This document shows, in pieces, positions 1 through 42,843 of a stretch of DNA of 42,843 bases; within the stretch, counting starts at the first letter, position 1; every line of letters starts with the position of its first letter. Source of the stretch: Rhodobacterales bacterium (GTDB taxonomy: Bacteria > Pseudomonadota > Alphaproteobacteria > Rhodobacterales > Rhodobacteraceae). The translations under genes and the position numbers were made by a program. The stretch spans positions 1-42,843 of the forward strand of contig QKJR01000013.1 in NCBI GenBank assembly GCA_003249215.1, written 5' to 3'. The notes under the pieces are model-generated. The model made no database searches. It saw nothing but the letters and a program-made list of their open reading frames with translations, and was not told the DNA's origin.

Positions 1-1139
1 TGACTGCTCCGGCCGCGCGGCCGGCCAATGCGCGCTTTTCCTCGGGCCCCTGCTCGAAGATCCCCGGCTTCTCCCTCGACATGCTTGCAGACGCGCCGCT
101 CGGCCGCTCGCACCGTGCCGCCGTTGGCAAGGCCAAGCTGAAAGAGGCGATCGAAACCACCCGTGAAATTCTGGGCGTGCCCGCGGATTACCGCATCGGC
201 ATCGTCCCCGCCTCGGACACCGGCGCCGTCGAAATGGCGCTCTGGTCGCTTCTGGGCGCCCGCAAGGTCACCATGTGCGCCTGGGAATCGTTCGGTTCGG
301 GCTGGGTCACCGATGTGGTGAAACAGCTCAAACTCGACGCCGAAGTCAAAGAAGCCGGTTACGGTGACATCGTCGACTTCGCCGATGTCGATTTCGACAC
401 CGACGTCGTCTTCACCTGGAACGGCACCACCTCGGGCGTGCGCGTTCCGAACGGCGACAAGATCCCCGCCGACCGCGAGGGCCTGACGATCTGCGACGCG
501 ACCAGCGCCGCCTTCGCCATGGACCTGCCCTGGGACAAGCTCGATGTCGTGACCTTCTCTTGGCAGAAGGTGCTCGGCGGTGAGGGCGGCCACGGCGTGC
601 TGATCCTGAGCCCCCGGGCCGTCGAACGGCTCGAGAGCTACAAACCGGCGTGGCCGCTGCCGAAGATCTTCCGCATGACCAAGGCCGGCAAGCTGATCGA
701 AGGCATCTTCGTCGGCGAGACGATCAACACCCCGTCGATGCTCTGTGTCGAGGATTACCTCGTTGCGATGAACTGGGCCAAGACGATCGGCGGGCTCCAG
801 GGCCTCGTCGGCCGTGCCGCGGCGAATGCGCAAGTGGTCTGGGATTTCTGCGCGGCGAAACCGTGGCTTGCCAACCTCGCCAACGATCCGGCGACGGCCT
901 CGACGACCTCGGTGTGCCTGAAGTTCACCGATGAGCGCATCAAGGACGGCGCGGCCTTCGCCAAGGCCGTTGCGAAACGCCTCGAGAAAGAGGGCGTGGC
1001 GCTCGACGTCGGTGCCTATCGCGACGCTCCGGCCGGTCTGCGCATCTGGTGTGGCTCGACCATCGAGAAAGCCGATGTCGAGGCGCTGATGCCCTGGATC
1101 GAATACGCCTTCGAAGCGGAAATCGCGGCGCAAGCCTGA
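1..1139 (+). CDS. serC: Phosphoserine aminotransferase, 5' end one base short
   Basis: Converts 3-phosphohydroxypyruvate and glutamate to phosphoserine and 2-oxoglutarate using PLP, the second step of serine biosynthesis; cytoplasmic. Reading from base 3 gives [19 protein letters not shown], the normal N-terminus of the rhizobial/methanosarcinal SerC type, and continues through DAPLGRSHR. The PLP-lysine region is [15 protein letters not shown]. The window opens with 'tg act gct', so the first two bases are very probably the end of an ATG whose A lies just outside; the gene is then complete except for that one base, about 379 residues. It lies 72 bp upstream of serA in the same direction, the usual serC-serA pair. 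Family assignment is secure; the exact start is inferred. Confidence 0.96.
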
Positions 1140-1211
1140 TTTGGCAAAGTGGAGGGGCGCAGCTCGGCGCCCTTCCTTTCCCGAATTACCGAAATTTCAG
1201 GAGCCCCAGAA

Positions 1212-2807
1212 ATGGCCCCCAAGGTTCTCATCTCCGACGAACTCTCCGACGCCGCCGTCCAGATCTTCAAGGATCGCGGGATCGAGGTCGACTTCCAGCC
1301 GAAGCTCGGCAAGGACAAGGAAAAGCTGGCCGAGATCATCGGCAACTATGACGGTCTCGCGATCCGCTCGGCCACCAAGGTGACCGCCGCGCTGCTGGAA
1401 AAAGCCACCAATCTGAAAGTGGTGGGCCGCGCCGGGATCGGTGTCGACAACGTCGACCGCGAAGCCGCCTCGAAGAAAGGCGTGATCGTCATGAACACGC
1501 CCTTCGGCAACATGATCACCACCGCCGAACACGCCATCGCGCTGATGTTCGCCGTGGCGCGTCAGATCCCCGAAGCCTCGGCCTCGACCCATGCCGGCAA
1601 ATGGGAAAAGTCGAAATTCATGGGCGTCGAGCTGACCGCGAAAACGCTCGGCGTGATCGGTGCGGGCAATATCGGCGGTATCGTCTGCGACCGTGCCAAG
1701 GGCCTGAAAATGAAGGTCATCGCCTATGATCCCTTCCTCTCGGAAGAGAAGGCCGAGAAGATGGGCGTGGAGAAGGTCGAGCTCGACGAACTGCTCAAGC
1801 GCGCCGATTTCATCACGCTGCACGTGCCGCTGACCGACCAGACCCGCAACATCCTTGGCCGCGAGAACCTCGCCAAGACGAAACCCGGCGTGCGCATCAT
1901 CAACTGCGCCCGCGGCGGTCTCGTGGATGAAGAGGCGCTGGCCGAACTGCTGAAATCGGGCCATGTCGCGGGCGCCGCCTTCGACGTGTTCGCGGTCGAA
2001 CCCGCCACGGAAAACGTGCTCTTCGGTCTGCCCAACGTCGTCTGCACCCCGCACCTCGGCGCCTCGACCTCTGAGGCACAGGAAAACGTGGCGCTGCAGG
2101 TGGCCGAGCAGATGTCGAACTACCTGCTCGACGGCGCGGTCGAGAACGCGCTCAACATGCCCTCGATGACCGCCGAAGAAGCCAAGGTCATGGGCCCATG
2201 GGTGAAACTCGCCGAATATCTCGGTTCGTTCATCGGCCAGATGACCGACGAGCCGATCACCGCGATCAACGTCACCTATGACGGCGTCGTCTCCAAGATG
2301 AACCTCAAGGCACTCGATTGCGCGGTGATCGCCGGTATCATGAGCCGCGCCAATCCGGATGTGAACATGGTCTCGGCCCCGGTCATCGCCAAGGAACGCG
2401 GCGTGCAGATCTCGACCACCACGCAAGACAAGTCGGGCGTCTTCGACGGCTACGTCAAGGTGACCGTGGTGACCGAGATCCGCGAGCGCTCGATCGCCGG
2501 CACGGTCTTCTCGGATGGCAAGCCGCGCTTCATCCAGATCAAGGGGATCAACGTCGACGCCGAGGTGGGCAGCCATATGCTCTACACCACCAACAAGGAC
2601 GTCCCCGGCATCATCGGCAAGCTCGGCACGCTTCTGGGCGATCACAAGGTCAACGTGGCGAACTTCACCCTCGGCCGTGCGGCCGCCGGTGGCGAGGCGA
2701 TCGCCATCGCCTATCTCGACGCGCCGCTCGATACCGCGGTTGTGAACGAACTCGAGGCGACCGGGCTCTTCCAGCAGGTGAAACCGCTGGAATTCGCCGT
2801 CGCCTGA
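1212..2807 (+). CDS. serA: D-3-phosphoglycerate dehydrogenase
   Basis: Oxidises 3-phosphoglycerate to 3-phosphohydroxypyruvate with NAD, the committed step of serine synthesis. The 531-residue product is the long bacterial form: catalytic halves flank a Rossmann domain (GVIGAGNIGG near residues 150-160), with NCARGGLVDE (Arg), DVFAVEP (Glu region) and TPHLGASTSEAQ (catalytic His). An intervening substrate-binding region follows, then a C-terminal ACT domain over roughly the last 75 residues, which in this family mediates serine feedback. The ATG at 1212 is chosen because AGGAG (1198-1202) sits ahead of it and MAPKVLISDELSD matches family N-termini; the frame is open to 1149 but that extension does not look like SerA. 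Likely co-transcribed with serC. Confidence 0.97.
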   Translation: MAPKVLISDELSDAAVQIFKDRGIEVDFQPKLGKDKEKLAEIIGNYDGLAIRSATKVTAALLEKATNLKVVGRAGIGVDNVDREAASKKGVIVMNTPFGNMITTAEHAIALMFAVARQIPEASASTHAGKWEKSKFMGVELTAKTLGVIGAGNIGGIVCDRAKGLKMKVIAYDPFLSEEKAEKMGVEKVELDELLKRADFITLHVPLTDQTRNILGRENLAKTKPGVRIINCARGGLVDEEALAELLKSGHVAGAAFDVFAVEPATENVLFGLPNVVCTPHLGASTSEAQENVALQVAEQMSNYLLDGAVENALNMPSMTAEEAKVMGPWVKLAEYLGSFIGQMTDEPITAINVTYDGVVSKMNLKALDCAVIAGIMSRANPDVNMVSAPVIAKERGVQISTTTQDKSGVFDGYVKVTVVTEIRERSIAGTVFSDGKPRFIQIKGINVDAEVGSHMLYTTNKDVPGIIGKLGTLLGDHKVNVANFTLGRAAAGGEAIAIAYLDAPLDTAVVNELEATGLFQQVKPLEFAVA

Positions 2808-2827
2808 GCTACACAAGGCCCTGATAA

Positions 2828-2853
2828 AAGCCCCTCGCCCCGGCGGGGGGCTT
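2828..2853 (+). terminator. GC-rich hairpin after serA
   Basis: AAGCCCC (2828-2834) pairs with GGGGCTT (2847-2853), and inside it CGCC (2836-2839) pairs with GGCG (2842-2845). It stands 20 bp after the serA stop. The downstream T-run is poor (TTCCAATTT), so termination may be weak or partly factor-dependent. Confidence 0.6.
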
Positions 2854-2872
2854 CCAATTTGAGGGATCGGCA

Positions 2873-3637
2873 ATGCGGACCTACGCAATCGGTGACATCC
2901 ACGGGCAATATGATCTTCTGCGCATCGCGCAGGATCTCGTCGAGGCCGACCGCACGCGCGAGGGCGACGCCACCAGCCCGCTGGTCCATGTCGGCGATCT
3001 GGTGGACCGCGGCCCGAAATCGGCGCAGGTGATCGACCATCTGATGCGCGGGCAGGCGGCGGATCAGCCCTGGGTCGTGCTCAAGGGCAACCACGATCGC
3101 CTCTTCTCGCTGTTTCTCGCCGATCCCTTCGTGCGCGATCCGATGCTGCGCGCGGAACGGCCCTGGCTGCATCCGCGCGTGGGGGGCGGGCCGACGCTGG
3201 CCTCTTATGGCATTCGCGCGCCCGAGGATCGGCCGGTCGCGAAACTCCATGCCGAGGCGATGGAGGCCGTGCCGCCCGCGCATATCACCTGGCTCGCGGC
3301 GCTGCCGCTCTATCATTTCGCCGACCAGTCGCTCTTCGTTCATGCCGGCATCCGCCCCGGCGTCGATCTGCGCAATCAGACCGAGGATGATCTGCTGTGG
3401 ATCCGCGCCGCCTTTCTCGAGGACCGGCGCGAGCATGGCGCGCTGGTGGTGCATGGCCATACCGCCATCGACGACGTCACCCATTACGGCAACCACCTCA
3501 ATATCGACAGCTCGGCGGGCTATGGCGGCCCGGTCTCGGCGGTGGTGATCGAGGGGCGCGACGCCTGGCTTCTGACACCGCACGGCCGCGTCGCCCTGCC
3601 GCCCTCGCCCGGCGCGCCAACCAGCGTGCCGCACTGA
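2873..3637 (+). CDS. PPP-family metallophosphoesterase (serine/threonine phosphatase-like)
   Basis: The 254-residue protein carries the phosphoprotein-phosphatase signature in order: GDIHG (residues 7-11), GDLVDRG (about 43-49), GNHDR (about 73-77), a later H in VHAGIRPG and VHGHT. These bind a two-metal centre. Bacterial members dephosphorylate proteins, Ap4A or small phosphate esters; the sequence does not settle the substrate. The ATG at 2873 follows GAGGGA (2861-2866). It stands alone, after the serA hairpin and 105 bp before the thiolase. ApaH-like or PrpA/PrpE-like activity are the alternatives. Confidence 0.85.
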   Translation: MRTYAIGDIHGQYDLLRIAQDLVEADRTREGDATSPLVHVGDLVDRGPKSAQVIDHLMRGQAADQPWVVLKGNHDRLFSLFLADPFVRDPMLRAERPWLHPRVGGGPTLASYGIRAPEDRPVAKLHAEAMEAVPPAHITWLAALPLYHFADQSLFVHAGIRPGVDLRNQTEDDLLWIRAAFLEDRREHGALVVHGHTAIDDVTHYGNHLNIDSSAGYGGPVSAVVIEGRDAWLLTPHGRVALPPSPGAPTSVPH

Positions 3638-3742
3638 TCCCCCCACACCCGGAGCCGTGACGCCCCGTCATTTGCCGCAGCGGCAACTGGCGCGCTCTGC
3701 CGCGCCGCGCTAGGCTGCGGCAAACTTCAGGAGGGGTTTCAC

Positions 3743-4918
3743 ATGACCGGCATCGTTTTCCTTTCGGGCGCGCGCACCGCAATCGGCACTTTCGGCGGCA
3801 GCCTCGCGGGCTTCTCGCCCATCGAGCTCGCCACCATCGCCGCCAAGGCCGCCATCGAGCGCGCCGGGATCGCCCCGGAAAAGATCGGTCAGGTGGTCTT
3901 CGGGCATGTGCTCAACACCGAGCCGCGCGACATGTATCTGAGCCGTGTGGCGGCACTCGAGGCCGGCATTCCGAACGGCACGCCCTGCATGAACGTGAAC
4001 CGGCTCTGCGGCTCGGGCGCGCAGGCGGTGGTCTCGGCCGCGCAGGCGCTGATGCTGGGGGATGCCGATTTCGCGCTCGCCGGTGGCGCCGAATGCATGA
4101 GCCGCGGCCCCTATATCCTGCCCGCCGCCCGCTTCGGCCAGAAGATGGGCGACACCAAGGCGATCGACATGATGACCGGCGCGCTGACCTGCCCCTTCGG
4201 CACCGGCCACATGGGCGTAACCGCCGAGAATGTGGCAGCCGAATGCGGCATCTCGCGCGAGGATCAGGACGCTTTCGCGCTGGAAAGCCAGCGCCGCGCG
4301 GCGGCGGCGATCGAGGCGGGCCTCTTCAAGGACGAAATCACCCCGGTCGAGATCGTCTCGCGCCGCGCCACCGTGATCTTCGACACCGACGAACACCCCA
4401 AGGCCACCGATGCGGGCAAGCTCGCGGGTCTGAAGCCCGTGTTCAAGAAGGACGGCTCGGTCACCGCGGGCAACGCCTCGGGCATCAACGATGGCGCGGC
4501 GGCGCTCGTGCTGGCGCGGGCCGAAGCGGCCGAGGCGGCGGGCCTCAATCCCCGCGCCAAGCTCTTGGGCTATTCGGTCGCGGGTGTGCGCCCCGAGGTC
4601 ATGGGCGTTGGGCCCATTCCGGCGGTGCAACAACTCTGCGCCAAGCTCGGGATGAGCGTTTCTGATTTCGACGTGATCGAATCGAACGAGGCCTTCGCCG
4701 CGCAGGCCCTCGCGGTCTCGAAAGAGCTCGGCCTCGATCCGGCCAAGGTCAACCCGAACGGCGGCGCGATCGCGCTCGGCCATCCGATCGGGGCGACCGG
4801 TGCCCTGCTCACCGTCAAGGCGATCCATCACCTCGAGCGCACCGGGGGCCGCCTCGCCCTCGTCACCATGTGCATCGGCGGCGGACAGGGCATCGCGCTC
4901 GCCATCGAACGGGTGTGA
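3743..4918 (+). CDS. Acetyl-CoA C-acetyltransferase (thiolase)
   Basis: The 391-residue product has the full thiolase catalytic set: nucleophile C89 in NRLCGSGAQ, H347 in ALGHPIGATG and C377 in MCIGGGQG. Such enzymes condense two acetyl-CoA, or thiolytically cleave 3-ketoacyl-CoA. Its biosynthetic length and motifs resemble PhaA/BktB and AtoB types, but no phaB or fatty-oxidation gene is adjacent, so the pathway is open. A strong AGGAGGGG Shine-Dalgarno (about 3731-3737) precedes the ATG. The stop overlaps the GTG start of the next small gene (GTGA), implying translational coupling. Confidence 0.93.
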   Translation: MTGIVFLSGARTAIGTFGGSLAGFSPIELATIAAKAAIERAGIAPEKIGQVVFGHVLNTEPRDMYLSRVAALEAGIPNGTPCMNVNRLCGSGAQAVVSAAQALMLGDADFALAGGAECMSRGPYILPAARFGQKMGDTKAIDMMTGALTCPFGTGHMGVTAENVAAECGISREDQDAFALESQRRAAAAIEAGLFKDEITPVEIVSRRATVIFDTDEHPKATDAGKLAGLKPVFKKDGSVTAGNASGINDGAAALVLARAEAAEAAGLNPRAKLLGYSVAGVRPEVMGVGPIPAVQQLCAKLGMSVSDFDVIESNEAFAAQALAVSKELGLDPAKVNPNGGAIALGHPIGATGALLTVKAIHHLERTGGRLALVTMCIGGGQGIALAIERV

Positions 4919-5163
4919 GCCGGTTTTCCGACACCGAGCGCGCGGCCCTTCTGGCCGCGCCGCTGGTCGGCCCGACCGTCTTGCAACGGTTCGAAGAGGT
5001 CGGCTTCGGCTCGGTTCCGGCCTTGGCCGGGGCCGAGGCCGAGGATCTCTGCCGCCTCGTCGCGGCGCATCTGGGCACCACCTGCTGGGCCAATGCGCCG
5101 CGCGCGCGTCAGGCGGTGGTGAATGCCATCGAGACCGCGCGCCGCTTGCGTGAGTCGCCCTAG
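4915..5163 (+). CDS. Small helix-hairpin-helix-like protein
   Basis: An 82-residue protein starting at GTG 4915, whose last three bases overlap the thiolase stop. The frame stays open upstream to 4870, but that part overlaps the thiolase and looks like a shadow. The segment LVGPTVLQRFEEVGFGSVPALAGAEAEDL resembles a helix-hairpin-helix of the small Cdd1/'pathogenicity locus' type, a fold that often binds nucleic acid; a single Cys lies in TTCWAN. I cannot assign a function. The coupling to a thiolase may reflect only gene packing. Its stop shares the CTAG at 5160-5163 with the convergent pbpC stop. Confidence 0.72.
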   Translation: MSRFSDTERAALLAAPLVGPTVLQRFEEVGFGSVPALAGAEAEDLCRLVAAHLGTTCWANAPRARQAVVNAIETARRLRESP

Positions 5164-7193
5164 CGCAGCCGGATCTGCGCGCTGGCGCTGCGGCCCTTCA
5201 CGTCAAGAACCGTCAGCGTGACGAACCCCGGACCGGGCATCGGCAGCGTGGTCTCGCGCAGCCGCGACGCCACGGCGACCGGCACACCATTGGCAAGCCA
5301 TGTAAAGGGCGCGGTGCCGCCCGCGAGCTTCACCACCAGCGATCCATCAGGCAATTCCAGCTCCGCCCCATCGGGCGGAAAACGCAGCTCGGGTGCATCG
5401 GGCGCTGCTTCAGCAAAGGCCGCATCGCGCGGGCGGAACCGCTGCAATGGCAAGGGCAGCCGGGCATTCGGCAAGATCAGCGCGGCGGGCGGCGGCCCGG
5501 GCAGGGGATCGGCCGCGGTCTTGGCGCGCTCAAACAATTCGAACAGGACCGGCGCCGCGACATCCCCGCCAAAGGCGCCCGGCACCGGCGTACCATCGGG
5601 CCGGCCAAGCCAGACCGCCCCCACATGCCGCCCGTCGAACCCCACCGCGAGCGCATCGCGGTGGCCATAGGAGGTGCCGGTCTTGTAGGCGATCCGCCCC
5701 GGCGCGGCACCCGGCGGGGGCGCCAGATTTCCGAGAACGTCGAGCACATACCAGGCCGCGACGGGACCGAATAGCCGCCCCTCGATGGGCGCCGCCCGCC
5801 CGGCCTCGGCGCTGAGCCGCACCGGCCGGCCAAGGCGCGCGAGCCCGGCATAGGCCTGCGCCAGACCTTCCAGACTGACGCCCAGCCCCCCGAGACTGAC
5901 GGCGAGGCCCGGCTCGCCGCCGGGCAGTTCGGCCGCAACGCCGGCGCGTTTCAGCGTGCTCAGCAGCCGCGCGGGGCCGAGCGCCTCGGTCAGGCTGACC
6001 ACCGGGATATTGAGCGAGAGCACCAGCGCGTGGCGCAGGCTGACTGTGCCGCGAAACTGCCGGTCGAAGTTTTGCGGGCGCCAGCGGCCGAAGGCGAGCG
6101 GGCGATCCTCGATCAGTGTCTCGGGATGGGCGAGGCCATCGTCGAAGGCCAGCGCGTAGACGAAGGGTTTCAGCGTCGAGCCGGGCGAGCGCAGGGCCTG
6201 CGTCATGTCGATGAAGCCCGCGCGCGCGGTATCGGTCCAGTCGGCGGCGCCGACCTCGGCCAGGATCTCTCCCGTGCGGTGATCGGCGAAGACCATCGCC
6301 GCCGAAACCTGCGCCGGCAGGCCCCCGATCGCGCGGCGAGCAAGGCGTTCGGCCGCGCGCTGCAGTTGGGCGTCGATCGTCGTCTCGATCCGCGCGCCGG
6401 GCGGCGCCGCGCGGGCCAGACGCTCGGCGAGCAAGGGCGCCAAAGCGGGGAAATCGCGGCGGGTCCGCGGCACGGGTTCGGTCGCGGCGGCCTGCGCCTC
6501 GGCCGTGTCGATCACGCCCTCGGTCGCCAGCCGGTCGAGCACCCGGTCGCGCGCGGCCTGCGCGATGCCGGGCGCGCGGTCGGGGCGCCGCGCCTCGGGC
6601 GATTGAGGAAGCGCGATCAGCAGCGCGATCTCGGCGGTGTTCAGCCGCCGCGGCTCGTGTCCGAAATACGCGAGCGAGGCCGCCCGCACCCCTTCAAGGT
6701 TCCCACCATAAGGCGCAAGCCGCAGATAGAGATCGAGGATCTCCGCCTTGCTCAGCCGCCGCTCGAGCGCGAGCGCAAGGCGCGCCTGCCGGATCTTGCC
6801 GGCCACGGTGCCGGTCGGCCCCTCCTCCAAGAGCCGCGCGACCTGCATGGTGAGGGTCGAGGCCCCCGAGACCACGCGCCCCGCAGCGATCCCCTGTGCG
6901 GCCGCGCGCAGCACCGCCCACGGATCGACCCCGGAATGGTCGTAAAACCGACCATCCTCATAGGCGACCAGCGCCGCGACAAAGGCGGGATCGACCGGCC
7001 CGGGCGCGAGCCGCCAGCGCCCGTCCGCCACCGGAAAGGCGCGCAGGAGCGAGCCGTCACGCGCCAGAACCTCGGTCCCGGTCGCGCCCTCGAGACGCGG
7101 CAGATCGGTCGCGCCGATCCAGGCGTCAAACCCGTCCCGCGCCCCGGCCCCGAGCAGGGCAACGCATGCGAGCGCAGCGATCAGGCGGTGCAT
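5160..7193 (-). CDS. pbpC: Penicillin-binding protein 1C
   Basis: A bifunctional peptidoglycan synthase of 677 residues, anchored in the inner membrane by an N-terminal hydrophobic segment (about 1-18). The GT51 glycosyltransferase shows EDGRFYDHSGVDP with catalytic E79. The transpeptidase shows S339-T-L-K, SLN at 393-395 and K504-T-G. The C-terminal 80-90 residues match the PBP1C-specific C-terminal domain (PLPGPPPA linker, then a beta-rich segment). Its ATG directly abuts the stop of the alpha-2-macroglobulin gene, so the two are co-transcribed. In other proteobacteria this pairing is interpreted as repair of the wall at breaches while the macroglobulin traps invading proteases (family knowledge). 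Confidence 0.96.
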   Translation of the reverse strand: MHRLIAALACVALLGAGARDGFDAWIGATDLPRLEGATGTEVLARDGSLLRAFPVADGRWRLAPGPVDPAFVAALVAYEDGRFYDHSGVDPWAVLRAAAQGIAAGRVVSGASTLTMQVARLLEEGPTGTVAGKIRQARLALALERRLSKAEILDLYLRLAPYGGNLEGVRAASLAYFGHEPRRLNTAEIALLIALPQSPEARRPDRAPGIAQAARDRVLDRLATEGVIDTAEAQAAATEPVPRTRRDFPALAPLLAERLARAAPPGARIETTIDAQLQRAAERLARRAIGGLPAQVSAAMVFADHRTGEILAEVGAADWTDTARAGFIDMTQALRSPGSTLKPFVYALAFDDGLAHPETLIEDRPLAFGRWRPQNFDRQFRGTVSLRHALVLSLNIPVVSLTEALGPARLLSTLKRAGVAAELPGGEPGLAVSLGGLGVSLEGLAQAYAGLARLGRPVRLSAEAGRAAPIEGRLFGPVAAWYVLDVLGNLAPPPGAAPGRIAYKTGTSYGHRDALAVGFDGRHVGAVWLGRPDGTPVPGAFGGDVAAPVLFELFERAKTAADPLPGPPPAALILPNARLPLPLQRFRPRDAAFAEAAPDAPELRFPPDGAELELPDGSLVVKLAGGTAPFTWLANGVPVAVASRLRETTLPMPGPGFVTLTVLDVKGRSASAQIRLR

Positions 7194-10100
7194 CTAGTCG
7201 ATCACCACCTGCCCGGCCGCACTTTGCGCGCGGTAATCGGGCCGATACATGTCCTCGACCGAGGCGGCCGGCTGATGAAACACCCCGGGGCTGACCGCGC
7301 GCAGCAGATAGGCGAGGCGGAAGGGACGCTTGCCCTCCCAATCCACGGCGGCACGGAAGGCGTCCTCGCGGAACTCGACCATCTCGGGCTCGATCTCGAC
7401 CGTCAGCCAGTCGAGCGCCGCGACATCGCCGCCCTGCAGCAGATGCGGGTTGTCGATCTCAAAGCCCGCAGGCAGCGGGTCGTTGATCATCAGACGTGCG
7501 CGCGTGGTCTCGAAGGGCGTGACCTCGATCACCGCGACAAGCCGTGTCCCGGCACTCAGTCGCGCGGGATCGACCCGGTTGCCCTTGAGATCGTAATAGC
7601 TGCGCGCAATCGCATAGCCCTTGCCGCCCGCGGGTTCGGGCACCTCGGGCACACCGAGCGTGGTCAGCGTGAGCACCTGAGCCTTGCCGCTGTCGTTGCG
7701 GACCTGCAGGCTCGCCCCCGCCGTCTCGGCGTCGATCACCCGCAAAAGCGGCCCCTCGACCGGGGCGCCGTTCACGCTCAGCCCCTCGGTGCCGGGCCGG
7801 TCGATCAGCGCATTCGCCGCCAGGAGCGTCCAGACCGCCTCCTGCGTCGAGAGCCTGCGCGCGGCCATCCGGCGCGCCACGCTCTGCCCGAACGTATCGA
7901 GCGGAACGGCCTGCGATCCGGCCTCGGCCGCAAGCGCGAGCACCGCAGCCCGGTCGCGATAGGCGCTGCCGTAATCCGCGCGCCAGACCCGGGCGTCATC
8001 ATCCGACAGGAGCCGGGCGGCGCGGGCGAACATCGCATCGGCCCGGGTCTGATCGCCATACATGGCGAGCGCCGCACCGATCTGCGCCCGCGCGAGCGGG
8101 GTGCCGAAATCGTCACCCTTGATATCGGCGTAATAGCGCAGATCGCTGATCGAGGCCGCCCCTTCGCGCGCCAGCACCATCAGCGCATAGGCCAGCGCCG
8201 CGCCGCCGCCATTGCTGTCGGCGTCAAAGCCAGCGGCGTAATTCACCCCGTTGCGCAGATTGTCGAGCGCCATGCGGAAGGCATGGTCCGGCACCGCATG
8301 GCCCGTCGCCCGCGCGCGGCTCAGGAAATCGGTGACATAGGCATCGAGCCAGAGATCGCCCGACGCAGCCGACCAGAGGCCAAAGCCGCCCGAGGCATCC
8401 TGATTGGTCAGAACCCGGGTGATCGCTCCGGTGATCCGATCCTCGAGCCCTGCGGGCGTCACGAGGCCCATCGCCTCGGCCACCGACGAGAGATAGAGGA
8501 GCGGCAGCGCCTTCGAGGTGGTCTGCTCGGTGCAGCCGTAGGGATAGGCGTCGAGCGCCTGCAGAAGGCCCGCCGTGTCGAATTGCGCGAGCGGCCCGGC
8601 CGCAAGCGTCGCGCGCCCCGAGCCCGGCACCAGCCCGGCGAAAACATTGGCATCGAAGGTGAAGCTCTCGCCCGCGGCGAGGTCAAAACGCGACTGCCGC
8701 GCGATGGCGGGATCGTGGCGCTCGACCCGCAGGCTCAGCACCTTGTCGAGCACCCGTCCCGCGGGGGTGGTGAGCGCGATCCTGATCTCATGCACGCCCT
8801 CGGCCATCGGTGCCGTGATCGGGAGCTCAAGTCGCGCCGTCGCCCCCTCGGCCAGGTCGATCCCCGAGGGTGCATCGCGTGTCTCGATCCCGGCCGAACT
8901 GACATCGAGGCCCATCCGCCCGGCCGGACCGCTGGCATGGACGATCTCCAGGAGCAGCCGCGAGCGATCCCCCGGCGCGAGGAAGCGCGGCACCGTCGCG
9001 GTGACCACCACCGGATCGCGCACCAGAACATCCGTGCTCGCCTGTCCCACACCCTTGCCGGACCACGCCACCGCCATCAACCGCACCGTCCCGTTGAAGG
9101 AGGGCAGATCGAAGCTCGTGCGCGCATAGCCATCGGCATCGACCCGGATCGGCCCCGAGAAATAGGCGACCAGTTCCTCCGTCGGAGGGGGTGCCTGTAT
9201 CCCCATCTCGCGCGCCGCATCGCCGCCCGAGCGGATCACGCCTGGATCGCCCGCCTGCCCGTCGATGAGCCGCCCGTAGACGTCGCGCAACCCGACACCA
9301 AGCCGCCGCTGACCGAAGTAATGCGCGGACGGATCGGGGGATTTGAACCCGGTGAGGTTCAGGATACCTAAATCCACCGCTGCAATCGTCACGAAAGCTT
9401 CATCGCCCGGCGCGACGCCCTCGAGTTTGAGCGCAACGGGCAGCGGCCCGCGCGGATCGACCTCGGGGGCGACCTCGAAGCTCACCGACAGCTTGCGGTC
9501 ACCCGGATCGACGGCAGCATGGGCCAGACCCAGCGCGCGATTGGGCGCATGATCGGGGGCCTCCGCGCCAAGCGGGCGGATCACCGAGGCCGCGACATAG
9601 GCGCCCGGGCCCCAGTCATCGGTCACCGGCAGTTCGATCACCGTCTCGCCCGCCGCAACCTCGACCGCCTTGAGCGCAATCAGCCGGTTCGACAGGACCG
9701 AAACCTGCGCCACCCCGGCTGCGGGTGCCACGATCCGCAGATGCGCCGTCTCGCCGATCCGATAGGCGGGCTTGTCGAGCGCGAGCGAGAGCTTGTCGGG
9801 CGAGGCCAGAACATCGGCCGGCGCATACCAGCCCGCGTCGAACCGCACCGCCGCCGCGGCATAGGCGCCCTCGACCCGCTCGGCCACCAGCTCGTATTCA
9901 CCCCAGGTGACCGGCGCGCCGATCTCGACCGGGCCTGCGGCCAGATCGGCCATACCCTCAGTGAGACGCGTGCGCCGGGTGATCGCCTCCCAGTTCCACG
10001 ACCCGTCCAGCGCATACCATTGATAGCGCGTCTCGATCCGGTTCAGCACCCAATGCACCTTGGCCGCCACCGGCGCGGCATCGGACCCGAGCGCGATCAG

Positions 10101-12638
10101 CGAAAACCGCGCCTCGGCATTCTCGGGCAGATCGCCCGCGAACATCGGCTTGATGCCCACGACCGGATCAGCGGGCAGCACGAGCCGGGTTTCGGAGCGC
10201 TCGACCGGACGGCCCGAGCCCTCTTTCACACGGACCGTAAAGCGCGCCTCGAGCGGACGCGCGCCGCCCTCGCCCGGATCGGGCAGGGGGGCGGGGATCA
10301 CCGCCGCGCCGCTTGCGTCGGTCACCTCGGGGTCGAGCATCATCGTCGCCGGATCGAAAGGCTCGTCATAGCGCGCGAAGGCATAGCCCGCGAAACCGGG
10401 CAGGTCCTTCGCCGCCGAGAGCCGCACCTCGCCCTCGGTCTCGAGCCCCGCGCCGGGCGCCCCGAAGAGATAGCGCGCGGCGAGGTCGATCTGCGGCACA
10501 TCGCGCGCCGACAGGATCCCCTCGGGCAGGGTCAGGTCGAAGTCGATCCGCTCGGGCAGGAAATCCTCGACCAGCAGTTTCGACGAGGCCAGTGGCGGCG
10601 CCTTGGGATCGGCGAAGACATCGAGCCGCCATGTGCCGCGCGGCGCCTCGGCGGCAATCGGGAAGGCGGCCGTAGCGCCCCCCGCGCCCGCCTCGGGCGC
10701 GATCTGGCGGGCATATTCGACGCCATCGGGCCGCATCAGAACGGCGGTCAGCGGCAGACCGGGCAGGGCCCGCGCCGCGCCGTCGCGCGCGAGCAGCGTC
10801 GCATTCACCGTCTCGCCCACGCGATAGGCGTCGCGATCGGTGGTCAGGAACAGGTCGATCGGCGGCGCGGGCGGCAGCCCCTCAACACCCCGGTCAGAGA
10901 GATCGAACTCGGGCTCGGTCAGCGAGAGGAACGCCATGTCGTCGCCTTGGGAGACACTGATCAGCGCAGGCGCGGCGGCCCCCCGCCCGGCGGTGAGCCC
11001 GGCCTCGAAATGCGCCACACCGCTGGCATCGGTGCTCACCGTGCCGATCACGGCATTCGCCCGGTTCACCAGTTCGACCGCAACGCCCGCCCGCGGGCGC
11101 GCATCCGAGAGGCCGCGCACCACCACACTGAGCCCATCCGCCCCGGAATAGCTCGCAAGGCCCAGATCCGAGATCACGAACCACTGCGTCGCGGGCGGAT
11201 TGTCATAACCTTCGGTGCCCGGAACCCGGGCCTGCAGCGCATAGATGCCGGGGCCGAGCGCGCCTGTCACCTCCTGCACCGGCAGGCGTGTCGTCACATC
11301 GCGGTTCACCTGAAGGCCGACATCGGCCGTCCCCTCCCAGACCTTCTCGGCCAGTTGATCGGTGAAATACTCGGCCTGCCAGTAATCGAGCGAGCGGGCG
11401 AAATAATCATCGCGCATCGCCGCCACGAGATTGCGGTCGGAAATTCGGTAGAGCACCAGATCGAGGTGTTCGGTGTTCACCGTCTCGACCGGCAGCCCCG
11501 CATCCGCCGCGCGCGGCAGGATATAGGCGCGCCCCGGGAAGCGCGCGGCAGGCGACCGGTCGCGGATATAGGAGGTGATCGTGACATCCTTGCCCAGCAC
11601 CTCGCCCGCGGCCGAGGGCAGGCCCTTGCGCAGCGTCACCTGATAGCGCTTGCCATGTTCGAGCCCGGCGACACAAAGCTGATTGTGCTCGGCCTCGACC
11701 GAGAGCCCGGACTCAGGCAATTGCACGAAGCTGGAATAATCGACGCCACCCCGCGCCAGATCCTCGGAGAAGACCGCACAGAGCCGGGGCGCGAGCGCAT
11801 CGGCCTCGACCTGATCGTCGGTGATCCGGAAGCCGTATTTGTCGAGCGCATCGGCAAGCGCCTCGGCGATATCCGTGCGCGGCGAGAGATCGGCGGCGCG
11901 GCGCAGCGCGGGGATCATCAGGCGCGTGCGCTCATCGCTTTCCAGCGCCCGGGCCAGTGTAACGAGCGCCTCGGCCTCGGTCGCATCGCTCGGGGCGCGC
12001 AGAACGGCATTGAGCGCCGCCGCCACCGCCTCGCGCCGCTGCGGATAGCCGCGGGTGCGCAAGAGATCGGCATAGGCCGCCCATTGGTCGGCGGCGTCGC
12101 TGAGCACCAAAAGCGCGCCCTGCAACCGCAGCGTCGCATCCGCGTCCCGCGCCGCGCGCGCCTGCGCCAGCGCCTGCGCGATGTCCTCCGAGGTGGCCCC
12201 GTTGACGATATGGCGCCGCGCGAGCCCCGCGGCGAGGTCATAGGCCTCGTTGAAATCGCCCGGTTCGAGGAAATCGAGCGCGGCCTTGCGATCACGCGCG
12301 CGCGCCTCGGCGCCCGGGGCCGCGCCCATCGCGAAGCCCGAGAAGGCGCCCTGAAACTCGGTCATCTGCTTGAGATCGGTTTTCGGGAAACAGGAATTGT
12401 TGCGCGCGTTGAAGGTCAGCCCCTGACAGGCGGGATTGGCGAGACAGGCCGCCTCGCAGGCGGCGAAACTGGTGTCGAAGATCTGCGCCAGATCGCGCCC
12501 GGCCAGATCGCGATTCTCGATCAGCACCATCCGCCGCTCGGGGATCAACGGACGATCCTGTGGGCGGTCCTGCGCCAAAACACCATGACCGCCCAGCAAA
12601 CTCACCGCGGTCAGGGCACCCAGAACGAAACCACGCAT
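7194..12638 (-). CDS. Bacterial alpha-2-macroglobulin with N-terminal PAN domain
   Basis: An 1814-residue periplasmic protease trap. The start at 12638 is set by GAGGAGG a few bases ahead and a clean signal peptide ending GHGVLA; the frame is open upstream to 12725 but lacks signal features. There is no lipobox cysteine, unlike YfhM of Escherichia coli, so it is probably soluble. A PAN/apple-like Cys-rich module follows (CEAACLANPACQGLTF, then NNSCFP, about residues 60-100), then repeated beta-sandwich macroglobulin domains. The thioester motif is C1369-T-E-Q1372 in YPYGCTEQ, followed by the alpha/alpha toroid (QDASGGFGLW) and the C-terminal receptor-like domain. The intact C and Q indicate covalent trapping. 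It is upstream of, and abuts, pbpC. Confidence 0.95.
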   Translation of the reverse strand: MRGFVLGALTAVSLLGGHGVLAQDRPQDRPLIPERRMVLIENRDLAGRDLAQIFDTSFAACEAACLANPACQGLTFNARNNSCFPKTDLKQMTEFQGAFSGFAMGAAPGAEARARDRKAALDFLEPGDFNEAYDLAAGLARRHIVNGATSEDIAQALAQARAARDADATLRLQGALLVLSDAADQWAAYADLLRTRGYPQRREAVAAALNAVLRAPSDATEAEALVTLARALESDERTRLMIPALRRAADLSPRTDIAEALADALDKYGFRITDDQVEADALAPRLCAVFSEDLARGGVDYSSFVQLPESGLSVEAEHNQLCVAGLEHGKRYQVTLRKGLPSAAGEVLGKDVTITSYIRDRSPAARFPGRAYILPRAADAGLPVETVNTEHLDLVLYRISDRNLVAAMRDDYFARSLDYWQAEYFTDQLAEKVWEGTADVGLQVNRDVTTRLPVQEVTGALGPGIYALQARVPGTEGYDNPPATQWFVISDLGLASYSGADGLSVVVRGLSDARPRAGVAVELVNRANAVIGTVSTDASGVAHFEAGLTAGRGAAAPALISVSQGDDMAFLSLTEPEFDLSDRGVEGLPPAPPIDLFLTTDRDAYRVGETVNATLLARDGAARALPGLPLTAVLMRPDGVEYARQIAPEAGAGGATAAFPIAAEAPRGTWRLDVFADPKAPPLASSKLLVEDFLPERIDFDLTLPEGILSARDVPQIDLAARYLFGAPGAGLETEGEVRLSAAKDLPGFAGYAFARYDEPFDPATMMLDPEVTDASGAAVIPAPLPDPGEGGARPLEARFTVRVKEGSGRPVERSETRLVLPADPVVGIKPMFAGDLPENAEARFSLIALGSDAAPVAAKVHWVLNRIETRYQWYALDGSWNWEAITRRTRLTEGMADLAAGPVEIGAPVTWGEYELVAERVEGAYAAAAVRFDAGWYAPADVLASPDKLSLALDKPAYRIGETAHLRIVAPAAGVAQVSVLSNRLIALKAVEVAAGETVIELPVTDDWGPGAYVAASVIRPLGAEAPDHAPNRALGLAHAAVDPGDRKLSVSFEVAPEVDPRGPLPVALKLEGVAPGDEAFVTIAAVDLGILNLTGFKSPDPSAHYFGQRRLGVGLRDVYGRLIDGQAGDPGVIRSGGDAAREMGIQAPPPTEELVAYFSGPIRVDADGYARTSFDLPSFNGTVRLMAVAWSGKGVGQASTDVLVRDPVVVTATVPRFLAPGDRSRLLLEIVHASGPAGRMGLDVSSAGIETRDAPSGIDLAEGATARLELPITAPMAEGVHEIRIALTTPAGRVLDKVLSLRVERHDPAIARQSRFDLAAGESFTFDANVFAGLVPGSGRATLAAGPLAQFDTAGLLQALDAYPYGCTEQTTSKALPLLYLSSVAEAMGLVTPAGLEDRITGAITRVLTNQDASGGFGLWSAASGDLWLDAYVTDFLSRARATGHAVPDHAFRMALDNLRNGVNYAAGFDADSNGGGAALAYALMVLAREGAASISDLRYYADIKGDDFGTPLARAQIGAALAMYGDQTRADAMFARAARLLSDDDARVWRADYGSAYRDRAAVLALAAEAGSQAVPLDTFGQSVARRMAARRLSTQEAVWTLLAANALIDRPGTEGLSVNGAPVEGPLLRVIDAETAGASLQVRNDSGKAQVLTLTTLGVPEVPEPAGGKGYAIARSYYDLKGNRVDPARLSAGTRLVAVIEVTPFETTRARLMINDPLPAGFEIDNPHLLQGGDVAALDWLTVEIEPEMVEFREDAFRAAVDWEGKRPFRLAYLLRAVSPGVFHQPAASVEDMYRPDYRAQSAAGQVVID

Positions 12639-12798
12639 CTCAATCCTCCTCGTCATCGCGCCCGAGAGTTTCACGCCCCCCGAGTCGAGGCAAGGCGCGA
12701 TCCCCTTACCCGGCGCCCGGATCACGCCGGATCGGGGTTAAACCTAAATTCATCCCGCTTTGCCATTCTGCCGGACGCAAGCATTGGAAGGTGCCCGG

Positions 12799-15060
12799 AT
12801 GAGTGCCGGTATCACGGAAAAATTGGCGCAGGAACGCCGGGCGCGCCTCGCCGCCGAGCGTCTTCTGGAACAGAAGAAACGCGAGTTGTTCGCCGCGAAC
12901 CAGAAGCTCGCGCTGCACGCCCGCGCGCTCTCGGATCAGATCGTCGAGCAACGGCATGGCCTGCAGCGCGCGCTGACCGAGGCCGAATCGCTCAAGGGCG
13001 AGAACAGCCGGGTGCGCACCGATCTCGAACAGGCGCATTCCGCCGCCATGATCGCGCAGCGGCGGCTCTGGGACGCGCTCGAGACGATCCGGGATGGTTT
13101 CGCGGTCTATGATGCCGACCTGCGGCTGGTGGCGGCGAACGGCGCCTATCTGTCGTTCTTCAGTGGCGAGATCGTGGTCGGCCGCGGCGTGACCTATGAT
13201 TCGGTCCTGCGGCTGGTGGCCGAGCATGGCATGGTCGACATGGAAGGGCGTGACCCGCTCGACTGGCATCACGACATGATCGCGCGCATCCGCCGCGATC
13301 AGATCGAGCCTTTCGTGCTGCACACCCGCGATGGCCGCTATATCAAGCTGATCGACCGCTGGGGCGCGGGCGGCGATCTCGTCTGTCTGGCGCAGAACAT
13401 CACGCTGACCATCCAGCGCGAGGAGGAGCTTGAGGAGGCGCGCCGCCGCGCCGAGGCCGCCAACCGCGCGAAATCGGCCTTCCTCGCGAATATGAGCCAC
13501 GAGATCCGCACGCCGATGAACGGCGTCGTCGGCATGGCCGAGCTCTTGTCGGAAGGCGATCTGACCGAAGAGCAAAGGCTCTATGCCGATACGATCCGCT
13601 CGTCGGGCGAGGCGCTGCTCACCATCATCAACGACGTGCTCGACTATTCCAAGCTCGAGGCCGAGCGGCTCCGGCTTTACCCCGAGGTCTTCGATCTCGA
13701 ACGCTGCATCCACGAGATCATGGTGCTCCTGCAGCCCAGCGCCAAGGACAAGGGCGTCAAGCTGCTCGTCGATTACGACATGTTCCTGCCGACCCGTTTC
13801 CTGGCCGATCCGGGCCGGATGCGGCAGATCCTGACCAACCTGATCGGCAATGCGGTGAAATTCACCGCCTCCGGGCATGTCCTCGCCCGCGTGGTCGGCT
13901 TCGAGCGCGGCGAGGGCCGCTACGAGCTGCATATCACCATCGAGGATACCGGGATCGGCATCGCGGCCGAGAACATCGAGCATGTCTTCGGCGAATTCAA
14001 CCAGGTCGAGAGCGAGTCGAACCGCAAATTCGAAGGGACCGGCCTCGGCCTCGCCATCACCCATCAGCTCGTCGAACTGATGGAGGGCAAGATCTGGGTC
14101 GACAGTGCGCTCGGCGAGGGGTCCTGCTTCGGCTTCCAGATCACCGTGCCGCGCGCCGAGGCGCCCTCGCGGATGGATGCGCCGAGCCCGCCGATCACCC
14201 TCAAGGCGGCCATGGTGATCGACGATCTGCTGGTCAACCGCGTCATCCTCGAGCGTCAGCTCGAGACCTTCGGCCTCGAGGTCACGCTTTGCCGCAGCGG
14301 CGCCGAGGCGCTGCATGTCCTCGATGAGGGGGCGAGTTTCGATGTGGTGCTGACCGACCACCGGATGCCGCAGATGGACGGGCTCGAACTGATCGAGCGG
14401 CTGCGAGAGCGCGGGGTCGACACGCCGATCCTGCTCCTGACCTCCGACCCCGATGCCTATGAGGCGGCGAATGCCGAATATGGTTTGGCGGGGTGCCTCG
14501 AGAAACCGGTGCTGCGCTCGGATCTGCTGCACACGTTGCAGGCGCTGTCCGGCACGGCGGTCGCGGCACCGAGCCCTCCGCCGCCCGCGCCGAAACCGCC
14601 GCCCGCCCCGACCGAGATCCGGACGATGAAGGTGCTCGCGGCCGAGGATAACCGCACCAACCAGCTCGTCTTCGGCAAGATGGTGAAGGATTTCGACATC
14701 GAGCTGCGCTTTGCCAATAACGGCCGCGAGGCGGTCACGATGTGGGAAGAGTGGCAGCCCGACCTGATCTTCATGGATATCTCGATGCCCGAGATGGACG
14801 GGCGCGAGGCGACCCGCGCGATCCGCACCGCCGAAGGAATGCGCGGCACTCATGTGCCGATCTGCGCGCTGACCGCCCATGCGATGGATGGCGACAGCGA
14901 TTCGATCTTCGCCGCCGGGCTCGATCAATATCTGACGAAACCCCTGAAGAAGAGCGCGATCGCCGAGAGGATCGCCGCCCATGCGCCGCCCGATGCGCGC
15001 CCTCCGGTCCCGGCCCCGACCCCGGCACCCAATGCCGCGCCAAAGGCCGAATCGGCCTGA
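12799..15060 (+). CDS. Hybrid sensor histidine kinase with two receiver domains
   Basis: The 753-residue soluble-looking kinase has no obvious membrane span. Order: N-terminal coiled coil (about 1-85), PAS-like domain (about 88-205; DGFAVYDADLRLVAANGAYL), HisKA with phospho-acceptor H234 in FLANMSHEIRTPMNG, HATPase_c (N-box NLIGNAVKF, DTGIGIA, GTGLGLAI), REC1 with D520 in TDHRMP and K569, a Pro-rich linker (591-604), and REC2 with D660 in MDISMP and K714. REC1 has IDD rather than the EDN seen in REC2 but keeps the phospho-Asp. No HPt domain is present, so an external phosphotransfer protein is expected. The start at 12799 follows GGAAGG (12785-12790). It is divergent from the macroglobulin gene; signal and output are unknown. 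Confidence 0.93.
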   Translation: MSAGITEKLAQERRARLAAERLLEQKKRELFAANQKLALHARALSDQIVEQRHGLQRALTEAESLKGENSRVRTDLEQAHSAAMIAQRRLWDALETIRDGFAVYDADLRLVAANGAYLSFFSGEIVVGRGVTYDSVLRLVAEHGMVDMEGRDPLDWHHDMIARIRRDQIEPFVLHTRDGRYIKLIDRWGAGGDLVCLAQNITLTIQREEELEEARRRAEAANRAKSAFLANMSHEIRTPMNGVVGMAELLSEGDLTEEQRLYADTIRSSGEALLTIINDVLDYSKLEAERLRLYPEVFDLERCIHEIMVLLQPSAKDKGVKLLVDYDMFLPTRFLADPGRMRQILTNLIGNAVKFTASGHVLARVVGFERGEGRYELHITIEDTGIGIAAENIEHVFGEFNQVESESNRKFEGTGLGLAITHQLVELMEGKIWVDSALGEGSCFGFQITVPRAEAPSRMDAPSPPITLKAAMVIDDLLVNRVILERQLETFGLEVTLCRSGAEALHVLDEGASFDVVLTDHRMPQMDGLELIERLRERGVDTPILLLTSDPDAYEAANAEYGLAGCLEKPVLRSDLLHTLQALSGTAVAAPSPPPPAPKPPPAPTEIRTMKVLAAEDNRTNQLVFGKMVKDFDIELRFANNGREAVTMWEEWQPDLIFMDISMPEMDGREATRAIRTAEGMRGTHVPICALTAHAMDGDSDSIFAAGLDQYLTKPLKKSAIAERIAAHAPPDARPPVPAPTPAPNAAPKAESA

Positions 15061-15127
15061 GACAACGCCACGGGGCCGACCCGCAGCGTCAGCGCTCGGT
15101 GCCTGCACTCAGTGAGAATGCCCGGTG

Positions 15128-17194
<2,067 letters not shown>

Positions 17195-17198
17195 CGGC

Positions 17199-17492
17199 TC
17201 AATATCCGTAGAAGAAGCCTGCGTTGTTCGCGAGCGCCTGTTGCAGGATGATCAGCACGATGAAGGCCACGAGCGGCGCAAGGTCGAGCCCGCCGGTCGA
17301 GGGCAGGAAGCCGCGGATCCGGCCATAGATCGGCTCGAGCAGGTTGTTGAGCCCATACCAGAGCTGCGCGACGAGCGGCTGTCGCAGGTTCAGCACCTGA
17401 AAATTGATCAGCCAGCTCATGATGATATGGGCGATCATGATGAACCAGACGACGTTCAGGATCAGGGTGAGCGCCTGATAGAGCGTGACCAT
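17199..17492 (-). CDS. YggT family membrane protein
   Basis: A 97-residue protein with two hydrophobic segments (about 5-30 and 70-90) flanking the family-typical LNLRQPLVAQLWYGLNNLLEPIYGRIRGFLP region. YggT proteins are inner-membrane proteins; plastid homologues (CCB3) function in cytochrome assembly, while the bacterial role is uncertain. The ATG at 17492 is preferred over longer openings (the frame is open to 18137) because GGAGG lies just ahead and the family starts at MVTLYQAL. recQ follows after 4 bp. Confidence 0.9.
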   Translation of the reverse strand: MVTLYQALTLILNVVWFIMIAHIIMSWLINFQVLNLRQPLVAQLWYGLNNLLEPIYGRIRGFLPSTGGLDLAPLVAFIVLIILQQALANNAGFFYGY

Positions 17493-17636
17493 GCGAAACC
17501 TCCGGGTGATGCGGTGACAGAGGTAAGGCAGGGCGCGCGCGCTTGCAACCGCCGCATCCGCGGTATTTGCCGCAACGTAGCGGTTGACGCGCCTGCTGCA
17601 GCGCGGCACGGCTTGGGAAATCAGCCCGGAGGCCGC

Positions 17637-18164
17637 ATGTATCCAGTGATCCGCATGATCAAGGCGCTTGCCAAGGGCCGCAGCCGCCAGATCGACATCC
17701 TCGACACGGTCATCAGCCAGCATATCGCCTGGCCTTGGGATATCGACCCGTGGAAGGATCTCAACAACGGGCGCACGCTGACGCTCTTCGATCTGGGGCG
17801 GATCGAGCTGGCGCAGGCGAGCGGGCTCAACGGCGCGCTCCTGCGCAACCGCTGGGGCATCGTCGTCGCGGGCAATACGACGCGCTACCGCAAGCGGATC
17901 ACCATGTTCCAGCGGTTCGAGATGCGCACGCGCGTGATCGGCTGGGATCATCGCTTCGTCTATATGGAACAGGCGATGTGGCGGGGCGAGGAGTGCTGCA
18001 ACCATATCCTGGTGCGCGGCGCGGTCACCTCGCGCGCGGGCATCGTGCCGCCCGAGCAGGTGGTCGCGGCGCTTGGCGCCGATACGACGAGCCCCGCGCT
18101 GCCCGACTGGGTGCGCCACTGGACCGCCGCCGATCACGAGCGCCCCTGGCCGCCCACGATCTGA
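17637..18164 (+). CDS. Acyl-CoA thioesterase-like protein (hotdog fold, 4HBT_2 type)
   Basis: A 175-residue protein starting at ATG 17637 after CCGGAGG. LTLFDLGRIELAQASGLNGALLRNRWGIVVAGNTTRYRKRI and RVIGWDHRFVYMEQAM match the single-hotdog thioesterase-like proteins related to THEM6, which are thought to hydrolyse or bind acyl-CoA. There is no signal peptide. The frame is open back to 17241, but that stretch lies antisense to yggT and is not coding-like. It is divergent from yggT with a 144 bp shared upstream region. Substrate unknown. Confidence 0.82.
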   Translation: MYPVIRMIKALAKGRSRQIDILDTVISQHIAWPWDIDPWKDLNNGRTLTLFDLGRIELAQASGLNGALLRNRWGIVVAGNTTRYRKRITMFQRFEMRTRVIGWDHRFVYMEQAMWRGEECCNHILVRGAVTSRAGIVPPEQVVAALGADTTSPALPDWVRHWTAADHERPWPPTI

Positions 18165-18269
18165 GCCCCCGCACGCCGCCGGCTGACCTGCACGTCATCC
18201 GCAGCCGGGCTTGTGCGACGCTCCGATTTCAGGCTTGATCTGCGCAAACGGGGGCAGCCGGGGCGGGTC

Positions 18270-19667
18270 ATGATCACCACACGCAAACGTATATGGGGCT
18301 GGTTCTTCTTCGACTGGGCGAGCCAACCCTACAACACGCTCCTGATCACCTTCATCTTCGCCCCCTTCATGAAGGATCTCCTGGGCGACGGATCGAGCGC
18401 GCAGACGGTCTGGGGCTATGGCGTGGGCTTCGCCGGGCTCGTGATCGCGCTGGCCTCGCCCTTCCTCGGCGCGATCGCCGACAAGACCGGGCGGCGCATT
18501 CCCTTCATCTGGCTGTTTTCGCTGATGTATGTCGCGGGGGCCTGGGGCCTCTGGTATGCGGTGCCCGGGAATTTCAGCCTGCTGCTGATCATGACCTCCT
18601 TCGCAGTGGGCCTGATCGGGATGGAATTCGCCACCACCTTCACCAATGCGATGCTCCCGGGTCTCGCGCCGCGCGAGGAGATCGGCAAGGTCTCTGGCTC
18701 GGGCTGGGCCTTCGGCTATGTGGGGGGCGTGCTCTCGCTGATCGTCATGCTCGGCTTCCTGCAGATCAACCCGGCCACGGGTCACACCCTGATCGGCCTG
18801 CCGCCGATGTTCGGGCTCGATCTGGCCACGCGCGCCGATACCCGCATCGTCGGGCCGCTGACCGCGGTCTGGTATGCAGTGTTCATGATCCCGTTCTTCC
18901 TCTGGGTGCGCGAGCCGCGTCAGCCCGGTGCCGTCTCGGTCGCGCGTGCCGCCCGGATGGCCTGGCCCGAGCTGCGCACCACGCTGCGCGGCCTGCCCGC
19001 GCGGCGCAGCCTGATGGCCTTTCTGCTCAGCTCGATGTTCTATCGCGATGCGCTCAACGGCATCTATACCTTCGGCGGGCTCTATGCGGCCGGCGTGCTG
19101 AACTGGTCGATCACCCAGATCGGCATCTTCGGCATTCTCGGCGCGGTCACCGGGGCGATCTTCGCCTGGGCCGGCGGCAAGGCAGATGACCGGTTCGGCC
19201 CCAAATCGGTGATCGTCGTCAATGTCCTGATCTTGACCGCGGTGGTGGTCGGCGTCGTCTTCATCTCGCGCGAGAGCGTCTTCGGCCACGCGGTCGGCCC
19301 CGAGAGCGCGCTCCCCGATATTGCCTTCTACGTGATGGGCGGGCTGATCGGCGCCTGCGGCGGGGCGCTGCAATCGGCGAGCCGGACGATGATGGTGCGT
19401 CAGGCCGATCCCGAGAAGATCACCGAGCATTTCGGGCTTTATGCGCTGTCGGGCAAGGCCACCGCCTTCATCGCGCCGCTCTCGATCGGGGTGATGACGC
19501 AGATCTCGGACAATCAGTCGATCGGCATCACTCCCATCATCGTGCTTTTCGTTCTGGGCTTCGGGCTGCTAGGCTTCGTGAGATCGGGGGGCGATCCGCG
19601 CCCCGCCGCCTCCGCTGACCCCTCCGCCGCCGCAGGCGGAACCGACCCCGAAGGAACCCCGAGCTGA
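18270..19667 (+). CDS. MFS transporter, UMF1/Atg22-like
   Basis: A 465-residue inner-membrane protein with about 12 hydrophobic segments. The opening WGWFFFDWASQPYNTLLITFIFAPFM is diagnostic for the UMF1 family of the major facilitator superfamily (bacterial relatives of yeast Atg22). The transported substrate in bacteria is not established; amino-acid efflux is suggested by the yeast relatives. ATG 18270 is preferred to a GTG at 18213 because MITTRKRIWGWFFF is the family N-terminus, though its ribosome-binding site is weak. The C-terminal tail is Pro/Ala-rich and soluble. Its TGA overlaps the mepA ATG by one base (TGATG). Confidence 0.88.
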   Translation: MITTRKRIWGWFFFDWASQPYNTLLITFIFAPFMKDLLGDGSSAQTVWGYGVGFAGLVIALASPFLGAIADKTGRRIPFIWLFSLMYVAGAWGLWYAVPGNFSLLLIMTSFAVGLIGMEFATTFTNAMLPGLAPREEIGKVSGSGWAFGYVGGVLSLIVMLGFLQINPATGHTLIGLPPMFGLDLATRADTRIVGPLTAVWYAVFMIPFFLWVREPRQPGAVSVARAARMAWPELRTTLRGLPARRSLMAFLLSSMFYRDALNGIYTFGGLYAAGVLNWSITQIGIFGILGAVTGAIFAWAGGKADDRFGPKSVIVVNVLILTAVVVGVVFISRESVFGHAVGPESALPDIAFYVMGGLIGACGGALQSASRTMMVRQADPEKITEHFGLYALSGKATAFIAPLSIGVMTQISDNQSIGITPIIVLFVLGFGLLGFVRSGGDPRPAASADPSAAAGGTDPEGTPS

Positions 19668-20578
19668 TGATCCGACGTATCGTGACCGCGCTGGCGCTGC
19701 TGCTGGCGCCTGTTCCGGGCATCGTTGCGCCCGCCAGTGCCGACCCCCTCGCCCGCCAGCTCTTCGGCGCGAAATCCACCCCCTCGCAACAGGCGCCCGC
19801 CGCGATCGGCACCTATGCAAAGGGCTGTGCCGCGGGGCTCGTGGCGATGCCCGAGAGCGGCCCGACCTGGCAGGCGATGCGGCTTTCGCGCAACCGGATG
19901 TATGGTCAGCCCGAGATGCTCGCCTTTCTGCAGGATCTGTCGCGCTATGCGGCGACCCTGCCGGGCTGGAAGGGGCTCTATATCGGCGACATCAGCCAAC
20001 CGCGCGGAGGCCCGATGACCGGCGGCCACGCGAGCCACCAGATCGGGCTCGATGCCGATGTCTGGATGCTGCCGCCCAAGCGCCTCGATCTGAGCCGGGC
20101 CGACCGCGAGAACCTCAGCTCGATCTCGATCCGCACCGAGGATCAGACCCGGGTGAACGGCAACTGGACGCCCGCGCATATGGCGCTGCTGCGTGCGGCC
20201 GCCTCCGATCCGCGCGTCGACCGGATCTTCGTCGCCGCCGCCGCCAAGATCGCGATGTGCAATGCCAGCCCGCGCAATGACCGGGCCTGGCTGCAGAAGA
20301 TCCGCCCGCTCTATGGCCATAACGTGCATTTCCATGTGCGCCTGAAATGCCCGCCCGGCTCGCGCCTGTGCGAGACGCAGACGCCCACGGTGGCCGAATT
20401 GTCGAAGGGCGGCGATGGCTGCGACGAGAGCCTGAACTGGTGGGTGACGACCTATCTCGAGGAACTTCGTCACCCGCCCAAGCGCGAGAAACCGACGGGT
20501 CCGCCGCCGAAAACCGCGAAAACCTATGTGATGTCGGACCTGCCGCGCCAATGCCAAGACGTGCTCTCGTCGCGCTGA
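19667..20578 (+). CDS. mepA: Penicillin-insensitive murein endopeptidase
   Basis: A periplasmic LAS-type zinc metallopeptidase that cleaves D-Ala-mDAP cross-links in peptidoglycan. The 303-residue precursor has a signal peptide ending PASA (about residue 25). The metal motif is GGHASHQIGLDADVW (H121, D129 region), followed by NPRND-like and HNVHFHVRLKCP segments carrying the remaining ligands; several Cys residues in the C-terminal half match MepA disulfides. Translationally coupled to the MFS gene upstream, and its end overlaps the next gene by 28 bp. Confidence 0.94.
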   Translation: MIRRIVTALALLLAPVPGIVAPASADPLARQLFGAKSTPSQQAPAAIGTYAKGCAAGLVAMPESGPTWQAMRLSRNRMYGQPEMLAFLQDLSRYAATLPGWKGLYIGDISQPRGGPMTGGHASHQIGLDADVWMLPPKRLDLSRADRENLSSISIRTEDQTRVNGNWTPAHMALLRAAASDPRVDRIFVAAAAKIAMCNASPRNDRAWLQKIRPLYGHNVHFHVRLKCPPGSRLCETQTPTVAELSKGGDGCDESLNWWVTTYLEELRHPPKREKPTGPPPKTAKTYVMSDLPRQCQDVLSSR

Positions 20579-21459
20579 TCGCGGCGCTGGCAGGGTTCGG
20601 GGCTTGGGCACAGGCGCCCGAACCGCCGGGCCGGGCCGAATTCGTGCAAAGCTGGCGCTGGTCGCGCCCCGAACCGGCCTTCGGCGGGTTCTCGGCGATC
20701 GAGCTCGACCCCGCCGGCACCGCCCTCACGGTGGTGTCGGATCGTGGCACGATCTGGCGCGGCACGATCGCGCGCGATGCCGCGGGCCTGATTTCCGGGA
20801 TCGAGATCGCCCGGGGACCGACCGTGCTGCGCAGCCCGCGCAGTCTCGAGACCGAAGGCACGACGCAGGATTCAGAGGGCCTTGCTCTGGCCGCCGACGG
20901 CACGGCCTATGTCTCCTTCGAAGGGGTTGCGCGGGTTGCGCATTTTGCCGACGACGCCGCGATGGCCGACCCGATGCCGCGGCCGCGCGAATTCATGACG
21001 CTGCAGGACAATTCCGCGCTCGAGGCGCTCGCCATTGCCGAGGATGGCACTCTCTACACTCTGCCCGAACGCTCGGGCGCAAAGGACCGCGCCTTTCCGG
21101 TCTACCGTCTGAAACCCGGGGCGGCGCAATGGGATCAGCCCTTCGCGATCCCGCGCGACGGCGACTGGCTCCCGGTCGGGGCGGATTTCGGACCGGACGG
21201 GCGGTTCTATCTGCTCGAGCGCGACTTCTGGGGCCTGCTCGGATTTCTCAGCCGGGTCCGGGTCTTCGACATCGCGGGCGATACGGTCTCGGGCGGCGAG
21301 GTGGTGATGCAATCGCGCGCGGGTCGCTTCGACAATCTCGAAGGCCTCGCCGCCTGGCGCGATGACACGGGGGCGATCCGGCTCACGCTGATCTCGGACG
21401 ACAATTTCATCCCGCTGCAACAAACCCAGCTCGTCGAATTCCGTCTCGCACCGCAATGA
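20551..21459 (+). CDS. Esterase-like activity of phytase family protein
   Basis: A 302-residue secreted protein: signal peptide MPRRALVALIAALAGFGAWAQ, then a beta-propeller-like sequence (FGGFSAIELDPAGTALTVVSDRG, DSEGLALAADGTAYVSFEG, FDNLEGLAAWRDD) typical of the phytase-esterase-like family found in alphaproteobacteria. Family members are predicted to hydrolyse phosphate or ester bonds outside the cytoplasm, but their real substrates are poorly known. ATG 20551 is chosen because it opens the signal peptide; it lies inside the mepA 3' end, so translation is probably coupled. The frame stays open far upstream within mepA, which is a shadow. Confidence 0.83.
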   Translation: MPRRALVALIAALAGFGAWAQAPEPPGRAEFVQSWRWSRPEPAFGGFSAIELDPAGTALTVVSDRGTIWRGTIARDAAGLISGIEIARGPTVLRSPRSLETEGTTQDSEGLALAADGTAYVSFEGVARVAHFADDAAMADPMPRPREFMTLQDNSALEALAIAEDGTLYTLPERSGAKDRAFPVYRLKPGAAQWDQPFAIPRDGDWLPVGADFGPDGRFYLLERDFWGLLGFLSRVRVFDIAGDTVSGGEVVMQSRAGRFDNLEGLAAWRDDTGAIRLTLISDDNFIPLQQTQLVEFRLAPQ

Positions 21460-21463
21460 GACC

Positions 21464-21492
21464 TTGACCGGCGGGTCGCTCGGGGCTATCCG
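21464..21492 (+). promoter_or_regulatory. Possible sigma-70 promoter for the VUT transporter
   Basis: TTGACC (21464-21469) is followed after 17 bp by TATCCG (21487-21492), 59 bp before the start at 21551. The -35 is good and the -10 is mediocre. A short hairpin CCCGG-AAAC-CCGGG lies in the leader just after it. Confidence 0.35.
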
Positions 21493-21550
21493 CCGCGCTT
21501 GCCCGGAAACCCGGGCCATGTCCCCGCGACCATGTAAAAACGGTGAACCA

Positions 21551-22171
21551 ATGAAACGCTATCTGCCTGGCATCCTTGCCATGGCCGCGATTGTCGTGGC
21601 CTCGAATATCCTGGTGCAACATCTCTTCGGCCAATGGCTGACCTGGGGCGCCTTCACCTATCCTTTCGCCTTCCTCGTAACCGACCTGACGAACCGCCTG
21701 CAGGGCGCGCGCGCGGCGCGCATCGTCGTGGCGGCCGGTTTCGTCGTGGGCATCGCCTGCTCGCTCGTCGGCTCGCAGATCATGGGCGAGTTCGGCCCGC
21801 TCGTGAGCTTCCGCGTGGCGCTCGGCTCGGGTCTCGCCTTCCTCGCGGCGCAAATGACCGACATTACCATCTTCAACCGCCTGCGCCGCATGGGCTGGTG
21901 GAAGGCGCCGCTCGTTTCGACGCTGATCGGCGCCTCGCTCGACACGGCGATCTTCTTCTCGGTCGCCTTCGCGGCCGGCCTGAGCTGGCTCGAACCGGGC
22001 AACGATGTGGCCTGGGCCAACGAGTCGCTGCCGCTTCTGGGCACGGGGCCGATGGCACCGCTCTGGGTGTCGCTGGGCACGGCGGACTGGCTTGTCAAAC
22101 TTGCCCTCGCAATAATCGCTTTGATACCTTTTCGGGCAGTTGTCACGAAACTATCGCCAAAGCTTGCGTGA
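21551..22171 (+). CDS. yhhQ: Queuosine precursor transporter (VUT family)
   Basis: A 206-residue inner-membrane protein with about six hydrophobic segments. TWGAFTYPFAFLVTDLTNRLQG, DITIFNRLRR and APLVSTLIGASLDTAIFF align by eye with Escherichia coli YhhQ, which imports the queuosine precursors preQ0/preQ1 for tRNA modification. ATG 21551 is the family-type start (MKRYLPGILAM); the frame is open to 21464 without family similarity. No queuosine biosynthesis gene is adjacent, so salvage is inferred from the family alone. Confidence 0.88.
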   Translation: MKRYLPGILAMAAIVVASNILVQHLFGQWLTWGAFTYPFAFLVTDLTNRLQGARAARIVVAAGFVVGIACSLVGSQIMGEFGPLVSFRVALGSGLAFLAAQMTDITIFNRLRRMGWWKAPLVSTLIGASLDTAIFFSVAFAAGLSWLEPGNDVAWANESLPLLGTGPMAPLWVSLGTADWLVKLALAIIALIPFRAVVTKLSPKLA

Positions 22172-22204
22172 ATTTACTGGACATACACCAAATCTGTGGC
22201 AGCC

Positions 22205-22213
22205 TGTGGATAA
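22205..22213 (-). promoter_or_regulatory. Perfect DnaA box
   Basis: TTATCCACA on the minus strand (TGTGGATAA on plus) matches the strict DnaA 9-mer. It lies between yhhQ and the micro-ORF locus, 14 bp before its Shine-Dalgarno. A single box could be chance or could make the locus responsive to DnaA. Confidence 0.35.
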
Positions 22214-22241
22214 CGGCAACGCATTGAAAGGAGGTGGTCCA

Positions 22242-22298
22242 GTGTCTAGAGTGATATTGGAGAGAGGTGTCGGGACAGTTAGGGGGGCCGTGGCCTGA
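22242..22298 (+). CDS. Possible 18-codon micro-ORF
   Basis: GTG at 22242 to TGA at 22296-22298 would encode MSRVILERGVGTVRGAVA. AAAGGAGGT is spaced 6 bases before it, the best ribosome-binding site in the window. Codon choice is odd for this genome: two AGA, one AGG and one ATA, plus TTG. That suits either a slow-translated leader peptide or sequence constrained as RNA rather than protein. The frame overlaps one strand of a long-range stem (GTTAGGG, 22278-22284). Coding status is uncertain. Confidence 0.4.
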   Translation: MSRVILERGVGTVRGAVA

Positions 22299-22381
22299 GG
22301 GCAAACCCAAGGGCAAATAACCCTGGCTGGGACGGAGGATCTGACCCAAGACCCTAACCGGACCATCTCCGTAGATCTCGG

Positions 22382-22415
22382 GGGCCGCTGGCTAAGCCAA
22401 GCGGCCCTTTCTATT
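22382..22415 (+). terminator. Intrinsic terminator of the micro-ORF locus
   Basis: GGGCCGCT (22382-22389) pairs with AGCGGCCC (22400-22407), with an inner GGC/GCC and a TAA loop, followed by TTTCTATT (22408-22415). This is a textbook stem with a U-rich tail, and separates the locus from xseB. Confidence 0.8.
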
Positions 22416-22457
22416 GCCCGGAAGGCCCTGCGCGGGGCTCCGCCGGGCCTTCCGGGC
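22416..22457. repeat. 13-bp perfect inverted repeat upstream of xseB
   Basis: GCCCGGAAGGCCC (22416-22428) and GGGCCTTCCGGGC (22445-22457) are exact reverse complements; the 16-base interior can add GCGG/CCGC. It has no U-tail, so it is more likely a REP-type palindrome or a transcript-stabilising hairpin in the xseB leader than a second terminator. Confidence 0.65.
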
Positions 22458-22512
22458 TGGACCCGGGCGCCGAAAACTGGCATTCCGGGCCTTGAATTGA
22501 AGGAGCGAGCGG

Positions 22513-22761
22513 ATGAGCGACAGCGGGCCGGACATTGCAGGCATGAGCTTCGAACAGGCGATGGCCGAACTCGAACAGGTCGTCGGTCAGCTCGAGCGCG
22601 GCGAAGTGCCGCTCGACCGCTCGATCGCGCTCTACGAACGCGGGGCCGCGCTGCGCGAGCGCTGCGCGCAGCTTCTCAAGGAGGCCGAGGAGCGGGTCGA
22701 GAAGATCACCCTCGGCGAGGGCGGCCAGCCCCGCGGCACGGTTCCGGTCGAAGGGCTCTGA
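22513..22761 (+). CDS. xseB: Exodeoxyribonuclease VII small subunit
   Basis: The 82-residue small subunit of the single-strand exonuclease XseAB. FEQAMAELEQVVGQLERGEVPLDRSIALYERGAALRERCAQLLKEAEERV is the full helical-hairpin family core. ATG 22513 follows AAGGAG. Its TGA overlaps the ispA ATG (TGATG), giving the widespread xseB-ispA-dxs order. The large subunit xseA is not in the window. Confidence 0.96.
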   Translation: MSDSGPDIAGMSFEQAMAELEQVVGQLERGEVPLDRSIALYERGAALRERCAQLLKEAEERVEKITLGEGGQPRGTVPVEGL

Positions 22762-23627
22762 TGTTTCCCGAACGTCTGGCGGAGGTGCAGCGCGCGGTGC
22801 AATCCGCGCTGGATGCAGCGGTCGGGCAGCTGCCCGAGGGCGAGCTGCGCGCCGCGATCGGCTACGGCGCGCAGGGCGGCAAGCGGCTCCGGGCCTTTCT
22901 CGTGCTCGAATCGGCGGCGCTCTTCGGCCTTCCGGCAGCTCAGGCCATGCCGGCCGCGGCGGCGGTCGAGGCGCTGCATGCCTATTCGCTCGTGCATGAC
23001 GATCTGCCCTGCATGGATGACGACGATCTGCGCCGCGGCCTGCCAACGGTGCATGTGAAATGGGACCAGGCGACCGCCGTGCTGGCGGGCGATGCGCTGC
23101 AGACGCTTGCCTTCGAGCTCTGCTGCGATCCCGCGCTCGGGGCCCCCGAACGGCGCGTCGCACTGGTGGCGGCGCTGGCGCGCGCCTCGGGTGCCGCGGG
23201 CATGGTCCATGGTCAGGCGCTCGACATTGCGGCAGAAACCGCGGCCGCCCCCCTGACCCTCGCTGAGATCACCGAGTTGCAGGCGGGCAAGACCGGGGCG
23301 CTGATCTCCTTTGCGGCCGAGGCGGGCGCGATTCTGGCGGGCGCCGATCGCGCGCCGCTGGCGCGCTATGCCGCGGCGCTCGGGCTTGCCTTCCAGATTG
23401 CCGATGACATCCTCGATGTCGAGGGCAGCGAAGAGGCCGCGGGCAAGCGGCTGAACAAGGATGCCGAGGCGGGCAAGGCCACCTTCGTGTCGCTTCTGGG
23501 CCTCGAAGGTGCCAAAGCGCGTGCGGCGGCGCTCGTGGCCGAGGCCGAGGCGGCGCTTGCGCCCTATGGCGCAAAGGCGCAGACTTTGATCGAGGCGGCG
23601 CGGTTCGTGATCGCGCGTGACATGTGA
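22761..23627 (+). CDS. ispA: Polyprenyl (geranyl/farnesyl) diphosphate synthase
   Basis: A 288-residue class I prenyltransferase that condenses IPP with DMAPP/GPP to make farnesyl diphosphate, feeding carotenoids, quinones and undecaprenyl carriers. The first Asp-rich motif is [14 protein letters not shown] (about residues 77-90), the second [19 protein letters not shown] is the diphosphate-binding region. Its position between xseB and dxs and the residues near the first Asp motif favour FPP synthase, although GPP or GGPP chain length cannot be settled by eye. dxs starts 11 bp after the stop. Confidence 0.93.
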
Positions 23628-23637
23628 CGGAAAGCAG

Positions 23638-25548
23638 ATGAGCCAGCCCCCCTCTACCCCGATCCTCGACCGTGTGAGGCTGCCCTCGGACATGAAGGCG
23701 CTGAGCGATGCCGAGTTGAAGAAGCTCGCGGGTGAATTGCGCGCCGAGACGATCTCGGCCGTGTCGGAAACCGGTGGGCATCTGGGCGCGGGTCTCGGGG
23801 TCGTCGAGCTGACCGTGGCCTTGCACGCAGTGTTCGACGCGCCGCGCGACAAGATCGTCTGGGACGTCGGCCATCAGTGCTATCCGCACAAGATCCTGAC
23901 CGGGCGGCGCGACCGGATCCGCACGCTGCGGATGAAGGGTGGGCTGTCGGGCTTCACCAAGCGCTCGGAAAGCCCCTATGACCCGTTCGGCGCGGGCCAC
24001 AGCTCGACCTCGATCTCGGCGGCGGTGGGCTTTGCCATGGCGCGCGAGCTCGGCGCGGAAACCGGCGACGCGATTGCGGTGATCGGCGACGGGGCGATGT
24101 CGGGCGGCATGGCCTTCGAGGCGATGAACCATGCGGGCCACCTCGGTAAGCGGGTCTTCGTGGTCTTGAACGACAACGAGATGTCGATCGCGCCGCCGGT
24201 CGGTGCGCTCTCGTCCTATCTCACCCGGCTCTATGCCGAAGGCCCGATGCAGGATCTCAAGGCGGTCGCCAAGGGCGCGGTCAGCCTGCTGCCGGAACCG
24301 TTTCAGGAAGGCGCGCGCCGCGCCAAGGAAATGCTCAAGGGCATGGCGATGGGTGGTACCCTGTTTGAGGAGCTCGGCTTCACCTATGTCGGGCCGGTCG
24401 ACGGGCATGACCTCGATACGCTCCTGCCGCTTCTGCGCACGCTGAAGGCGCGCGCGACCGGCCCGGTGCTGATCCATGCGCTGACCCGGAAGGGCAAGGG
24501 CTATGCCCCCGCCGAGGCCCGCGCCGACCGCGGGCACGCCACCGCGAAATTCGACGTGGTGACCGGGGCGCAGGTGAAAACCCCCTCGAACGCGCCGAGC
24601 TATACCAAGGTCTTCGCCGAGAGCCTGATCGCGCAAGCCGCGAATGACGAGAAGATCGTCGCGGTCACCGCGGCGATGCCCGACGGCACGGGCCTCAACC
24701 TTTTCGCCGAACGCTTCCCGCGGCGCTGCTTCGATGTGGGCATCGCCGAACAACATGCGGTGACCTTCTCGGCCGGGCTTGCCGCCGCCGGGATGCGCCC
24801 GTTCTGCGCGATCTATTCGACCTTCCTGCAGCGCGGCTACGATCAGATCGTGCATGATGTGGCGATCCAGCGGCTGCCGGTGCGCTTCGCAATCGACCGC
24901 GCGGGGCTCGTGGGCGCCGATGGCGCGACCCATGCGGGCGCTTTCGATGTGGGCTTCATGGCGAGCCTGCCCGGCATGGTGGTGATGGCCGCCGCCGATG
25001 AGGCGGAACTGGTGCATATGGTCGCCACCGCGGCCGCGCATGACGAAGGCCCGATCGCCTTCCGCTATCCGCGCGGCGAGGGGATGGGTGTCGAGATGCC
25101 CGAGCGCGGTGAACCGCTCGAAATCGGCCGCGGCCGGATCATTTCCGAAGGCGCGCGGGTCGCGATCCTGAGCTATGGGACGCGGCTCGCCGAGGTGCTC
25201 AAGGCGCGCGAGGCGCTCGCGGCCCGCGGCTTGGCGCCGACCGTGGCCGATGCGCGCTTCGTCAAGCCGCTCGACACCGATCTGATCCTGCGGCTGGTGG
25301 CCGAGCATGAGGCGCTGATCTGCATCGAAGAGGGCGCGGTCGGTGGCTTCGGCAGCCATGTCGCGCAATTCCTGTCCGAGCAGGGCGTCTTCGACCGTGG
25401 CTTCAAGTTCCGCTCGATGGTGTTGCCCGATACGTTCATCGACCATGCGAGCCCCGAGGACATGTATCGCTCGGCCGGCATGGATGCGCCGCAGATCGAG
25501 GCCAAGGTGCTCGAGCTGCTGGGCGTGGCAGTCGCGAAACGGGCCTGA
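23638..25548 (+). CDS. dxs: 1-Deoxy-D-xylulose-5-phosphate synthase
   Basis: The entry enzyme of the MEP isoprenoid pathway, joining pyruvate and glyceraldehyde 3-phosphate with ThDP; it also supplies thiamine and pyridoxal synthesis. The 636-residue length is normal. Seen: [18 protein letters not shown] (N-terminal His), the ThDP-binding [15 protein letters not shown], the central transketolase region [20 protein letters not shown] with catalytic Glu, [15 protein letters not shown], and the C-terminal transketolase domain. ATG 23638 ([13 protein letters not shown]) fits the family; an upstream ATG at 23617 overlaps ispA. Last gene of its operon. Confidence 0.97.
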
Positions 25549-25576
25549 GGGCGCGCCGGTCCGGGCCTTGGTTTTT

Positions 25577-25625
25577 GAGTATTTGGACCAAGAAAAAGCC
25601 ATGTCTTTTCCTGGTGGAAATACTC
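25577..25625. repeat. Rhodobacter-type intergenic palindrome / bidirectional terminator
   Basis: GAGTATTT (25577-25584) and AAATACTC (25618-25625) are exact reverse complements. Between them CCAAGAAAAAG and CTTTTCCTGG also pair imperfectly. It lies between the convergent dxs and ornithine cyclodeaminase-like genes, preceded by TTTTT, so it can terminate both transcripts. The TTTTTGAGTATTT core is one I associate with repeats scattered through Rhodobacterales genomes. Confidence 0.7.
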
Positions 25626-25637
25626 CCGCCGGAGGCT

Positions 25638-26558
25638 CTAGCCTTGGGCCGCGCGCCACATCTGCAGGATATATTGCGCGGTGATCAGATCGAGATGCGC
25701 ACCGCCGCCGTTCTTGCACAGGGTGATCTCGTCCCGGGTTTGCCGCGCGAATTTGCCTGACGCAATGTCGTAGTAATCGGCGACGATATCGGCCTCGGCC
25801 ATCACCCCGCGCGCGATCGGATCGCGAAACTCGCCGATATGGTGCACCGTCGTCGCGCGCGCATCGCAGAAGATCCGCGCACGAGAAATCGCCGTGTCAT
25901 CCACCTCGCGCATATCGGGGCGATAGGCGCCGATCAGGTCGAGATGGGTGCCCGGCTGGATCCAGTCGCCGTTGAGCCACGGCTCGATTGCCATCGTCGT
26001 CGTCGCCACGATCTCGGCGCGTTTGAGCGCGGTTTCGAGGTCGGCCTCGACCCCCACCCCCATCCGCGCGGCGAGCGCCTCGGCGGTCACCACCGTGCGG
26101 TTCCAAATTGTGATCCGTGCGTCCGGAAAACCCGCGCGATAGGCCGCAACCATCGAGGCCGCCACCTTGCCCGCGCCGCAAACGAGGATCTCACGCGCAT
26201 CGGGCCGGGCGAGCTTGCGCGCGGCGAGCAGGCTGTCTCCCGCCGTCTTCCATTTCGTCACGAGACCGAAATCCACGACCGCCTCGAGTTCACCGGTCAC
26301 GTCGTGGAGCAGGTTGACCGCGCCGGTCACGCTCTCGATGCCGCGCTCGGCATTGCCCGGAACGATGGCGGCGGCCTTGACCGCGATCCCGAGCCCAGAG
26401 ATCCAGGCCGAGCGCGTGAGCAACGTATCCGCGCCGCGATAGAGGAAGGTATCGGCGACCTCGGCGCGCGGCAGACGGTGCCCGGCCTCCAGCGCCTCGC
26501 TCAGTTGCACCCAGTCGAGCAGCGCCTCGGCCTCGGGCCCGATGAAAACCGGTTTCAT
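25638..26558 (-). CDS. Ornithine cyclodeaminase / mu-crystallin family protein
   Basis: A 306-residue NAD(P)-dependent enzyme of the ornithine cyclodeaminase superfamily. Seen: GIAVKAAAIVPGN, TGELEAVVDFGLVTKWKTAGDSLLAARKLA, Rossmann motif ILVCGAGKVAASMV, and PGTHLDLIGAYRPDMREVDD with its acidic catalytic segment. Members deaminate ornithine, reduce ketimines or act as alanine dehydrogenase; the substrate cannot be told here. ATG 26558 (MKPVFIGPE) overlaps the HAD-gene stop by four bases (ATGA), making it the last gene of a five-gene operon. The frame is open to 26642 but only as overlap. Confidence 0.85.
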   Translation of the reverse strand: MKPVFIGPEAEALLDWVQLSEALEAGHRLPRAEVADTFLYRGADTLLTRSAWISGLGIAVKAAAIVPGNAERGIESVTGAVNLLHDVTGELEAVVDFGLVTKWKTAGDSLLAARKLARPDAREILVCGAGKVAASMVAAYRAGFPDARITIWNRTVVTAEALAARMGVGVEADLETALKRAEIVATTTMAIEPWLNGDWIQPGTHLDLIGAYRPDMREVDDTAISRARIFCDARATTVHHIGEFRDPIARGVMAEADIVADYYDIASGKFARQTRDEITLCKNGGGAHLDLITAQYILQMWRAAQG

Positions 26559-27172
26559 TCTGCCTCTCGTTCCGTCAGCAACCCCTCGGAGACAAGCCGT
26601 CCGGCCCAGCCTTCGGGGCCGTCGAACAGATGCGTCTTCCAACCGAAGGTGTGGGCGGTGGCGATATTGTCGGCGCGGTCGTCAGTGAAGAGGATCTGCG
26701 CGCCGCTCAGCCCGCATGCTTCTTCGACCATGGCATAGATCTGCGGGTCGGGTTTCGTCACGCCCATGTGCCCCGAGACGAAGCCGCGCTCGAAGTCGCG
26801 CAGGAAGGGATAGAAGCCACAGGCGTAATCGAAGCTCTCGATCCCGAAGTTCGTGAGCGAAAACACCGGCACGCCGCGCGCCTGCAAGGCCTTCATCAGC
26901 CGCACCGAGCGCGGGATCGCGGGCGCCGCCATCTTGATCCAGTCGTCGAACCAGAGCCGGATCATCGGCGTCCAGGCCGGATAACGCTCGGCCCAGTCAT
27001 AGATCGTTTCTCGGAACGGGCCGCCACGGTCGATGATGTCGTTCATGCCGTGCAGGTCGACCTCGGCGAACATCGCCTCGCGCGCCGCGCGCGGCATGAT
27101 CGTGTCGTAATGCCGCTCGGGTTGCCATTCGATCAGCACATTGCCGATGTCGAAGATCACCGCCTCAACCAT
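26555..27172 (-). CDS. HAD-superfamily phosphatase (HAD-IA, YihX-like)
   Basis: A 205-residue hydrolase. Motif I is [10 protein letters not shown] (nucleophile D8), motif II SLTN, motif III the lysine in [10 protein letters not shown], and motif [10 protein letters not shown]. The DxGNV form and the cap region resemble YihX, a sugar-phosphate phosphatase. Start overlaps the upstream YaiI-family gene by 8 bp and its end overlaps the next gene by 4 bp. Substrate is not determined by sequence. Confidence 0.88.
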
Positions 27173-27620
27173 TCGCTTCCCTCATCGCCGCGCGTGCGGT
27201 CCGGTCCAATGCCTCGAGAAAACGCGCCCGGTCCGCCTTTGTAAAGGGCCGCCCGCCGCCTTGGCGAAAGGGGTCGGCCGCGCGCAGATCGGCCATCAGG
27301 TCGCGGGTGGCCAGCACATTGCCGATATTTGCGGGCGTCAGCGCCTCGCCATCGGGGCGCAGGACCCGCGCGCCTGCCTCGACGCATTTCGCGGCCAAGG
27401 GGATGTCGTTGGTGATCACCACGTCGCCCTTGCCCGCCCGCTCGGCGATATGCTTGTCGGCCTCATCGGGGCCTGCGGCCACATAGACCATCTGCACCAG
27501 CGGGTTTTGCGAGGGCCGCAGGCCCCCGTTCGAGACGAAGGCGAGCGGGATCTGCAGCCGCGTCGCCACGCGCTCGGCCTCGTCCTTCACCGGGCAGGCA
27601 TCGGCATCGACCCAGATCAC
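27165..27620 (-). CDS. YaiI/YqxD family protein (UPF0178)
   Basis: A 151-residue protein with the family opening [53 protein letters not shown] and the [10 protein letters not shown] tail. The acidic residues suggest a PIN-like metal-dependent fold, but no enzymatic role is established. It overlaps S-formylglutathione hydrolase by four bases upstream and the HAD gene downstream. Confidence 0.92.
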
Positions 27621-28447
27621 CGCCAGAGCGCCTCGGCATGGAAGGCGATGTGATCGGGGATGAAGGTCGAGACGAAGAAATAGCTGTGGTCATAGCCCGC
27701 CTGCATCCGGAAGGTGCCGGGCTGGCGGCGCGCGGCCATGGCTTGAGAGAGTGCCTCGGGGCGCAAGAGATCGAGGAACTGGTCGCTCGCGCCCTGATCG
27801 ATCAGCACCTCGCCGTCAAAGCCCACCTCGCGCATCAGATGGGTCGCGTCATGCTCGAGCCATTTCGCCTCATCCGCGCCCAGATAGGCGGTGAACTGCT
27901 TGCGGCCCCAGTCGCTCGCAGCCGGATTGGCGATCGGCGCGAAGGCGGAGACCGAGCGGAACCGCCCCGGCAGCCGCATAGCGAGCGTCAGCGCGCCATG
28001 CCCGCCCATCGAATGGCCGGTGATGCCCTGACGATCCTCGTCGATGTCGAAGGCGGCGGTCACCACGCGGGGCAGCTCGTCGGCCACATAATCCCACATG
28101 CGGAAATGCGGCGCCCAGGGTTCCTCGGTCGCGTTCACGTAGAACCCGGCCCCCTGCCCCAGATCATAGGCCGAATCGTTTGCCACCCCCTCGCCGCGCG
28201 GCGAGGTATCGGGGAAGACAAGCGCAATGCCGGCTTCGGCCGCGAATTTCTGCGCGCCCGCCTTGGTCATCGCATTCTCATGCGTGCAGGTCAGCCCCGA
28301 GAGATACCAGAGCACCGGCACCGGCGCATCGGCGGCCTCTGCCGGCAGGAAGAGGCCAAAGGTCATCTCGCAGCCGGTCGCCTCGGAGGCATGGGCATAG
28401 ACGCCCTGCACGCCACCAAAGCACTTGTTTTCCGAAATCGTGCGCAT
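27617..28447 (-). CDS. fghA: S-formylglutathione hydrolase
   Basis: The last step of glutathione-dependent formaldehyde detoxification: hydrolyses S-formylglutathione to formate and glutathione. The 276-residue alpha/beta hydrolase has nucleophile S146 in [24 protein letters not shown] near the oxyanion region, DQGASDQFL (Asp) and GYDHSYFF (His). The usual partner, class III alcohol dehydrogenase, is not in the window. It is the second gene of an operon starting with the AEC transporter 9 bp upstream. Confidence 0.95.
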
Positions 28448-28456
28448 CGCGCCCCC

Positions 28457-29371
28457 CTATTTGCTTATCCAGTGGATCACCGCGGGAATGCTCAGGACGC
28501 TGAGCGCGGTGGAAATCAGGATCGAGGTCGAGACGCGGGCCGGCGCCACCCCGAAATGCGCCGCCAGAATGTAGACATTCCCGGCGACGGGCAAGGCCGC
28601 GGCGGCGACCATCACACCCGCGGCGAAGGGCTCGACCCCGAGCCCCCAGGCCGCAAGGCCCACCGCGAGCGGGTGCAGCACGAGCTTGGCCCCCGAGAGC
28701 CAGAGCGCCGGACCCACCCGCTCGGCCGAGCGATCGGCCAGCGAGGCACCAATGGCAAACAGCGCCCCGGGCGTGGCGGCCGCGCCGAGGATCGCGACGA
28801 ACTCGGCAAGTGGTGCCGGCATCGGCAGCGAGAACCCCGCCCATGCGAGGCCCGCCGCCATCGAGACGATCATCGGGTTCTTCACGAGGCCGAGCGCAAT
28901 CGGCCCGAGCGCGACCCGGCCATGCCGCGCCGCGGTGATGATGATCGTGATCAGCGAGGAAAAGACGATGAGATCGACGGCGAGGACCATCAGAACCGGC
29001 CCAATCGCCCGCTCGCCCAGAAGCACGACGAGCATCGGCACGCCGAGAAAGCCGGTATTGCCGATCATCGCGGTATGGGCCTCCATCGCGGCCTCGGTCA
29101 CCGGCCGCCCGCGGAGTTTCGCAATGGCGAAAGCCAGCCCCCAGACAAAGGTCGAGCCCGCAAGATAGGCCGCGAAGAAGGCAGGATCGAACAGCGCGCC
29201 GAGTTCCAGCGTCGCCGTGAAGCGGAAGATCATCGCCGAAAGCGCGAAGTAGAAGACGAATTTCGTGAGCCACGCGCTCGCCTCGGCCGGGAAGAACCGG
29301 GTCCACCCGGCAAACCAGCCGAGCCCGATCAGGCCGAAGAAGGGCAGAACCTTGAGGAAGATCTCGAGCAT
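28457..29371 (-). CDS. AEC (auxin efflux carrier) family transporter
   Basis: A 304-residue inner-membrane protein with about ten hydrophobic segments. The GNTGFLGVPMLVVLLGE motif and the two-half layout are typical of bacterial AEC permeases, which move small carboxylates such as malate or malonate. It heads the fghA operon; the link to formaldehyde metabolism is positional only. ATG 29371 (MLEIFLKVLPFF) is the natural start. Confidence 0.88.
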   Translation of the reverse strand: MLEIFLKVLPFFGLIGLGWFAGWTRFFPAEASAWLTKFVFYFALSAMIFRFTATLELGALFDPAFFAAYLAGSTFVWGLAFAIAKLRGRPVTEAAMEAHTAMIGNTGFLGVPMLVVLLGERAIGPVLMVLAVDLIVFSSLITIIITAARHGRVALGPIALGLVKNPMIVSMAAGLAWAGFSLPMPAPLAEFVAILGAAATPGALFAIGASLADRSAERVGPALWLSGAKLVLHPLAVGLAAWGLGVEPFAAGVMVAAAALPVAGNVYILAAHFGVAPARVSTSILISTALSVLSIPAVIHWISK

Positions 29372-29418
29372 GCGCCAGCGCTAGCACGCCGGGTTGCGGC
29401 GCACCAGCCCGGGCGCGA

Positions 29419-30396
29419 TCAGCCGCCGCCGATCAGGGCGCCAGCCGCGAAGACGAGCGCGCCGCCGACAACGACTTGCACCACCGCGCGCAGGATCGGG
29501 GTCTCCATGTATTTGTTCTGAATCCAGGCGATCGCCCAGAGCTCGATGAAAACGACGATCATTGCGATCGTGGTCGCGGTCCAGAAATCCGGGATCAGAT
29601 AGGGCAGCGCGTGGCCGAGGCCCCCCACCGCGGTCATGATCCCCGAGGCGAGACCGCGCTTGAGCGGCGAGCCGCGCCCCGAGATGACGCCGTCGTCATG
29701 CGCGGCCTCGGTGAAGCCCATCGAGATGCCCGCACCCGTGGCCGCCGCAAGACCCACGAGCAGCGTGGTATGCGTGTTCTGCGTGGCGAAGGCGGTGGCG
29801 AAGATCGGCGCGAGCGTCGAGACCGAGCCATCCATCAGCCCCGCGAGCCCCGGCTGCACCCAGGTCAGGATGAACTGCCGATGCGCGGCGCGGTCTTCCT
29901 CGTCCTTGGCATCCTCCCCCAGATGCTCGGCCTCGAGCTCATGGGCGCGGTGTTCGTGGCCCTGCTCGGCCGCGGCGAGATCGCCCAGCAGCTTGCGCGT
30001 CGCCGCATCCTGGGTGCGCGCGGCAGCCGCGATGTAGAATTTCTCGGCATCGCGCTCCATCGCCTCGGCCTCGGCGCGGATCGCCTCGAGCGTGAGGTTC
30101 TTGGTCAGCCAGACCGGCTTGCGCGTATAGAAACCCGAGACATGTTCGCGCCGGATCAGCGGGATCATCTCGCCGAAACGCGCCTGATGCCGCTCGATCA
30201 GCATCCGGCGGTGGCCATCCTCTTCCTCGGCCATGCCATCGAAGACCGCCGCACTTGAGGGATAATCCGCGCGCAGGATCTCGGCATATTGGCGATAGAT
30301 CCGCGCATCATCCTCTTCCGAGGAGATCGCAAGCGCGAGCACCTCTTGTTCGGACAGCTCCGAAAAGCGGCGGCGAGAGGCGAAACCGGGGATCAT
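29419..30396 (-). CDS. mbfA: Membrane-bound ferritin-like iron exporter (rubrerythrin-VIT1 fusion)
   Basis: A 325-residue protein with an N-terminal rubrerythrin/ferritin-like di-iron domain (ligand clusters SEEDDARIY, EEEDGHRRM, EAEAMERDAEKFY, AAEQGHEHR; residues about 25-160) fused to a C-terminal VIT1/CCC1 membrane domain (PGLAGLMDGSVSTLAPIFATAF then three to four spans). Homologous MbfA in Bradyrhizobium and Agrobacterium exports iron and protects against peroxide and acid, under the iron regulator Irr. An Irr-type element overlaps the promoter here. AAGGAGA precedes the ATG. Confidence 0.93.
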   Translation of the reverse strand: MIPGFASRRRFSELSEQEVLALAISSEEDDARIYRQYAEILRADYPSSAAVFDGMAEEEDGHRRMLIERHQARFGEMIPLIRREHVSGFYTRKPVWLTKNLTLEAIRAEAEAMERDAEKFYIAAAARTQDAATRKLLGDLAAAEQGHEHRAHELEAEHLGEDAKDEEDRAAHRQFILTWVQPGLAGLMDGSVSTLAPIFATAFATQNTHTTLLVGLAAATGAGISMGFTEAAHDDGVISGRGSPLKRGLASGIMTAVGGLGHALPYLIPDFWTATTIAMIVVFIELWAIAWIQNKYMETPILRAVVQVVVGGALVFAAGALIGGG

Positions 30397-30406
30397 GGCA
30401 TCTCCT

Positions 30407-30425
30407 TTTCTGGAATCATTCTAAA
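30407..30425 (-). promoter_or_regulatory. Candidate Irr-type iron control element of mbfA
   Basis: On the minus strand this reads TTTAGAATGATTCCAGAAA, close to the Irr/ICE pattern TTTAGAA-N3-TTCTAAA (second half 5 of 7). It contains TAGAAT, a good -10 hexamer, 22 bp from the mbfA start. Overlap of element and -10 suits repression under low iron. Confidence 0.55.
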
Positions 30426-30460
30426 TTACGCATTCGGCACGCCGACGCAATCGCAATTTC

Positions 30461-30540
30461 CGAACCGAACGGTTCATTTTGCGCTTGAAGAACTGAACGA
30501 CTCGGTTCATATTCGGAAACTGAACGGATTGGTTCAGTTT
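30461..30540. promoter_or_regulatory. Three tandem palindromic operators
   Basis: Three copies of YGAAC-N6-GTTCA: 30461-30476, 30494-30509 and 30521-30536, centres 33 and 27 bp apart. The third extends to exact 9-bp arms, AAACTGAAC (30517-30525) and GTTCAGTTT (30532-30540). The layout resembles TetR-family operators. They lie between divergent mbfA and the small secreted peptide. No TetR regulator gene is in the window. Confidence 0.65.
30485..30513 (+). promoter_or_regulatory. Promoter of the small secreted peptide
   Basis: TTGAAG (30485-30490), 17-bp spacer, CATATT (30508-30513). The middle palindrome fills the spacer almost exactly and the third covers the expected transcription start, so a bound regulator would block this promoter. 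Confidence 0.5.
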
Positions 30541-30551
30541 TGAGGTCTGTC

Positions 30552-30710
30552 ATGAAACGCATCGCTCTCGCTCTTGCTCTGGTCACGCTGACGGCTGTGC
30601 CGGGTCTGGCCGATTCCTTCGGCGTCGATCTTCCGCGTCTCGACTTCCCGACCCAAGGCGGGGAAGTGACGCAGGATTGCAATCCGCTGGTTCAGCTCTG
30701 CCGCGAGTGA
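30552..30710 (+). CDS. Small secreted peptide, 52 residues
   Basis: ATG 30552 follows TGAGG with 6-base spacing. The product has a clear signal peptide (MKRIALALALVTLTAVPGLA, cleavage before DSFG) and a 32-residue mature part, DSFGVDLPRLDFPTQGGEVT plus a tail with two cysteines (C43 and C50) that could form a disulfide. It resembles short conserved hypothetical proteins of Rhodobacterales; no function is known to me. Three palindromes and a matched promoter precede it. Its 3' end overlaps the convergent trhO by 19 bp. Confidence 0.7.
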   Translation: MKRIALALALVTLTAVPGLADSFGVDLPRLDFPTQGGEVTQDCNPLVQLCRE

Positions 30711-31612
30711 TCGGCCCCCAGATGCGCCTCGCCCCGTTCGGCGGCGAGCCGCATCTGCCGCTCGCGCTCGCGGAACCGGTCACGATCGGCCGCGCTGTAT
30801 TCCCCCTTGCAGCGATGGCATGACACCCCCGGTTCATAGTCGGCATGCAACAGGTCGGCGGGCGCGAGCGGACGACGGCAGGCGTGGCAGGTGGTGTAAT
30901 CGCCCTGCACGAGGCCATGGCGCAGGCTGACGCGCCCATCGAAGACATAGCAATCGCCACGCCACAGGCTCTCGGCCTCGGGCACCTCTTCGAGATATTT
31001 CAAGATCCCGCCCTGCAGGTGATAGACCTGCTCGATCCCCTGCGACATCAGATAGTTGGTCGATTTCTCGCAGCGGATACCACCGGTGCAGAACATCGCG
31101 ACGCGCTTGTTGTGAAAACGCGCGGCATTTTCGGCCCACCACTGCGGAAATTCACGAAAGCTGCGGGTGTGCGGGTCGATGGCGCCCTCGAAGGTGCCGA
31201 TCTCGACCTCGTAATCGTTGCGGGTGTCGATCACCACGACATCCGGCGCGGAAATCAGCGCGTTCCAATCGGCGGGCGCCACGTAATGGCCGACCGCGGC
31301 GCGCGGGTCGACGTCGGGCTCTCCCATCGTCACGATCTCGGCCTTGAGCCGCACCTTCATCCGGCCGAAGGGCATGACCTCGGCCGTGCTTTCCTTCCAG
31401 ATCAGATCCGCGCAGCCGGGCAGCGCCCGGATATGGGCAAGGACCGCGTCGATCCCCGCGCGCGGCCCCGCGATGGTGCCGTTGATCCCCTCACGCGCGA
31501 GCAGGAGCGTGCCCTTGACCCCGGACCCACAGGCCAGTTTCGCCAGCGGCCCGCGCAGCGCGGCGGGGTCTTCGAACCGGGTGAAGTGATAAAGCGCGGC
31601 CACGGTGAACAT
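30692..31612 (-). CDS. trhO: tRNA uridine(34) hydroxylase, rhodanese type
   Basis: The YceA/TrhO family hydroxylates U34 of certain tRNAs toward 5-methoxy/carboxymethoxy-uridine without prephenate. The 306-residue protein has the N-terminal acylphosphatase-like region (REGINGTIAG), a rhodanese domain (VIDTRNDYEVEIGTFEGAIDP) with active loop C175-TGGIR-C181, and a C-terminal pair of CxxC motifs (CHAC, CHRC) likely binding zinc. Single gene, convergent and overlapping with the small secreted peptide. Confidence 0.94.
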   Translation of the reverse strand: MFTVAALYHFTRFEDPAALRGPLAKLACGSGVKGTLLLAREGINGTIAGPRAGIDAVLAHIRALPGCADLIWKESTAEVMPFGRMKVRLKAEIVTMGEPDVDPRAAVGHYVAPADWNALISAPDVVVIDTRNDYEVEIGTFEGAIDPHTRSFREFPQWWAENAARFHNKRVAMFCTGGIRCEKSTNYLMSQGIEQVYHLQGGILKYLEEVPEAESLWRGDCYVFDGRVSLRHGLVQGDYTTCHACRRPLAPADLLHADYEPGVSCHRCKGEYSAADRDRFRERERQMRLAAERGEAHLGADHSRQS

Positions 31613-31706
31613 GATCCCCCTCTAGTCCCGCCCCCGCGATCCCGCAAGCGCGATTGACCCCGCGGGCCGGGCACCCTACCCATTGTGCAGTGACAGGAGG
31701 AATACC

Positions 31707-32315
31707 ATGGCCGATGCCACCGAAGCGCTGATCGTGATCGACGTGCAGGTCGATTTCTGCCCCGGCGGGGCGCTCGCCGTGACCGGTGGCGACGAGATCG
31801 TGCCACGGATCAATGCGCTCATGCAGGAATTTCCGGTGACCGTGCTCACTCAGGACTGGCACCCCGAGGATCACGCCTCCTTTGCCGACAACCACCCCGG
31901 CGCCGCCCCCTTCAGCCAGATCGAGATGCCCTATGGGGCGCAGACGCTCTGGCCCGCGCATTGCATCTGGGGCAGCCCCGGCGCCGCGTTTCACCCTAGG
32001 CTGGCGATCGACCCGGCCGATCTGATCATCCGCAAGGGCTTCCGGCCCGAGATCGACAGCTATTCGGCGTTTTTCGAGAATGATCACACGACCCCCACCG
32101 GCCTTGCCGGTTATCTGCGTGAGCGGGGGATCACCGATCTGACCTTCGTGGGCCTCGCGCTCGATTTCTGCGTGGCGTGGTCAGCGATGGATGCCGCGAA
32201 GCTCGGCTTCAACGCCCGCGTCCTCGAGGGCGCCTGCCGCGCGATCGACCTCGATGGCTCGCTCGAGGCCGCCCGTGCCGCGATGCGCGCCGCGGGCGTG
32301 ACCCTCGCACAATGA
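31707..32315 (+). CDS. pncA: Nicotinamidase (bifunctional pyrazinamidase)
   Basis: Deamidates nicotinamide to nicotinate in NAD salvage. The 202-residue isochorismatase-fold enzyme has catalytic triad D12, K110 and C155 (VDFCVAW region) and metal ligands D50, H52 and H85. AGGAGGAA just before ATG 31707 is a strong ribosome site, which decides the start over 31683. Its stop overlaps the pncB start (ATGA), so the two consecutive salvage steps are coupled. Confidence 0.96.
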   Translation: MADATEALIVIDVQVDFCPGGALAVTGGDEIVPRINALMQEFPVTVLTQDWHPEDHASFADNHPGAAPFSQIEMPYGAQTLWPAHCIWGSPGAAFHPRLAIDPADLIIRKGFRPEIDSYSAFFENDHTTPTGLAGYLRERGITDLTFVGLALDFCVAWSAMDAAKLGFNARVLEGACRAIDLDGSLEAARAAMRAAGVTLAQ

Positions 32316-33637
32316 GCTGGAGCCCCGAGATGGTCGATATCGCCACCCGCGTCTACAATCACAAATGGCAGATCGACCCGATCGTCCGTTCGCTGATCGA
32401 CACCGATTTCTACAAGCTCCTGATGTGCCAGTCGGTGTTTCGCAACAAGCCCGAGACGCGCGTCACCTTCAGCCTGATCAACCGCTCCAAGAGCCTGCGA
32501 CTGGCCGAGATGATCGACGAGGGCGAGCTGCGCGAACAGCTCGATTACGCGCGCGACCTGCGGCTGCGGCGCGGCGAGAGCACCTGGATGCGCGGCAACA
32601 CCTTCTATGGCAAGCGCCAGATGTTCCGCCCCGATTTCATGGAATGGTTCGAGAATTTCCAGCTCCCGCCCTATCACCTCGAAAAGCGCGACGGGCAATA
32701 CGAGCTGACCTTCGAGGGCGCCTGGCCCGAAGTCATGCTCTGGGAGATCCCGGCGCTCGCGATCCTGATGGAGCTGCGCTCGCGCGCGGTACTGCGCACG
32801 ATGGGGCGGTTCGAATTGCAGGTGCTCTATGCCCGCGCGATGACCCGCGTCTGGGAGAAGATCGAGCGGCTGCGCGCCCTGCCCGGGCTCAAGATCGCCG
32901 ATTTCGGCACGCGGCGGCGCCATGGGTTCCTGTGGCAGGACTGGTGCGTTCAGGCGATGCTCGAGGGCCTCGGCGATGTGGCCAAGGGCGGCGCCTTCAC
33001 CGGCACCTCGAATTGCCTGATCGCGATGCGGCGCGACATCGAAGCGGTGGGCACCAACGCCCATGAGCTGCCGATGGTCTATGCCGCGCTCGCGCAAAAC
33101 GACGCCGAGCTCGCGCAGGCGCCCTACAAGGTCCTCGCCGACTGGCACGAGGAGCACGAGGGCAATCTGCGCATCATCCTGCCAGATACCTATGGCACCA
33201 AGGGCTTCCTCGATCGTGCGCCCGACTGGCTCGCGGGCTGGACCGGCATCCGCATCGACTCGGGCGATCCGGCGGCGGCGGCGGAGAGCGCCATCGACTG
33301 GTGGCGCGCGAAGGGCGAGGACCCGCGCGAGAAACTGGTGATCTTCTCGGACGGGCTCGACGTGGCCGAAATCGAGCGTCTGCACGCGCAGTTCACCGGC
33401 CGGGTGAAGGTGAGCTTCGGCTGGGGCACGCTTCTGACGAACGACTTCCGCGGGTTGGTGCCGGGTGACGCGCTCGCGCCCTTCAGCCTCGTGTGCAAGG
33501 CGATCTCGGCCGATGGGCATCCGACGGTGAAACTCTCGGACAACCCCTCGAAGGCGATGGGCCCGGCCGATCAGGTCGCGCGCTACAAGCGCGTTTTCGG
33601 GGTGGGCGATCAGACCGCGATGGATGTGATCGTCTGA
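32312..33637 (+). CDS. pncB: Nicotinate phosphoribosyltransferase
   Basis: Joins nicotinate to PRPP, making nicotinate mononucleotide. The 441-residue protein shows DTDFYKLLMCQSVF at the N-terminus, FGTRRRHGFLWQDW (nicotinate-binding, regulatory His region), FTGTSNCLIA and GIRIDSGDP, standard for PncB. ATG 32312 overlaps the pncA stop. Its TGA directly adjoins the convergent stop of the phosphate transporter (TGATCA), with no terminator between. Confidence 0.96.
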   Translation: MSWSPEMVDIATRVYNHKWQIDPIVRSLIDTDFYKLLMCQSVFRNKPETRVTFSLINRSKSLRLAEMIDEGELREQLDYARDLRLRRGESTWMRGNTFYGKRQMFRPDFMEWFENFQLPPYHLEKRDGQYELTFEGAWPEVMLWEIPALAILMELRSRAVLRTMGRFELQVLYARAMTRVWEKIERLRALPGLKIADFGTRRRHGFLWQDWCVQAMLEGLGDVAKGGAFTGTSNCLIAMRRDIEAVGTNAHELPMVYAALAQNDAELAQAPYKVLADWHEEHEGNLRIILPDTYGTKGFLDRAPDWLAGWTGIRIDSGDPAAAAESAIDWWRAKGEDPREKLVIFSDGLDVAEIERLHAQFTGRVKVSFGWGTLLTNDFRGLVPGDALAPFSLVCKAISADGHPTVKLSDNPSKAMGPADQVARYKRVFGVGDQTAMDVIV

Positions 33638-35110
33638 TCAGGCCGCGAGCCAGAGCATGACGATATAAAGCAGCGCCGAGAGCGCGGCCGAGGCGGGCAC
33701 GGTCACCACCCAGGCCGCCGCCACAGTTAGCATATGCGAGCGCCGCACCAGCAGCCGGCGCGAGCGTTCCTCGGGCGGCACCGGCTTGCCCTTTTGCAGG
33801 CCGAGCAGCCGCGCGCGCCGCTCGGCGTGCCATTCCCGATAGAACCCCACGCCGAAGATCGCGCCAACCGCGATATGGGTCGAGCTGACCGGCAGGCCGA
33901 GCCAGCTCGCCAGGATCACGGTGACCGCGGCCGAGAGCGCCACGCAATAGGCGCGCATCGGATTGAGCTTGGTGATTTCCGAGCCCACGAGGCGGATCAG
34001 CTTCGGCCCGAACAGCAGCAGGCCGACCGAGATGCCGATCGCGCCCACGATCATCACCCAAATCGGGATCGCCACCTGATCGGCGAGATCGCCCGCCTCG
34101 ACCGCATGGACGATCGCGGCGAGCGGCCCGACCGCATTGGCCACATCATTGGCGCCATGCGCAAAGGAGAGAAGCGCCGCCGAGACGACGAGCGGCACCG
34201 AGAAGAGTTTCTTGAGCGATTTCTTGCGGTTCTCCATCCCTTCCGACTGGCGCCGGATGAAGGGCACCGAGATCGCCCAAGTCAGGAAGGCCGCGACGAG
34301 GCCGATCATCAGCGCCTCGCCGAGCGACAGATGCACCAGCTTCTTGAGCCCCTTGATCGCCAGATAGGTCGCGAAGGTCCCCGCCATGATACCGATGAGC
34401 ACCGGCACCCAGCGCTGCGCCGCCGCGATCCGGTCCTCGACATAGATGATCTGCGCCTTGATGAAGGCGAGGATCAGCGCCGCGATCGCCCCGCCCAGCA
34501 CCGGCGAGATTACCCAGCTTGCCGCGATCTTGCCGATCGAGGGCCAGTTCACCGCCCCGAACCCCGCCGCCACCACGCCCGCACCGACAACGCCGCCGAC
34601 GATCGAATGGGTGGTCGAGACCGGCGCGCCGAGCGCGGTCGCCAGATTGAGCCAGAGCGCCGCAGCCAGAAGCGCCGCCATCATCGCCCAGATGAAATGC
34701 GCGGCATCGGGCACCGCATCGGGCGCGAGGATCCCGGTCGAGACCGTCTTGACCACATCGCCGCCCGCGACGAGCGCCCCCGCCGTCTCGAAGATCGCGG
34801 CGATGACCAGCGCACCGCCGAGGGTCAGCGCATTCGCCCCCACCGCCGGGCCCATGTTGTTGGCGACGTCATTCGCCCCGATGTTGAGCGCCATATAGGC
34901 GCCGATCGCGGCGGCGGCGATCACGATGAGCTGCCCGGGCTGCGCCCCCATCAACAGGCCCGCGCCAAGCCCCGCAAGCACGATGAAGGCAAGCGCGATC
35001 CCCGGCGCGATCAGCGGGCGCGAGATGAACATCGTCGCCTCTTCGAGGCGCCCGATCCGGCCGAGATCCTTGTCGAGCGTCTTCCACTGGTTCACCGGCT
35101 GCGTCGCCAC
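33638..35110 (-). CDS. PiT-family inorganic phosphate transporter
   Basis: A 490-residue inner-membrane symporter with the duplicated PiT signature: GANDVANNMGPAVG in the N-terminal half and GANDVANAVGPLA in the C-terminal half, plus SSTH/STTH motifs (PVSTTHSIVG, PVSSTHIAVG). A hydrophilic loop separates the halves. The start is a GTG at 35110 behind GGGGGCAG, giving MATQPVNQWKTLDKDLGRI; an ATG 26 codons in is a possible alternative. Low-affinity phosphate or metal-phosphate uptake is expected. Confidence 0.93.
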   Translation of the reverse strand: MATQPVNQWKTLDKDLGRIGRLEEATMFISRPLIAPGIALAFIVLAGLGAGLLMGAQPGQLIVIAAAAIGAYMALNIGANDVANNMGPAVGANALTLGGALVIAAIFETAGALVAGGDVVKTVSTGILAPDAVPDAAHFIWAMMAALLAAALWLNLATALGAPVSTTHSIVGGVVGAGVVAAGFGAVNWPSIGKIAASWVISPVLGGAIAALILAFIKAQIIYVEDRIAAAQRWVPVLIGIMAGTFATYLAIKGLKKLVHLSLGEALMIGLVAAFLTWAISVPFIRRQSEGMENRKKSLKKLFSVPLVVSAALLSFAHGANDVANAVGPLAAIVHAVEAGDLADQVAIPIWVMIVGAIGISVGLLLFGPKLIRLVGSEITKLNPMRAYCVALSAAVTVILASWLGLPVSSTHIAVGAIFGVGFYREWHAERRARLLGLQKGKPVPPEERSRRLLVRRSHMLTVAAAWVVTVPASAALSALLYIVMLWLAA

Positions 35111-35215
35111 ATCTGCCCCCTGCAGTCCACGGGCGGACTGTCATATTTCATTCGCGATTCCGTTACATCCGCGGCGCGGGGTAGCCAATTTTCGGCGTTC
35201 GCACAACCGGCGCCG

Positions 35216-35659
35216 TCACAGGGCGCGCAGAATTGCCTGCAGGCCCTCTTCGGCGACACAGGCCGCGGCCTCTTCGGGGGGCATCCACTGCCGGTCGCGC
35301 TTGCCCGCCTCGGGGTAATGCTCGCTCAGGCTGTCGGTCTCGATGCCATAGACCTGCACCTCGCAGCGCAGCGCCATGCCGCCCGATTGCTGCTTGAGAT
35401 AGGCATAGCTGCCGATCGGCTCATGCGTGACCTCGCCCTTGACGCCCGCCTCTTCCCAGGCTTCGCGCGCGGCCGCGCCCGCAAGGCTGCGGCCCTTCAT
35501 CGGCCAGCCCTTGGGAATGATCCAGCGCCCGGTGTCGAGCGAGGAGATCATCAGCACCTCGCGCCGGCCCTTGCGGTTGCGCAGACAGACCGCGCCGACC
35601 TGCAGATAGGCCGGGCGCCGCCCGAGCAGGCTTTGCAGGATTTCGACGATCTTGTTCAT
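35216..35659 (-). CDS. Nudix hydrolase (DIPP-like)
   Basis: A 147-residue pyrophosphohydrolase. The Nudix box is GWPMKGRSLAGAAAREAWEE plus AGV (51-73): it matches G-x5-E-x7-REUxEExGU except that the first Glu is Arg (R57), common in the diphosphoinositol-polyphosphate-phosphohydrolase-like branch. Catalytic E66, E69 and E70 are present. ATG 35659 follows TTGGAG; a TTG three codons upstream would also fit. The kinase gene starts the operon 15 bp upstream. Confidence 0.9.
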   Translation of the reverse strand: MNKIVEILQSLLGRRPAYLQVGAVCLRNRKGRREVLMISSLDTGRWIIPKGWPMKGRSLAGAAAREAWEEAGVKGEVTHEPIGSYAYLKQQSGGMALRCEVQVYGIETDSLSEHYPEAGKRDRQWMPPEEAAACVAEEGLQAILRAL

Positions 35660-35674
35660 GGACTCCAACGCGTC

Positions 35675-36649
35675 TCAGGGGCCGTAAGTTGCGCGCAAAT
35701 GCCCGGCGAGCGCAAGGGCGCGTTCGGCATAGGCCCGCTGACGCGCGCGGTCCTCGGCGGCACGGGTAACGATCCAGCCCGCCGAGGCAAAGCCCCTCAG
35801 CGCGACGAAAAGCGGCAGGAGCGCAGCCTGATCCTCCGGCAACTCACGCCTGCCGCGGTAGCCCGCGACGAGCGCCGCAGCCTGCGCCTCGTAGAGCGGA
35901 TCACCGCAACTCTGGATCAGGGCCGCCGCAAGGTCATAGAGCCGCCATCCCGGCCCGCAATCGTCGAAGTCGATCAACGCAAGCCCCCCGGCGCCCAGCA
36001 ATACATTGCCCCGGAGCGGATCGGCGTGGATCGGTCCGAAATCCTGCGCCCGGGGCAGCAGGCCATGCGCCAGATCACGCGCGGAGAGCAAGTCGGCCGC
36101 CTCCTCCGGCGCAAGCGTCGGGTTTTCCCAGAACCGGCCCCAACGCGGAGTGTCCCCGAGCAAGGCCTCGGTATCCCACGGCGCGCGCGGGAAGGGATCG
36201 GGGATCGCACCCGCATCGCTCGCGTTGTGAAGATCGGCCAAAATCGCGCCCAGCGCCCCGGCCTGTGCAAGCACCGCCGAGCCCGCAAGCGGCAGATCGG
36301 CAGCACCGAGCGGCGCCCCCTCGATCCATTCAACGACCGAGGCCACCCGCCCGCCAAGCCCCGCCGTCATCCGCCCGTTCACCGCCCGCACCGGCCGCAC
36401 GACCGCGACCCCGGCCGCTGCAAGCCGCGCGCACCAGTCCAATTCGGCCTCGATCGCCGCGCGCCCCTGATAGCCCGGCCGGTGCAGGCGCAGGGCGGCG
36501 CGGGTGCCATCGCGCAGGGTCGTCGCGAAGACCACATTCTCGCTTTGCCAGATCAACTCGAGCGGCGCCCCGAGGCTGCCCCAATGCGCCAGCGCAGTTT
36601 GCGCCATGGCCAGATCGCGGCTCGTGCCCCCACTCTGGCCCCAGCTCAT
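35675..36649 (-). CDS. APH-type phosphotransferase, hydroxylysine-kinase-like
   Basis: A 324-residue kinase of the aminoglycoside/choline kinase fold. Seen: ENVVFATTLRDGTRAALRLHRPGY (ATP-binding strand with Lys replaced by Arg), catalytic Brenner motif HADPLRGN, and metal-binding IDFDDCG. It overlaps by four bases a class III aminotransferase-like gene. The same two families degrade hydroxylysine (HYKK plus PHYKPL) and phosphoethanolamine in animals and occur fused in some bacteria, so phosphorylation of an amino alcohol is the best guess. Choline or homoserine kinase activity is possible. Confidence 0.82.
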   Translation of the reverse strand: MSWGQSGGTSRDLAMAQTALAHWGSLGAPLELIWQSENVVFATTLRDGTRAALRLHRPGYQGRAAIEAELDWCARLAAAGVAVVRPVRAVNGRMTAGLGGRVASVVEWIEGAPLGAADLPLAGSAVLAQAGALGAILADLHNASDAGAIPDPFPRAPWDTEALLGDTPRWGRFWENPTLAPEEAADLLSARDLAHGLLPRAQDFGPIHADPLRGNVLLGAGGLALIDFDDCGPGWRLYDLAAALIQSCGDPLYEAQAAALVAGYRGRRELPEDQAALLPLFVALRGFASAGWIVTRAAEDRARQRAYAERALALAGHLRATYGP

Positions 36650-37911
36650 TCCGGCATCTCGCGCAGGATCGCGTCGAGCGTCTCGGCCAGCATCTCGGCA
36701 TGGGCGCCGGCAAAGGGCAATGGCGGACGCATCTTGAGGATATGCTGCGCGCGCCCGACCCGCCCCAGCAGGATCCCGCGCGCCTTGGCGGCCTCGACCA
36801 CCCGGCCGCAGAAGTCGCCATCCGGTTGGCCATCGCGGGCAAATTCGATCCCGAAGAAGAGACCAAATCCGCGCGTGTCGGCGATCAGCGGATGATCGAG
36901 CCCGCGCAGCAGATCGAGCGCATGGGCGCCGACCTCGCGGGCATTCTCCATCAGCCCCTCGTCGTCGATCACCTGCAGCGTCGCCATCGCCGCCGCACAG
37001 GAGACCGGATTGCCTGCAAACGTGTTGAAATAGCCGAAGGCCTCGCGGAAGGCCGCCATCACCTCGGGCCGCGCGACGAGCCCGGCGACCGGATGGCCGT
37101 TGCCCATCGGCTTGCCCAGCGTGACGACATCGGGCGCGAAGCCCAGAAGCTCGTGCCCCCAGAAATGGCTGCCGATGCGGCCAAAACCGGGCTGCACCTC
37201 ATCGCATAGGATCATCCCACCGGCGCGGCGCACCACCTCGACGGTCGGATCGAGGAAGCCGGGGCCAACGCCGGGCGTGCCCTCGTTGGCGAAGATCGGG
37301 CAGAGCATGATTCCCGCAAAGCCATGCCCTGCGGCCTCCAGCTCGTCGATGGCGCGCGCAACCCCATCGGCAAAGGCCTGCGGCTGCGCCGCCAGACTTC
37401 CGCCCAGCGGCGCGAGGCTGTCGGGCGCGGGCACCCGGCGCACATGCGCGGGCCAGCCACCGATCGGCGGGCGTCGGGTCGAGAGATACGCGACCGCCGT
37501 CGTGTTGCCGTGATAGGTGTTGTCGGTGGCGATCAGCCCGGCCTTGCCGGTCGCCGCCTGCGCCATGCGCAGCGCCACATCATTCGCCTCTGACCCGGTG
37601 CAGGTCATCAGCATCTGGCTCAACCCATGCCCGAAGCGCGTGGTCAGCGCCTCGGCATACTCGAGCAGACCACGGTGCAGATAACGGCTGTGGGTGTTCA
37701 GCACCGCCGCCTGATCGGCGATGGCGCGCACCACGCGGGGGTGACAATGGCCCAGATGCGCGGTGTTGTTGTAGCAATCGAGATAGCGCCGCCCCGCCGC
37801 ATCCCAGAGCCAGACGCCCTCGCCGCGCACGATCTCGACGGGCTCGTCGTAGAAGATCGGCACGTTCGGCCCAAGCAGGCGCCGCCGCCGCGCCATCAGA
37901 TCACTCGTCAT
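36646..37911 (-). CDS. Class III PLP enzyme, AGXT2L-type phospho-lyase or aminotransferase
   Basis: A 421-residue PLP enzyme. DCYNNTAHLGHCHPRVVRAIADQAAVLNTHSRYLH, TGSEANDVALRMA, ILCDEVQPGFGRIGSHFWG and TLGKPMGNGHPVAGL (PLP lysine) are typical of the AGXT2L branch, whose human members act as O-phosphoethanolamine or 5-phosphohydroxylysine phospho-lyases. Pairing with an APH-type kinase (ATGA overlap) supports a kinase-then-lyase route. Ordinary omega-transaminase activity cannot be ruled out. Its start overlaps arfB by 11 bp. Confidence 0.87.
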   Translation of the reverse strand: MTSDLMARRRRLLGPNVPIFYDEPVEIVRGEGVWLWDAAGRRYLDCYNNTAHLGHCHPRVVRAIADQAAVLNTHSRYLHRGLLEYAEALTTRFGHGLSQMLMTCTGSEANDVALRMAQAATGKAGLIATDNTYHGNTTAVAYLSTRRPPIGGWPAHVRRVPAPDSLAPLGGSLAAQPQAFADGVARAIDELEAAGHGFAGIMLCPIFANEGTPGVGPGFLDPTVEVVRRAGGMILCDEVQPGFGRIGSHFWGHELLGFAPDVVTLGKPMGNGHPVAGLVARPEVMAAFREAFGYFNTFAGNPVSCAAAMATLQVIDDEGLMENAREVGAHALDLLRGLDHPLIADTRGFGLFFGIEFARDGQPDGDFCGRVVEAAKARGILLGRVGRAQHILKMRPPLPFAGAHAEMLAETLDAILREMPE

Positions 37912-38323
37912 CGCCCACCTTCCCGCGCAACGCCTTGACCTCGCCGCGCACCGTCTTGGCCTTGAGCCGCCGCCGTTGGCTGCCCAGCGTCGGTTTCGTC
38001 GCCACCCGGCGCTTGGGCGCCACGAGGGCCGCGCGGATCATCTCGGCCAGCCGCTCGCGCGCGAGTTCGCGGTTGCGCAATTGGCTGCGCGTCTCCTCCG
38101 CACGGATCACGATGGCCCCTTCGGCGGTCCATTTCCGACCCGCGATCCGCTTCAACCGCGCCTTGACCACGGGCGTCAGATGCGGCGAGCGTTCGGCCTC
38201 GAACCGCAGCTCGACCGCGGTCGAGACCTTGTTGACATTCTGCCCCCCCGGCCCTTGCGAGCGAGTGAAGCTCTCCGACAATTCCCAGTCGGCAATCGCG
38301 AGATGTTCGTCGATCCACAGCAT
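37901..38323 (-). CDS. arfB: Alternative ribosome-rescue factor / peptidyl-tRNA hydrolase
   Basis: A 140-residue YaeJ/ICT1-type protein that enters ribosomes stalled without a stop codon and releases the peptide. The catalytic GGQ is at 26-28 (GPGGQNVNKVST), followed by the release-factor core and a basic C-terminal tail (KRRVATKPTLGSQRRRLKAKTVRGEVKALRGKV) that normally occupies the mRNA channel. ATG 38323 (MLWIDEHLAI) is chosen; a longer frame to 38368 lacks similarity. Confidence 0.93.
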   Translation of the reverse strand: MLWIDEHLAIADWELSESFTRSQGPGGQNVNKVSTAVELRFEAERSPHLTPVVKARLKRIAGRKWTAEGAIVIRAEETRSQLRNRELARERLAEMIRAALVAPKRRVATKPTLGSQRRRLKAKTVRGEVKALRGKVGDDE

Positions 38324-38373
38324 GGCCAGACCATATTCCCCCACGCACAGAAGAAAAGGCCCTATCATCTGTG

Positions 38374-38407
38374 AAAAAATATCCCGGGGTGCGGGGCAGA
38401 GCCCCGC
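38374..38407 (-). terminator. Hairpin plus T-run after mtaB (Rhodobacter-type repeat)
   Basis: GCGGGGC (38391-38397) pairs with GCCCCGC (38401-38407), starting 3 bp after the mtaB stop. Reading the minus strand, the hairpin is followed by ACCCCGGGATATTTTTT. The gap before the T-run is long for a classic terminator, but the whole block resembles a repeat common in Rhodobacterales 3' ends. Confidence 0.6.
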
Positions 38408-38410
38408 TTC

Positions 38411-39670
38411 TCACGCCGTCAACCGCGCTCCGTCATGGCCGGTAATGCGCAGGCTCATCAAGCTACCCTCGGGCATGTCGCGGTCGAAGGCCACTTCGGT
38501 GAAAAACTCGGTGCGCCCGATCCGCGGCCCTTCGGTCAGGATCATCCGCTCCTGCCCGACCTCGGCGCTCAGGTGGCGCAGCAGCGCCTCCTCACCCTTG
38601 GCGCGCAGCCGCGCGGCACGTTCCTTGATCGCCGGGCCCTGCACGCGGGGCATCCGCGCCGCAGGCGTGCCCTTGCGCGCCGAATAGGGGAAGACATGCA
38701 GGAAGGTCAGCCCACAGTCATCCACGAGTTTCAGCGAGTTCTCGAACATCGCCTCGGTCTCTGTCGGGAAACCGGCGATGATATCGGCGCCAAAGACGAT
38801 GCCGGGCCGCAACCGCCGCGCCTCTTCGCAAAAGCGGATCGCATCGTCGCGCAGGTGGCGGCGCTTCATCCGTTTCAGGATCATGTCGTCGCCCGCCTGC
38901 AGGCTCAGGTGCAGATGCGGCATCAGCCGCGGCTCGGTCGCGATCGCCAGCATCAGGTTTTCGTCCGCCTCGATCGAATCGATCGAAGAAATCCGCAGCC
39001 GCGCCAGATCCGGCACCAGCCGCAGGATCCGCATCACCAGATCGCCAAGGCGCGGCTCGCCCGGCAGATCGGCCCCCCAGCTGGTCAGATCGACCCCGGT
39101 CAGCACGACCTCGTTGAAGCCGCGATCGACCAGCCGCTTGATCTGCTCGACCACGACGCCTACGGGCACCGAGCGCGAATTGCCCCGCCCGAAGGGGATG
39201 ATGCAGAAGGTGCAGCGGTGATCGCAGCCGTTTTGCACCTGCACATAGGCGCGATGGCGGCCGAAGCCGTCGATCAGGTGGCCTGCGGTCTCCTTGACCG
39301 ACATGATGTCATCGACCATCACCCGCTCGGTCTGGCCGATGAAATCGGGGCCTTGCGGCGCGAGGCCGGCCCAGGTCTCGGCCTGCATCTTCTCGTGGTT
39401 GCCGATGACGCGGGTGACCTCTGGCATGACGGCGAAGGTCTCGGGCTCGGTCTGTGCGGCGCAGCCGGTGACGATGACCGCGGCGCCCGGATTGTCGCGC
39501 GCGAGCCTGCGGATCTCCTGCTTGGCCTTGCGCACGGCCTCGGCGGTCACCGCGCAGGTATTGACCACGACGGCGCCATCAAGGCCGGCCTGTGCGGCCA
39601 GCTCCTTCATCGCCTCGGTCTCATAGGCATTGAGGCGGCAGCCGAGGGTCGAAAACACCGGCGGCTTCAT
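38411..39670 (-). CDS. mtaB: tRNA t6A37 methylthiotransferase
   Basis: A radical-SAM enzyme converting t6A37 to ms2t6A37 in ANN-decoding tRNAs. The 419-residue protein has the N-terminal UPF0004 cluster domain (GCRLN, NTCAVT, VTGCAAQ cysteines), the radical SAM CxxxCxxC in [17 protein letters not shown] and a C-terminal TRAM-like domain. The start overlaps the dapF stop (ATGA), so it is the second gene of dapF-mtaB. Confidence 0.95.
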
Positions 39671-40500
39671 AGCGCGGCCATAAAATCAGCAGTCAGTTCG
39701 GCCGTGAAGACCAGCGCCGTCGGCCCGGTCATCCAGACGCCATCCTCGCGCCAGTCGATCTCGAGCCGCCCGCCGTCCACGTCAACAATGACATGCCGCC
39801 CGGTCAGGCCCCGCAGATGCGCGGCAACGGCCGTGGCGCAAGTGCCAGAGCCGCAGGCCAGCGTGATGCCCGCACCGCGTTCCCAGACCCGCATCCGCAG
39901 GTGGTCGGGCGCGATCAGCGAAGCGAATTCGACATTCGTGCGCTCGGGGAACAAGGGATCATGCTCGATCCCCGGCCCGATGCCCGCCACATCCACCGCC
40001 TCGGCATCGGCGACGAAATAGATGCAATGCGGATTGCCCATGCCCACCGCCACCGGATCGCCCGCCAGCGGCAGCGCCATCGGATCGGCGGAGACGGGAA
40101 TCGCCGCGGCCTCGAGAATCGGCGCGCCCATGTTCACGGAAACGAGCCCGTCCTCGCGGCGAAGCGCGTGCAACGTGCCCCGTTCGGTCGTGAGGCTCAC
40201 CGCATCGCGCCCGAGCTGCCCCATCATCCAGTCCGAAACACAGCGCGTGGCATTGCCACAGGCGCCGGCCTTGGACCCGTCCGAATTCCAGAATTCCAGC
40301 GTGAAATCCGTGTTCTGCCCCGGCAGGATCACCGCAAGCTGATCGAACCCCACCCCGCGATGCCGGTCGCCCACCGCCCGCGCCAACGCAGGCGTAACCG
40401 GATCGTGCCCCTCTCGGGCGTCGATCACGACGAAATCGTTGCCGAGCCCATGCATCTTCATGAAGCTCAAGCGGGTAAGGGGGGCGCGCGTCTGGTCCAT
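39667..40500 (-). CDS. dapF: Diaminopimelate epimerase
   Basis: Interconverts LL- and meso-diaminopimelate for lysine and peptidoglycan. The 277-residue protein has the paired catalytic cysteines C81 ([10 protein letters not shown]) and C216 ([10 protein letters not shown]) and the N-terminal [17 protein letters not shown] 40500 is taken as start; residue M14 is possible but would remove the leading strand. It is divergent from tRNA-Lys. Confidence 0.96.
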
Positions 40501-40563
40501 GGCGCCGATATACGCGCGGAGAAATGTTTTTTCCAGTAGTGCGATTTTTTCGCGCTTACGCCC

Positions 40564-40592
40564 TTGACCCCCCCCACGCAGGTTTGTAGAGA
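40564..40592 (+). promoter_or_regulatory. Promoter of tRNA-Lys
   Basis: TTGACC (40564-40569), 17-bp spacer, TAGAGA (40587-40592), 15 bp before the mature tRNA 5' end. The spacing fits a sigma-70 promoter. Confidence 0.5.
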
Positions 40593-40607
40593 GCCGTTCA
40601 CAGACGT

Positions 40608-40683
40608 GGGCCGTTAGCTCAGTTGGTAGAGCAACTGACTTTTAATCAGTGGGTCGCAGGTTCGAATCCTGCACGGCTCACCA
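40608..40683 (+). tRNA. tRNA-Lys(TTT), 76 nt with encoded CCA
   Basis: The acceptor GGGCCGT (40608-40614) pairs with ACGGCTC before ACCA. The D-arm contains TAGCTCAGTTGGTAGAGC, the anticodon arm is ACTGA-CTTTTAA-TCAGT with anticodon TTT, and the T-arm contains GGTTCGAATCC. tRNA 3' ends are common integration sites; lower-GC and mobile DNA follows. Confidence 0.97.
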
Positions 40684-40695
40684 CTGAACCTTCTG

Positions 40696-40749
40696 TCAGG
40701 TGACACCTGATTTGTCCATTTGTGACAGGGTTCTGTCCATTCGTGACAG
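40696..40749. repeat. Three dyad repeats downstream of tRNA-Lys
   Basis: A palindrome TCAGGTG-A-CACCTGA (40696-40710) is followed by two direct copies, TGTCCATTTGTGACAG (40713-40728) and TGTCCATTCGTGACAG (40734-40749), 21 bp apart and differing at one base. Each contains TGTC...GACA in inverted orientation. They may be protein-binding sites, a relic transposon end or an island junction. The rest of 40750-40875 shows nothing further. Confidence 0.7.
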
Positions 40750-40875
40750 ATCTTTCGTCCACCGGACTATGCCTTGGCAGAAAATCTCGTCAGGGACCGC
40801 TCTCAGGTCGGCATCTGTTTTCTTGCGTCGGATCCGCGGCTAAAGTCTCGCGACCTTCGCACGAGACCGATCCCC

Positions 40876-41433
40876 ATGACCTTCTGGTACACCGCCGACC
40901 TCCATTTCGGGCATGAGAGCATCATCCCCAACGCCCGGCGCCCGTTCCGCGACACCGCGCATATGGATACCGCGCTGATCGAGGCACTTTGGCAGAAGGT
41001 CGGCCCCGAAGACGACCTCTGGATCATCGGCGATTTCGCTTTCGGGCCGAAGGCGAAGGACCCCGACTGGCTGCTCGCGCTCTACTCTCAGCTTCCGGGC
41101 GCGCGACGGCACCTGATCGTCGGCAATCATGACGGCCCGCTGACGCAGGCGCTGCCGTGGGACAGCGTGTCCCTGCTCGCCGAAGTGCAGGACCCCGCCG
41201 CGCCCCTGCCGGTCACGCTCTGCCATTACCCGATGATGACGTGGAACGGCGCGAGGAAAGGCGCGCTGCACCTGTTCGGGCACGTTCACGGAAACTGGCA
41301 AGGCAGCGCCAACAGTATCAACGTCGGTGTCGATGTCTGGAATTATGCGCCTGTCACGATTGCAGAGGCCGCCCGGCGCGCAAAGGCATTGCCGAAGCAC
41401 AAGCACTGGAAAGACGTGGAGCCGAGAGCGTGA
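40876..41433 (+). CDS. Small calcineurin-like metallophosphoesterase
   Basis: A 185-residue phosphoesterase with YTADLHFGHESII, IIGDFAFG, IVGNHDG, LCHYPMMTWNG and FGHVHGNW, a complete metal-binding set in compact form. Such proteins occur in bacteria and phages; their substrates are mostly unknown. ATG 40876 (MTFWYTAD) is chosen; the frame is open to 40774 without similarity. It keeps the high GC of the core genome although it lies between the tRNA repeats and the low-GC TIR gene. Confidence 0.83.
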   Translation: MTFWYTADLHFGHESIIPNARRPFRDTAHMDTALIEALWQKVGPEDDLWIIGDFAFGPKAKDPDWLLALYSQLPGARRHLIVGNHDGPLTQALPWDSVSLLAEVQDPAAPLPVTLCHYPMMTWNGARKGALHLFGHVHGNWQGSANSINVGVDVWNYAPVTIAEAARRAKALPKHKHWKDVEPRA

Positions 41434-41717
41434 GGGATAGCGGCGCTTCCTAGAATGTACATCGGCGACATACCCAGCCCACCGCGGCCGTTCGCCAGGC
41501 TTGGCGATCGCTGCGGTGCAGCTTCACCAAACCGGCCATTCGAGGCATTTTGCAACGTGGCCCTGCAGGCGGAGGTCAGCAACGCGGGACCAAGCTAACC
41601 TTCGACGAACGGCAGCTTCCGGTGCGGAACATAAACGGTCGTTATCGCCGGTGACAGACACGTACGAGTTTTGTCTAAGACGGCGACTAGTTGCTCGCAA
41701 TCTGCGATGTTTATCAG
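41434..41717. other. Intergenic stretch without recognisable gene
   Basis: About 280 bp. A 92-codon plus-strand frame (41501-41779) overlaps the TIR gene end and has no protein-like features. Composition falls from core-like to lower GC along it, consistent with the decayed edge of an island. Confidence 0.4.
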
Positions 41718-42692
41718 TCAGGAAAACCATCGGCGGGTTTTCCCGGTTGGTTCTGGAGCAGGGGTGTAGGGCATCTTGAGAGGGCCAATACATGTTTGAT
41801 CACCTCCAAGCCGTTTTGCTTCCTGCATGCCAACACAAGCACGAATAACCGTGTCCACGCCTTCTTCAGTTGGCAGATTTAGGGCGTACCCAACACTGCA
41901 AGTTACCCAGAGATCATGAGCTATCTTGCCCCATTCATGATCCTTAATTGAGCGTCGAAGCCCATCCACAAAGTCAAATGGCGTCACGACCTTGTCTCCT
42001 TCCCAATAATCGCGCCACTTTCGCTCCACGCCGTAAATTACAGCGTAAAACGTATCGTCTCCGCACCTGCCAACGTCCGCGGTATTATCGCGAAGCTCCA
42101 ACTTCAGAGACTTTTGCACTCTGCCTAAAACTAACTCTCCCACCTCGTCTCCAAATCGACTGTTGATTCTTGTAAGGCCATCAATGTCGAACATAACGAC
42201 TGATGCTCGCCCCTTCTTTCTTTTTTGAAATATACGTGTCGTGAGCTTTTCTTCGAGAAACCGACGCCCCTCTTCTCTTTCTGAGAGGCTGTCCCGAAAT
42301 CTAGCGGCTGTCTCGTCTCCGAGAGCTCTTTTGTTGAGCGCGCGAGCGATTGCTTCAGCACACCGTTCAACACCAGATTGACTATTCAGCGCCAATAGAT
42401 CGGTCAAAAGGGGAGAAAATTCGTTGACATTCTTCCGGCTAACGCCATGCCAGATTGGTATTAACGAGCTCTTTTTCTCCAACATCGCACTAAAAAGTGC
42501 TGCCAGCTCAGCGCGGGTCCAACCACTTTCGAAGAACGCCTCACTGAGGATAACAACGCCAAGTTGGGACTTCCTAAGGCCGTCACTTATCTGGCTGAAG
42601 ATGCTGTCTCCAGGTGCAATAACGTACTCATCATACCATACTTTCAACCCAAACTTACCTAGCTGATCAGCAAGAGGTCGAACAAAATTCAC
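41718..42692 (-). CDS. TIR domain fused to degenerate GGDEF-like domain, 5'-truncated by an IS
   Basis: 324 residues remain. Residues 1-115 are a bacterial TIR domain: FVRPLADQLGKFGLKVWYDE, GDSIFSQISDGLRKSQLGVVILS, then W58-TRAE62-L with the putative NADase Glu, and IPIWHGV. A helical linker (about 116-160) leads to a GGDEF-fold domain (163-305): VVMFDIDGLTRINSRFGDE with metal Asp D169 and N177, then DVGRCGDDTF, so the GGDEF signature reads GDDTF (211-215), and a canonical end VTCSVGYA...QEAKRLGGDQ. The GTG at 42692 is only the first possible start; codons for QFTDK continue upstream until IS sequence begins, so roughly the first beta-strand of TIR is lost. GC is far below the core genome. 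Probably an immune or stress effector with nucleotide signalling; function inferred. Confidence 0.8.
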   Translation of the reverse strand: MNFVRPLADQLGKFGLKVWYDEYVIAPGDSIFSQISDGLRKSQLGVVILSEAFFESGWTRAELAALFSAMLEKKSSLIPIWHGVSRKNVNEFSPLLTDLLALNSQSGVERCAEAIARALNKRALGDETAARFRDSLSEREEGRRFLEEKLTTRIFQKRKKGRASVVMFDIDGLTRINSRFGDEVGELVLGRVQKSLKLELRDNTADVGRCGDDTFYAVIYGVERKWRDYWEGDKVVTPFDFVDGLRRSIKDHEWGKIAHDLWVTCSVGYALNLPTEEGVDTVIRACVGMQEAKRLGGDQTCIGPLKMPYTPAPEPTGKTRRWFS

Positions 42693-42711
42693 CTTGTCAG
42701 TGAACTGATGC

Positions 42712-42843
42712 GGTGGATGCCCCCACCCAACGGCATCACGTATGCCATGATGGTTTCATCGGAACCGAAAGGGAGGGCACATCGATGACGACACCGATCA
42801 GCATGCTGGCGATCGACTTGGCGAAGGGCAGTTTCCAAGTCTG
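42712..42843 (+). mobile_element. IS110-family insertion sequence, left end (runs off window)
   Basis: The transposase start at 42785 and the abrupt loss of TIR similarity near 42705-42715 place an IS end here; the exact base is not determinable. Only about 70 bp separate the boundary from the transposase ATG. IS110-family elements lack terminal inverted repeats and usually duplicate no target, consistent with none being visible. Confidence 0.65.
42785..42843 (+). CDS. IS110-family transposase, N-terminal fragment
   Basis: Nineteen codons are visible: MTTPISMLAIDLAKGSFQV. LAIDLAKGSFQV matches the RuvC-like DEDD catalytic start of IS110/IS1111 transposases (typically GIDLAKNVFQVHG), including the first catalytic Asp. 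GGGAGGG (42771-42777) is the ribosome site. The gene continues beyond the window. Confidence 0.85.
   Translation, partial: MTTPISMLAIDLAKGSFQV

Follow-up and report, generated by a model that had tools for sequence, protein, structure and literature searches.

One reading frame of the window, as we call the whole stretch of 42,843 nucleotides that was analysed, encodes an N-terminal TIR domain followed by a GGDEF domain with a degenerate signature, and this fusion in one frame is real and lies far beyond chance. The pairing of the two domains is, as far as our searches reach, undescribed. The copy in the window is damaged, as a mobile element has taken its 5' end; another copy, found elsewhere, is apparently intact. 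For the intact protein we propose, with about an even chance of being right, that it would act as an anti-phage effector in a single chain, with a TIR NADase under the control of a GGDEF domain that is itself catalytically degenerate.

Domain composition of the fusion protein

In the window ORF, Pfam matches above the curated cut-offs were obtained for TIR_2 (E 6.2e-15, residues 2-85), TIR (3.4e-12) and GGDEF (PF00990; 5.3e-13, residues 142-224), and phmmer comparison with the PDB returned AbTIR (1.6e-24) and a GGDEF protein (3.7e-7). Together with the second fusion, L008, these matches bear out the first-pass annotation of this DNA, in which TIR and GGDEF had been placed in one polypeptide. 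The coordinates are collected in Table 1, and residue n of the window protein corresponds to residue n+16 of L008. The GC content of the gene is 49.4% versus 67.4% for positions 1-41587, where the lowest value among 975-base windows (in steps of 25) is 60.3%.

Table 1. Positions in the window of the fusion gene, its parts and the adjoining features.
Feature	Position	Strand	Basis or remark
tRNA-Lys (ttt)	40608..40683	+	tRNA prediction
Small metallophosphoesterase gene, bordering the variable site	40876..41433	+	Pfam Metallophos 9.6e-5
Start of inserted stretch	41588..41717		Sister genome G833 is homologous up to about 41587
TIR-GGDEF gene, 5'-truncated remnant	41718..42692	-	324 codons open from GTG, not the original start
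C-terminal tail, 18 residues, same in both copies	41721..41774	-	Alignment with L008
Degenerate GGDEF domain	41775..42245	-	Pfam and alignment
Linker	42246..42332	-	Helical in a low-confidence part of the full-length model (10-residue block means 32-46)
TIR domain part, first strand missing	42333..42692	-	Pfam, phmmer, alignment to AbTIR
IS110-family element end	42700..42843	+	Exact edge between 42696 and 42700

In the TIR half the catalytic glutamate of the WxxxE motif is kept (W58/E62 in the window protein, W74/E78 in L008), and the residue proposed earlier as catalytic, E62, is by alignment the equivalent of AbTIR E208; W58, D21 and R5 correspond in the same way to AbTIR W204, D167 and R151. 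D37, W74 and E78 (L008 numbers) are among the 12 invariant columns of a 17-row TIR alignment. Eight inhibitory positions of AbTIR were taken from the portion of PMC11374754 available to us, in which one of them appears in print as V103 and also as V193; L008 keeps six (S10, R21, D37, V63, W74, E78) and differs at two (Y238 to Phe and R215 to Ala). The AlphaFold model of L008 is confident in its TIR half, with block means of 69-94 pLDDT over residues 1-140 at a whole-model mean of 55.4, and the top 21 rows of its comparison with the PDB are chains of PdTIR, TcpB/BtpA, AbTIR and BtTir, with TM-scores by target of 0.83-0.92 in 18 and 0.71-0.73 in three. ThsB profiles also match the TIR domain. 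The TIR fold and the significant TIR profile match by which TIR NADase effectors are recognised are both present, and cleavage of NAD+ is predicted for the intact protein.

The GGDEF domain spans, by alignment, approximately residues 150-306 of the window protein. PF00990, with 161 profile positions, is covered from 11 to 93 in the window copy and from 11 to 158 in L008, for which the match reaches 9.9e-14 and TIGR00254 scores 44.4 bits (cut-off 37.4), and the GGDEF part matches 7e6g by phmmer (1.1e-8). The signature reads GDDTF in both copies (residues 211-215 in the window) and thereby departs from the GG[DE]EF motif of diguanylate cyclases; the canonical motif is found in all seven comparison domains, of which the two host genomes supplied four and MAGs with the titles Acidobacteriaceae and actinobacteria the other three. 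D185, D187, N193 and K309 (L008 numbers) are invariant between the fusion and these seven domains, and the window protein keeps FDID (D169), N177 and the Lys of AKRLGG; the signature, D169 and N177 had been read correctly in the first-pass annotation. After PleD-type structures we take the kept acids to be metal ligands, the Asn to be a guanine contact and the Lys a phosphate contact. The Asp of GxxxGD, presumably a guanine contact as well, is Glu in the fusion, which counts against our proposal, and about 15 extra residues follow the signature hairpin. The RxxD inhibitory site, present in only some diguanylate cyclases, is absent by alignment, and binding of c-di-GMP by the domain finds no support.

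Profile searches and structure prediction had both been suggested at the outset. The former yielded significant TIR and GGDEF matches in both copies, and no mCpol model, which Pfam includes, appeared among the matches of the window protein up to E 1. The latter supported the TIR half with its PDB matches and left the GGDEF half of the L008 model mostly below a pLDDT of 50, so that the assignment of this domain rests on the sequence matches to PF00990, TIGR00254 and by phmmer. On the two points at which the earlier reading had been staked, the match of the GGDEF part to its family is significant, and a second TIR-GGDEF protein is known in L008.

Truncation, an apparently intact relative and distribution

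From position 42696 outward, 148 of 150 bases align at 99.3% identity to a stretch of a Thioclava plasmid that is annotated as IS110 transposase; the alignment of the window with L008 stops at about 42700, and the contig end at 42843 falls inside the element. As the DNA from about 42696 outward belongs to an IS110-family element, the gene did not originally begin at this GTG, which is an accident of the landing site of the element. The first-pass annotation had overlooked this loss of the 5' end. About 16 codons are gone, among them those for the opening strand of the TIR domain and for the counterpart of AbTIR S140, a Ser whose change inhibits the NADase according to the accessible text of PMC11374754; that the window copy works is therefore not supported. 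The genome itself holds no match to the TIR-GGDEF ORF other than the ORF.

The search for the same fusion elsewhere, also advised from the start, led to L008 (JAUILL010000076.1, from the MAG Alphaproteobacteria bacterium Co_bin.45), which encodes 340 residues when counted from the ATG best placed for the beginning of the TIR domain, the frame staying open further upstream. It shares 92% amino-acid identity with the window protein over the common part and 907 of 969 bases with the gene. The homology ends just past the stop codon and the flanks are unrelated and cannot be aligned, and therefore the gene probably moves alone or with small cargo. No partner gene is common to the two copies. The dN/dS ratio, from Nei-Gojobori type counts with Jukes-Cantor correction, is 0.20 over the 323 shared codons, 0.38 in the TIR part and 0.15 in the GGDEF part; as only two copies were found, conservation and dN/dS rest on one sequence pair. 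These values suggest that the altered GGDEF domain is kept under selection, and the higher ratio of the TIR part counts against our proposal.

The fusion is rare; with scans of limited sensitivity, this is a safer statement than that it exists in two copies only. Among overlapping genome samples, each including the own genome and the large ones scored with at most five candidates per genome, any match was obtained in 5 of 385 genomes of the class (E 1e-10), 12 of 394 of the family (1e-8), 4 of 390 of the order (1e-12), 10 of 388 of the phylum (1e-12) and 2 of 18 of the genus (1e-6). Across all five samples the matched range covered both domains in the own genome only, which leaves the fusion in 1 of the 18 genomes of the genus. 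A contig scan of 96 stretches gave four relatives, one of them with both domains (L008); as it uses short peptide patterns, distant fusions may be missed by it. Three scans of viral contigs gave no fusion, and among 26 viral-contig TIR loci the 20 whose frames were read by eye showed no GGDEF after the TIR domain. A single region covering 80% of the query was present in none of 168 matched plasmid records and, in a second scan, in 1 of 330, an Acinetobacter sequence (H47, 81%) annotated as diguanylate cyclase (E 2e-6). None of six phages showed fusion-type coverage, and E. coli genomes gave no DNA match at blastn sensitivity.

Several candidates were rejected. A Microbacterium plasmid (H48) covering 73% of the query has a stop right after the TIR domain and unrelated-looking sequence beyond, and a match from the same genus (L070), reaching query residue 182 with four stops, is a TIR-only ORF of 161 residues. 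By reading, L004-L006 and L009-L011 are GGDEF-only proteins with canonical motifs and other N-termini, and L002, L003 and L013-L015 are TIR relatives lacking GGDEF; the same holds for L007 and L085 by annotation or translation. The further TIR loci (L016-L024, L052, L069, L075-L083) were classed solely by the part of the query that they matched. One viral-contig TIR protein (L040, 2875-4308) has, by eye, a DnaB/RadA-like ATPase as its C-terminal part, an unusual pairing for TIR.

Genomic setting

The first-pass annotation had described the surroundings as tRNA-adjacent, low in GC, next to an IS and fitting a defence island, and this description agrees with the tRNA-Lys, the composition and the IS110 edge reported here. 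In G833, of the same genus, the same tRNA-Lys and metallophosphoesterase genes are followed, from the homology breakpoint, by CBASS (cyclase 2.7e-187, E2 2e-45, endonuclease effector 1.3e-124, also matched by SAVED_HNH at 1.2e-116) and Septu (PtuA 7.2e-123, PtuB 5.4e-54).

Six of the 18 genomes sampled from the genus, counting the own one, hold relatives of the metallophosphoesterase region (E 1e-50). Outside the own genome six places were found and five, all except G1035, were inspected; defence-family matches adjoin the metallophosphoesterase at four of these five, a count from those sites alone with no comparison loci. Besides G833, a TIR-NLR-like match (3.6e-27) with type II restriction-modification lies beside it in G430 (contig C60), type I restriction-modification in G1031 and the candidate PDC-S09 (1.5e-17) on a further G430 contig (C12), which the tRNA-Ala there rules out as the same site as that of the window; G1034, at a tRNA-Lys site, carries an insertion sequence and two-component genes, as judged by reading only. 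The small metallophosphoesterase gene (in the window, G833, G430, G1031 and G1034; loci L061, L062, L071-L073), which sometimes lies behind tRNA-Lys or tRNA-Ala, is a possible defence-hotspot marker in the genus.

Convergent to the fusion in L008 lie a ThsB_TIR gene (PF08937, 1e-14) and, by reading, a gene for a membrane-type protein. Scanning three neighbours in L008 revealed no ThsA, and the window contig ends near the gene. Taken by themselves, these two neighbours (L008 1885-3083, minus strand) overlap, the end of the ThsB_TIR-family gene with the start of that for the membrane-type protein, which has 220 residues and no Pfam, PADLOC or NCBIfam match; a two-gene system of a TIR-like protein and a membrane effector is possible there.

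Known systems and models of function

The AbTIR/PdTIR-type NADases (including the group of the PADLOC model PDC-S66) resemble the fusion in TIR sequence and fold, in WxxxE, in the Asp of the BB region and in the Arg of helix A, whereas the relatives found have other partners instead of GGDEF, several being annotated as DUF1883-TIR. Cat1 (CARF-TIR), TIR-STING and TIR-SAVED likewise unite TIR with a nucleotide-sensing domain in one chain; in contrast to the fusion, their sensor is CARF, STING or SAVED and their signal is made by a separate cyclase. The few neighbouring genes that were examined, one for the window copy and three for L008, include no recognisable cyclase gene or CD-NTase, both contigs ending close to the gene. 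PdeA/CC3396 of Caulobacter has, as the fusion would, a degenerate domain (GEDEF) as in-chain regulator, with an EAL phosphodiesterase as output instead of TIR, and in the part of PMC4823724 available its GEDEF domain is described to bind GTP and to activate the neighbouring domain. Palm-fold nucleotide domains in a conflict setting are also known from the Panoptes mCpol (OptS) and from VMAP-type conflict proteins. OptS is encoded apart from the effector OptE, some mCpol genes being fused to HEPN or 2TM domains, and in VMAP-type proteins GGDEF and TIR are alternative signalling domains that are not joined (PMC7159879); these statements come from portions of the sources. No published description of a TIR-GGDEF fusion was found in the literature searched, in which subscription journals are thinly covered, nor in the accessible portions of PMC12657218, PMC7159879 and PMC10910872, in keeping with the earlier remark that no such architecture was known.

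In the mechanism that we propose, the N-terminal TIR domain would cleave NAD+, or convert it to a cyclic ADP-ribose, once TIR domains meet, and the C-terminal GGDEF domain would have lost its cyclase chemistry and taken a regulatory role. It may bind a purine NTP at the former catalytic site, a cyclic nucleotide or a protein partner, and a change in its dimer state would release or assemble the TIR domain. TIR enzymes become active on assembly, and GGDEF domains form pairs, the latter as also described in PMC5635695; the simplest switch in one chain would be a nucleotide-dependent pairing of GGDEF by which TIR is assembled or freed. GTP-type binding is our favoured guess for the ligand, since the acids presumed to bind metal are kept, as are the Asn and Lys presumed to contact guanine and phosphate, and the c-di-GMP inhibitory site is absent. 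Nucleotide binding, gating and a role in defence are predicted from sequence, as is the union of sensor and effector in one chain, and the low confidence of the GGDEF model and the lack of shared partner genes weigh against them.

Instead of binding a nucleotide, the GGDEF-type domain might be a protein-interaction or decoy module that associates with diguanylate cyclases of the host, or imitates one towards a phage factor, and so controls TIR. Strong contacts, homo- or heteromeric, are described for some of the degenerate GGDEF domains in E. coli (PMC5635695, in the part available), and two other GGDEF proteins with canonical motifs were found in each of the two host genomes, for the own genome a minimum, as its assembly is 82% complete. 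The presumed nucleotide-site residues, however, are kept though they should not be needed for this, no direct evidence was found among the data gathered, and we hold this explanation to be unlikely.

It appears somewhat less likely still that the domain is an active cyclase with unusual chemistry, the product of which is read by TIR or releases it. The presumed metal acids (the first Asp of FDID and the third-position Asp of GDDTF) and the base-recognition Asn are kept, and Panoptes mCpol enzymes synthesise cyclic dinucleotides with almost no GGDEF motif, as stated in the portion of PMC12657218 available. Against this, the second Gly and the Glu of the motif are replaced, the Pfam match is to GGDEF and not to mCpol, and no separate ligand-binding domain for a product was recognised.

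A shade more doubtful again is a host regulatory or stress protein outside defence that would consume NAD according to nucleotide state. GGDEF usually serves housekeeping signalling, and L008 lies, by eye, near chemotaxis-like genes, but the low GC, the patchy presence within the genus, the IS edge and the defence-bearing site in G833 argue otherwise. A chance fusion or assembly artefact without function, to which the rarity and the truncated window copy might point, is very improbable in view of two contigs from different genomes with 907 of 969 bases identical, different flanks and a dN/dS of 0.2.

TIR effectors usually receive their trigger from a nucleotide of other origin or from a sensor domain of the CARF, STING, SAVED or NLR kind. 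It is doubtful, to the same degree as the active cyclase, that the fusion amounts to a whole immune system in one protein. In that case its GGDEF palm domain, put to a new use, would make or sense its own nucleotide and directly switch the TIR NADase of the same chain, with synthase, sensor and killer fused. If the GGDEF domain takes the sensor role that we propose, the commonest second-messenger fold of bacteria would be linked directly to NAD depletion, and the level of GTP or of a cyclic dinucleotide would serve as an infection cue, which could be tested with one small gene.
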